Shown: piece by piece, positions 1-64,000 of the stretch | Numbering within the stretch: the first letter of the stretch is position 1 | How the letters are laid out: each line of letters begins with the position of its first letter | Source of the DNA: Circinella umbellata | Lineage: Eukaryota > Mucoromycota > Mucoromycetes > Mucorales > Lichtheimiaceae | Direction of reading: 5' to 3' | Length of the DNA stretch: 64,000 bases | Assembly: GCA_025093555.1 (NCBI GenBank) | Contig: JAIWNF010000010.1 | Location: 372,001 to 436,000, forward strand | Notes under the pieces: model-generated | Seen by the model: the letters and a program-made list of their open reading frames with translations, nothing else | The model's database searches: none | Told to the model about the DNA's origin: nothing | Made by a program: the position numbers and the translations under genes

Positions 1-539
1 GACTTATATGTTGTGTGTATGAAAAATATATATGTATAGTGTGTGTGTATGTGTAATGTAGTATGTATATAAAAAAACTAATAGGTCGGGTAGTAGTACT
101 TACTTTTTAAAAGCTTATAAGAAGGATAAAAAAAGGAAAAAACATGCAAAAAGTAATAATGAAGAGAAATAAAAATAAGAAAGCAGATGCGGATTTTTTG
201 TGGATAAAAGTGTAAATATAAAAATGATGCGCAGAGTTTTGTATATGAAGGGATAAAAAGCATGAAGATTTGTTAATAATTTGGACACGTCCAAATAATA
301 ATAATATATGTAATGGTGTATAATGGTTTGTAGCAATGTGTGGTAATATGAATGTCAAAATATTAGGGCGATGCTTGTGGGGGCGGTGAATTAATAGATA
401 AGGTGGGTGTATTAGATTTGATGTAAGGGGGTGCGAAATAGAAAGAGGAGGAGCGCATCATTTTTGGTAAATGTAATGTAATAAGTGTAATATAATAATA
501 ATAATAATAGGTTTTTTTTGTTGTGTGTTCAATATATAC
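1..539. other. Intergenic, downstream of the kinase gene
   Basis: Very AT-rich, with TG/TA-rich and (TAA)n-like stretches. Short open frames on the minus strand here are rich in Phe, Ile and Tyr, as expected from translated T-rich DNA, and I see no gene. It would hold the 3' UTR of the minus-strand kinase gene. Confidence 0.6.
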
Positions 540-1984
540 TTAATCACGAAGGAAGGGATGCATTAAAACTTGATGAATATTAGGACGCTTTTCTGGGTTT
601 CGTTGTAATAAAAAGGTCAGTAAATGCATGCATTTATATGAAACTGGAATTTTTGGTGTAGTGAAACGACCTGCAATGGCCATGTTTGGACTTGTAAATG
701 GGACTTCACCAAATAAAATAGTATAAAGTAAAACACCTAAAGCCCAGATTTCAGCAGGTTCAGCGCGGTATGGTTTACACATCAGAATTTCTGGTGATGC
801 AAAAGAAACAGTTCCATAGAATTTGCCAAAGTAACACGTCTTTTGTTGGCCATAATGACGAGGTAAAATAACTGCCGAACCAAAATCAATCAATTTGACC
901 TGTAGTAATAATAAATGGTGTGTATAATTTTAGTATATAGCTTTCAACTGGGGGTGGGGATAATGGAAAAAAAGGGGCTCGAAAGAAAATTTCTTGGGGG
1001 TGGAAGGAGGATATTCAAGAAGAAATGTGTCGAATAATGAGAAAGATTTATTATCTCTCATACCATTCAACTTATCTTATTTGATAGTTTTGACTAGAAA
1101 TATAGATATAGATGTGTGTATGTACCATATAATTTTTTTTTTAAAAAAAAACATCAACTTACTCTGTATTGATCATCAATCACAATGTTTTCGTCCTTGA
1201 TGTCACGATGACAGATGCCAAGGGTGTCCAAATAAGCAATGCATTCACAGATTTGTCGGAAAATTTTCTTTGCTAATTGTTCATCAAAGTTATGATGGCG
1301 TTCGATACACTCGAAAAGATCACAGGATGTACGTCGACGATAAAGCTGAGGTGGATATTCATCAGTTGGTGTACAAGGCGATGACATGAAGGATTCTTCC
1401 GATGCTTGTGATAATGCTGGTGAATGGGGTGGTGATGATGGATCAATATTGTTAAGAATGTTGTTGTTATTGTTGACAATAGTAGAAGGTGTAGTTGACC
1501 ATTGAGTTCCATGTAATTCCATAACTAAATAAAGAAATGTATCATCTTGATAAAAGTCAACATAGTTGACAATATTCTCATGGCGAACATTTTTCAAAAC
1601 ATAAATTTCCATGGGAACAGAACCAAGTTCAGGATCGCGTACCCAAGCATGAGCTGGTACTCTGTGGCGAAAAATGAATTTAACAGCTCGTTCAATACCA
1701 GTACACTGTTCGGTTGCTGATACAACGAAACCAAACCCACCGCTACCAAGTTCTTCACCGAGTGAATATTTGGCGATAAACTCCGGGTGCATATTATGAT
1801 GCATCAAAGAACGAGCAGCAACTGTTGGTTCTTGCTTTGGTTGAGGCGTGGCTGGTGGAGAAGGTGGTACAAATTGCTGTTGAGTATCATTTGGCTGTTG
1901 TGTTTGTTGAATTGAAATGGGTGCTAATGAAGGTTTAGGTACAGTTTGTGGACCGTATAGTTGGATAGGTGTAGTTGACGACAT
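540..1984 (-). CDS. PAS-kinase-like Ser/Thr protein kinase lacking a PAS domain
   Basis: Two exons, 1984-1163 and 899-540, separated by a 263-bp intron with GTAAGT..ACAG ends; joined protein 393 aa. The kinase fold starts at about residue 72. It shows the glycine loop GSGGFGFV (80-87), Lys102, Glu126, the catalytic loop HRDIKDEN (259-266), DFG (279-281) and the activation segment motif ASPE. The stretches ELHG, DLFECIERH, IFRQ, HRDIKDENIVI and KLIDFGSA are those of PAS kinases (human PASK, yeast Psk1/Psk2), which control sugar storage, glycogen synthase and translation factors. The first 70 residues are a Gln/Pro-rich tail with no PAS sensor. A Ser/Asn/Pro-rich insert (about 162-219) sits in the N-lobe before helix D. 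Being short, it must be regulated differently from full-length PAS kinases. All catalytic residues are present, so it should be active. Confidence 0.88.
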
Positions 1985-4900
1985 TATTAATTTCTTGACA
2001 ATTTGTTAGTATTACTGATATTGTGTGTTGTCGTAAGTTTTATTCTTTATTATGCAAAGCTGTAAAAAATAATAAAGAAATTTTATGTGTAATGTATGTT
2101 GGATGTAAATATTAATAATAATAAAATATTAAAGAAATAGAAAGAGAATTGAAATGAAGGAAGGGGTCTATTTAAATAGAAAAGAAAAGCGGAACAAAGA
2201 ATTGGGAGAGATCGTCAGGAGAAAAAAAATTATTAAATAAGGGGAGTAAGTATATAAATATATATATATATATTCTCACACATTCGCATTAAGATATATA
2301 TACAGCAAGCAGCGGCATACATATTAAACGCACGCACGGCACTTACAAAAGCAGCAAAGTGAGCTACCTTTTTGACGATAAATGAAAGTCGGATTTTACA
2401 ATGGAATGGGAAATAGATATTGGACTAATAAGGAATGTCTCCCTGATCTGGAATGAAGTCTGCATCGCTAATAAAAAAGAAGAACTTCTACACTACTCAT
2501 ACACTGGTTTTTTTTTTTTTTTTGATGTTATACTGTTCAAGACTTACTATCTCTCACACATAGTTTTTCTCATATATCCATTATTTATTTGTTTGTTAGT
2601 TAAAATACATGACTATCTTTATTATTTTCTCACAACATTTCACGCTACTATTGTTATAATAACGTTGTCAACCAAAAAACAAATACTAATGAATGAGCGA
2701 GGACCCTTTTCGATCATCATTCCCTATTTTGGTGCAACCACAAATAAAGCATTTTAGTCGATCGGTTTAAATTACCAAAATGGGTTTTACAGCGCATGAC
2801 TACTTGACAAGTTCTTTGTTTCTCCCTTCCCTCCTATAATATAAATATCTTTGTTACACTGCTGACGCGTAGCAAGATGATCTGTCAAACCCATATGTTC
2901 CTATAGACACACAAATATACTTTTTTGTATTCATTCATCAAACTGCACCACTCATTGATATAATTTTTTTTTGTTTTGTTAACCCCCAAAAATCTATATA
3001 GTAATTCTCCTGATAATCATATTCATTCTTTCTCATTACAAAAGGAAAACTAAATTATTTATTATAGAACTCTGATTGCTGACCAGGACAGATTTTTCAA
3101 AATAAATTGGCATTATGTTTATTGTGTATTTCATGTTGTTAAGTCGGGACCTAGTCTTCGATAATCAAAAATGTAGACATTTTATTTTCTGCAACTGGAC
3201 TCCGTCAATAATTATAAACTCGTGTCTGGACGCACTCTTTAATTATGCCGATCGGGACCGAAAATACTTGTCAGAAAAAAAATAATGTCACATTACATAT
3301 ATCATCGTCATTAATAATAAAGCCAAGTATAATATGTTCATCACCTAGGAGTTTATCATATGATAGAAATTTTGGATGAGACTTGCATAGTTGTTGTTTT
3401 GATCACCATGATAATTGATTGATAAAGAAACCAGGTATTGGGAGTTGCGTTGAAACTTCTTATAATATAATACGTCTACTTCATCTACACATTTATAAAT
3501 ACTAAATACATATTACAAACAAACGCCATGCAACTCTTTTTCCCCGTTGCCTTCATGTTTACGTTAAGAGCCCTACTTGTAAACGAATTAGGGGGAGGAA
3601 TTAAAATTTTTTCTACTTAATCTATTATTATATTTACGTATCATACCAAATGGCAATAATCCATTATCCATCCATGTATTGATTATTCTACCTTTATCAA
3701 AAATATAAAAGGATAATTGTTATAAAAATACACGCTCATTATAAATATAGAAGGAACAATAAAATATAGTTCTAGGTTATACAAGAAAGAAAAATAAACA
3801 CATATCTCTAAAATAGTGAGTAATTTAATTGTTGTGTTATACTTCATTATTATTTTTCTTCATGCACAAATTTATTTGAAGATGTATCTAATTCATATTT
3901 TTCCTAAAATACATAATTATTGCAGTAGGTAAATACGTAATTTTTTTTTAGCTTTGAGGAGTTATCTGTATCGAACTTTGGGGGAGGATATAAAGTAGAA
4001 GTGAGGAGTGACACAATTTCATAACAATGAAAAGAACAATTGATTTATCTTATTTTTGAGGGAGAGAAAGTGGGGGAGGGAGGATGATTTACATACTTCT
4101 CTTATAAAGAAGATAACGCACAATGCAATATAAATTATGCTATATATGTAGGTTACGTGTGGAGAGATGTAAAAATAAGGGGATCTAAAGATGGGGGGCA
4201 TTATTTTTATTCTTGGGGGACTAATGAACTCAAATGTACGCAACATAAATTATAATTATAATAAAAGAACCTTCTTTATATTGTTTGTCGTGATGTTGAT
4301 ATCATCTCCCTCTCTCTCCTTTTTCCTTGACATTCACTTCTCACGTTTACACACAGTGCATCTACTAAATATATACATAGCATACCCACGCGCATACACG
4401 ATATAAATTTATATTCTATTGTTTACGTAAATCGTTTTATATAACAACCAGGTATATACGTACTTGCATATACTCGCTTCTTATTCTGTGCCATGCTTTC
4501 CGATTTAAAAGCTCAACTGATAACAATTATAGAGCTTTTAAATATTTTGACATTAGCGGCGCAAATAATAAAAAAGAGAATTTTTCAGGGTCAAATCAGG
4601 GGTGCTCATTATTGTTATAACCATTATCATTCTTATTATTTTACGAGATACTCACTCATCGTGATTGCTTTTTTTGTAGCACGCATGAACATAGTAAAAA
4701 AAAAACTAAACTAAACAGATGGTTTGTGCTTAAGTCTCGTACTTTACTAGTTTTTGCCATTAAAAGGTAGAAACTTTTGTTTAAAATTCGATTTATAGTA
4801 TTACAAACCGCATGATGTTTCTTTCTCCTTGTCGTTGTTCACCACTCTCGGACTTATCATCATTTTCGTTTTTTTTTGTGTCTCCCACACGTCTCATTTG

Positions 4901-5103
4901 ATAAAGTGTATGGTGTATATTTGTCTGATTTCTTCGTTAAGCAATTAAAGTTAATATAATTGTTATAAGGAGCTATTATCATTTTTTAAACTAATACTGG
5001 AATCCATGTGATCTAGCAAACATGGTATGATGTGGTTGCTTGAGTAGCCATGTGTCTTATAATTTTTTATGCATCTGAACTTTTTTTATTTGAGACACAG
5101 CTT

Positions 5104-5138
<35 letters not shown>

Positions 5139-6388
5139 GATTTGTATATAATAAGAATACAACTTTTCTTGTTCTAGACAATTGAATGGCCTGAAATAGA
5201 AGAAAGGAGGCCACAGCGGGTGGTACATGGATTTAATTGACAAATGACACAATATTTTCTATTTACTGCTAATTTACTAAATCATCTTAGTTTCTTCGGA
5301 GCAATAAATAAATTAAAGATTATTTTGGTCAACTTTTTTTATTGTTATGATTATGGATTGATTTGCTTTCCTAAATGGGTCAAAATCCTGTTATTACCCC
5401 ATCATCAATTTTATCGCGCAAACAGTAAATATTAATAATAAATATCAATTTAGTATCATACGTAATAACCAAAGTTTTATTTTTCTATACATATTCTCCT
5501 AAATCATTATCCACATATTATTACAACCAGTAGTTTACTAGGTACTTACACTGGTTGCTTGGAGAACAGTTGAATAGTAATATGATTGATGTCAGTTAGA
5601 TATGTAAAGTAGAGTATAATAATTTTTATCTTTTCAATAATAAAGAGACTTTCAAACGAACATACGTACGTATATAACAGTAGTTAAGTGTCTGAACTTA
5701 TGTTCATCGGATAGATGGCACTATAGGAAGAATATAAAAAAAGTACATACTCCTAATTAGAAGATTATAAACATGGTAAAGGAGCTCTAAATATCACTAG
5801 TGTTTTGTCCCTATGATAAATCCTGTATGTGCTCGGATTTTGGTGGTCGCTCAAGGGGACAGAAAACCTATATTTAGGACCCTTTTTTTTAAAAAAAAGG
5901 AGACATTTAAATAACTTTGCTCTTATCCACACTTTAAATAAACGTGAAAACGTTTATTAAGGGTTTAATAATACTAAATATAACTAACTCATGACGAATC
6001 TAACTATCTCCACTCTACTATTTTTATTATAGGAGTTATATATAGATAGTAGAGCGACAAGAAAAAAAATAATCCCAATAATAGGTTCTCTTCACCACCA
6101 ACCTCTAATCTAGTATAGTTAGCTATTTCCTAGGAAAAAAGAAGATTCCACTGAAGCAGTTCAGATAAAGTTATATTATCCATCATTTTATACTTTTTTT
6201 TAATTAATAATAAAGGGAACATTGGAAAAAGAAGTTATATTATTTACAAATTCGAAGAATATAATAAATGTATCTCTAATTAAACATACAAGAAGACAAT
6301 ACTAGTATATATAGTTTAGATAAAAGTGAGAGTGCGTAGGGGGGGAGAGCAATATTTAATGGGGTAAAGGTATATATATGAGCCGAAT
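1985..6388. other. 4.4-kb intergenic region without a recognisable gene
   Basis: AT-rich DNA between the start of the kinase gene and the end of the glycosyltransferase gene. The first 200-300 bp should contain the kinase promoter. The longest ATG-initiated frame (from 2401, 118 aa) is hydrophobic with a run of Phe encoded by oligo-T and looks like chance. I recognised no tRNA, repeat family or protein domain. A 32-base T run lies at 5106-5137. Confidence 0.55.
5106..5137. repeat. Oligo(T) tract, 32 bases
   Basis: Uninterrupted run of 32 T in intergenic DNA. It could be a simple slippage product or the poly(A) end of an old retroposed sequence read on the minus strand. No gene or retroelement sequence is recognisable beside it. 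Confidence 0.9.
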
Positions 6389-8256
6389 TTAGTTCTTTGG
6401 ACTTCTACCATGGTAAAGAGTATCCACTACTTCACCGTTTTCAATTTTTTTCGCAGCATCCAATCCTTGAAGAACGTAAGCAGAGGGACATCCATCGGGT
6501 GCATAATGTACTGCGAAATCACCAGAACTGTAAAACTGGGGGAATGTATTGAACGTATGAACATCCGGGTATAAAATATATGCATGCTTTGAATTTTCAT
6601 CTTTTCTAGCCACATCAGCCATGGCACCTTGTTCATAAGCTGGTCGTTTATTATACCATGCTGTAAACTCCTGAACTTCGTTCAAAAACTTCATACTCCA
6701 TTCAGAGTTTCGTAAAAAGAAAACACCTGCATTGAGCATGGGATCCCTTGGTGGCCTTGAAGCAATAAAGTCGACTTGTTGATCAAATGCGTCAGGTCCA
6801 TCCGAATATTCATTTCGTAATTTATCCAAAAGATCATTTAATGACCGTTCAGTATTCATAATCACAACATCCATATCCATCCAGAAGATCCAGTCATAAT
6901 GGGGTAATACATTTTGCACTGCATCAATTTTTCCCCATACCGTTTTTCTTCCCTTTTGTTGTGCAAATTCCATTGATCTAGGTACAAATGAATGTTGATG
7001 CTTTTCAGCATATTTACGTTTGTTGATGGCTGACAGGGTTGCTGAAGGCTCCATACAATTGTCAGGATAAATGTAGGATGAAGTCATTATTCCAATGCGT
7101 TCTTGTCGTCGCTTTGGATTAGATGCTTGCTTAAGATGTTGATGACATACTAAAGTAGGTTCAAGCATGGTCCATTGAGCCAAATAAATAAATAAATCGT
7201 CTTGATGAACGTGGGTTGCAGCTATTATCGTTTCAGCATTTTCCTTGTTTAATTCGGCAACATTGTTAGCGGCAACATTGATAAATTGATGAAGCGTACC
7301 ATCTTGACGTAATAATAAGGGAGTGTTTTTGCTATTCTCCAAATCATGTCGATAATGCAAATAAATTTCAGTAAGCAAGTTTTGCCCTTCCCGGTCATAA
7401 GTCGTGTGCCATAATCCTAATGCTTGTTTGGCAGCAGTGGATCCGACCGCAAATGCATACTTGTCTGCTTCTTGCCCTGCAAAACTACCCCATATCACAT
7501 TGGTAGTTTTTGTATCGCTGAGTTCCTTTTTAAGTTTTGAAAGTTGTACAAAGGAATCCACGTCTTGTACAATCAGATAATCGTACGTAATACCTTGTTC
7601 CCCTGTCAGTACTTTATCCGCCTAATAGATAATAATAAAAGTATAAAATAATTAACATTTCCCCTTAGATTGTTTTACAATAAACCCCTCTTCCCCATAA
7701 TCTATCCGGAAGTGAGTGAGAAGAAAAGAAGGAATATAGATGTCTGAGGAAAGGTAAAGGGAATTGCACAACACAATAAACACATTCGTATTATATTTAC
7801 CCAATCCAAGATACTCGATTGTTCAAAACGAACACCATCCGACCACGAAACCTCCACTATATCATCCCATTCCATCCTTTCAGCTTCATATTGTCGACTT
7901 TCTGCCGTCTTTCGTGGTATCGGATCACCGTATACCCAAAACTTGTAGTAGGTATCTGTATTATATGCCATACACGGTTCGATGTTATCTTTTAAGCCAA
8001 AATACGTTTCACGGATCAAATTCCGACGAGTAAATTTTGTGGCAGTGGAAGCAATCAACACTAGATAAGTATAATGGTTTGAAAGGTTTTCTTGTCCACT
8101 TTGGTAAAGTCCATTGTTGCCATTGAATGCAATTTCAGAACGAAGTTTGAGATTATAATATAATAACGATAAAAATACAACAACAAATAAAAGTAACCCT
8201 ATCCTTCGATTTCGTAATTGTCGCCTTCGTGGAGACAGATTATTTTGTGGTAACAT
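6389..8256 (-). CDS. Two-domain glycosyltransferase: GT31-like N-terminal half and GT34 C-terminal half
   Basis: Two exons, 8256-7801 and 7621-6389, with a 179-bp intron (GTAAAT..TTAG); joined protein 562 aa. An Arg-rich start (10-18) followed by one hydrophobic segment (about 19-34) predicts a type II Golgi membrane protein. Residues about 62-200 look like a GT31 (beta-1,3-galactosyl/GlcNAc transferase) core: RRNLIRETYFG, WVYGD, EAERMEWDDIVEV and the DxD-type motif YDYLIVQDVDSFV (DVD at 172-174). Residues about 325-562 are a GT34 domain (Mnn10/Mnn11/Gma12 family): WGKIDAVQ, the DxD site WMDMDVVIM (401-403), RDPMLNAGVFFLRNS, EQGAM and a conserved C-terminus. GT34 enzymes extend cell-wall or glycoprotein mannans and galactomannans in the Golgi. 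Whether the N-terminal half is still active cannot be told. Both exons read through without stops. Confidence 0.85.
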
Positions 8257-11075
8257 TATATTGTGGGAGGGTTTTGGAATGAAAAAAAAAATAGAAAATC
8301 AGAATAGCAATATGAAAAGGCGAAAAGGGTTCTTTTTATATATCACAAGTATGCAACAAAGAAAAAAAAAAGGAAGGCCTGGTTAAAATCATTCCTAATA
8401 ATAACTTTTTTTTGGGTTGATGGTTTCACCAACTTGGTTGAAACCTTTTATAGGGCGCAGCACCGCTAGGATGCATTACTCAGCCCATCGCTGATAGCAT
8501 TTGAGCCACAGTTTTCCTAAAATAAGCATTTTATAAAAAGATTTTATTCAACTTGTTACTGCAGTCAATTTTGACTATAACATATTTATATATTATAATG
8601 TCTTGATATTAATTACTGCTGGTCGAAAAATCTTTATTTGGTATTGGGATACTCAAATATATACTATATAAAACTGTAAAAAAAATTACGGAGGATCGGA
8701 CCGCGTAAAGTTCTATTAAAAGCCTATTATTCCATTTTTGAGACAAGATATGTTTTTGTCGCACAAAGATTACAACTGTTAAAACGGAAAGCTGGCTGGC
8801 TCACAATTTTATGGGGTACAATTTTTTTCTTCTTAGAGCAGAAGTTATTTTGCGTTGAACAATATAGCTTATATAGTAAAAAAAAAAGCCGCTACATTAC
8901 AATATGTATATATGTATAGTATTATTGCTAAAAATCAGGTAATCGTCTATTTTAAGGTAGTCTGTTTCAGGAACCACTCTCTGTGACAATTCAATTTCTT
9001 GACAAGCAACAGTAACTATCAGTCATCATAGCGGCAAGAAATAAAAATATGCTTCACGAAATAAAAGAATTAGTTGTATCTCACTCTACTGCTTTATCGT
9101 AACTGTAGTAGTGAGAATTGCAGTGTCACAATAGCATTTCGTGAGGAAGAACAAAAAGATCAAATATGGTGAAATTGGTTGATGCAAAACGAAAATGGAA
9201 CAAAAGTCTATGGGATAATTTGCAATTTTGATCAATAAATTTGACAATTCTGATAACCAGTGCTTTTACTATATACTCTACGTCTAGACGCAAATGGTAA
9301 AAGCACTGACCATCAGGATTTTTGGACTTAATGTTATGATTGCAGGACATGTTGCAATATTCAAGCAGCATATCTACAAGATACTTAATGTCTATTTCTA
9401 ATTTGCATTATCAACTGTTCATCATCCTTTGCTTTTTTACACTTCGCACTGTTTTTTTTGCCGCTTCTTCTGTCGGTTCCGTGGATGGGAATTTGACGTT
9501 TATATCACAAAATATATTCGTGATCTTTTGCTGTTGTAAAAAGCCATTTTTCCACTTTGTTTCCAAGATGTGTTATTGTTCGAAACAAGCCAGCAAAAGA
9601 TGAACTATAATAAATTTGAATCATATTAAAATTGTCATATCAAATACATAGTTCATACGTACATTTAAAGTTCGTGCTTGTAGACAGTTCTTTGTTATTC
9701 GAATTCGTTTTATTTATCTTCTCCAAAGTTCATATCAAAATTTGCTTCTCCAATCCAAGCATTTATAGAAGGAATCGTTTACTTTGAAATTTTTTTATCG
9801 TTGCGCCTACGTATAATAAATTAAAAAAAGTAATCATCTCTTCTTCGAAAACGACCCATCTAAACGTACTATAATTTCAAAAAGTGTTTATAAACCTTTA
9901 CTGGTTATGCCTCTCACTCTATGTCAGTTTCAATTAAAATTGTTTTTGTTTTCCACAATAAAATATACAAAAGAGAAAACTTATATTCATCATGGACTTT
10001 TTTAGAATTGTTCCTACCTTGATTTATGAATAGGGCATATGCAAATACATGAGAAACTCATGAATGTAAAGAGAGTAATAAAACTCATTATTACATGGTT
10101 TAAAATAAACTGTGTAGACTTCGTTCCAACTCTTTTAGACATCACTTATTGAATATAAATATTTGTATAACTTATCGTATGCCAATAAAGATGGTCCAAA
10201 GAAAAAAAAGGATTAAAAGAAAGGGTTCTGTTTTTTTTATAATGTGGCTTTATTCACTTGAAAACGTATTAAATAATTTGTAATAAATAATCCGTATGTA
10301 TAGTAACCAACTGAAACTTTAAAATACTTTGAAGATCGACTACATTTACTAGAAGACTCGCGCCAGTGTGTTATTACATTACTTTTCTCGAATTAAACAA
10401 CTCAAACACTTGTCCAATATCTACATTTATCCAAGTAGTACATATTATGAACTATATGAATATAATGCATGCATGTGCTATTTCACTAACAGAAGCGTAA
10501 TTTGTTTATTATTCGACTTGTCATGTACAGTGACCATCGTAACTCAATACAGAACCTCATCAATTTTTAAGGATGGATGATTGTAGATAGTGCTTTTGTA
10601 CAAAAAAGATCATGGGTGGTTTCTATCGTGTAGTAAGAGTATTGAGTGAAAAAGTAGCCATGTCTACCTGCTGTATATCTAAATATTGAACATCGTAAAT
10701 CGTAACTTTATTTATTATATGATAATTGGTCCTGTCTTTCTTCAGCAGCTTTAATCCTGACGTCTAATTAAATTTCTGGCACAGGACATTCCATATTACA
10801 TTAAGACACCCGATACTCTTTTTGATCACAATATGTAATAAACAAATGAATGACTAGATTAAATGCACCATGAACACCCACATTAAGATAACTTCATATA
10901 CAAGCGTCTGGTCAAGGAATACAAAATAAAGCAAAAGATGAAAGTAAGTAATTAGTCATAGTATAGTTACTATTTTTCCTATATTATAAAAGTTGTTTAT
11001 CATAAATACACAAGCGAGTGTGTGTGTGTGTGTGCATGTGGGAGAGAGAAAGAGAGAGTGTATGCGTGTTTTGAG
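8257..11075. other. 2.8-kb intergenic region
   Basis: It holds the glycosyltransferase promoter, with a near-palindrome GGTTTCACCAAcTTGG.. at 8422-8445, about 170 bp before the ATG. A possible decayed coding stretch lies at 9259-9503 (listed separately). A GT microsatellite (about 11017-11034) lies just past the phosphatase stop codon. Otherwise AT-rich without recognisable genes. Confidence 0.5.
9259..9503 (-). pseudogene. Possible decayed coding fragment, family unknown
   Basis: On the minus strand one frame reads for about 80 codons with a protein-like, non-AT-driven composition: acidic and Lys/Arg-rich at first, then a Cys/His-containing part with CNMSCNHNIKSKNPDGQCF. It is interrupted by two adjacent stop codons. 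It has no start, and no family was recognised. It may be a relic of a transposon gene or a chance frame. Weak call. Confidence 0.2.
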
Positions 11076-12221
11076 TTACTGTTCGAATTCCTGTTTATAC
11101 CCATCATACAGGGCTCTATAGCAAAAAAAGAATTGACTTGACGCTTGAACCATAGTAGTACGTTGTTTGCGAAATGTATCTGCTAATATATATACGAGGT
11201 CATCACTTGGTAACTCCTCAACAACATCTCCTGTACCATTTAGTGCTGAACACAACCAAGCCATTCCACTATTCACTACGCAGAATGTTCCTGTTCTACC
11301 ACACCCGGCACTGCAATGAACAACGATAGGACCTGCCCCTTCTGCTTGATATTGATCTGCGAGTCGAGAAAGTGCAAGAACAGGTTCCGTATGTTCAGGT
11401 ACACTGAAATCCGCCCAACCAAGAAACTGTATTTGTGTTACTGTACCCGAAGCTACCACATTATTATCCTTTGCATTCGTTATATCCACAAATGATACTT
11501 GAATACGTCGAATAATACAGTCTGCATCTTGATCCACTCGCTCTGGTTCTATATTTCGTAACCGTACCACAATATTTCGTTTTTTTTGTTCATTCATTGT
11601 TACTGTGGATGATGATGTCGTGTTATGTGATGCATGTGAGTTGGATGTAGTAGGATTCCGTAACTGAAATAATCCACGTAAAGTTTGATGTCTGTGCTGA
11701 TCATTCGTACGATTGGTCCCCAGTGGTATTTCCTTGCATTCAGATTCGATAGGCCAATAACGCGCGCATTTTTCTTGGTCATTCTCTAACTCGGGACTAA
11801 GACAAACAATCACCTTGGTATTTTGCTCGATCACCATACGCCAAAAATCACCTACAGTGGATTTTAAAGGACCTTGTGTTGCAATATACTGTTTGTTCTG
11901 AATATTAAGTGGTGGCTGAATGAGACTAGCATTGATGTAATCGTCACCTTGTGCTGGATCGAGATATTCTTCACCAATGAGATCAGATCGCTTTAGTCGG
12001 ATGCGATTTCGATTAAATGGTATAATGTTGCTATAGCGATTCTTGATTTGTCCTGCTGGACTCTCGGCTACAGACATACTGTAATTGTTCTCTTCGTTTC
12101 GTTTGGAAAGTCGAGCAGACTGGCGTTTGTTGAGCAACCTGAAATGGTGCGCGGCATGATCTTGCAGTTCGATTCTTGGTTTGGATAATAGGGAAATCAC
12201 TGATCGCGCCGAAGTTCCCAT
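11076..12221 (-). CDS. Protein tyrosine phosphatase (classical PTP domain)
   Basis: Single exon, 381 aa, start at the first in-frame ATG (12221). Classical PTP motifs run in order: the phosphotyrosine loop KNRYSNIIPF (60-69), DDYINASLI (93-101), YIATQGP (112-118), FWRMV, the P-loop VHCSAGCGRTG (301-311; Cys303 nucleophile, Arg309), and the Q-loop RKQRTTMVQASSQF (Gln359). It would dephosphorylate phosphotyrosine proteins such as MAP kinases or signalling adaptors in the cytosol. The WPD loop reads WADFSVPE (269-276): the Pro is replaced by Ala but the general-acid Asp271 is kept. The insert at about 165-215, rich in Asn, Thr, Ser and His, is longer than in minimal PTP domains. The protein is close in size to fungal Ptp1/Pyp-type cytosolic enzymes, and no membrane segment is seen. 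Confidence 0.92.
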   Translation of the reverse strand: MGTSARSVISLLSKPRIELQDHAAHHFRLLNKRQSARLSKRNEENNYSMSVAESPAGQIKNRYSNIIPFNRNRIRLKRSDLIGEEYLDPAQGDDYINASLIQPPLNIQNKQYIATQGPLKSTVGDFWRMVIEQNTKVIVCLSPELENDQEKCARYWPIESECKEIPLGTNRTNDQHRHQTLRGLFQLRNPTTSNSHASHNTTSSSTVTMNEQKKRNIVVRLRNIEPERVDQDADCIIRRIQVSFVDITNAKDNNVVASGTVTQIQFLGWADFSVPEHTEPVLALSRLADQYQAEGAGPIVVHCSAGCGRTGTFCVVNSGMAWLCSALNGTGDVVEELPSDDLVYILADTFRKQRTTMVQASSQFFFCYRALYDGYKQEFEQ

Positions 12222-14144
12222 CTTATATATATTATATATATCGTGTTAGTGTGGGTGGGTGTAAAAAAGATAAAGGGAATTAATACAGAAAAAAAAAAGA
12301 CCTAAAAAAATATGCGACTTTCAAACTATTTCAGAACGTTTCACTAAGAAAAAAAAAGTAATAAATGAAATCACGATGGCTTCGCCACAGCAACATGGCG
12401 CATGCATTTTTTTCAGCTGTGTTTTTTTTTTCTGATAATCATTAAAATATATAGCCATAATAAGTTTGAGTAATATACATAGTTACTAGAGTAGTTTCCA
12501 TGGATACTCTTGTAAACATTTCCAAACACTACATTAGCTGTGATACACCCTCCTAATATCATTGTTTTTTTTTGCTACAACATATAATGCAATTTCATGC
12601 ACGCGCCTCTCCTTTATGCACAGTATCCAGGTTACGGTTCTAAGCACCATTATATGAGCTCTGTGATACTTAGTTTTTTGTTATCGTCACATGAAAATAG
12701 TTTCGCTTCGTTAAACATATATTTTGCGAATTTTTAAAAATGACAATCACTTTACACCTGAATCTACAGTTTATGAGGGGCAGAGAATTTTTAGGCTATT
12801 TTATTATACTCCAATATATACATCTTTCCTTTTTGTTCAGTGGATTTGAAAAAATATTATCTCTTTACTATACTAAATAGTCTCCCGTTGCGAAAAATAG
12901 AAATTTATTTGAATGAACGGTGTATACACATATTTGATTTTACATTAAGCATACTGTAATTACTTTTAATAGCTTTTAATTAATCTACGTACTACAATTA
13001 TGATTATCACAATAGCTTATTTAAAACAATGATGAATAAATTTGATAAACACTGAGGAACTATTATCTGTGCAATGAGCATAGTACGTATACATAGGACC
13101 GCTTTTATATAATACATTCACTCAACATAGTATCATTACTATAATTACTACTCCTGATATAATAAAGCTACAGTAAGAATACACTCAAAATGAGAATTTG
13201 TTTCATCAGTTATAGGTACGTAATATTTGGTTTTTTCTAACTTGGTGGAACGAAAATTTCGGTGATCAATGAATTAACATCTTATAGGAATATCTAACCC
13301 ATGATGAATTTCCGAACAATTTTTAGACGCCTGCAAAGGGTCCTTTTGGTATGCAACATAGCGACATATAAGCTAAACTGTGACAAGTACTAAGCAGTGC
13401 TAATGTAGCCTTTAGTCGAATCCATCGAAATATCAGCCAAGAGTCCAAAATTCTTTACTTTATAACAAATTAATCTATCTTTGACACTATAGCACCATCA
13501 TCCATGGCTTCTTAATCCTCCTCGATTATATATGACTGAACGATTATATTAGATATCAAGATATCGAGTAGAAAGTAACACGTCGTTTTTCGTTATCTTT
13601 CTTTTAGTTTTAATATTCAAAGAGAAAATCATCAGGCAAGTACCTGATGTCTATGAACGAGCAAAAAAAAAAAAAATAGTCAAATAGTCAGTACTACCCT
13701 CCATATAGTCATTACATTGGTGTATTTGCTTGGTAGAGAGTTTATAATCCAATCCCAATTGTTTTAATTTTATCTAATCTACTAATGCATCAATCACATT
13801 TAAGTAACTTTGTTTGTCTGCAGGTCAGCTATATGATGTGGTCTAATACTAACTATTCGTACAATCAGAGCAATAACAGCGATGATAGCTATCAAAACAT
13901 AATAATCGATATTGTGGATGGAGATACTGGTTCTCTTAGCATGATAATTATATGCTTTTTGTCACTCGATTCTAGTCCTTATGTACAAATACTATCCAAT
14001 ACCCATTCATGATTGTTCTTTTGATCTTTTCTTCTTTAATAAAACAATTCAGAATAAAAAAAAAAGCTGGAAGGAGAGGATGGAATGGGCGAGATAAAAA
14101 GAAGAGAGAGGGAAAATGAAATGTGTCTGTAAAATCGTGGTATA
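12222..14144. other. 1.9-kb intergenic region
   Basis: AT-rich. The first few hundred bases upstream of 12221 should contain the phosphatase promoter; a TATATATA-type stretch lies at 12223-12241. The short open frames at 13785-14166 have no domain similarity and overlap on opposite strands. Nothing else recognised. Confidence 0.5.
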
Positions 14145-14717
14145 TTATAATAGGTGTCTTTTCCATAATTTTTGGTGTGGGGTACCGACTCGCATATGAA
14201 TCGTGTCATCTTCCAAGATATATCCTAATGATTCGTAATATCCACGTTTTTGAGGTTGACATTCCAACATGAGAGAAACCTTCCCTTCATCTTTTGCAGC
14301 TACTTCAAGCGCATGAATTAATTTTCGACCAACACCCTTTCCTCGATAATGTGAACGAACCGCCAACCGGCTAAGTGTACCTGAACTGTTATCGTCTTTG
14401 CAAGGAACCATACGGATAGTACCTATTGGAATATTCACACCGTTTTCGTCACCCATTGTAGCTAACAATAAAATAGCTGTAGCGTCACGTGAACTTTTTA
14501 AGACATGGATAACAGTTAAAAAATGCTACTTTTGAGTGCTAAAAACAACATGAATAAAAGCGATAACATACTCAATGCCTCGTAGTTCTCGCGAAAAGCC
14601 TAATTCTTTGACAAATACATCTATCCGAACATCTTCACATTTTGTCTTTTCTTCTTGGGTTACTGCACGCTGGATATGTATGTTTTGAAAGGAGGTGCTT
14701 GCCTTATTATTGTCCAT
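14145..14717 (-). CDS. GNAT-family N-acetyltransferase
   Basis: Two exons, 14717-14572 and 14493-14145, with a 78-bp intron (GTATGT..AAAAAG); 164 aa. The join gives ELRGIDSRDATAILLLAT, the expected strand of a YjcF/ElaA-like GNAT fold. Motif A follows as RLAVRSHYRGKGVGRKLIHALE, with the acetyl-CoA pyrophosphate loop RGKGVG, and then ECQPQKRGYYESLGY. These enzymes move an acetyl group from acetyl-CoA to an amine; the substrate is not evident. An in-frame ATG upstream at 14804 would add 29 residues of basic and hydrophobic sequence. I prefer 14717 because the conserved fold starts soon after it, but a longer, possibly mitochondrial form is possible. Confidence 0.82.
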
Positions 14718-15109
14718 AGAAAAAAGACATAATTTTTTTATTGATTTTGATTTTTGAAGGGATAGAAAAGTTATACACATCATCATTCTGTCACCATGAG
14801 TCATATATGCATTGAAGTTTGACTATACTGAAATTCGGTATCCTCTTTGAAGCAACGTTCCACAAAAGTGGAATTCGATCCAGACAATTGTTATTGCTTT
14901 GAATGATTTTATTTAGATTTGGTATGATAGGTAGTGGTGTTGTAATATCAATGGTTACTTTTATTTTATAGATGAAAGTAATATAAACAAAATGTATAAT
15001 ATAGGTTAATGATGATGACGGACAGTGTGAATAAATAATGCGAAAAAAAAACTATGTACAATAAGAAGATGAATGTAAGAGAAAAGAAAGAGAGAGTTAA
15101 ATGCGTTTT
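14718..15109. other. Short intergenic gap
   Basis: Region between the L7 stop codon and the acetyltransferase start. Both genes are on the minus strand, so it holds the L7 3' UTR and the acetyltransferase promoter. No other feature seen. Confidence 0.5.
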
Positions 15110-15991
15110 TTAAACCATGGATTGCACCAATCGATTAATATCTGCTTCACGGTTCCCTGAATCTCCACCTTCAACATAATGCTTGAATTTTCTTTTACTC
15201 CAAGAACCAGTTGGATTATTTAACTTAAATGGCCATATAAACCTATTGACTTGTTTAAAGTGTTCACCCACAGTATAAATCTCGTGAATTATATCCTCCA
15301 CACAAATCACATCCATTTGACCAAGATTCTTCTGAACTACATCATTGTCTGTAATAGGAATACGTTGACCATCGACATTAACAAATCCACGTTTATAAAT
15401 AAGTGTTCGTACTGTTTTCAAACTTGGGGGACCGAATGTAATATAAGGTTCAATGACTTTAAGCATATTTGCAGTCGCTTTGTTAAGTTTCACAAAAACA
15501 CCATTATTCAAGTGAATAAGTCGAAACAATTGAAGAATCTTTGAGACTTTGGGATGAACATCATTAATACCTCGTATCCGTACGACAAAAAGTAATTTTG
15601 GTTCAGCTGGAATATATAGATTGCCCGAACTTTTGGCTTGTCGTCGTAATCGAATTTCATCTCGTTCTTTTTGTCGATATTCTCGTACATAGTTTTCAGC
15701 TTTTTTCACTATAAGATTACGATTGATTGCCCTTGCCTATAGCAAAAATTATGAATAACTATTTATTTATGATTCATTTGTGTGTGTGTGCGTGTTCTCA
15801 ACAGTGCTTTTTTCTACCTTTTTTTCAGCAACTTTGCTTTCTGCCTGGGCAGCTTCATGTTTTTCATGAGCTTTTTGTTTTTTTATAAATGTTTCTGGTA
15901 CACAAATCTCTTGGGGTGTGGGAACCGAATATCGTGTCCTGTAGCCGCTGCTGCTGCTGCTGCTGCTACCATTATTGACATGGTCTGACAT
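15110..15991 (-). CDS. RPL7: 60S ribosomal protein L7 (uL30)
   Basis: Two exons, 15991-15818 and 15736-15110, with an 81-bp intron (GTAGAA..TATAG); 266 aa. The N-terminal extension has a seven-Ser run encoded by a trinucleotide repeat, then VPTP and a Lys/Ala/Glu-rich helix. The body matches eukaryotic L7: LLFVVRIRGIND, KILQLFRL, GVFVKLNKAT, IEPYITFG, LIYKRGF, DVICVEDIIHEIYTVG, FKQVNRFIWPFKL and GGDSGNRE. It binds 5S/25S rRNA in the large subunit. A divergent small ORF starts only 111 bp upstream, so the two may share a promoter. The Ser-rich extension is longer than in yeast L7. Confidence 0.96.
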
Positions 15992-16102
15992 GGCCGAGTT
16001 GCGAGAGCAAAAACGTTCACATTTTTCTCAAATCGTCAGCGGAATGTAAAAAGCAATAGTGACAGAACTCGGGAAACTATTGCCGCCTTGCATCGTAAAT
16101 CA

Positions 16103-16378
16103 ATGCTACGAAATTTTTTGCTTCAAAATTTCCACCACTTACAGTTACAACAGCAGAAAGATCTCATCGATATATTTTATAAGAAAACTTCTATGTTCTT
16201 TCTCAAAGAATACGATGTCGACCTATTTTTTTCTTCTATTTTGAAAATGCTTAAGAGTCTTTGTAATAACGTTTGGCCCATCTCTAAGCAGGAAGAATAT
16301 GAAATACCCAATTGCCTCGCAACAGCAGGAGCAGAAGCACTCAAACATTTACTGAAAAAATATAAGCAAACTGTATAA
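16103..16378 (+). CDS. Small hypothetical protein, 91 aa, divergent from L7
   Basis: ATG-initiated frame from 16103 to a TAA at 16376-16378. The frame is open further upstream without an ATG. The protein is amphipathic, with Leu/Phe-rich helices, NNVWPISKQEEYEIP and a helical C-terminus ALKHLLKKYKQ. Its composition is less AT-driven than the surrounding chance frames, which favours a real gene. I do not recognise the family. It lies 111 bp from the L7 start in the opposite direction, so a bidirectional promoter is possible. It could also be the last exon of a gene whose first exon I cannot see. Confidence 0.4.
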   Translation: MLRNFLLQNFHHLQLQQQKDLIDIFYKKTSMFFLKEYDVDLFFSSILKMLKSLCNNVWPISKQEEYEIPNCLATAGAEALKHLLKKYKQTV

Positions 16379-19120
16379 GCATTGCTTGCTACATAACTCC
16401 ATGTCAACATCATACTCCGCGGAAAGTGTTTGGGGTGCATGCACATGTACACCACGGGACACCAACAAAACATATTCATTGAATCCTTATATGACTATAA
16501 GTGGATTCCCACGAATACTACAAGTACAAAACCCAAATGCTTGCATATAGATGCTGCTATAACGATGTAATGTTGTTGTTATTGAATAAATATTATGAAA
16601 TATAAAAAAAAGGAAGTCAACAGATGACTATGATCGGCCAATACGTCCGCGCGAAGAGATTAAGCGAAAATGCTTTTATTTTTATCACCAGATAATTTGT
16701 TAAATTAAAAACACAATTAGTATATAAAGAGAAAAACTAAATGTATTGAAACTGTTGTGGCTCTTTTCCATATCCCACCCGCTGGCTATATCCGGCTTGA
16801 AGCCAGTGTATAACTTCAACTCTCTCTCCTTTTTTTTTTTTTACTATTATCCAACCAAAAAAAGCATAAATCTTTTACACTCATCTTTTTCTCTATTTTC
16901 TTTTATTTCTAAAAACATAACAAAAAAATGGTAGAACGACAATAGGTAGTCTCCATACTGCTTTATAATTGTTTTTTTTCTTCTGGAGGAGCAACATCAG
17001 TCGTTTTCTTAACTTCTCCCTTTTTCTTTTTTTTTATCCTGCTCTCCTCATCATCTATTAAATCATTCTCTCTCCCTTTCGAAATACTACGAATGTAAAG
17101 GTTAGGATTGACCATCGCAACTGTCATTTTTTCCTTGCTTCTTTCGTTTCTTTTTCCCACCAGACACCAAAGATTTCTTTTGTTTCACTGATACATCTGT
17201 TCAAGGCGCCAAAAATCAAGTTTCTTTCCGGTTCAAGACGCTTTTTTTGTATTTACTTATTGCTCGATCTACCCTTCTATTCATCATTTTCTTATATTTT
17301 CTTTTTACAGAAACAGTAGTTTTATCAGTTTCTTAATGTAACACTCTCGTTCTTTTTTTTTATCTATTTGATTTAACAGTTACAAAAAAAACACCCAACA
17401 AATCACATTCACTTTTTTTTTAATCTGTTCCCTTTTCCCTCTATTCCCCTTGTCATTTTCTTTTTCTTTCTTTTTGCTACTATCCACCTGCGTATATATG
17501 CATGTTTCTATTTCTTGCTATATACAGCTGTTCCGATTACTCTTTGAAGCATAGCAGTCCCCTCCCAGTCCCGTTTCAGTGAAATGTATCTTTATTCTGT
17601 TTGATCATAATGAACAGAAAGCGGAAACAAAATAAATTGTTGTCGCAGCATGATATTTAGCTGCTTGATAGCATTTCTTTGGTTTATTTTTCCAAATAAG
17701 ATGTATGAGATTTTCTTTTTTTTTTAGAAAAAAAAACACAGAGTTAAGAGAGATATGAGTAGTCAAAATGAAAAATCGAGAACATTTACCAATATAGTTC
17801 ATAAGATTAGTTGTTGCAAATGTTTTTACGTATTGTAAGATACGTAATAGCAGTTGATAGATGAACAAGTTGAAAAGAAAAGTATTTTCATGAACTTTAT
17901 GCATAAACACCATAAGCACATGATAGCTATACTATATTTGTACGTACGTATAACCTAAAAAGACTATCATAATGAGATGATTTTCAGTAAGAATCGCCTT
18001 ACTGAAACCAAATAAAAATACACATAATTTATTATAATACATAGCACGGACATCCCATATTTTGTCCTTACGGACACCCAACAAATAAAAAGTTGGCAAA
18101 CAAGTTCTTAGACCATGTAAACTATAGTACCAGCGTTATCAACACCAATACTGCCTATTTGACCACTCATTTATATATCATTAAAAGTATACATTATTCT
18201 TTGTTTGCCTTGTCTTCATATGGACTACAGCTCTCACTTGTTTACATAACGATATAGTGAGAGCAAATAAAAAATATTAAACGATGTTTATTAAAAATTG
18301 AACTGCTAATTTAGACTTCATAAACATTTTTAAGTTATATAACGATAATAGCTGTATATATAGTGTATAAACGGCTGGATACAACGTAATTATATCAGAC
18401 TGTTACGTATGTATCTTTGACAAAGTATAAAAGTGGGGTGTTCGTAAGAACTAAAATTACCTAATATAGCATGTTTTTGGGATGTCCATAGTAAATCCCA
18501 AAAAAAAAGATATACTAAACATTATGGAATTTTCTAACCGCTGTGCTTGGTCGTGCCATTGCCCTGCATAAATAACATTTTCTAACATATAACGAGGTTA
18601 AAAAAATGGGCGCTTTTGTTTCGTTTTCAATGATTTTCTCTTTTGTTCAGGAATATAATGATAATGAGTTACTTTATTAAACTTATTAAAAGCACATGAC
18701 AAATCAAAAATAAAAACATAGTAGATTTATATTATACAAAACAGAGCGCAAAATAGAGTGCCTCAAGGGTTAGAATAAAATTATAAATAATGCGAAAGTT
18801 GGTTAAATCTTAAAAGCAATATAAATGTTAGTAGTAAAATAGGTACATTAACTATTAAAAAAGACGAAGAAAACCAAATGTGTATTTATATAAGTTAAAC
18901 TATTTCCAAAAATCATTTTTTGAGTTGTAATAATGAGTATAAGTCAAGTTAAAATACATATCGTGGTAAAGAAGGTTTACGTAAAATATATTCATTATTA
19001 GTTATCTGATAAATAAAAATAATATCATCTATACACATATGTAATCTTATTATTATGAAGCCCAGTATATCATAATATTAAGTAGCAATGGGTAATTATT
19101 GAAAATTGCCGCAGGATGAC
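16379..19120. other. 2.7-kb intergenic region before the transposon
   Basis: A pyrimidine-rich, promoter-like tract with oligo-A sits around 16800-16927, just before an ATG at 16928, but no coding exon can be followed from it. A 3' splice-like CCCACCAG at about 17155-17162 precedes short open frames. A perfect 10-bp hairpin lies at 17982-18007. GGACATCCCA near 18049 and an inverted partial copy near 18480 may mark the ends of an unrecognised small element. No gene supported. Confidence 0.45.
17982..18007. repeat. Perfect 10-bp inverted repeat (hairpin)
   Basis: TTTCAGTAAG and its exact reverse complement CTTACTGAAA are separated by 6 bases (AATCGC). No gene ends nearby, so a role as a transcription terminator is not evident. 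Confidence 0.7.
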
Positions 19121-19275
19121 GGGGTTATAAATCCCACCTGGTCGATTTAGAACATACATCGACCAGGTGAATTTTTGGGCTTGTCTATTTGCACCCTCCC
19201 TCTTCCACATAAAAAAAAAATCTTGCACCCCCCCTCTCAGGTCCGGCCCGGGATTCACCCCCCTCTGCATAAATA
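19121..19275 (+). repeat. Left terminal inverted repeat of the MULE
   Basis: It shares with the right end the blocks GGGGTTATAAATC, CCTGGTCGATTTA, TCTATTTGCACCC, ATCTTGCACCCCCC and GGTCCGGCCCGGGATTCACC. Unlike the right end it contains an extra internal inverted repeat, CACCTGGTCGAT (19135-19146) and ATCGACCAGGTG (19158-19169), forming a 12-bp perfect hairpin. Confidence 0.92.
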
Positions 19276-19432
19276 AAGGGTTGAATTTAATCAATGCAAA
19301 CGGTTTTTAATTAATTATCACCAAATGAAAATTTATATATTAAAACGTAGATATGTCATATATGATAGCATATATAGAAAGTAAATAACAGCAAAATGAT
19401 ATGAATAAGGACAATATTAACGGCGATCTACC

Positions 19433-22400
19433 ATGCTGCAACATAAGTCATATACATATATAAAGAGAAATATGAATACATTATATAATACTTCTCTTGC
19501 ACAAAAAATATTTTCTTTTTTAAAAAAACTGTCATTCATACCAATGTCGAAATCTTCTAACTCAATTCCTAATGAACTCCAAGAAACATGGGACGATTAT
19601 AATGCTGCCAGAGATGCTTGCTTTAAATGGGGTAAAAAAAATGGAATCGCGCTATACACAGCCAGAAGCGATCTCTCAAGTAAAAAAAGAAAAATGGTTC
19701 TTGGTTGTAAACATTATGGTAAACCTGCCAATAACGACGTTCATGAATGTGAACAAAAATACTCAAAGGCAAAAAGATTTGTTGCCAACGATAATGGTGA
19801 AGTTCTTGGACCTATGGATTCAACAGGAATGAAACACCGAGAAGTGACTTCACAGCGTTTTGGATGTCCTTTTAATATGATTCTTCGACCATTGAATGTA
19901 CATAGTCAGCAATGGCGTATTGTGTCGTTTTTTGATGGAGAGCATAATCACAAACTTGCACAAGAAATATCATCGTACTCCATGGCGCGTCGTCTTGACA
20001 CAGAAGAAGCCATTGTTATAAGCATGATCAAAAGTCATGCAACAAATAACTCGATCTTGTCATTCCTTGCCAGTAAAGGCAAGATCATTAATCCAAAAAA
20101 AGTAACAAACTTACGTCAAACGATATTTAACAATGATCCACAACATACAATGTTCAATTTGATCAAAAAATTAGAAGAGAAGGGCTATGAAATAGACTTT
20201 CAGTCAAAGAAAGAAGGTGAAAAGCGGTTTTTACTTTCTCTTTTTTTTGTGCATAATTCGGCTATTGCTTTAGCTCGCAAGTTTCCTGAGATTGTTGTTT
20301 TGGATGCGACGTACAAGACAAATAAGCATCGCTTACCTTTTGTAAATGTTGTTGGCACTGGTAATATTGGTTATCCACATTTGAAAACATTTTGCATTGC
20401 TGGTGGATGGGTATCCCAAGAAACAAATGAAACTTACGAATGGGTTATTCAACGTCTCCAGAATATTGTTTGGCCATCAAATCAATCTGCGTTTCCGAAA
20501 ATCTTTGTTACAGATAGTGAAGGTGCTTTGATAAAAGCCTTGGATAAAGTTTTTCCTGATTCAAAAAAATTGTTATGCAAAGTCCACCTACGTCGTAATT
20601 TCAGAACAAAATTGCAAAAACTTTTTGATATCAAGGATGATTACCAGGAGCTTGAAAAAGCAGTTAACTTTTTAATGACTGACCAATATCAGGACGAACT
20701 TGAAGATATGTGTGTGATTCCAGATGAAAAGTTTGAGGCTAAAGCATTGGCCAAGTATAATGAAATAGCCCAAAAAGCCAAAAATCCAGCTGAAGTTATC
20801 AAATATTTAAAAGAGTAAGTAAATTATAATAGAATATATTTATTAGTTACAACAATTAACTGACTCTTTATACTTCTAATAAAACAAAACAGAAAGCTAG
20901 AATTCCGTGAAAAATGGGTTGGACGTGATATTGCAAATATAGTTCATTTTGGCAATAATAGTACAAATCGTGTTGAAGGAGCTCATGCTGACCTAAAAAG
21001 GTCAATTCAATCATCCAGTGGAAATTTATTCTCTGTTTTTGAGCAAATCGATGAACACTATAGGTTGAAAGTAAGTATAAAACTTAAATACGATTCATTC
21101 GTTGCTATTACTTACGTGTATTTCTTCTGTAACCCAACAATAGAACGTAGCATGGAAACAGCAGCATGATAAAGAATACTTCACTGTTAATCCCCATATT
21201 CCTGAACCTCAAAAAGAACGCTTAGTAAATTTGGAGCGTAATATATCCAAATTTGCATTCTATGCCATCCGTGATGAGCTTAAGTACCGAAATATTTTGA
21301 AAACAAATATTTGCAGATGTGCTATTAAAGCTCATTACAATATCCCATGTTGTCATATGTTACCCACCACCGGAGCAATTCCGTTAAGTTTGATTCCTAG
21401 ACGTTGGCATCTTTACCCAGAAACAACTGCACCTGAAGGTAATTTTAATCATAACACCTTTTAGGATATTGATATTGAGAATTATATTTCAATTAAATTA
21501 TGTAGAAAATACGAATATGAATGATGTGGATAATGTTCTTGCAATAACAGAATCGTATATTCCACCTAATGTTGAAGACCAAATTAATGATGAACTCGCA
21601 CGTATTAACACCTTGCTTCACAAATATACCGATCAAAAACAACGTAAAACTTTGCTACAACGATTACAGGCAATCAATGATGATCTTTTTGTGGATCTTG
21701 AAGACTTACAGCAGCCGAAAAATGCTCCAAAGAAAGGCAGAGGCAAAGATCAAGAAAAACACAAAAAACGTGATTTAATTGCTTTAGAATATCAAGAACA
21801 AGAAAGTAAAAAAAAAGCAAAAACTAGTTTTGGTCATAAATCTGCTGAAATTTGGTATTTATTTATTTCTAATAATTGATACCATTTAACATATTATCTA
21901 ATACATAATTAATTAAATTATAGGAAGGGGAAGTGTAAAGCCACAGATAACTTACAATTAAACTCATTATCACCATCATCCACTACTCCACCTCGTAAAA
22001 CCAGCATTGTGCCAAATATAAATATGGTAACCAATAACCTGATCCCTTACCTTGAAGTTGACGAAGTGTATAATCCAATTGGAGATGGAAACTGTGGATT
22101 TAGAGCATTGGCAGTTGAACTATTTGGTGACGAAAGAAAATATCTCGATATAAAAGATGCAATGCTGAGACATTATTTGACAAATATTGGCGGTATCTAT
22201 AAAAGTTATGATCAACATCGTATTAAAGGGATCCTCAATCCACATAGCAATGAATGGTTTTGCGTTCCCGAATGTGCTCAGATTGCTTCTGACACATTCA
22301 AAGCTCCAATCGCATTCTACGGCTTTGAATCCAATACATTTTTTCCTCTCCAACTTACCCCATTCGAATCAAAGCGCACACATCCAATAGCACTGCATCT

Positions 22401-22632
22401 TCATCATGCTCATATTATTCTTGTAAAAATCAAACATGACGCGTGTATTCAATGGCCCGAACTCTATTATGAAAAGCGAGGAAGAAAAAGAGAGGTATTA
22501 ACTGTTGATCCGTGGTACCCATATTCAAAGATGTGTTCGATCGATCCATCCGAATTTATAGTGAGGTCTCCCTTCCTGGCGATGCTGATGTTCAATCTAT
22601 TTGTTCTTCTGATCCCGAAACACTCGATTTAA
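19433..22632 (+). CDS. MULE transposase with FAR1-like, MULE, SWIM and OTU domains
   Basis: Five exons: 19433-20814, 20893-21070, 21144-21438, 21506-21854 and 21924-22632. All junctions are GT..AG and keep frame; 970 aa. In order: a FAR1/WRKY-GCM1-like zinc domain (about 50-175; Cys92, Cys145, DGEHNH); the MULE transposase core with VLDATYK (Asp291), VTDSEGALIKAL (Asp361), CKVHLRR and NRVEGAH (Glu489) as the DDE triad; a SWIM zinc finger CRC..CCH (577-591); an acidic/Lys-rich linker; and an OTU-like cysteine-protease domain with PIGDGNCGFRALA (Asp789, Cys792) and a later His-rich HLHHAH. The first ATG may be 19544 instead, where the sequence becomes transposase-like. After SEFI (about 22560) the frame reads an unlikely hydrophobic tail, while the +2 frame continues a natural-looking Ser/Asp-rich tail to a stop; a one-base deletion there is likely. 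Confidence 0.88.
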
Positions 22633-22773
22633 CTAATTAATTATTTTTCTCAACTATTTTTTTTTGTACTGTCTCTTTCTTCTCTTTCCTGTTTCACCTT
22701 TCCTTTCTTGGTTCCATATAAAGATATAAATAAGAAAAAAACCAGTGCGTAAATTATTTAAAAAAGACCTTTT

Positions 22774-22915
22774 TATTTTTGCAGAGGGGGGGTGAATCCC
22801 GGGCCGGACCTGAGAGGGGGGGTGCAAGATTTTTTTTTATGTGTGAAGAGGGGGGGTGCAAATAGACGAGCCCTTTTTTTTCTTATGTAAATCGACCAGG
22901 TAGATTTATAACCCC
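22774..22915 (-). repeat. Right terminal inverted repeat of the MULE
   Basis: Reverse complement of the left terminal repeat, with small indels in the G-runs and a different segment in place of the left-end hairpin. The G7 tracts within it are prone to length change. Confidence 0.92.
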
Positions 22916-24562
22916 GCAACGACATTTTTTTGGCACGGATAATATGAATGGGGGCTTCTGAGCCAATAAGAAATCAGTTTTTTGAATAGCTAATCAAGTC
23001 GAAAAAAAAATTATTTCGCATAAGGTGAGAGATACATTAATAATAGTATGCCTAATTTTGACGGCAAAAACGCATTTTATAAAACATCCCAGTATCTATG
23101 AAGTTACTATAATAACCTGGGAAGTTTTCCAGAATATTAAGAAAACAAAGCATTTATATAAAGAGCCATTGGAATCATTACAGAAGAAGAATCATTGTTA
23201 ACCAACTCAAAAGCGTTACATCTAGAAGCAAGAAAAAAAATACCTTCATCCCTTCAAATGTCTTGTTCAGATACGTATCATAACAGTGATATCACAAGAG
23301 TTTAAAAAATTACATCTACATTAGCACCCACTCATAATGCTACTATTGGCAATTCAAAAAAACTATTATGCTTACTAGAAATGATGATAACCATTAGCAA
23401 AACAACGGTGCATCATATTGATTATTATTATTACTACCATTATCAAGGTAATGTAGAACAGAATAATACATAATCCTCTCGTCCTCTTTCTTGCACAACA
23501 ATATCGATCACAGAGACCTACCCCCTTTATACACAAAGCTCAAGATCTTTAGAAGTATAACGCGCATGCGCAAAACAGGGAAACAAAAGTATCTACAATA
23601 GAATAGAAATACCTAGCTATTTCGTTACTATCTAATAAAGCCATACTCTTTTCCTAGCTATTAATTCTTACGTTTTAAAAATTTCTTCAAAATATTACAC
23701 ATCATCATTTATTTCAAAACCCCTTTTACTTTACTCATCATTTGCAATCTGGATTAAAAAAAAATATAGCCCTCAACTTCACTTCGTGCCATTTTTTTAT
23801 TTTTATTTTTGGTCCCACTTGTATTACTCGATACAAAAAAAAAATTGGTTGTCTTAAAATATATGCAATTATTCAATTAAAATAACTCTTAAAAGAGTTT
23901 CCCGTACTGCTTAGCGCACATAAGAATCAATCTTTTTGAATTTGACAGTTTTTTGACATCAAGTACTGTACACAGTATGAGGCATTCAAAAAATCACAAT
24001 CTAACATTACTACGTAGTAGATTAAATTTATTGATAATAAAAGGGAAAGAAAAAAAATGACTAAGGAAAGGCTGCGGCTTAATAGGACATATCCGCTCTA
24101 GTCCGATCCTGTTGGCAAAGGGATATGAAAAACCTCAAGGGTAATAAGGAAAAAGGCAAAAGCCAATATATTTGTAGTACAAGTGAGACAATAGAAAGAA
24201 TATCTTTACCAAGCTTCACGGATCAATTAGTTTCCTTTACCCATCATTGCTTCTAATGGGCTAATGCATTTATAATAAAGTGCATATGACAATCAAGAAA
24301 AAATAACCTATGTCATACTAATACTTATTCAGTATCTTTAGTAAAAGTTTATTATTTTCCCGCATATGAATATATTTTCTTTCTACATTACTGAACCCAC
24401 CAATGATCTTGTAGAATGATAGTTTTATAGTACTAATGACGTTTTCAAATACAGTATATATTGGTAGTATTATTTGTATATAGATTCTTGATCTACTATA
24501 TCTTCATACAGCTTTGATTTCGAAGGAATTATATATGTCGACATGGGCGTGTAGCTATCACA
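22916..24562. other. Intergenic, repeat-degraded DNA right of the MULE
   Basis: AT-rich with many stop codons in all frames. Some short stretches look like eroded coding sequence, but none could be assigned. It leads into the integrase relic at 24563. Confidence 0.4.
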
Positions 24563-24836
24563 ATTAGCGATAATGGCCTACCTTTTGCAAACAAATTGAT
24601 AGAAGAGTTCTATAATCATTTTCCGCAGAATAGCGGGGTGGGAGGCACCGAAGTCAAGCACAAGGTCTAGTAGAGCATTTTAGAGAACGTCTTGGACAGA
24701 TGATCAAGAAAAGACCAAAGCATGAAAAGATTAACTAGTGTTTATATCTTTCAGCTGTACTATTTGGATATCGTGCCATGATACAAAAAAAACAAATGCC
24801 CCTTTATTTACTATGTAAGAAAGAAGCATTAAATTA
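24563..24836 (+). pseudogene. Relic of an LTR-retrotransposon integrase
   Basis: The translation starts ISDNGLPFANKLIEEFY. The SDNG..F motif is the second catalytic Asp region of retroelement integrases. After a frameshift near 24664 comes GLVEHFRERLGQMIKK, matching the NG.VE..N..L motif with the third catalytic acidic residue. An in-frame stop (around 24736) follows, then LYLSAVLFGYRAM and a YLL.KKEA stretch, the usual end of the integrase core. So at least one frameshift and one nonsense change are present. No LTRs or reverse transcriptase were seen nearby: this is a dead fragment. Confidence 0.65.
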
Positions 24837-25267
24837 TTTCGATACGTAGCATAATAGAAAATACTAACAAAAACACAATCAATAAGAAGTGGTCAGAAGA
24901 TCAACTTACTAATAAAAATAAAAGTATAACTCAACCTTTACGTACTTCAAAAGGTACCATGCATCTCAAAAAATCAGAAATCAATGGTAGAGCGAAGAAT
25001 ATTAGTCACAAAAACGCACTTGTATGCAGTCGCCTTTTCACATAAGAGATAGCGTACAAATGCATAATATGCAATTGAGACATCTTGGTCAGGAAAATTG
25101 GAAAAAATTGGCTACGAGCATGAATATTTTATAAAGCAAACCAACGAAGTGGTAATGAAATGAATACTCTCAAATGTAATATGCTAAATACCGTCACTCA
25201 TGGAAATGAATGTATATATATATATACTACCAGACGTACAATTCCAATCGTCATTATCTTTAAAAAA
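24837..25267. other. Intergenic between two relics
   Basis: AT-rich and full of stop codons. Short patches resemble eroded coding sequence, but nothing is assignable. Confidence 0.4.
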
Positions 25268-25640
25268 ATGTCTGAACAATTAAATATTTTAAACCAAGAC
25301 CCCACAGTAGAACAGTTCCTACGGGATCCAACTTTTGATATGACAGAAGAAATTACTCAAGGGCCTTCAAAATACACAATCTGGTAATGAAGAAAATCTC
25401 TTACTTATATTAGGAGGAAATACCAACGATTATCAGCAAGTCAACGAGTCAGCAACAATAATGGTAGCTGGGGAACAAGACGACAATACTGCAGAGCTCC
25501 CATTGTCCTCTCAGAGAATCCAGAGTATTTCAAATATGGAAATTACAAAAAGGATATTGTCCGTATCAAACAAAAGTGACAGAGCATTTAGTGACGGATA
25601 TAACAAACAAGAACAACTTAAGGATACTTTGTCACTGTTA
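25268..25640 (+). pseudogene. Frameshifted ORF fragment of unknown family
   Basis: An ATG at 25268 opens a frame with MSEQLNILNQDPTVEQFLRD, protein-like and acidic, which stops at 25387. Shifting frame by one base at about 25371 continues a similarly acidic, Asn/Gln/Glu-rich sequence to about 25640 (…GNEENLLLILGGN…). The simplest reading is one gene with a one-base indel. A gag-like protein of the neighbouring retroelement relic is conceivable, but I cannot assign a family. A 30-bp GT..AG segment at 25383-25412 could mimic an intron but is shorter than any other intron here. Confidence 0.35.
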
Positions 25641-26779
25641 CACTTTTTTTCCTTCTCCCTTTTTTTTCCTCTATTCTTATTATTTATTATATCACATATA
25701 TTATCCACCGTATAAACTATCAACATCAGTAATAATTTAGTATCATAATTATTAAACAAATAAAAAAGTATATATCATGAATTTTGTGTTTCATTCAGAC
25801 CTACAGAACTGGTTATCACAGATAACTGGAATAGTCGTTACACGTACAAGTAAATGTTACCCAAACCAGTGGGGGGGGGCACGTGCAAGTAACTTAAACA
25901 TTTAAAAGTAGTTGCAACACTGGCAAGTAACTGTTACAAGTACAAGTTACTAATGCTAATAAGTTACAGTCAACTAACAACTTAGTAGAGATAGTTAGAA
26001 ATTAGTATAAATAAGATATCTTTCTTCCCCAAATAAATCTTCAATTCCACTAAGTTCTAATGAAATACTTAGTTCACTCACTCTTATACTATTTTCACCC
26101 TACAATCGGGATCAATTTCCTGGTTCTTAAATTGACCGAATTCTTTTATTCTTAAATTTCTATAAGTTATCATATTTATTATACCTTATTCTTTTTCTTC
26201 AGTCATCTCCTCCTCGGAATTTTATTACGTACGTACCACTTTTTTTTATTCATTTCTCTAACAAGATACGCCCGAAACGTATCACTATACTATTCTGCGT
26301 AAACCTTTTGACCATAAAATTATAAAAGACATTTCGGGAAAAAGTTCAAATAGATCTTACCTTTCTTCAAAAGATCAAAATGCGGTATAATGGTGAATTT
26401 CAATTTTCTTCTGTTGAACCCCCCATCCATCTATAATTCTATTTAAATCAAATTCACACTACAAAAAATCACCAATTCGCCTACCCAACCTCTCCGAACC
26501 ATTCGGTTTATCCATCTATCGACTCTTGTTATAGTCTAATCACTTTATACAGATCATCCAAATAAAATAACCATTCACTCTCACAAAAATCATAAACAAG
26601 AAAAGATATTAAAATATCAGCGTAAAAACAAAATAATTATTGTAGAAAACCACTTTATCTTATAATGTAAATTACTATCCAAAATATATAAAAAGTTTTA
26701 TTTAACTAAGAATTTTAACCTTCCTCTTTTTATTCTTTTCTTCTAGCAATTTTTCAGAGTAGATAAAATAGGTACAACG
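25641..26779. other. Intergenic with degenerate short repeats
   Basis: About 25840-25970 contains several copies of a CAAGTAAC / GTTAC(TT) word in both orientations, an irregular low-complexity patch. At 26295-26547 lies one copy of a dispersed repeat (listed separately). No gene recognised. Confidence 0.45.
26295..26547 (+). repeat. Dispersed repeat, copy A
   Basis: Diverged duplicate of 31974-32159. Shared blocks in the same order are CTGCGTAAAC, TTTTGACCATA, AGACATTTCGG, AAAAAGTTCAA, ATTTAAATCAAA, CCAACCTCTCCGAAC and TAGTCT.ATC. Copy A is longer, with internal insertions. Nature unknown; it may be part of a retroelement UTR or LTR. Confidence 0.65.
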
Positions 26780-27943
26780 TGTTGTTTATTATTACCGTTG
26801 TCGCCATGTCGCCAAGGTAATCGTATCGTCGAATCGAGGAAAACTGTATCGCTTGCCCTCCAGTTGACCGTCCTACAAAAAAAAGCCCTATCCTTACCCC
26901 CAGCCAGATACAGTTTTCCATTGGTCTTGATCGTCGTGTCTATATATTATAAAAAATAAATGAAAATGTTCTAGTCATTAATATTCACAGCATGTTATTT
27001 TATCATTACCGTTGTCGCCCTGTCGCCAAGGTAATCGTATCGTCGAATCGAGGAAAACTGTATCGCTTGCCCTCCAGTTGACCGTCCTACAAAAAAAAGC
27101 CCTATCCTTACCCCCAGCCAGATACAGTTTTCCATTGGTCTTGATCGTCGTGTCTATATATTATAAAAAATAAATGAAAATGTTCTAGTCATTAATATTC
27201 ACAGCATGTTATTTATCATTACCGTTGTCGCCATGTCGCCAAGGTAATCGTATCGTCGAATCCAGGAAAACTGTATCGCTTGCCCTCCAGTTGACCGTCC
27301 TACAAAAAGTGCCCTATCCTTACCCCCAGCCAGATACAGTTTTCCATTGGTCTTGATCGTCGTGTCTATATATTATAAAAAATAAATGAAAATGTTCTAG
27401 TCATTAATATTCACAGCATGTTATTTTATCATTACCGTTGTCGCCATGTCGCCAAGGTAATCGTATCGTCGAATCGAGGAAAACTGTATCGCTTGCCCTC
27501 CAGTTGACCGTCCTACAAAAAAAAGCCCTATCCTTACCCCCAGCCAGATACAGTTTTCCATTGGTCTTGATCGTCGTGTCTATATATTATAGAAAATAAA
27601 TAAAATGTTCTAGTCATTAATAATGACAGCATGTTATTTTATCATTACCGTTGTCGCCATGTCGCCAAGGTAATCGTATCGTCGAATCGAGGAAAACTGT
27701 ATCGCTTGCCCTCCAGTTGATCGTCCTACAAAAAAAAGCCCTATCCTTACCCCCAGCCAGATACAGTTTTCCATTGGTCTTGATCGTCGTGTCTATATAT
27801 TATAGAAAATAAAAGAAAATGTTCTAGTCATTAGTATTTACAGCATGTTATTTTATTATTACCGTTGTCACCATGTCGCCAAGGTAATCGTCGTCGTCGA
27901 ACCGTGGAAAACTGTATCGCTTGCCCTCCAGTTGATCGTCCTA
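26780..27943 (+). repeat. 213-bp tandem array, about 5.5 copies
   Basis: The anchor GGAAAACTGTATC recurs at 26838, 27052, 27265, 27478, 27691 and 27906 (spacing 214, 213, 213, 213, 215). The first four or five units differ by only a few bases; the last is truncated at 27943 and more diverged. Within each unit GGAAAACTGTATC is followed 56 bases later by its exact reverse complement GATACAGTTTTCC (for example 26907-26919), so each unit can form an 82-base stem-loop. The unit is far more GC-rich than its surroundings. No long ORF crosses the units. Satellite-like; function unknown. Confidence 0.95.
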
Positions 27944-28061
27944 GATTAAAGAAATTATTGTTTGAGGAAAACAGGAGTATAATGAATAATGATAAAAAAA
28001 AACAAAAGTTAAAGAACACGAAAAGGTTCATAACTTTAAGAACTTGATAAAAAATAAAGAG

Positions 28062-28460
28062 TAGTACTCACCACACTTCTTTTTTTTTCTGAGTGTTGGG
28101 AGAAAAGAGTAAGTGGAAGAAGGGACATGAAGTTACAAATAATTTTAAGTACTTGTCAAAATAAAAAGAATGTTACATGGGGAAGAGAAGAGATAATGTA
28201 AAGAAGAAGAGTAGTAAACTCACTGCCCTTCTTACCATTAGGAGGAAATAAAAGGTGCAAAAAAAAAGGGTGCAGAGTACTGCTCTTTTACTCTTTTTTA
28301 TGTTGTTTTTTCTTTCATCTCTTTTCCTATCAAAACAAATATCAGAACAAAAGAAAGGTAGTTCTCACTGCACTTCTTTTTTTAATTATTGATAGGAAAG
28401 AATAAAGAGAAAAGACAATATAAAAGAAAAAAAAAGTAGAAAAGTAGTACTCACCGCCCA
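28062..28460. repeat. Degenerate tandem-like repeats, four copies
   Basis: The sequence GTAGTACTCACYGCMCTTCTTTTT recurs with variation at about 28064, 28209, 28360 and 28443, each followed by a purine-rich AAAGAAAG segment. Read on the minus strand, each copy carries a GTGAGTACTAC-like word resembling a 5' splice site. Spacing is irregular (about 145, 151, 83). Origin unknown. Confidence 0.55.
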
Positions 28461-28614
28461 TTTTTTTCATTTTGTTGGGAAGAAAGAAAGAAATGAAATC
28501 CTTGATAGCTTTTTTTTTTATAAAAGAATTGATCAATGGCTATAAGAATAGCGATAATCCGCAGCAATACATGATTTGCATGAAGTAAACATGTGAAACT
28601 AAAAGGCACCGGGT

Positions 28615-28615
<1 letters not shown>

Positions 28616-28653
<38 letters not shown>
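28616..28653. repeat. Oligo(A) tract, 38 bases
   Basis: Uninterrupted A run preceded by GGCACCGGGTC. It could be the poly(A) end of a retroposed RNA, but no source sequence or target-site duplication was recognised. Confidence 0.9.
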
Positions 28654-28655
<2 letters not shown>

Positions 28656-29192
28656 AAAAAAGAATCAAGATCTGTAACAGCTATAAATTGTAACATTCCG
28701 TGTCAAATTAAGATTGGAATGTGAGATTCCATTACCATGACAAGCGTTGCTTAACAGCATATTTTTATTTATTTATGAACAAACACGCTTTTTTTTTTAC
28801 GTAGCTATAGTAGTATGTTAATGTGTTGCGAAAAGAGCAAAAAAAAAGAGAGGCCTAGAAGGAAGGGATCATGTCCAAAATTGGAAATGGATCCGTTTTT
28901 TTTACCAATACACCGGAACGTTTTCCGGCTTTTTTTTTCTCTAATAAATTAATTAGCATATGAAAAAAAAAGACTATAGAAAGTTCAGGTTATTGAAAAA
29001 GTAAACAGCGTTTTTGATTTTATGACGAGAACAAGCCAGTCATTGTGTTAAAAAAAAGAAAGAAAGGGAGAAAGGGTTGACAGTACGTGAATAAAATAAA
29101 AAGTAACCATGAAAAGTGGTGTCATTTTTTAATTATTCAAGAAAATTCTGTGATCATTTGAATTTCGGTAAAATTTTCCTAATACGTACTTT

Positions 29193-29223
29193 GGGTCACG
29201 GGTCACGGGTCACGGGTCCCGGG
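29193..29223. repeat. GGGTCAC short tandem repeat
   Basis: Three exact GGGTCAC units plus a variant GGGTCCC and a terminal GGG in otherwise AT-rich DNA. Nothing suggests a telomeric or regulatory role. Confidence 0.85.
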
Positions 29224-31973
29224 TATGGTATTAAGATTAGTATCTTGATGGAGACAATGTCTTTTTGTACATGTATATTAAGATTCGCGATATTAGCCCT
29301 TTAGATGATAAAAGATGGATGACACACAACATCTATAATATCAAGACCAGATTAAGACATTTTATTTAGGCTGTTTTGGTTTTCAACAAAGAATGTTTTT
29401 GACAGCTCACCGTGTTCTGCCATAATAGTCTCTTTGCGCCCTTGAATAATAAAAAGAGGTTTACGTATCGTCCATCTAAACACCCGGGGGAAGCTTCTTT
29501 TACTTATCTTTCAAAATCGTAGTCAATCTATTCAATCATTAGAGATAAATTTTTGAGTCATCAGATCTTTAACGGCTTCTCTGTTACGTATCGTACAAAA
29601 AAGCATAATATTTTATAATGTCTATACGTATAACAACAAAAGTTTATGTAAACGCTGGTGCGTGTATGGAATCGAAAATCAACGGAAACTCTTCTATTAC
29701 TAATTTAGTATATCACCATCTACTTTAACAGTATATTTTGATAAAATATTAAATGAATAAGTGGTATTTCACAAACTTAATAGCCTCTAATGATATACAA
29801 GAGATATGAAAAACAACAAGAATTGCCTTAAATTCTTTCTTTTCTTCCTGGCCTCTGCTTTTTTTTTACTCTTAATACTTTTAGTTTATTATATTTTTTA
29901 TACGACATAATAATAGACACATCGTAATTCTGGTAGACCAAATTGACAATAATAAGAGCTCTTTTTATTATTGTCGATATCAACAAATATCTACCACCAG
30001 TTCCAATAATCGTATACCAGTGAGTGTCAATTCTGTCAGTATTTTGCAAACGATAGATTAAATATGAGATTGTAAAAGGTTGTCATTGTCACTGTAAGTA
30101 TTCTGATTTAGGTTTCAATTTAAGCGTCTTAAAAGTAATGTTTGCAAGTTTCCTCAAATATATCGTGCATATTGTCTAGTGCTTACCAGATGGATCGACC
30201 TTTCAAACCTGAGTAGATGCAGTCGCTTGTTAATATATAAAAATCAAATAAAGGAACAAGTGAATCAATAATAAAGCTTAACTTTATACACAACGAGGAG
30301 TGGGGTCCCGCCCTGGTGCATTTATTTTACTTTTCCCCTGATTTTTCTTCCTACAAACTCGACCTGGTTCTTCATCACACATTTTATATATCTTACATAT
30401 GTAGATATTTGTTATAGTATTGTTTAATCTATTGCTACAAGTAGCATTGAAAAGTAATCAAATACGTGAAATCACAAATTTATAATGAAGTCTTTTGATA
30501 CGTTCGATTATACATTATATTTCTTATACATGGACATGGTTTTGAAATGACGAGCCATTTGAGAATTGAATAGATCTAAGTGTCTATGAAGAAACTACAT
30601 AATACATTGAGTATCAACTCTTGGTAGGGATTTTATACGTGTAATACGGGGCAATTAAGTACAAGGTTTAATATACTTTTGTCCACCACGCAAGTTAGGT
30701 TGCTACATGGATAGATTCTTTTGTTTCAAAATATTATTTGAAGCTCTCTTATTTATCTATAATGTGCTTCTTCATTAAACATTTTATTATGGATGAATAT
30801 GACAAAAAATAATTCCTTGTTAAAAGAAAACTTTGAACTAAATCACTTTTTATACTACGTATATGCAGTTGAGTTGACTAAGGATCTTTTTTTTTATTAC
30901 TTTTTATTACTTTAATATGGTATCATTGTATATCTCAGCGAAAGATTATCTAGCTAAGCTACGCAAGGAATTTATTGCGAAAAATAAATAAATCTATACT
31001 TTATACTTATTTATTTAAAGGATACAATAATATACTACGAACCATGAATAATAATACAGATATATATACTGTTGTACAATGTTGTATCATGTGTTGAAAT
31101 GCTAATTAGCATATAATATATTTAAGAAATGAAACTAAAATAATTTGATAGACATTACTTATGTCTCAAAATGAAAGAAATTTATTAGCCTAAATCTAAC
31201 AAAACTTATAATTTTGATGCTAGACAAATGTTTTTTTTTCTTACACATATAAATGTTTTTACATATTGCCCAAAAAAATGCTCTCTTCAAATAAAATCCA
31301 TCGATATGTACTACGTAATGCTTTAAAGTATATACATTTACGTTTTAGTATATATCTATTATTCAACTACTACATCACCATTTTTAACTATCAATATAAT
31401 ACACATGTGTTTGCGGATTTCTTTTAAATAATGAATTGATTTGTTGGAGAAGTTTATAAGACCACAAAATAAAATTTCCAATGATAAGAAGTTAATTTTA
31501 TGTATTTAATGAAATTTAAACAATCATGTGAATGCTAAAGTGATTACAAGATTATTATTTAAGCCGGATATAAAAAGGTAATATTTCTGATACGCATGAA
31601 ATGATGAAATAATTAGTTAGATATGAAGAATAGTAATTTGTTCTGCGTTGTTCGACACATTCTATATTCAGTCATTATTACTATGTTAATTTTGGCACCC
31701 GAAGGAAAGAAATTATATGCACATAAAAGTTCATAATTATAGAGTCAAGAAGTATATGTTAACAATTGAAAAAAAAAAGCGAGCGAAAGAGAAAAAAAAA
31801 ACAAGACCTTTTTTTTCAAATTGTAAAAAAAAAGCAAACATGTCGTCATGTCATGGAAACCATTACTCAAAAAAAAACAAAAACATTTAGAATCATGTCT
31901 AAAAATTATTGTTGCAATACAGTAAAAAAAAACTTGGCATATTTCTTTCGCTTCAACTATTTATATATTAAAT

Positions 31974-32159
31974 CTGCGTAAACTTTTTGACCATAAGACA
32001 TTTCGGTAAAAAGTTCAAGATAATAAGATCCCAGTAGAATGGTAATTTTCTGTTTTTTCTTATTTAAATCAAACCAACACTAAAAAGAAAAAATTGCCAA
32101 GTCCCCCAACCTCTCCGAACAACATCTGCCCGCCCTATTGTTTTAGTCTGATCGTTTTA
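31974..32159 (+). repeat. Dispersed repeat, copy B
   Basis: The shorter partner of 26295-26547, starting with the same CTGCGTAAAC and ending around TAGTCTGATCGTTTTA. It lies 200 bp upstream of the truncated O-fucosyltransferase-like gene. Confidence 0.65.
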
Positions 32160-32365
32160 TCGGGACTAGTGCCAAAAAAAGCATGGTTATTTATTTCTTT
32201 GAAGATCGACCGGTCTCTTATCCGTTAAATAACCTTTTTTTTTCTTTTTTCTTTTCACTTTTTTTTTCTGAACAGATTTACAAATACACAATAGAATACG
32301 CCCCAGACTTTTTTTCTTGTTATTCTCTTTTTTTTTAACATTTATACATACCCAGAAAAAAAAAG

Positions 32366-32895
32366 ATGTTTAGATCCACTCGCTCCTTTCGAACATGGGC
32401 AGCTGGTTGTATCATTATTACAGTCTCTCTTCTTTTATTGACACATATAATATTATTACGAAGGTCATCTACTTCGAGAACCTCCAGCTGGCAAACGTGG
32501 CTACGAAGACCGCGCGCATGGACCCATAGTCGAGACCCTCATCATTCACCTATCAGTATCAAAAATTCAGAAAAGTTTTTAACATTTCTCCCACATTCAG
32601 GACTACATAATCAACGTATTGCACTTATCAACGCAGGTATCTTGGCTGGTGCACTCAGTCGTACATTATTAATGCCTGAATTAAATTTGGGTACAGCTAC
32701 ATTTGGCGACCTTCCCATCAACTTAGTGAACGACTTGCTCACTGTCCTGGTAGCCCCAATGAACCTGATTCACATTGTTATGATTATCGTGATTATGTTC
32801 CAGTACCTGTTGACCAAGTCTTTGATTTAACGCCTTTACATGAACTGGGTGTTCGTACGATGCAAGTTGCCACAAGCATATCTGGGGTCCCATAA
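32366..32895 (+). pseudogene. Truncated, frameshifted O-fucosyltransferase-like gene
   Basis: The N-terminus is intact: a short basic start, a membrane anchor (about residues 11-31) and then KFLTFLPHSGLHNQRIALIN, AGALSRTLLMPELNLGTATFGD. This is the GDP-binding start of fungal O-fucosyltransferase-like (CigA-type) Golgi proteins. At about 32720 the frame shifts (one base lost or two gained). The other frame continues LSERLAHCPG.., YDYRDYVPVPVDQVFDLTPL and LGVRTMQ, as expected for the family, and ends in a stop at 32893-32895. The family is normally several hundred residues; here only about 175 remain, without the C-terminal catalytic region. A pyrimidine-rich promoter precedes the ATG. An alternative, a short regulated ORF, seems unlikely. 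Confidence 0.7.
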
Positions 32896-33002
32896 ACAAA
32901 TGCTTTCTCTGAGGCCTATATGTTTTTTTTTCTGACCATACTATTTATTGCTTTTGAAGATATACAGCCGAGTCTTTTTTGTCTTTAAATTCTTCATATG
33001 TA

Positions 33003-34011
33003 TGGTGCATTTCACTTGTAATCGCCAATAATTTCCACTGGTTTCTAGAGGCTTCAGCTTCACACTAAATCAGTATTTTCTAAATCCACACTTTAAGTAT
33101 TATTTTTAAGCTTATTATAAACAGTTATTAAAGTTTAGAGAGTTGTAAAAATGTTTTAAAAAAAAGCTGAAGCTTGTCAAAGTTGGTCGGTCATAGCCCA
33201 TTTCTGACCATTTTGGCTGGGCAAGAGACAAAATTGAAAGATGAAACCTACATATCGGAGCTCTCAAGCATGGGTGGAGCAAATCACGTGATATGAGTAG
33301 TAGGTGAAAATCTTAGAATGAGCTGTATCACAGTATCACAATATTGGAATCTAAGGCCATAATATAAAGATAAGAAACTATGGAAAAGAATTTTTAGTCT
33401 ACTAAAAATATACATATATTTGATAAAGTTTACTGCATTTAATACTAATGCTTAAACAAATTGATTGTACTATATTCCTCATATGTATAAGCTTCTTCTT
33501 ATTACAGATGTGGTGTACTGTAGTTATTTTTGCTATAATTACTTCAAAAGAAATAAGAAAACAGAGAGTTTTAAATTCTAAGTGCTAATATTAATTGCAG
33601 AATCGATTCTGCAAAGAATCAAATACTAAAGACAATGTAATACTAGGTACATAGACAAGTTTCTTGATTTTGGTTTATACAAAACACAAGAAAAAAATGT
33701 AAAATAGGGAGGGAGTCAGTTTTAAGTTTTAAGCTATGATATAAGACTATTGAGTAATGTAATGTATCTATATGCTTAAATTTATAAATACATATTAGTG
33801 TTTTATCAGAACATAATCATACCATAAGCCTACAAAAGAAGTAGTAAAACTAATCAGAATTTTTAGTATAGAACACTACTTTATGATGGCGCAAAAACAA
33901 CTATATGTAAAAGTAATAACTGTAACACAAATTACCAAATAAAGAAGCGGATTTTAAAATTGAAAAATTGAAATAAAATAAATTATTGGCGATTACAAGT
34001 GAAATGCACCA
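33003..34011. mobile_element. 1,009-bp TA-flanked inverted-repeat element (Tc1/mariner-like MITE)
   Basis: Positions 33003-33034 are the exact reverse complement of 33980-34011: 32 bp starting TGGTGCATTTCACTTGTAAT, without mismatch. Both ends abut a TA dinucleotide (33001-33002 and 34012-34013), the target duplication of Tc1/mariner elements. No transposase frame lies inside, only AT-rich DNA plus a short GC-richer patch around 33170-33300 with CACGTG. It is therefore a non-autonomous copy that must have been moved in trans. The perfect ends suggest a fairly recent insertion. It starts 108 bp past the fucosyltransferase-like pseudogene. Confidence 0.88.
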
Positions 34012-34540
34012 TATATTATTGAATGTATCAGTACTATTCTAATTATCGGTCCATTCCCCACATCACCGATTTATGGTACCATGACTAATATAGCAGTAGT
34101 ATATACACTGTATATTTGATGAGAGTACTTTGCTAACCGTAACGGTAAATCTAGATAGCAATGCGTTATTGTATGTAGTATTTATTCCCAAAAGAGCGTC
34201 AACACATTCTGTAAAACACATACTTGAAGTCATGTGTGGTGATAGTTTATCAGTATGATACTCAGATATTCAAATTTCACTTTTTCACATAGAATATGAA
34301 TATATACATTTTTTTTTTCATGTCAAAAAAATAATAAATGTTTAAAATAATATTACTACTCACTGGAGATCTAAATAAATGGACTCACTAATAATGTATC
34401 ATCTTTAATAAAATTGTTTTGTTTTTCATTGTACGAACGCGGATAAATATTTATTTTCTGGTAGTAATTTTAACAAAGTATGTATAACGATCACGTGAGC
34501 TGGGAAGCAAAAAGCTTCGAGGTCTTTATTATACTACGTG

Positions 34541-34569
34541 GTTACCATGGAAACGGTCGCCATGGAGAC
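34541..34569. promoter_or_regulatory. Two tandem X-box-like (RFX-type) palindromes
   Basis: GTTACCATGGAAAC (34541-34554) and GTCGCCATGGAGAC (34556-34569) are both close to the RFX consensus GTTGCCATGGCAAC and sit 15 bp apart. The nearest gene start is the TauD dioxygenase 1 kb downstream, so the target gene is uncertain. Chance occurrence of two adjacent imperfect palindromes is unlikely in such AT-rich DNA, but binding is only inferred. Confidence 0.4.
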
Positions 34570-35502
34570 TAAATAATGTTATCAGTATGATACTAATAAT
34601 AAGTCGTAATTATTAATTTTTGTTTTTAATACTTGAATTGAAACTATTGGCTATCTGATTTGATAAAACTACCTATTTATCAATGAGGTGATTACAGCGC
34701 TAAGATCACGTCAAAATATATGCAATATACCGTCACATCTCCAAGGTTAACCTGGGAATATATGATGCGCGCAAAACAATTGTTCTTATCTAAAAGTAGA
34801 AAAAGTAGAAACGATGAGAAAACATTTGGCGATATATAGAAATCACTATCAACCAATATAATTACACTATCACCATCATTGCGAAGGGTGGCGCCATAAG
34901 AGAATATATTGCATACCGTTTTCGTTCTACCATTTCGTTGTCTGAAAGTAAAAATTAAAAAATTAAGGGTTTTCCCATACTATACACAGATAAGAATCGA
35001 TTGAATAAAAATAATACCGAAGTACAGTCGTGCAAGAAAACTAGCAGAGGCAGAAAGCCAAAAAAAAAATACTTGATGTTCATTCTTTCGTTTTTTAATG
35101 AAAAGAAATGCAATTTCTTTTTATCACGCTTCCTTTCATTACGAAACTGGATATAACGAAAGCAATATATCATTCACATCCATTCACACAGACACAAAAA
35201 TTTAATTACGTGCTAGATGACGCTATAAGGCGCTGAAAAAGACTAACGAATTAAAAGTTCAGAGGCCACTTGACTTCAACTCCCGCCGTGGGTGAGTTTT
35301 ATAATTTCACCTCATCAACTCTTGTGATTGCGCCATGAAAGAAATATTGCACAATAATCACGCAACCATTGTCTTTCTAGTGGTAATTTTCTTTGCAATA
35401 CAATGCTTTGATAAATAATTGCAAAAAGATTAAAGTATAAATATCGAATTATCATGAGATGTCCCAATTGTATTCTTTATCCCATTTATTATTTTTTAGG
35501 TT

Positions 35503-35510
35503 TATATAAA
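35503..35510 (+). promoter_or_regulatory. TATA-box candidate for the TauD gene
   Basis: TATATAAA 58-65 bp before the chosen ATG, followed by a pyrimidine-rich leader and TCAAAAATG. This arrangement argues that translation starts at 35568 and not at the in-frame ATG at 35454, which lies upstream of the TATA element. Confidence 0.5.
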
Positions 35511-35567
35511 GACTCTTCTCTTTTTTTTTTTTTTGCTCTACTTTTCTCCTACATCAACTTTTCAAAA

Positions 35568-36810
35568 ATGTCTACTGCTGTTCAACAACCTACGCCCACT
35601 GAAAATAAGCCTAAGGCTTCCTGGAGAGGCTTTTCTCTTGATAAGACCAACTTTATTGAAGCCGAATTCCCTGATAAGATCGAAGGCCCTTCTGTTTGGA
35701 ATGGAAAAGAACTCGAAAAAACTCCTGAAAAATGGATCTACTACCTTACGGCCGAAGACATTGCTGATATCGAAGCTGGCTTAAAACACTTTTTCTCTTT
35801 GAACCTTCCTTTGGTAATATTTATTATTCGATTGTCTTTTTTTTTTATTTTTATTTTCGAAAAAACATATCTTGCTTGAATTATTTTTTTAACATGTATT
35901 TTTATTTATTGTATGTTGTATTATATTATAGACCGAAGTCACCAAAGAAACTTTCCCTTTGACCAGTTTTGAACAAGTTATCAAAAACCAACTCCATACG
36001 TTGTTCCATGGCTATGGTTTCAGCCTTATTCGTGGCCTCGACATCTTAAAGTATGAACGCAAGGAACAAGCAGCGATTTTCTTAGGTATTGGTGCTTACC
36101 TTGGTAGAACTAAGCCTCAAAACGGTAAAGGCCATATTCTCGGTCACGTCAAGGATCTTTCCTATGGTTCAGCAAGTAAGAGTCTTTACAATCCTGATGA
36201 ACCTACCACCCGTATCTATACCACTCGCAAAGCTCAGCCTTTCCATGTTGACGGTACCGACGTTGTTGGCCTTCTTGCTTTGAACACAGGTTTTGAAGGT
36301 GGTTTGAGTTCGCTTGTTTCCTCGCGTACTCTTTACAATCGTCTTCAAGAGCTCCGTCCTGATATCGTTGAATTGCTCAAAGAACCTTGGCTCTGGGACA
36401 GAAAGGGTGAGCATGGCCCTGATGAACCTGAATACATTTCTGCTGCACCTATCACCTACTACAAGGATCGCTTGTTTACTTTCTGGGGACCCCATTTCTT
36501 TGAAACAATGACTCGTTTCCCTGAAGTTACCATTGATGAAAAGTATTTTGAAGCTATGAACTATATTGAAGAGCTTTCCCAAAAGGAAGCTTTGAGTATG
36601 CAACTTGAAGTCGGTGATATCCAATTTGTTCAAAACTATCAAATCATGCATGCCCGTAGTGCCTACACAGACAAACCTGAAGCGTGTCGCCACTTACTTC
36701 GTTTATGGCTTACTGTTGATACCAATGAAGTTGGTTGGGATATTCCTTTTCAGAAGGCTGATTACGATTATGGTTACGCCAAACGCACCGTTCCTTTGGA
36801 AGCCGAGTAA
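35568..36810 (+). CDS. TauD/TfdA-type Fe(II)/2-oxoglutarate dioxygenase
   Basis: Two exons, 35568-35813 and 35932-36810, with a 118-bp intron (GTAATA..ATAG); 374 aa. Clavaminate-synthase-like fold with the metal site FHVDGTD (His187, Asp189), the distal His322 in IMHARSAYTD and the 2-oxoglutarate-binding Arg339 in HLLRLWL. GYGFSLIRGL, GAYLGRTKPQN and the stretch after the HxD motif are typical of fungal TauD proteins. The family oxidises sulfonates, carboxylates or small organic acids using oxygen and 2-oxoglutarate. The exact substrate cannot be told; sulfonate use (Jlp1-like) is one possibility. No targeting signal is evident, so it is probably cytosolic. Codon use is strongly biased (many CTT/GGT/AAG), suggesting good expression. 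Confidence 0.93.
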
Positions 36811-39800
36811 ATAACTTTATCATCATAATCATCATTATTATATTCCTCTCTTTATTTTGATTCCCTTTCTTGTCCTCTTTCTCTCTTTTCTTTTATTCTT
36901 TTGAGTTAGTATTATTATCGACAATCTGTATATAGCAAAAGAAAAAAAAATAAATAAAAGCATTGTCTACTTCCTGTTTTTTGAATTATAATAATTCAGG
37001 TATTCTGTATAATATTACATATTGAAAAAAAAAGTCGTTTACGTGACGCTTAAAAATTGTTATTATTATATACCTTTTAAATAGGCACTTTGCTTTTAAA
37101 ATTTTACATACCTAGGTATCCCTAAAATACGTTCACACAAAAGTATAAAATAAGAAAAGTTGCTCTTTTTATAATAATAATAATACTAAAATTATATTAA
37201 CCCGATTAGTAAAAAACTGGTTCGCTGCATCTATTTTTTTCATGCAACTCTATAAATGTCTACCGCAGCAATATTTTATACACAATCATCAAATAAATAA
37301 GGAAGGAGGATGCATTGTCTACGTAACACTCAAAAGTAATTAATAACACAAAACAAATATGTCTTATTCAGGCATGTCATTTTATATGTATTATCAATCA
37401 TATTAATTTATATTTATTATAATGCTTATTCTCAAAAATAATATTTATTTGTTTTTTATTCATAGTCAAAAAAAACAGGTTTTACATAAGCAGAAGGTTG
37501 TGTAGTTGCCAACTAAAACATGAAAACAATAAGAGCAATAAATTGAAATACATCTATGTTAGCAAGATTAATCTGTACGTATCGGTCTACTAAAATATTG
37601 AATGAAGGCTTGATTATCAAGGGGATTTCAATGATGCCACAGTCAAAAGAATAAAAATTACAGCTAACTTAAAAAGAATTTGGATAAAATTTATGACAAA
37701 TAAAAATAAAGTTAATTTTACTTAATTTTTAGTACATAATTTTTATAATGTAGATTGACTACATTATAATATATATAATTTATGGGTGTTGAAATCTTGT
37801 ACCATCTTTGAAAGATTAAGAATATAATTTTATTGCGTATTTAATAACATCAATATATAATAGTAAGGCAGCAGATTAAAAAATCTTTCATATGTCTCAT
37901 TGATTGAAAATAATGTAGCTACTTATAGATATAAAGCCATGCATGTAAAACTTCTCTCCATCTCTATATAGAAAGACGGAAAATGCATTTTCCGATAGCT
38001 TCCTTCTGAACAAGGAAATCGAGGAAAATAAGATTTCATGTGTGACGCAGCGAGGTCCAGCCCTGGGTTATTCATCCTTTGTGTAAGTGTTTCACCCAGT
38101 ATAGAAGTTCGTTAGATCGATTACGAACAATTGCAGATCGATGGCGTTGTCGTTGTTAAAATAGTAAGCAACAGGGTCTATAAAGAAATTATTACTCTCA
38201 TTCTCAGCTGATAGACTCGAGGTGACAATAATAATAGCTATAATAACAATCATGGTTATGCAAAATATAGGAGTGTTTACCACTTAAAAAAGATATCTTT
38301 ATTCTTAATTTGGATACGAACGTGAGAGAAGATTAAGCTAAATCATTAGTTGATACTGTATCTTTATTCCATGGATGCCACTTATCGGATAACAAGAAGC
38401 AAAGGATCTTTTTCTCGCGCGATGAAACATGTTTTCCCACGTAAACTACCCTTAAAAGTTAATGGCTTCTAAAAGAACATGGGTTTTAATCTCAATATAT
38501 ACGTACTCGGTCAGAATAATTATAAATTAAAAAGTACATCTTTGATATCTAATGAATAAAAGATGAGGGTTTTGATTTATATATTTGCAAATTTTCTTAT
38601 ATATGAGATTCTAAAGAATAATACTATAATCAGTATAGCAAAGGTTCATATGAATTAAGATTTTAACAATGAAGATTTCATCATACGTATATAAACACAA
38701 AAGATCTATTCATAAAGAAATTTTTTATATCAATACGTGACCTGTATCAGCTAAAAGTAAAAAAAAACCCCAACCTGTTTGTATGCAGCCAATAATTTAC
38801 TCTATGCGACTCATCTGAGTCGTTAACTCGGGATTAAAGCATATCCAGTCTGATATTTCGGAAGCAATTAATAAGATTGTTGTGTTCATGTGAGATAGCT
38901 ATGATAAAACTCATGGTAACCATCGGATAAGCGTCGTATATACGATATATATTTATTTACCAAAATGGCGAGATCTTTAGAGTTAGGATATACAATGAAT
39001 ATAAGCACTTGTATTTATTAATAATAGTGGAATTTAAAGAGTTGTCTGTTGTCAAACATCAATAAGTTGCACGGACCTCGTCCCGGTTTTTATTAATTGA
39101 CAATTAGCTATAGTACATATAGCTCCGCATCAACATTTTTGAGCTGGTATTGATATTGAAGTTAAAAATATATTAAGAAACCAATATTCTGGTTCACTAG
39201 TATATCGATAAATGCCAAAGAAACACAACAAAAATTGTCTACCCGATATGAAGCCCTATATTGGGCCATCTTCCTTTAAAGAAGATTTTTCCATATTTGT
39301 TCACATCCAACAGACGCTTATTAATAATTAAGCTATTCAATGACGAACCTTTTTTCGTAAAATAGAAAAATAGAGATATTATTTACATGGCTGAAGATCT
39401 ACATTAAAAACCGAAAAGATGGGGGAGGATATGAACAATAAAAATGACGTGATAACACATAAAAAAGATGAGAAGAATTACGAAATATCTTTTTTTTTTC
39501 GTAACTCTATTTCTTTTTCTTCAATTCTGACACCATCCGAATAAAAGATGGTGCATTGAACAAGAAAGATATAATGTGTTATGAAAAAAAAGAACTAACT
39601 CTTTTTTTTTTTCCAAGGGGTAAAATATAAAGAAAGATGGGGGGGGCGGATCATAATACTTGTGTAGCCATCATAATTTTTTTTTTCTTCCTCCCTTTAT
39701 GCGCATTACATGTGGTGAAATAAAATAATTTCAAGAACAACTGAAAGTAACACAAGACCAAACATGGAATAGAAAAAATCAGATAAGCCCAGCAGTTTTT

Positions 39801-39819
39801 TTTTTTTTTTTTTTTTTTT
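36811..39819. other. 3-kb intergenic region between convergent genes
   Basis: The TauD 3' end (with AATAAATAAAA at about 36950) and the Apd1 3' end face each other across this AT-rich gap. A GGTCC..CCTGGGTTATTCATCC stretch near 38055 weakly resembles the inner end of the MULE terminal repeat. No gene recognised. Confidence 0.5.
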
Positions 39820-39821
39820 TT
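39796..39821. repeat. Oligo(T) tract of 26 bases at the Apd1 stop codon
   Basis: Read on the minus strand, the Apd1 stop codon TAA runs directly into an oligo(A) tract, so the 3' UTR begins with a poly(A)-like sequence encoded in the genome. Confidence 0.85.
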
Positions 39822-41029
39822 ACCAACGAAGTCTATCAGATTTTATTTCCCCAAAACTGTGTGACATAGCCCCTCGGTATAATTCTTTAATGACTTTCCC
39901 CGCACAAATTGTATCTTCAATAATTGCTCGACAATGGCAAGCATTTACACGTCCATACCAAATGCCTGTTTGGCCTTCATGAATGTAACATATTACATTT
40001 CCTGCAAATTTGTGACCTTTTTTTTTTAAAATAAATAAATAAATATAAATAAAAAAAATCTTTTGTTTAGTTGGTTGAAATTATAATATGTTTATATTAT
40101 ATATAGTATATTCATTTCTTTTGTTGTCGTGATTATTTACCTCCTACATGGCTAACCATATAAATAGCTACATCATCTTCAGTGAGATCCTTTTCTCGTA
40201 ACACATTATCAAATTCAGCCCCGAGAATAGGTGCTGTAATGCCACAACGTTTGTCACGTTTCTTGTGTGAGCAGATCAAAATCATGGCTTTATGTGTATT
40301 TTTTATGATCTGCATATCATCAGGTGAAGAAGTATATTCAATTGTGTGGCCATTCGATTGACCTTTTGCATGTCCATTATTATGTCGATGATGGCCGTTG
40401 GAAGACCCTTTGGCATGTTTATTGATATATCCATTAGAACGACCATTTGTTGTTGAATGACCATTGATATATTCATTACTGTGTCCATTTATATGACCAT
40501 TACTATTAGCTTTTTGTTCTTCTTTGGTGAATGATGGGATTGGTATGTTGAGGAACTTATCAAAAAATGTTTGTGCGCGGTCTGGAGTAACGTTGGTAAT
40601 AAGAATATTATCTGGTATAATAATTACGTCTTGACCATTTTTAATTGTTGATTGTTGTGTAAGCCTTGATGTATTTGTAATAAATATACGACCTGCTTTA
40701 TTAGCATCATATTGTTTTTTGATGATAGAATTCAAGTTTGCAGCAAGTGTGCCTTCATCTTCTTCAATTTTTTCTGCCCAATCAACTTGGCCTGTACTAA
40801 TCATAACTTGTCGACCATAAGGTTTCATTGACCCCAGTAAAGGTGTTTCTTCATCAAATTGAAGATAAGGAGGAAATTGTTTATGATCGTCACATGGTGC
40901 TGGACATGCTGAACAATCGCCATCCACAATGCAATCGGATGGTGGAATCTGATCAATGTTAACAGGTGGTTGTAGTTCTTCGGAAGTGTAACCCACTGCG
41001 TTACCAAGTTTACGCAATAATGATGCCAT
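39820..41029 (-). CDS. Apd1-type thioredoxin-like [2Fe-2S] protein
   Basis: Two exons, 41029-40141 and 40016-39820, with a 124-bp intron (GTAAAT..AAAG); 361 aa. It matches the sucrase/ferredoxin-like family (yeast Apd1, Aim32). Near the C-terminus are ICSHKKRDKRCGITAPIL (Cys253, Cys262), VSHVGGHKFAGN (His294, His298) and WYGRV. The Cys-x8-Cys and His-x3-His spacings match the bis-histidinyl cluster ligands described for yeast Apd1. The N-terminal domain has CSACPAPCDDH. Apd1 is linked to redox-drug sensitivity and actin-patch distribution; its electron partners are poorly known. Residues about 175-230 form a low-complexity Asn-Gly-His repeat, not typical of the family and probably a disordered loop before the cluster domain. 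GT microsatellites lie just upstream of the ATG. Confidence 0.9.
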
Positions 41030-41031
41030 TG

Positions 41032-41074
<43 letters not shown>

Positions 41075-44000
41075 TGAAAGGGAGTGGTCGTATGTATACC
41101 AAGAGGAAAGAATAAAAAAAAAAAAAGAGTAGGGAGGTAGAAAAGAAAAAGAAAAGAGTACAAGAAATTGTTCCAACAAAAAAAAAAAAACTGAGCTATA
41201 TATAAATATGTTTAATATGCTTGTCAATTTGGGGACTGTGGTTATCAGATCCCGCTGGGTTCAATACGCTTTTTTTTTTATAAAGATACTAAAACCCCAA
41301 ATGTGGTAAAATTTTCATCATCACATTTATGGTTTTAATCTTCATTTGTGTGAAAGAGGAAAAAAGTATAATCAAACAATATAAACTCTTTTATTCTTCT
41401 GCTTAATCCCTTTTATGTTCTCGTGTGGAAGTAATAGCAAACACATGATTTCAGCTTTGACTTGAAAGCTCACTTTTTGTCCGACGAGTCAAAAAAAATA
41501 AAATAAAAATATCAACCCATGTTAGACGGCACGTGGATTCGCTGGGTTACACCTTGCGTCAAAGTGGGCGTACAAGATCGTCCCTTTTTTTTTTGGAATA
41601 AAAGAAACCCCATTTATAATGTTTGAACAATTGAAGACTTTACAATCATTGCTGTATTTCATTTCTATTTATAATTCAATTCTATACTAAACTTATATAT
41701 ATCATTTTAATAGATGAAAAAGAGAGAAGGAGAGAGAGAGAGGGAGAGGATAAGCATCTAACTAATTGATTGGTTGCACAATAATTGCTTTGTTGTGAAA
41801 AAATCACCAAGTCGCCCAAAAAAAAAGAAAAAGGTTTCTTCTTTATGTTGTTGTTGCACAATAAGATGGAATACTCGGGTTCTCTCTTAGCATTATCAAA
41901 TATTTATAAAATCATTAACCCTTCTATTTTCTTCCAACCATGCATTTTATAACAAATAAATAAAAAAAAAAAAGTGACGGATTAACGTAATTTCCCTAAC
42001 AGCACGTTAATTCTTGTGCTGAAATAAATCATTTTCATTATGTTGTGGGACAACATACAATAAAAAATTATTATAGTCTACCTGTTGGGTTATTAAAAAG
42101 GGCCACACCTTTTTCATTTCTGAAGGGAATGACCGCGCGCAGACCTTAATTCAACTATTAATTCGATTCGTTTTAAAACGTTAACGGAGTTCAAAGGAAA
42201 ATATAGTATTTTTGGATAATTTATCAATTATACATACATCCCTTTATGCATGAGTTTTATAAAAAAAAAAATGAAGGGATGAAAAAGAAGCCGAACGTCC
42301 GCGCGTTACTTTTTTTTTTTTTTTGAGTTTATACGTACATCTTTGAAATTGCCATAATATAGTAAACTTGACATGCATAAATCAGGTTATTGAAACTAAT
42401 TATGTATTTACAACTTTTCCAATAATTAAAGAAACATGATGGTTCTGGTGAACAAAAAAAGTCACATGGATCGGGGATCATAGTACATAGAACTTATGCA
42501 AATATCATTGTTCTAAAAATTTTTTCATGTTGATTGTTTTGTCACGTTGCTGTAAATGAGGCGTATAAACAGTAGCAACTGTTGATGTAATGACAATTTT
42601 GCTGTGCCCAATAAATTACAGTACCTCGTGCTTTCTCCATAGGTAAGCGTATAGAAGTTACATATCAAAACTCAAACAGGTGATATAATGGCTACACTTG
42701 TATCACAACTCTTTTTCTTCTCAATCAAAGTTTTATTAAGCTTGTCTCTTTTTTTTTTACGAGTGTGAAAAAAAAAAGTAACATACGTTTCTTTGCTCAT
42801 CTCTCCCCTTAAACTGTATAACATATCTATATTTAACATAACAATAAAATGGTTGTTACGTATATTTTATATATTATATAATTAGAGTCTAGCAGAGCAC
42901 GTAACTACGTTGTGATGTTCTTTTTTTTTTTTGGTTACCTAGCCTACCAAATATACTTTACGCAAAGACCCAACTGCCTGGTAATGTTCTGAGAAAAAAA
43001 AAAGTGATATGCATAATATACTTTTAAAAGACACCAGTGGACTTGAATGTATTTATAAAGAGTGTTTGTTAACCAGTTAAGATAACTTTGGGAACTGCAT
43101 ACATAATATATAGCAATACATGATTCTTATGCATTGAAAAAAAATATATTTATAGATCATTGAATGATAAGTATGCTTGGTGATCAATGCATATGCTCTA
43201 ATAATAATGCCAAGCTCATCTTTTATAACGTATACAACAGAACGGATATATAACGCCCAAGTGCTTTTATGTTTGTGAAATCAAAAATACTGTTTCTCTT
43301 AGCTGAATAATTATTAACAGTAATATTTTTACTTATCTTTAAATGCAAGAATCAACAGTAAAACAAAAAACAAAATGTGTCAATAATATTTCACATAAAA
43401 CTGTTTATTCATCAACGAAAGAAAAAATCTAAATGAAAAAATTTGGTTATAATCAAGGTAAGTATACCAATATATGGATGTTGTTATTTGTATAATATAC
43501 TTATCTTGGTTAATTAGTTCCAAAAATGGGGTGGTTTTATTAATATTACTTAATGGGTCCGCTTTTCTTCTTATCATTATACAGAAACTACAATCGATTG
43601 GCTAGTGTTAGTTCTGAATAAAGATAAACATAAAAATAAATATTACAGGATAGCTTGTCACAATTGAAAAGAATAATTTTTATTTTGTCCGAAACATTTA
43701 TATAATGTTCTATCAATGATAAGGTAAAGTCATAATAGAGACTGTTGTTATTTTCAAGTGACGTTTAGGATATAAGTAGAATATGGCTATTCTGATACGT
43801 ATATTCCATATTAACCAGTGGAATCATAATAGTTGAACTATATGTTTACTAGACTTTCATTACAATGCTTGGTTTTACACATGTAATTAATAATAAAACA
43901 GGTATATATAAAGAAGCAGATATAGTAATGTACAGGGTTAACATTATAGATTACAAGAAATTTAATAATGTATGTAATTTAATTAATTAGTCTACATATC

Positions 44001-45140
44001 TTTTTATTTGAGAAATAAAACAAAGTGACCATCATGATACTCTTTGCAGCATCAAAATAAATTAAGTAGAGAATACTGTCTAATATTTAGTAATATTATT
44101 GATAATAGCTGGTCTATCCCACACAAGGACAGATAATTATGAGAACAAGGACCAATAATCTAAACAATGTGTTACGACTTTGATATATTTAATTCTTAAA
44201 AAAAAAAACAAGAATCAAATTTCAAAGACATAACTCTTTTTTAAACAAGCTTTAATAGGTGTTTTAATTTTGGTAAGAAGAACGCTTGTAGGTTTTTCTT
44301 TAAAGAACATTAAAAAAAAAAGTGGTTTCATCCTAATAATTGAACATATATAGCTCATCATCGTCTTGGTTTATTAATAGATATACAGTTATTTTATCAA
44401 TAGCGATTACTGGCTTTCATTATGTTTGTATTCTTCACCACTATATGTTTCGATTGCTTTTGATCTATATGACAAAGCAGGCTTAAATAAAAAAGAAGTC
44501 GTGTTGGCTGCATTAGCAACACATCTCATGTTCTTCCATTCTCTCGATCCCCATTTCAATTATAATCGAAATTTTTCTTCAATCATCTATAAATATAATA
44601 TATAAAAAAAAGAAAAAGTGTTAACAATCGATTACTTTTATAACCATCATATCATCAAAGTAAAACTTCAAAATAGGAAATTTAGAATAATATAGATACC
44701 TTTTTATTTTTCGCTTCTTCAACATTTGGAAATTATGGATATCAGGTTGTAATCAATATTTAGCTAATCATCCTCCTTAATACTCCAAGCACTCATTGAC
44801 AAATGTTAGTAGTTTACCACAAGTTTACGTCAAACTGAATGGTATTTGAATTTACCTTAATAAACAAACTTAAAACAACATATTAGCATATGATTTCAGC
44901 AGCTACGATAAAGTTCTTCACATATCTCATTTTTTTCGTATGTCTATATATTACTTTGAAATTTTTTTTTTCGCTGTTTGTTTATCATTCGCGACAAATT
45001 CATCATCTACACCAAGTTAGATAAAAAGTATAATGTTTCTACGTATAGACATTAATGGTATACGGCAACATGATATCACATATTTACTACTGCGTACATT
45101 TATATCATTTACATTATCATGTTACCAATTAAATTATAGG
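41030..45140. other. 4.1-kb gene-poor region
   Basis: Starts with (AT)n and (GT)n microsatellites (about 41035-41074), part of the Apd1 leader. The rest is AT-rich with many T/A runs and no supported gene. A GCTGGGTTCAATACG near 41250 resembles a tRNA T-arm, but no full cloverleaf can be drawn. Confidence 0.5.
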
Positions 45141-45274
45141 GCCGTCACCGAACCGTGGAAAACTACTGTATTGCTTGCCCTCCAGTTATTCGCCGTACAA
45201 AATTTCCAATTCACCTCGCCCCCAACCACATACAATTTTCCATTTGTCTTGTTAATCGTCTCTATATATTATAA
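45141..45274 (+). repeat. Diverged single copy of the 213-bp satellite unit
   Basis: It aligns with the array at 26780-27943 through CGAACCGTGGAAAACT, TTGCTTGCCCTCCAGTT, CGCCCCCAACCA, ATTTTCCATT, GTCTTG and TCTATATATTATAA. The opening GAACCGTGGAAAAC is shared with the last, diverged array unit at 27900. It contains only one unit and has lost parts of the loop. It lies 17 kb from the array, so this sequence is dispersed as well as tandem. Confidence 0.85.
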
Positions 45275-46814
45275 CAAAAATGTTGAAACTACCATAATGA
45301 CTCATACATTGCTATTATTACTCATAGTAAATGATAAATTTAATCTGAGCAAATATAATTTGTCTTTGAACGATGTTATTACATAGGATTACTATGTGTA
45401 CGGGTTTTTATGCATACGCAAATATTGGGGATGTTAGAATAACATTTATATTAGCTTATATTATTGGTCTTTTGTTTTTTTAAGCTTACTATAATATTTT
45501 AGCAACTGGCTTCTCATTTTTATTTTTTATCTTTATCCCAGCTGTGCAAACAAAAAAAAATTGTGGGGTCCACCTGTATACGTATATAATATAAAGAATC
45601 ATTTTTGGTAAATCGATATTGATGAGAAGCAAAAAAAAAAAAAAGCTGACATAAATTATAGTCATGAAATGAAAAAAATTACTAGCCACGCTACTGCCAT
45701 CTCCTCCAGCTCATCACAAGTCCCACCTTCTCGTCAACTTAGATATACGTATTACATTAGATGATATTACAATCAGCATAATCCTAGCTAACTATTATGC
45801 AATAGATATCTATAATGATTAACAGCGATGATGATATGATACATACGCAAAATATGTTTTCATCAACGTAATAAATAATTTATAGTTCTCTGTTACATAC
45901 TTTTAGTACTATTATTATTACAAAGAAAGTTCTAGCTTAAAAAATTTAAATTTCAATGACTTGTTCTTCCCCCCCCCCACATTATTATGATATTTATAGT
46001 TGTTATTTATTTGCCCTACAAAAAAAAAAAAGAACCATTTTGTCATGAGAAACCATTAAAAAAGCAGGTACTATTTTTTCTGGCGTTTCTAATCGTAGAC
46101 CAATTATGCAATGATTTACTCCGGTCCTCTAAAAACAAAGTTTTGTTTTCTCACGGTTTTTATAATTATGAGTTTTTTGCTGTGTGTGAGAGTGTACTTG
46201 ATAGGGGGGAGGCCATGATGAGTAGAAATAGGCGCACGGACCCTTATACAACATAGTTCATATTCGTTGGGTACCTAAATCTTTTATTTTTATTTTTGCT
46301 CATGATGTATATTATATTTTATTGTAAAACTAATAATAATACATGTGTAGTTTATGAATATACATAACATATGATAAATATATCCTAACAATAACACTTT
46401 TAGAAAATGTCAGTAGTTAATAAAGATCGTTTGTATACATATATAAAATGATTCATACCTTGAAGTTAATTGGATTGATTATTTATCCATGAATAAACTT
46501 TATACTATTATTCTTATTACATCATTCTAACTAATATGTACTCATGAAGCTATCATAGTATACTGAAATATTGAACCGCTATTTTTTTTTTTTGTTCCTC
46601 TTTGTTACAATTACTTATGTTTCTTTTTACAAAATACTAATTCTACTTTTGAATTCTGTTATATATATTTTAATTTGGTATGGTAACACACCAATGGATG
46701 CAAAAATCCGGGAGATTGATTATATGGGGATCGGAACAAGAACTTTTTTGCTCCGCAAAAAAATAGTTGAGCAAAACAAAAGATCATCTAAATTATGTAA
46801 TTTTCGTCCAATTA
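45275..46814. other. Intergenic, 1.5 kb
   Basis: AT-rich. The short frames at 45489, 45987 and 46571 are rich in Phe, Ile, Tyr and Lys and unsupported. Nothing recognised apart from a C9 run near 45970. Confidence 0.5.
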
Positions 46815-47240
46815 CTGGTTTTTTCCAAATTATTTGCGCTGAAGTAAATTAATTTTGCGCTATGAGAAAAGATTATTTTGCGTTGTCTGGGGAATAAATT
46901 TGCGTTAGTAATTTTGCGCCAATGATTTTGCACCGAATTTTTTGCACTGAAGTATGTATGTCCAAACACTTAATATTTTTTATTGCCTCACCAGGGAATA
47001 TATTAAACAATATTTTATTAAAAATGATTATAAATGAATTTCATATGAGCCATTTGAGAAATAATAATTAAAATAAAGTTATAAGCACCAAGGAAGTAAA
47101 TATTTTGACGCAAAAACAGGAGCGCAAAATCATTGGCGCAAAATTACCAACGCAAATTTATTCCCCAGACAACGCAAAATAATCTTTTCTCATAGCGCAA
47201 AATTAATTTACTTCAGCGCAAATAATTTGGAAAAAACCTG
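46815..47240. mobile_element. 426-bp foldback MITE with 117-bp arms
   Basis: 46815-46931 and 47124-47240 are inverted copies over 117 bp with two mismatches, ending C(T/A)GGTTTTTTCC. Both ends abut TA (46813-46814 and 47241-47242), which fits a Tc1/mariner-like target duplication. Each arm contains repeated (A/T)TTTGCG words at irregular 10-25 bp spacing. The central 190 bp also holds related TTTTGC words and no coding potential. The whole element can fold into one long hairpin. Confidence 0.9.
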
Positions 47241-47664
47241 TACTAGAAAACGTGAGTAGAAGAAAGAGAATAAACGAAGTTTGACAAATTATAAATGACA
47301 TATACAAATCAAGCTTGTGAATAACTTAATCAAAAGTCAAATTATCTTTCTTTTTTTTTTTCTTTTTGTTTCTTTGTTCAACATGTTTCTGATTTATATG
47401 TATACAACAAATTCTGTACGTAATTTATTATAATAGGTCTCAGAGGTACGTAGTATGTTTAAAATAGGAAGATGAAAACCTAGGTACTCTATTTTTCTCA
47501 AATAATAAAAAGAACGGATTATTATTATTGTTTTTAACTTGAATATAAAAATGAGTATCTATATATCGTTCTTGACAATCCAAACTCGATTAATTATAAA
47601 AATGAGTGTTATCTTGGAAGCATAAAGTAAAAAACATTAAGTTCAAAAACTTTCTTTCTCTTTA

Positions 47665-47813
47665 ACGGAAATACATTTTCACGAACTTATTTGTTTTCGT
47701 GATACTTTAGATCTGGAAAACACAGTTTGTTTGATATATTACTACACTATAAAGAAGTCCATATTTTATTACGGAAATATGTTTTCACGACCACTTTATG
47801 CGATTTTCGTGAC
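47665..47813 (+). repeat. Duplicated hairpin motif upstream of ETF-QO
   Basis: ACGGAAATACATTTTCACGA (47665) recurs as ACGGAAATATGTTTTCACGA (47771), 106 bp apart. After each copy the inverted half TTTTCGTGA follows within about 20 bases, so each can form a 6-7 bp stem. They lie 240-390 bp before the ETF-QO ATG and may be a duplicated protein-binding site. Confidence 0.6.
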
Positions 47814-47929
47814 TGGTGGCTGTCTTCTTATTATTCAAAAAAACTAATCTTTTTGATGGCCCGGCATGTGAATTTAGTCATTGAAACTGATGAATACGTG
47901 TGTGTGTGTGTGTAAAGAATAGACTTTAT

Positions 47930-48050
47930 ATCTTTCTTTTCTTTTCTTTAACCTCTTTCTCTTTTTTCTTTCTCTTTTTCTTTTTTTTTCTCTCTCTCAA
48001 CTCCCCACTCTTTTCTTCCCCCCTAACACTTTTTCTTTTATTTTTTTAAC
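47930..48050 (+). promoter_or_regulatory. CT-rich promoter/leader tract of ETF-QO
   Basis: About 120 bp of almost uninterrupted C and T immediately before the start codon. Such tracts are common in strongly transcribed fungal genes. No clear TATA box was seen within it. Confidence 0.5.
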
Positions 48051-48051
48051 A

Positions 48052-50571
48052 ATGTCCATGTTTACTCGTGGAATGCGTATGCGTTCAGGTGTTACTGGAC
48101 GTTATGCTGCTGCAGTTTCTTCTACTACACTTCGTCTTTCTACTTCTGTGACACGTACTATAAAACCTATGCCACGTCTTGGTTCTGTTAAATACTTGTC
48201 CACAACGGCTTCACGTCCCATTTGGATTCCTAATCGTGAACAACTTCCTGAAGACGATCCTCGTCAAATGGAGCAGTTTGTAGACGAAACCGATGTTGTC
48301 ATTGTAGGGGGTGGACCTTCTGGTTTAGCTGCTGCTATTCGGTTAAAACAAATGGCCAATGAAGCTGATCAAGAACTTCGTGTCATGTTGATTGAAAAAG
48401 CGGGCGAAGTAGGTGCTCATATTTTGAGTGGTGCTGTTTTGGAACCAAGAGCTTTGAATGAACTTATCCCTGATTGGAAAGAAAAGGGAGCTCCTTTAAC
48501 GACTCCCGTTACCAAGGATAAAATGCAATTCTTGACTGAAACCATGGCTTTCCCTTTACCTCATCCCCCTCAAATGAATAATAAGGGCAATTATATTGTT
48601 TCTTTGAATAATTTCGTTAAATGGCTTGGTGAACAAGCTGAAGAATTAGGTGTTGAAATTTATCCTGGTTTTTCTGCAAGTGAAGTACGTTATAATGAAG
48701 ATGGATCCGTTGCTGGTATTAACTTGAATGATGTTGGTTTGGATAAGAACTTTGAACCCAAGGTAAGAAAAATAATGAATGGGATAAAAAAATAAAAATA
48801 AAAATAAAAAATGGCATTTTTTCTCACGGTTAACCCTGACGATGAATTTTTCATATATATATATATATATATATAGGATACTTATGAACGTGGTATGGGT
48901 ATCAATGCTAAAGTAACATTGTTTGCTGAAGGTTGTCACGGTTCTTTGACCAAGACATTGATGAAGAAGTTTAATTTGAGAAAGGATAGTGAACCTCAAA
49001 AATATGGTATCGGTTTGAAGGAAGTCTGGGAAATTGATCCTGCCAAACATGAGCCTGGTACCGTTATTCACGGTATTGGTTGGCCACTTGATATGCATAC
49101 TTATGGTGGTAGTTTCTTATATCATTTCGAACCTGAACCTGAACGTCATTTAGTTGCTGTCGGTTATGTTGTTGGTCTTGACTATGAAAACCCCTATTTA
49201 AATCCTTATAAGGAGTTCCAGGTAAAAAATATATCTTTTTTTTTTTTTGTTTTTGTTTTTTCCTTTTGCGGGGTAAAAAAAGATTAAGTGATGACGAACT
49301 ATGGGGAGGAGGAGAGGGTTGCTTTATGTGTGGAGAAAATGAATAATAAATTCTTTTAGTCGTGGGAAAACATTTTTATTACATGTGCTGATCAGTCATT
49401 TATTTATTTATTTTTGGGTTATGTAGCGCTTCAAGCATCATCCTTCAATTAAACCCATTTTGGAAGGCGGTAATTGTATTTCTTATGGTGCTCGTGCATT
49501 GAATGAAGGTGGTTATCAATCTATTCCTAAACTTGTATTCCCTGGTGGTGCTTTGATCGGTTGTACTGCCGGTTTCTTGAATGTACCCAAGATTAAAGGT
49601 ACTCATACTGCCATGAAATCGGGTATGTTGGCGGCTGAAGCAGCTTATGAAACATTGTTTACTCCTGGTGAACAAGAACCCAAAGAATTGGATGGTCCAG
49701 TCTATTTAGAAAATTATGAAAAGAACATTGAGAACTCTTGGGTGTATGATGAATTATATGCCGTTCGTAATTGTAAGCCTTCTTTCCATGGTCCACTTGG
49801 TTTACTAGGTGGTCTCATTCATTCTGGTTTCTCCACTATGATTTCCAAGGGTAAGGAGCCTTGGACACTTAAACATGGTAAACCTGATTGGCAAGCATTG
49901 GAACCAGCAAAGTAAGTAATAATAGGAAAGTGTATTGTTGTAGGTTTGGATGTACGAGTAATATATTTATATATATTTATGAATATGTATTATTTTTATT
50001 ACTATAGGGGTTCAAAGCCAATTGATTATCCAAAGCCTGATGGTGTCATTTCATTTGATTTGTTAACCAACGTTGCTCGTACTGGTACTAATCATGCTGA
50101 AAACCAACCTATTCACTTACGTCTTCGTGATAAGGATACTCCAGTTGAACGCAACTTGGCTGTCTTTGATGGACCAGAAAACCGTTTCTGTCCAGGTAAA
50201 TTGATGGAAAAAAAAAAGAGAGAGAAAATAGTCTTCTCTATTCACTTTTCTGTTTATTAACTTTAAATGACTGCTTTTTTTTTTTAGCTGGTGTATATGA
50301 ATATGTAGATGATGAAGCCAATCCTGGTCAAAAACGTTTACAAATCAACTCACAAAATTGTATTCATTGTAAGACCTGTGATATTAAGGATCCTTCCCAA
50401 AATATTGATTGGAGTGTTCCTGAAGGTGGCGGTGGTCCTCAGGTAAATATATATATATATGGAAAATTTGGGGGGGAATGGTTCAAAAGTGAGATCAATA
50501 TAAATATTATGATGTGTGATGATGACTAACGATTGTTGTTGTTGTTGTTTTTTTAGTACGTCTACACTTAA
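48052..50571 (+). CDS. CIR2: Electron transfer flavoprotein-ubiquinone oxidoreductase (ETF-QO), mitochondrial
   Basis: Six exons: 48052-48762, 48877-49221, 49427-49911, 50008-50195, 50288-50442 and 50557-50571. All junctions are GT..AG; 632 aa, about the length of yeast Cir2. The Arg/Ser/Thr-rich start with no acidic residues (1-55) is a mitochondrial targeting peptide. FAD-binding [17 protein letters not shown] (about 82-98) comes next, then [67 protein letters not shown] and [20 protein letters not shown]. The 4Fe-4S cluster ligands are Cys575 (FCPAG) and Cys601, Cys604 and Cys607 (CIHCKTCDI). It passes electrons from fatty-acid and amino-acid oxidation via ETF to ubiquinone in the inner membrane. 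The last exon encodes only four residues and the stop. Confidence 0.97.
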
Positions 50572-50903
50572 ATAAACTTTTATGACGATAACAACTCTCT
50601 CCTCTTATTTCCTACACCATGATCCACCGTTACATATACATATAGATACAGTAGTTGGTGTTTTTTTTTTCTTCATACGTATATTGTATTTCCACCACCA
50701 CCCAATATATTATTATTATTTTTGTTCTTTCTTTTTTCCTCGCCTTCTTTTGCATTCTTCTTTCACCAAGTTATTAATATAATATACAAATTATTAAAAA
50801 AAAAGGAAGATTATATATACACACAAAAATTATACAATCAACAACAACAAACAATAGGAACAAAATGATGAGAGGATAATAATACAGTAGTCCTTTTTTT
50901 TTT
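50572..50903. other. Gap between two convergent genes
   Basis: Shared 3' region of ETF-QO and the minus-strand gene ending at 50904. T-rich and A-rich tracts with AATAAAC right after the ETF-QO stop codon. No coding sequence seen. Confidence 0.6.
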
Positions 50904-52165
50904 TTAGATAGCAGTTGTTGCTTTTTCTTTTTGATTGATTTTTTGAGCTTGAACCACGGCTCCTGTTAATAAAGTATAACGATTGGATTTCATAGGATCC
51001 ATATTATCTTTTCCATAAAGAACTTGAACCATTAAATCTGTTGTTAACTGTTTTAACCAAATGACTTGTTCTTCATTTAATTTTTCTTCCATGTGACTAT
51101 CGTTACTCTTATTGCTGTCATTTGTTGCCAAGGTGGATTTGATTTCATCAAATTTGCGTTGAATTCGTTCACGGTATTCGGAATAATACATGCCTAACTG
51201 ATTTACACATTGCTTGTATATAATATCTGATAAGTTTTTGTTTTCACAATATATAAATGGGGGGGGAGGATACTTATTCACTTACAAAAGTAATTGCCAA
51301 TTGATAGGGTATATAGTGATGATCATTTAGATTTAAATTTCGATGAAGTCGAGCAGCTGTGGCATATAATTGATCATATAATGCCATTTGATGATAATGT
51401 GCTATATGTGTTTACAATTTTTTTTTTATCCCATTAGTACATCCCATCCATAGACTCTTCTTCTTCTTCCTCTCTTTTTTTTTTCATACCATAGAAAAAA
51501 AAAAACAAAACTTACAATGAATATCAGCTCCTACCATGGATAATTGACCACGTTTTGTGGGTGTAGTAGATTTTAAATGTTGAATAGCTAACGGATATAA
51601 TCCTCCCAAATTCATCTCTTCTATATAATGATTATTATCTTGCTGTGGTTCCGTTTCAAGTAGTTGCCATGTAGATTCAATCATTGTTTGAAGTGATTCA
51701 ATTTCTTGTTCCAATCCCTTAAAAAAAAATGAAAGGTTATACAATTTTAATCCCCAATTCTCCCCCTATACCCCTTCTCCCCCCCCCGCTTTCGTCGTCA
51801 AAACTCCCATATATAGAAACCTTTTCTAGTGCTTGGGTTTGTTCTGTAATAGGTTCAAACTGTTTCATATTTTTTTGTTTTCTTAATATAAGTTCTAAAC
51901 GACCTAATAGATCGAGTAGATTTAATGCTGCCCGTGTCTTTTTTGACCCTTGACGATGACGAAATGGTTCATGAAGATGAACTTGTACTAATTGATATTA
52001 TTATTATTATTATTAATATGAAATAAAACTTCTCTCTCTCTCTCAGAACATTTTTTTTTCTTTTTTCTTGTGTTATCTATATATTAAATAGATATGAAAC
52101 ATACATGGTCCAATAGTTCCTGGATTTAAGCTAATGAGAGGAGGAGTCTGTGTTAACCGACTCAT
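50904..52165 (-). CDS. Unrecognised helical protein, 279 aa
   Basis: Five exons fit perfectly in frame: 52165-52105, 51987-51821, 51717-51516, 51401-51286 and 51197-50904. Donors are GTATGT, GTTTCT, GTAAGT and GTAAGT, and every acceptor is AG. The protein starts MSRLTQTPPLISLNPGTIGP and then is almost wholly helical. LLDLLGRLELIL and LEQEIESLQTMIESTWQLLE suggest coiled coil, followed by GGLYPLAIQHLK, LGMYYSEYRERIQRK and a C-terminal helix with YTLLTGAVVQAQK. No signal peptide or membrane segment. I do not recognise a family; its build would fit a subunit of a multi-protein complex. Convergent with ETF-QO. Confidence 0.72.
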
Positions 52166-52353
52166 TTAGTTATATAATAAGAGTAAGAAAAAGTTAAAAA
52201 AAAAGAGTCAAACTAAAAAAAATGAAAGTTTTTCTCAAGTATCACACGGCATAAGTAGAGGATCAGAGAGAAGGGGGGTCATGTGGTTACGCACTATGTA
52301 TTTTGGCTTACTGGACCCCTATTACATAAAAAAAAAATGGGTTGTGCTGCACG

Positions 52354-52392
<39 letters not shown>

Positions 52393-52860
52393 TGTTAACT
52401 TTTCAAAACAAGGAAAGGGAAGGATTATGAGATATAAATATATATATGAAAATTGTTATGTACCAAATATGTGGAGAGGGAGAGGGAGGGGGGGATGAGA
52501 AAATTGAAAGGGAAGGGAAAAGTTGGAATATGACGAGTAAAAAATGAATGCGTATTTAAAATATATATACCTGAAAAGAAAAAAAGAAAGAAAAGAAAGA
52601 AAAAAGCATAATACAACAGACCACCACGATTCAAAAAAAAAAAGCCATCACAAAACTAAAATGAAAAAAAAACGAACGGGGGGAATCTTTTTTTTCCAAT
52701 GTATTTTTTTTTTCTGGTATGTAAATAAGGAAAAAAAAAAGAGAGAGAGAGAGAGAGAGGTGGTATGTGGGGGAGGGGGGAAAGAGAAGGAGTTTTATCG
52801 AGGAAGGTAAAAGGGTTGTGTGTGATATAAATGATGTTTTAAAATATTTATACTATTTGG
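52166..52860. other. Low-complexity intergenic region
   Basis: Dominated by (AT)n (about 52347-52389), GGGAGAGGGA and AAAGAAAG purine runs and (GA)n (about 52740-52760). It holds the promoter of the 279-aa gene and the 3' UTR of the 559-aa gene. The short frames here are artefacts of simple sequence. Confidence 0.6.
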
Positions 52861-55086
52861 TTAGGACTGCCATCTTGGAGAAGTTTGCTGCTGTTGTTGT
52901 TGTCTTAGCGAGGAAGTTCTACTCAATGAAGATGTTCTACTTAATGAGGAATTTCTACTCGGAGGTCGCGTTATTATCGTTGGACGTGTCGTCGTCGTAT
53001 TATTAGGTGGGGGACTAAATGGACGAGGAGAATTTGAACGAATAGGTGAAGTAGGGGATATAGGTGGAGTAGGCGACGAAACAAGAACAGCAGGTGATGA
53101 AGATCGAGATAGAGTACGTGCCATAGATGTTTTTGTATGTGTTATCGTTGATTTTTGTTGATGTGTAGTAATGGGTGATTTAGGTCGTGTTGGTTGTTGG
53201 TGAAATGATAGTGGACGTCCTCGGTCCTGACTATCAGATACACGTCGTGGTGGTCGTTGGTTTTGTCGATTCATAATGGCAGAATTGCCTTGCGTAGGTG
53301 GTGACCATGATCGTCGTGCAGCTAACTTTCGTATGGTCACTAAATTATACATGAATTGAATATTTATTAATTATTCTTGTGCGTGGATTTTTACAGAATT
53401 TTTTTTTTTTTTTTTTTACCTTCGTCTTTAATATTAGCCGTAATTGGATTTGCTGTTGTAGAACTAGTATCTAGTCCTGATGGTTCAGCGCTTATTGTAG
53501 TTGGTTCATAGTCATGAAGCACACGTCCTCCAGATACTTTTGTTTTTTGTAATAATGCATTTTCAGCATCATCAATTAAACTTTGAAGCATATTTCGTAA
53601 CCGTTGAAAAACTTCATCATTCTCCAAATCTTGATTTGATAATTTTTCTGTCAAGGCTTCAACATCATCTCCCAACTATAACAATAAAGAAAAAAAAAAT
53701 AATTAATTTAAGGATGTTCCTCCCCCCCCAAGTTTGGGAAAATAAGAAAATTCATAATTTTTTTAGTACTACATACCTCCAAAGTAGGTTTATCAGAAAC
53801 TGGGGTTAATGTTCCTTGATCAGAATTGCTATATATATAATAGATTGTTAATATTATTATTATTATTATTATTATTCATATGTAAAAAATTAAAAAAAAA
53901 AAAGATTCAGGGCAAAGCAAATAATTTACATTTCTAGACGTTTTTCCAATTCAACGATTTTATCTTGCTGTTTTCGTAAAGTTGCTTCAAGTGTTGTATT
54001 GACAGCTAATAACGAAGTTTTTTCAATTTCGAGATCGGCAATCTGTTTATAGAAAGAAAAGAGAGATTACACACATATAAAATTATTATTATTATTATTA
54101 TTATTCATATTATTGTTATTATTATTATTATTATTTTAACATGCACATTGTGTAAAACTCCCTTACTCCTCCCCCCCCTCCCCTTCTCCACCCCTTTTTT
54201 TTTTTATTTGAATCATTTTTTTTTCGCCTTAAAAAAAAAAAAAAGAAAAAAAGAAAAAAAAAAAATTACGCCCAAAATTTTGTTCGTTGTTCGTTGTTAA
54301 ATATACCTTACGATTTGCTCTAGCTTCATCAAGCCAACCATCATCACTGTTATCATCTTCACCACCTTTATTAACGAATTCACCTCGACCATTCATGATA
54401 GTACCATGTTTAATTCTAGCAACAATTTTAGAGGGTGATACTCGATCTTTATCTGATAACTGTTGTTTAAGATCACTATTCGAATCTTCTTCATCGTCAT
54501 TGTCATCGCTATTATCGTCGCTGTTGTCAAGGTCACTGTTACCATCGATACTATCAATTTCGTCATCACTATCGTTGTTGTCATCGTTACTACTAGTATC
54601 TACATCACTATCATCATCATTATCATCATCATCGTTACTATCGCTATTTACATTATCATCATCATCGTCCTCGTCGTCGTCATTATCACTGTTATTACTT
54701 GAAATAACAGTAAGTCTCGATAAATTGGAGTTACTTCTTGCACGTTGTATTAATCGATGCGGTAAAGTAGACCCAAAAGCTGGTTTTTGGTGTGAATATA
54801 ATGAAAAAAAATTGGCAGGTCCAAGTACAGTGGCACGACCAGCGTGAGTCGATGGTATAGACGATATAGTAGAAGATGTTATTGACGATACATTGTCATT
54901 TGTAGTTGTAGAATGATGACTATTATTATTATTGGACAGATGATGGTGAGGTGATTTAAACTGTTTAAGAAATGGTGAAGAAGGCCGTATAATATTAACG
55001 GCTTTGGGTGGTGGTTGTTCTTTTGGAAGTTGTTGTTGTTGCTGAGGTTGCTGTGTTTGTTGTACCTGTTGGTCTTTGGCAAGCAT
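52861..55086 (-). CDS. Unrecognised acidic, Ser/Pro-rich coiled-coil protein, 559 aa
   Basis: Five in-frame exons: 55086-54307, 54042-53930, 53828-53777, 53675-53420 and 53339-52861. The N-terminus is Gln/Pro-rich (about 5-30). At about 130-215 lies a long Asp/Asn/Ser tract encoded by GAT/AAC repeats. A KIVARIKHG and GGEDDNSDDGWLDEARANRK block leads into a coiled coil over exon 2 (LEIEKTSLLAVNTTLEATL, KIVELEKRLE). A second helical part covers EALTEKLSNQDLENDEVFQRL and MLQSLIDDAENALL, a short conserved-looking VTIRKLAARRSWSPP follows, and then a Ser/Pro/Arg-rich tail with SLSRTSS repeats (possible phosphorylation sites). No domain recognised; perhaps a scaffold or cytoskeletal or nuclear factor. 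The ATG at 55086 is the first in frame. Confidence 0.7.
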
Positions 55087-55682
55087 TTTTTTTTTTGGTT
55101 GTTATGGGGTTAAATATTGATACAAACAAGTTAAAAAAAAAAGTTGGGGGGGTTGATATTGGTAATATACGATATAAATGAGCTATATATATATATATAT
55201 AATAAAAACTAATAAAAAGAAAATTAAAATAAAATAAAATAAATATAAAATAAAGAAAACGTTTATATATTAAAACGTTTCTTTTTCTTTTATAAGAGTG
55301 GGGTATTTGGAGAGAGGGGTGGGTTTATAAGTTATTTAGTTGGAAAAAGGGAAAAGAAATCCAAAGTAACCTTGTTTTGCTTATTGCCTAATTTTATTGA
55401 TTTTTTTTTTTTTTTTTTTTTTGCAACTCCACAAAGTACAGTTTTTTTTTTTTATAAACTCTTTTGTCGTATATCATTATAATACCAATAATAATTAAAA
55501 AATACACACATGCATATGAGAGAGAGAGGCAGAGAGAGAATGAAAAGGAAAAAGACGCTTCTCTTTTTTACATCTATTAATTCCCTTTCTTTTCTTTTCC
55601 CTTCAACCTTTTGTCCCTTTCCTTTCCTTCGTCCTTAACTTCTGTTAAGATCGTCATAATCATTTCCCTCTCTTTATATTAT
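55087..55682. other. Intergenic, about 600 bp
   Basis: Promoter side of the 559-aa gene and 3' side of SWC4. Contains T runs of 10-18 bases and GAGAGA simple repeats. Nothing else seen. Confidence 0.55.
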
Positions 55683-57532
55683 TTATGCTTCTTCTTGTTG
55701 TGATACTTGACGTTTTCGAGACTTAATATATATATATATTTAAGTATAATATAATAAATACATTCATCGTTTTTTTTTTTTTATATCTGTATAATTAATT
55801 TACCTTTGTCTTGATTTTATGTTCCAATTCCATTTTATCTACTACTTTTTTCAATTCAAACATTTGTGAAATAGATGTTTGTAATTGTTCGAAACCGTGG
55901 CATACTGATGCAGTCGGCATCACGGGTCGCGGACCTGTTTACATCCGCAAACAAAATCATGCGACACAAAAAGAGCGGTTCAATATCAGAAAATAAATAA
56001 ATCCCATCAACAAATGGCTGTCAGAAAATTTATCACACACACACACACACACATACACATCTTACACCCTAAAAAAACAAAAAAAAGTTGGGATTCCTCT
56101 CCGCTCCATTTTTGGGAATTAAATTATTTTTTTACTTTACCAACAATTAATTCATCCATCACTTTCAATATTTTTGCATGTATACTCGGCTTAACTACAG
56201 GAAGTTTTTGACTTTGTACATAAACACCGGGTATCAGTTTTTCCTTGGATAAAGACGACAGATCTAAATATATATATATATATATAATTGAAGGGAAGGA
56301 AAGCACGAGCAAAGAAAAAAAAATAGATATATTATTATGATTATTATTAGTTGAATTATTTTACATAACCGACTACTTTTCTTATACTTTTTTGGGTTAT
56401 ATATGCACATGCTGTTATGGATGCACAAAAAAAAAAATTCGTATAACACTTTTTTCATAATTCCTAAAACCTCCCCTCTCCCCCCCCCAACAAACCACCA
56501 CTCATAACTTCTACTCCTTAAGTCATAACTTACCTTCCGTAGTTTGCCGATTAGATTTCTTTTTCTCATTAGTCGCTAATCGTTTTCTTTTCTAAATATT
56601 TTTTAAGGAGTCATAATGCCATGAAAATAATTATCGTGGATTATTATTGTTATTAGACATTTTCATATATATATGAGTCATAAAAAATAAAAAAAAAGTT
56701 CTTACTTTGGAATCCGGCGCATGGGTATTACTATTATTAATATTATAATTTGTACTACTTGTAAAAGTGAATGGAATGGGCTGGACATGCATTACACCTT
56801 CCCTTTCACGAGCAAGTTTAGCCTCTTCTTGCTCTATCCGTTTGACTTCCACGAGTAACGCCTCTTCTTCTTCCATTTGTTCCCGTGTACGACTATATAA
56901 TACTTCTAAAGCTTCTTTTCTTTCCAATTCTCGTGCCTTGTCAAATGAATAGGGATGTGTTATTGTTGTCAAAGAATTATTATTATTATTAGAAGATTCT
57001 CGATGTTTTAATAATGTTCGACATATATCATAATATCGATCTTTCAAGTCCTAATTAAAAAATAAAATAAAATATTATTTAATAATTGAAAAATAAGATA
57101 GCTTCCAAAATAAAATGTGTTTTTTACTTCAATAGATCGATTCTTGTTATATTCATAACGATCAGCAATTATAATAAAACGAAGGTCATATTTTTGACAC
57201 AAATGAAATAAATAATCAGTTTCCTCTTTTGTCCATTCTTTATCTAATTCTGGGGAAATCATTTTTAGGATATACATTTTTGACATAATTTTATATTTTT
57301 AGTTTTTACCTGCAAGACATTCTATATATTCTTTATCGGTATATTCAAGTACAGCATTACTTTTTTGAGTATATGCAAATGGGTATTCTAATATATATAT
57401 ATTTAGAACTTCTCTTTCTTTTCTTTTCTTTTCTTTATTTATTTACCTGCTTTGCTAACGTTGGTTTGTTTAATCCAATGTTCTAATTCTAAACCGTCTG
57501 AACGTGCATGATTGGTAAATCGTTCCGCAACC

Positions 57533-57573
<41 letters not shown>

Positions 57574-57953
57574 ATGACAGAGTTTATTATTTCAATCAAT
57601 TAAATCCCTCCCCTCCCCCTCCCAACTCAATTATTATTTATACGAACCATGGTGTTGCTTTCTTTTTAACATTGAATTTTGCTTTATAAGTGGGTCTGAC
57701 AAGCGCAACAGGTGGTGCACCACCAATCAATGAATATAATTCACGACTAATACCATCTAAAAAAAAGCATAAATAAATTGAGTAAAGAGACAAATATTTA
57801 TTTGAGGATAACCAAAAAAAAAAAAAAAGGGAGGGGTGGGAATGACATGATACCAGGACGTTTTTCTGGTTGCTTATTCAATCGACGTGAATGAGTTGCA
57901 TCACTGGAAGGTTTTCCAATTTGTAAAATGTCACGAATATCAGATCCACTCAT
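55683..57953 (-). CDS. SWC4: SWC4/DMAP1, subunit of the SWR1 and NuA4 chromatin complexes
   Basis: Ten short exons join in frame: 57953-57854, 57756-57648, 57532-57447, 57387-57310, 57249-57128, 57050-56706, 56591-56534, 56263-56141, 55934-55804 and 55721-55683; 396 aa. The N-terminus MSGSDIRDILQI.., RPDGISRELYSLIGGAPP and the SANT/Myb-like block ELDKEWTKEETDYLFHLCQKYDLRFIIIADRY (from about residue 125) are characteristic. DLKDRYYDICRTLL, a charged Glu/Arg coiled coil and PRPVMPTASVCHGFEQL with LKKVVDKMELE follow, as in DMAP1. The protein helps deposit H2A.Z and acetylate H4 in the nucleus. The donor of exon 2 (GTTCGT) is unusual but gives the expected PW..FTN spacing. The gene is divergent from the Sec39-like gene, sharing a 448-bp promoter region. 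Confidence 0.93.
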
Positions 57954-58401
57954 TATTGATTAATTATTATTATTATTTTATTTATCACTTGTTCTTTTTT
58001 TTAAGATATTTGAAATTGTTAGATTGTTCTGAAGAATATATATACGAATAAAAAGAAAAGAAAAGAAAAGAAAAGAAAAAGAAAGAAAGAAAAAAAAGTC
58101 TTCTGAGCAATTTTATTTATTTTTTATTTTATTTTTTAATCACGCTATCTTTTTATTATTCCCATCATAAATAATTATATAATAGAAAAAGGCTGTATAT
58201 AATTAATAGAATGCTATTGTTTTTTCTTTTTACTTCATATCAATCCAGGTACTTTTCTTTTTGGATGGGGAAGAATTGATATATTCTTTAAACATTTTTT
58301 TGGTTCCGTAACAAAACAGAGAGAAAAATATAACTCCTACCACCCAACATACTTTTTTTGTTCCCGCCCTATAACTTATGCTGACACCATACTAAACCCT
58401 T
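57954..58401. promoter_or_regulatory. Bidirectional promoter region, SWC4 / Sec39-like
   Basis: 448 bp separating two divergent start codons. It contains a (GAAAA)n-type purine run at about 58050-58098 and AT-rich DNA. Both genes must start here, but no specific factor site was identified. Confidence 0.5.
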
Positions 58402-61400
58402 ATGGAACATTCGACCACACGCGATTTTCTTTTTCATTTAAACCAAGCCAATTATCAAGCGGCTCTTGATATTGCCAAAGAACTTGAACTTGATACTGAT
58501 GTTGTCTATAAAACACAATGGACAAAACGTTCAAAGAAACAACCTACTGTGGATGATGTTGACCTTTTGAATCATATACAAGATAAGGCTTGGATAGTTT
58601 CTCATTGTTTAGAAACGCTTGTTGACGATCCACAACTTCAACAAAAAATATTAGAGATGGGTCTCAAGGCTTGTCCTATTCAACAACATCAACAACAACC
58701 ATTGAATATGAATTCTGAAGATGCTTCTTTAGATAATGATGCTGACAACAACACACTTTGGTTACGTGCGCGACTTTACTTTTTACAATATATCGACCGA
58801 CTTAAAACATTCAATATAATTTGGCCTACAATAAAACATAAAAGCAAGATAGACTTTGCAACAGCTTATAGTGAATTTCGTGATTGTAATTTAATTGCAC
58901 AAGCAATAGAATATGCAACACATGGAAATGCTATTGCTTTACGTGCATTATTTGTGCATCATGGTGCTGTCGTATTACCTTATCGATTTGATATTTTGGC
59001 AGCTATACCTGAGACGGCAGAACCAAGTCAATTTGATTTACCACAGCAACGATTACAAGAACAAAGCGATGACCATGAGAATGGTAATGAAGAAGAAGGA
59101 GGAGGAGAGGAAGAATGGATTATACAACAACCATGGCGAAATGAATTAGATATAGCAGAATCCATGCGTGATATAATTGAAGTCCCTACAACAGAACATT
59201 CAACTTATAATGCTTGGATTGGACAACAAGTAAATCGATGTGAATATCCAACCAATTTAAAAAATAAAGTCGCACAATGGTATGTGGATCGTAGTAGTGC
59301 AGCAGATTCGATTGGTTTAGCTAGTCAAGCACTGGAATGGATTCGATACGCACGTCTTATGGATGTGACTGGATTAGATAAAGAAGAATTACAATTGGAT
59401 TGGTTATGTAAATATGTTTACAGTAGCATGGATGATCCTTCCCAACATAACCATGACGACACTCTAGTTGATTTGAATACATTTAAAACAAAGATTACAT
59501 CGTATGAAGTGGTTGATCAATTATTAAAACAAACCAATGCAACACGAATCATAAACGATATGAAACAACTTGTATTGCCATGGCTTAGTGTATGTAATGA
59601 CATCATTCATCAGGAACAGCAAGATGAAGAAAATGAATCTGTGGATATGATTTTATATCGTTGGCTCTTGGATACTGCAGATCGTGGTCATTTTGATTGG
59701 TGTTGTTTAGTATTTGAACATTCTAAACCCACTTTACCAGAGAGTGAACGTATTATTAAAAATGATGAAGATTTGGCTCGATTAGCTCTTGCCATGCTAT
59801 ATACCACATCTGGATCTATCGATACTCAATTACGTACCTTTGTGAGTTTACCTGAATGGGAATTCGATGAGAATGATCTCCCTCATCAAGATACCAAGGA
59901 AAAACATACGGAGATGGGTCATTTTTTGTCATTGACCGAAACTCCCTTGGGATTATTTACTGTATTACAAGAAGTGGGCTCTTATGGATTGACACGAATG
60001 TTGGACGTATTACATTTACATTTACAATGGGCAGAAGTATTAGCACGATACCATGCTAGCGTATCCTTACGATGGTATTTGGAAGAGCATTCTATGGATA
60101 CACAACGTCAAATGTGTATTCGTTTAGCTTCACAAGCTGGTTCGGCACATCTTGATGATGATAATGAATGGCGAGAATTGTTTGAAGAAATGATGGGACT
60201 TCAGGGAGAAAATGGCAAAGGCGTATTTCCAGATTTGAGTCGCACTGAAATCTTTGAAATATTTTTCAGTTCTTTATTACGATGCGGTCGTAAGTTTTAT
60301 TTTTATTTTTATTATATTGAAATATTAATAATAATAATAGTAATGTAGTGTATTGTATTAATTTATTCAATTGGGGCGGGTTTTGGGGGGGGGTTGTTCT
60401 ATGAATGACTATTATAGGTTTCCGATTAGCCAAAGATTTGATGGTGGGCCCCAAACGTGATAAGACATTGGATATTGGTCGCGCTGAACAATTAGTACTG
60501 GATGCAGAACAAGAATTTTTTGATAATGCTACAACAGGCAATATGTATGATGGCAATATGAAATTAGCTATGGAATGGTAAACAAATTTAGTTTTTTTTT
60601 TGTCTTCTTTTATTTAGTTATGTATTGCTCATATTATGATATTTTATTATTATTTAGTTTAAATATCTTACCACCCACTGACATGGTAAATGAAGAAAAA
60701 GATTTAATTGAAGCAACTCATACACTGATATCAGAATACCATGTCATGGATCGTCCTAATATTGAACTTATGCCCATTCAAGTCCGTCAATCCACCAATC
60801 GATTAGATTTAATATCAAAACTCATCAATTCCCGTCGAGGAATCTATCGTCAACCTACACAAGTATTGGATCTCACACAAAAATTGGGATATCAAGATAA
60901 TTTATTGGCTCAAGTGCGTGTCCTCGCCATGTTAGCTAGTGCAGCTCTTGTAGATGAAGATTTTGATATGTCCTATAAATTATGTTGTGCTACTGTGGAT
61001 AAAGCAAGATCCATTGAAACACATCCCAACCGTCGACGTTATCGTATGGATGAAATGAATCAAGCAGCATGGCAAGCATGTTTTAATTTGGGTAAAGTGG
61101 AATTATTTGAAAATCCAAGAAAACGATTGGATGTTTTGGCAATGGCATTGGAATTGGCACCTGCTGAAAATGTGAGTGAAGTATTATCTGTGTGGCGAAA
61201 ATTGGATCGTCAAGTACCTCCATCCGATTTAGAATGGCTTGAGGATGCAAATCAAGATTTAGTGAGTGCATCTACAAGTATTCGAGGAGATGACAAAGGT
61301 GTTGGATGGCATAGTTTATTTGATAGTGCAAGAAGACAACAATGGTTATTAGGTGATTTATTAGGTGGTGGTAGTAGTACTGGGAATAGTGGTACTTCTA

Positions 61401-61474
61401 CTCCAGAACCAGGATTTGAAGGCAAAAGGAAACGAGATCAATTACGTGAAATGATGGGTGGTTGGTTGTTTTAA
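58402..61474 (+). CDS. SEC39: Sec39/NBAS-type subunit of the Dsl1 vesicle-tethering complex
   Basis: Three exons, 58402-60289, 60418-60577 and 60658-61474, with GTAAGT and GTAAAC donors; 954 aa. It is all-helical without membrane segments. The Sec39 domain signature is seen in FFSSLLRCGRFRLAKDLMVGPKRDKTLDI, QEFFDNATTGNMYDGNMKLAMEWCLNILPP and the part from EKDLIEATHTLI to RLDLISKLINSRRGIYRQ, as in metazoan NBAS and yeast Sec39. The Dsl1/NRZ complex holds COPI vesicles at the ER for SNARE-driven fusion. Metazoan NBAS has an N-terminal beta-propeller; this protein starts directly in helices, like fungal Sec39. There are low-complexity inserts at about 95-112 and 214-235. The end is a Gly/Ser/Thr-rich linker and a conserved-looking RDQLREMMGGW. 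Confidence 0.9.
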
Positions 61475-63537
61475 AATAAACCCTCACCACCACCACCACC
61501 ACCACCACACATAGCTTTTTTTTTTACTACATCCATGTACATAAAAATATATAAATATTTCTTTTTTTTTCCTTTTCAACTCAAACATTTCCTTCTTTTA
61601 CTTTTCTCCTCCCTACCTTTATTAATACTATTTGTAATTCACAAAATTAGTTTTTTTTTTATTATCCTACGTATTAAAGTATATTTATGTATAAAAAAAA
61701 AAAGAGATTGTCATAATTATAATAATTTATACCAGACAATCACTTTTTTTTAAAAATTAAAATAAACAACATTTCTATTGATTTTGTGTGAACAGTTTTT
61801 GGATAGACATACTACACTTGAAAACAAGTATATAAGAAGTACAGTCAGTACGTAATGAGTTTATTATAACAACATCTATTAAAACTGAGCAAATTATATT
61901 CTCTTTATTTGTAACACAAGATTTATGCACTTTACATGAGCTAACGAGTACTGAATTTAGAAACTCCAAGATACTTGTTCAAGATACGTATCATGATTAA
62001 AACAGCTTCCCTTAACATAAAGTGACTAAGCCAACATTCTTTTGCAACAAAAAGTGAGAAATGCAAAGAGTTTTCTTCTTCAATATTTAAATATTACATA
62101 GATCATTTATTTTTTTATTGCTAGGCGCGTGAATTTCAATAGAGAAAACAATCAGTGAATTTTAGGCAACAACTCTTAATTGAGCATTCGCTATTAAAAT
62201 AATCATAAACAGTTTCTTATATTAAATTCTACCTATGAATTTATTCACTGTAACGTATAACGAAATATATAAATTTTCGTATCCATCAATAATTATATCA
62301 TCAATTCTAAATGTAAGTCAGGTTTTTCAGTGGTATGTTCAAACTCCATTTATAATAATAGACATCAGTTTCATTATTTCCATCGATTTTTGATTTTATA
62401 GGAATTTGAATACTGTAGAATCTCTAAATCATATGTACATTACCTCTTCTCGATTCTGAAACAACGGAGTATCTCATAATATATTCTTAGCGTTAGCTTC
62501 TAGTGAAGGATTACACAAGATAATTAAAACTAGCCGATACGTAACACACTACATCAAGTTTTTTTTAAAGAAAAATAATAAACAACGGTAACGTTGTCAT
62601 TTTTACCATTAACAGTGTTAAAACCAAAAATCCTAACTCAAACCAAATATTTAATCGAAAAAAAAATCTAATAGCACAATGGCATTTCTGTTTATTTGTT
62701 ATACATATTAAATTCATGCTTATTACGTTTTTGATACTTGGTGAGAACTACTAAACAATCAAAAGAAATATATAACATGTCTACTACGTAGTGAAACAAT
62801 AATCACGTGTACTATATAATAGCTCAATATTTCTGTTTCTTCAAATACATGTGATCGTAGTATTGGATAAATAATATAGAAGTAGTTCTCTTTGCTTTTT
62901 AAATTAGTAGATATAATATATTCGACCCACAAAGAAAGCTAGGGAACGAACTCAAAAAACCTTCTCTTATTAGAACTGAATTACTGGTTACGTACATTAA
63001 ATATCTACGGTGCTTTGTTTTATACTCTATTTTTCACCCAAGCACATCCCTTTTTTACTTAGCTTATTTGATCGTGTAACATTCAAATTAGTTGGCTTAG
63101 CCATGTACATAGTACAAGAATACAACTTAACTCTAAATTTTTATTATTTTCTTCAAAGAGACAGAAAGCTCGACATTTTTTTTCTTTTTTCTGTTTACTT
63201 TATATCTTTTTATTTTTATTTACTGTTTAATCAATCTTATATTAAATAGGGCTTGGTATGCAAGAAGCGAATATACGTTACTTATAATACCAATCAAACA
63301 TTTTTTCTAAAAAAAAAAAAAAAATCTTTGGTACAAATACTATCTTCACTACTACTACTACTGCTACTACTACTTCAAGTATCCCTGCGTGGTTAAACCA
63401 ATTTTACTTCTTTTTTGTCTACTATTGAAATTGCTCTTGTCGTAAGTTGTTATAAAATAATTTTATTATTTGTACTGAATATCAAAAGACACATTATAAT
63501 ATACTGACCCAATTCATAATATTTAGAACAAAAAAAA
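61475..63537. other. 2-kb intergenic region
   Basis: Starts with a (CAC)n microsatellite (about 61486-61507) after the Sec39 stop codon. Further right are an oligo-A run near 63310 and a (CTA)n microsatellite near 63350-63373. No gene recognised; the last 200 bp should hold the promoter of the HET-like gene. Confidence 0.55.
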
Positions 63538-64000
63538 ATGACGTACATTACATACGAAAAAATGCAATATAGCGACTACAAAATGGAGAGAACAATAAAC
63601 AATTTTCGTTTGGAGGATGGACGGATCGAGACATATTCTATGTCAGAAGGTATTCATCGTCACAGGCAACCGCCCAAAAAAATACCACTAATTTTGCCGA
63701 AACCCAATTTTATGCCAAGTTACCTGGTTCGTATATCTGACATGAAATTGGTTCAAGGTTCTACAATACATGAAGGATACTGCGCACTATCCTATTCATG
63801 GAATCAGTCGGGTGATATTATAAAAGATAAAACATCCGAAACCAGTCAGCGTATTGATCTAGGCAAGCACAAGATTATATTTCCAGGCAAGACTGTACGA
63901 AAAAAACCAAGAGGTCGAAAACGAATCCCACGCAAAGTCAAGTTTGTCACATTTGAGGAACTTATACAAGAAATGTGCAAGGATTTTAATATCAAGTATA
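63538..64000 (+). CDS. HET-like domain protein, 5' part only (runs off the window)
   Basis: Open from the ATG at 63538 (context AAAAAAAAATG) through 154 codons to the window edge. After a basic N-terminal region comes FMPSYLVRISDMKLV, then EGYCALSYSWNQSG. This is the YxALSYxW start of HET (heterokaryon-incompatibility) domains that Mucoromycota genomes carry in large families. A Lys/Arg-rich segment (KKPRGRKRIPRK) and VTFEELIQEMCKDFNIKY follow, and the domain would continue with the W.D..CI..D motif outside the window. In ascomycetes HET proteins trigger non-self recognition and cell death; in Mucoromycota the role is unknown. No intron seen so far. Confidence 0.75.
   Translation, partial: MTYITYEKMQYSDYKMERTINNFRLEDGRIETYSMSEGIHRHRQPPKKIPLILPKPNFMPSYLVRISDMKLVQGSTIHEGYCALSYSWNQSGDIIKDKTSETSQRIDLGKHKIIFPGKTVRKKPRGRKRIPRKVKFVTFEELIQEMCKDFNIKY

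Follow-up and report, generated by a model that had tools for sequence, protein, structure and literature searches.

Several transposon types carry proteases of the ubiquitin field. We examined a probable case in a DNA transposon of the Mucorales fungus Circinella umbellata. The transposon lies in a 64,000-nt stretch of contig JAIWNF010000010.1 (positions 372,001 to 436,000, forward strand), hereafter the window, where an initial annotation had described a complete MULE transposon with its transposase fused to an OTU cysteine-protease domain.

Gene structure and element boundaries

The five proposed exons join in frame to encode a protein of 970 aa, with GT-AG introns of 78, 73, 67 and 69 bp and with splice sites and phases that fit throughout (Table 1). 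Pfam recognized the MULE domain clearly (E = 8.8e-20; 71.4 bits versus a cut-off of 27.6), together with a related ZSWIM RNaseH-like model (E = 1.9e-8), and the three residues named earlier as the DDE triad, Asp291, Asp361 and Glu489, all fall within MULE motifs. Two further domain assignments were less clear. The FAR1-like domain is suggestive, at E = 0.011 and below the cut-off in the window protein, and exceeds the cut-off in the relatives P0005 and P0011. For the putative SWIM zinc finger a CxCx(9)CxH motif is present, although Pfam reported no SWIM domain.

Table 1 Features of the MULE–OTU transposon and of the USP-like ORF (window coordinates unless another locus is given)
Feature	Position	Strand	Remarks
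MULE–OTU transposon, true extent	19177..22873	+	3,697 bp; C142 and C126 copies start and stop at the same bases
5' terminal inverted repeat	19177..19277	+	~100 bp; begins GGGCTTGTCTATTTGCACC
3' terminal inverted repeat	22772..22873	-	
Flanking palindromic repeat, outside the element	19121..19176	.	also at C124 without transposon
Other arm of flanking repeat, outside the element	22874..22915	.	C124 comparison
Exon 1	19433..20814	+	N-terminal region (weak FAR1), MULE domain, Asp291 and Asp361
Exon 2	20893..21070	+	Glu489 (STNRVEGAHADLK)
Exon 3	21144..21438	+	SWIM-like CxCx(9)CxH motif, residues 577-591
Exon 4	21506..21854	+	charged linker
Exon 5	21924..22632	+	OTU domain: Asp789, Cys792, His898
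USP-like ORF, MULE family with USP-like protease where others have OTU	L077:733-1812 (C143:523732-524811)		and 6 other long copies

The boundaries required revision. The element had been drawn from 19121 to 22915 with a 150-bp terminal repeat; its real ends are 19177 and 22873, the repeats measure ~100 bp, and the extra ~50 bp belong to a palindromic repeat, a transposon-free copy of which is found at C124. A MULE-type DDE transposase between terminal inverted repeats of ~100 bp agrees with membership in the MULE superfamily. To call the window copy complete was too strong: its termini are common with other copies, but its flanks, with 5/8 bases alike, form no matching target-site duplication, and the frame of its final ~30 residues is not that of the other copies. 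This frame shift affects the C-terminal tail of exon 5 from ~22,515 and leaves the OTU core open. Compared with C124, the left flank of the window copy is inverted, and the right flank matches in forward orientation. The opposite orientations suggest a rearrangement at the insertion site, which would explain the missing duplication. The segments concerned are 18560-18839 on the left and 22878-23196 on the right, and the arrangement could reflect either a rearrangement or two repeats at the site.

Genomic copies and coding constraint

The genome searched (50.8 Mb, 210 contigs) contains close copies of the element. A lack of further copies sharing these termini had been named beforehand as an outcome that would refute the initial reading; such copies are present, for example those on C142 and C126, which end at the same bases within differing flanks and match the window at 99.7% (11 mismatches per 3,695 aligned bases each). 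The C142 copy adjoins a frame (L012:1-1344) reading like a P-type ATPase with NKTGT replacing the usual DKTGT, a likeness that we presume from this motif. We surveyed target-site duplications in eight copies with both ends in view, the window copy included. Four have a perfect 8-bp duplication (C142, C126, C20 and C164), two of them, in C142 and C164, lying in A-rich sequence, which makes a chance match easier; C209 and C189 have 7/8 bases alike; and no match was found for C161, with an altered 3' end, and the window copy. The family, not the window copy, thus shows duplications within the 8–11 bp given for MULEs in the consulted part of PMC6446971.

Beyond the exon 5 shift of the window copy, each of six other long copies compared with it shows one or more frame-changing indels, located in exons 1, 3 or 4, so coding of the whole protein is not demonstrable for any copy. 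Constraint is nevertheless evident from dN/dS values well below 1 between diverged copies (Nei-Gojobori, each copy versus the window). For the OTU exon, ratios were 0.23 (C161), 0.19 (C200), 0.21 (C171) and 0.30 (C150), with higher values for C128 (0.38) and C198 (0.67); close copies gave 0.42-0.59 on few changes, and C209 was not computable. Transposase exon 1 ranged from 0.13 to 0.69 across all matched copies, for example 0.22 (C171), 0.17 (C150) and 0.40 (C200; second piece 0.28), and copies with internal stops gave 0.55 (C161) and 0.48 and 0.69 (C164); the C171 and C150 ratios are rough because their dS versus the window exceeds 1. Low ratios came from the more diverged comparisons, and decayed copies had higher ones.

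An OTU domain at the transposase C terminus

The GDGNCGFRAL motif that had first indicated an OTU core was located at residues 788-797. Alignment with homologues places Asp789, Cys792 and His898 at the positions of the OTU motif, with the DGxC motif present and the catalytic role predicted from sequence. In alignment A3, from which 13/26 rows were dropped as fragments or gapped, the remaining 13 OTU parts retain the Cys in 12 rows and the His in all 13; both residues are kept in 9/9 OTU parts of another set. The residue directly before the His is Asn in 6/13 rows and Ala in the window’s family. P0004 has Gly where the catalytic Cys is expected, P0001 and P0003 are without parts of the domain and P0002 is without all of it; these may be decayed copies or faults of the gene models. 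The C-terminal part of the P0002 MULE protein, from Circinella minor, carries PF03732 and a CCHC-type name, perhaps as a result of nested insertion or of joined gene models.

Profile searches were largely silent. Pfam did not report PF02338 (OTU) in the window protein, with Otubain C65 at E = 0.27, and named no OTU in the sequences of nine relatives and one further sequence scanned; the best relative, P0017, reached E = 0.00069 for C65, below the cut-off. Genome-wide, Pfam OTU was found at two places, neither within the window element, and a PDB sequence search gave no significant match (best E = 0.33 and 0.66). Because Pfam was silent on OTU in every fused protein scanned, the fusion may be under-annotated elsewhere. 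The OTU core thus stands on its motif, its homologues and the predicted fold of a relative, although Pfam does not name it in the window protein. This fold was obtained for a full-length relative, whose model is predicted to be of OTU type; an AlphaFold model of the window-type OTU, built with a set of five sequences, reached a mean pLDDT of only 48.6 and was left unused. P0005, P0011 and P0017 each hold the MULE transposase and the OTU domain in a single predicted protein, which bears out the proposed fusion, and a fusion of the transposase with an OTU-fold domain is well supported.

The domain occupies the same place in families that are only ~30% identical, in fungi and in plants (P0023 and P0024). 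OTU and transposase distances correlate across nine proteins (r = 0.91, partly due to close pairs; 0/5000 permutations as high), and OTU-bearing transposases cluster in the tree (0/500 shuffles as low). Whether the fusion arose once varies with the rows used. With 22 rows, one-origin support was 47/10, P0014 being labelled as OTU though it is a partial record without the OTU stretch; the tree without P0014 had two changes, and support rose to 100/99 only after P0037 and P0034, which are long or gappy, were also removed. A single origin is, on these trees, not firmly supported.

Sister elements with a USP-like protease

Using the window OTU as a query over the genome, we obtained at least 79 rows that correspond to at least 59 OTU places. 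In at least 20 of these cases a MULE domain on the same strand precedes the OTU by no more than 5 kb, and no listed OTU place was upstream of such a domain. Uniform placement would predict 0.13 such links; the observed ones are not independent events, since many of the elements are copies of each other. With a 55-bit line set after the rows were inspected, and with MULE and OTU lists that are lower bounds, the MULE domains at or above the line (at least 29 listed) are followed by OTU in 20 cases, by a USP-like ORF in six and by neither in three, and those below it (at least 48 listed) by OTU in four, by the USP-like ORF in two (one element) and by neither in 42. One of the two proteases thus follows 26/29 of the listed domains of at least 55 bits, which makes a protease role in transposition testable. 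The MULEs on C24 and C157 have neither protease within 5 kb, and that on C105 has neither and reaches the contig end.

The USP-like ORF of L077 (360 aa) first stood out by Cys and His boxes that we took to be USP-like. In 7/7 long copies a distance of 1,601-1,608 bp separates it from the MULE domain upstream, and in two of the seven it contains stops. The ORF itself had no Pfam match and found nothing useful in NCBIfam or PDB; the genome contains 84 matches to it, and six of these (E = 9.8e-19 to 5.1e-16) overlap with loci that only just pass the Pfam UCH threshold (24.3-32.5 bits versus 23.9). By way of these genome homologues, the ORF appears to be homologous to USP/UCH (C19) proteases. A search with the UCH_1 model (PF13423) returned six rows, none of which was used. 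The linker before the USP-like ORF resembles that of OTU elements (single-pair E = 3e-6 and 4e-4; 5e-4 versus the window), and direct comparison of the two proteases detected no similarity. These data suggest that sister elements have a USP-like protease where others carry a dissimilar OTU and that deubiquitination itself may be what is selected.

A second set of OTU ORFs (L073:1638-2318, C112:742637-743317, and L075:1984-2670) comprises eight copies with 99-100% identity and stands behind a transposase-like ORF without a Pfam name.

Possible roles of the protease

We favor, with a probability of about 60%, a cut-and-paste MULE whose C-terminal OTU protease is predicted to be an active deubiquitinase aiding transposase lifetime or integration. 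The OTU part would reach the transposon ends together with the transposase, and there it would deubiquitinate either the transposase or host proteins present where the DNA is cut, such as repair or silencing factors; the outcome would be a longer-lived transposase or more successful integration. According to the available sections of PMC9741609, Helitron VTD proteases are active and might prevent degradation of proteins needed in transposition, and activity assays of OTU domains from transposons were still lacking as of 2022; a repair role for transposon-borne proteases is proposed in an excerpt of PMC2836005. More tentatively, and at somewhat less than even odds, deubiquitination could be obligatory for transposition in this MULE clade, with nearly every member keeping a ubiquitin protease behind the transposase and the unrelated OTU and USP swapped at one junction while the activity is conserved.

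The favored deubiquitinase role presupposes catalysis. Failure of Pfam and PDB sequence searches to recognize the OTU, the variable residue before the catalytic His and the Cys-less P0004 would suit a module that serves structure or ubiquitin binding and has no protease activity; we consider this unlikely given the retention of Cys and His in both sets of aligned parts, and the importance of catalysis is suggested by the sister elements, where a USP-like protease takes this place. An active protease might also be directed at host silencing, for instance through histone deubiquitination, rather than at the transposase or a repair step. The transposase could carry it to chromatin, and histone deubiquitinases are known among OTU and USP enzymes, so we grant this target a minor but appreciable chance.

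Physical association of the domains bears on two further alternatives. MULEs tend to pick up host gene fragments (PMC6446971, consulted part), and exon 5 could be such a captured piece, a Pack-MULE-like passenger without a role in transposition; its constant place in ~30%-identical fungal and plant families, the dN/dS values and the joint divergence of both domains make this quite improbable. That transposase and OTU are two separate neighboring genes is hardly credible: four introns are needed to join the domains in the window, but splice sites and phases fit and relatives are single predicted proteins.

Relation to known systems

Among the literature matches listed, in which subscription papers are thinly covered, a fungal or plant MULE–OTU fusion and an OTU/USP exchange are undescribed. 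Babu et al. 2006 reportedly draws MULE domain architectures and may already note OTU. The element had been proposed as a fungal parallel to plant MULEs with Ulp1. That comparison captures part of the picture: OTU fusions also occur in the plant proteins mentioned above, a hydra MULE–OTU is in print (PMC6446971, as excerpted), and Ginger1 and Helitrons carry OTU. The MULEs with Ulp1 from plants, hydra and lancelet (cited in the excerpt of PMC2836005) likewise combine a MULE with a ubiquitin/SUMO-field cysteine protease, but Ulp1 is another protease family. The hydra element, MuDR-6_HM (group 14, Dupeyron et al. 2019), shares MULE and OTU, the latter entered as ‘Ovarian Tumour Gene’ in the accessible part of PMC6446971; it is cnidarian, and its TIR is given there as ‘None’ with no further description.

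Other transposons show related exchanges. As far as the excerpt of PMC2836005 extends, Ginger1 DNA transposons have a C-terminal OTU or Ulp1, never both, and so resemble our element in carrying a protease, OTU among the options, at the transposase C terminus; they differ in their Gypsy-integrase-type transposase, animal hosts and Ulp1 rather than a USP-like exchange partner. Helitrons and Helentrons carry deubiquitinase-type proteases, OTU or VTD, either together or as alternatives (PMC9741609 and PMC4067079, in part), but are rolling-circle elements without a DDE transposase, and their VTDs have been shown to be active. A USP-type protease (Peptidase C19) also occurs on a Trichomonas vaginalis transposase_11, which belongs to another transposase family (cited in the same excerpt of PMC2836005). 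Within Mucoromycota, MULE-Mucorales (group 5) is also a MULE and has SWIM, for which the window element has a candidate motif; it has 10-bp duplications, a 40-bp TIR and no protease among the features listed in the consulted part of PMC6446971, whereas the window family has 8-bp duplications and a ~100-bp TIR.
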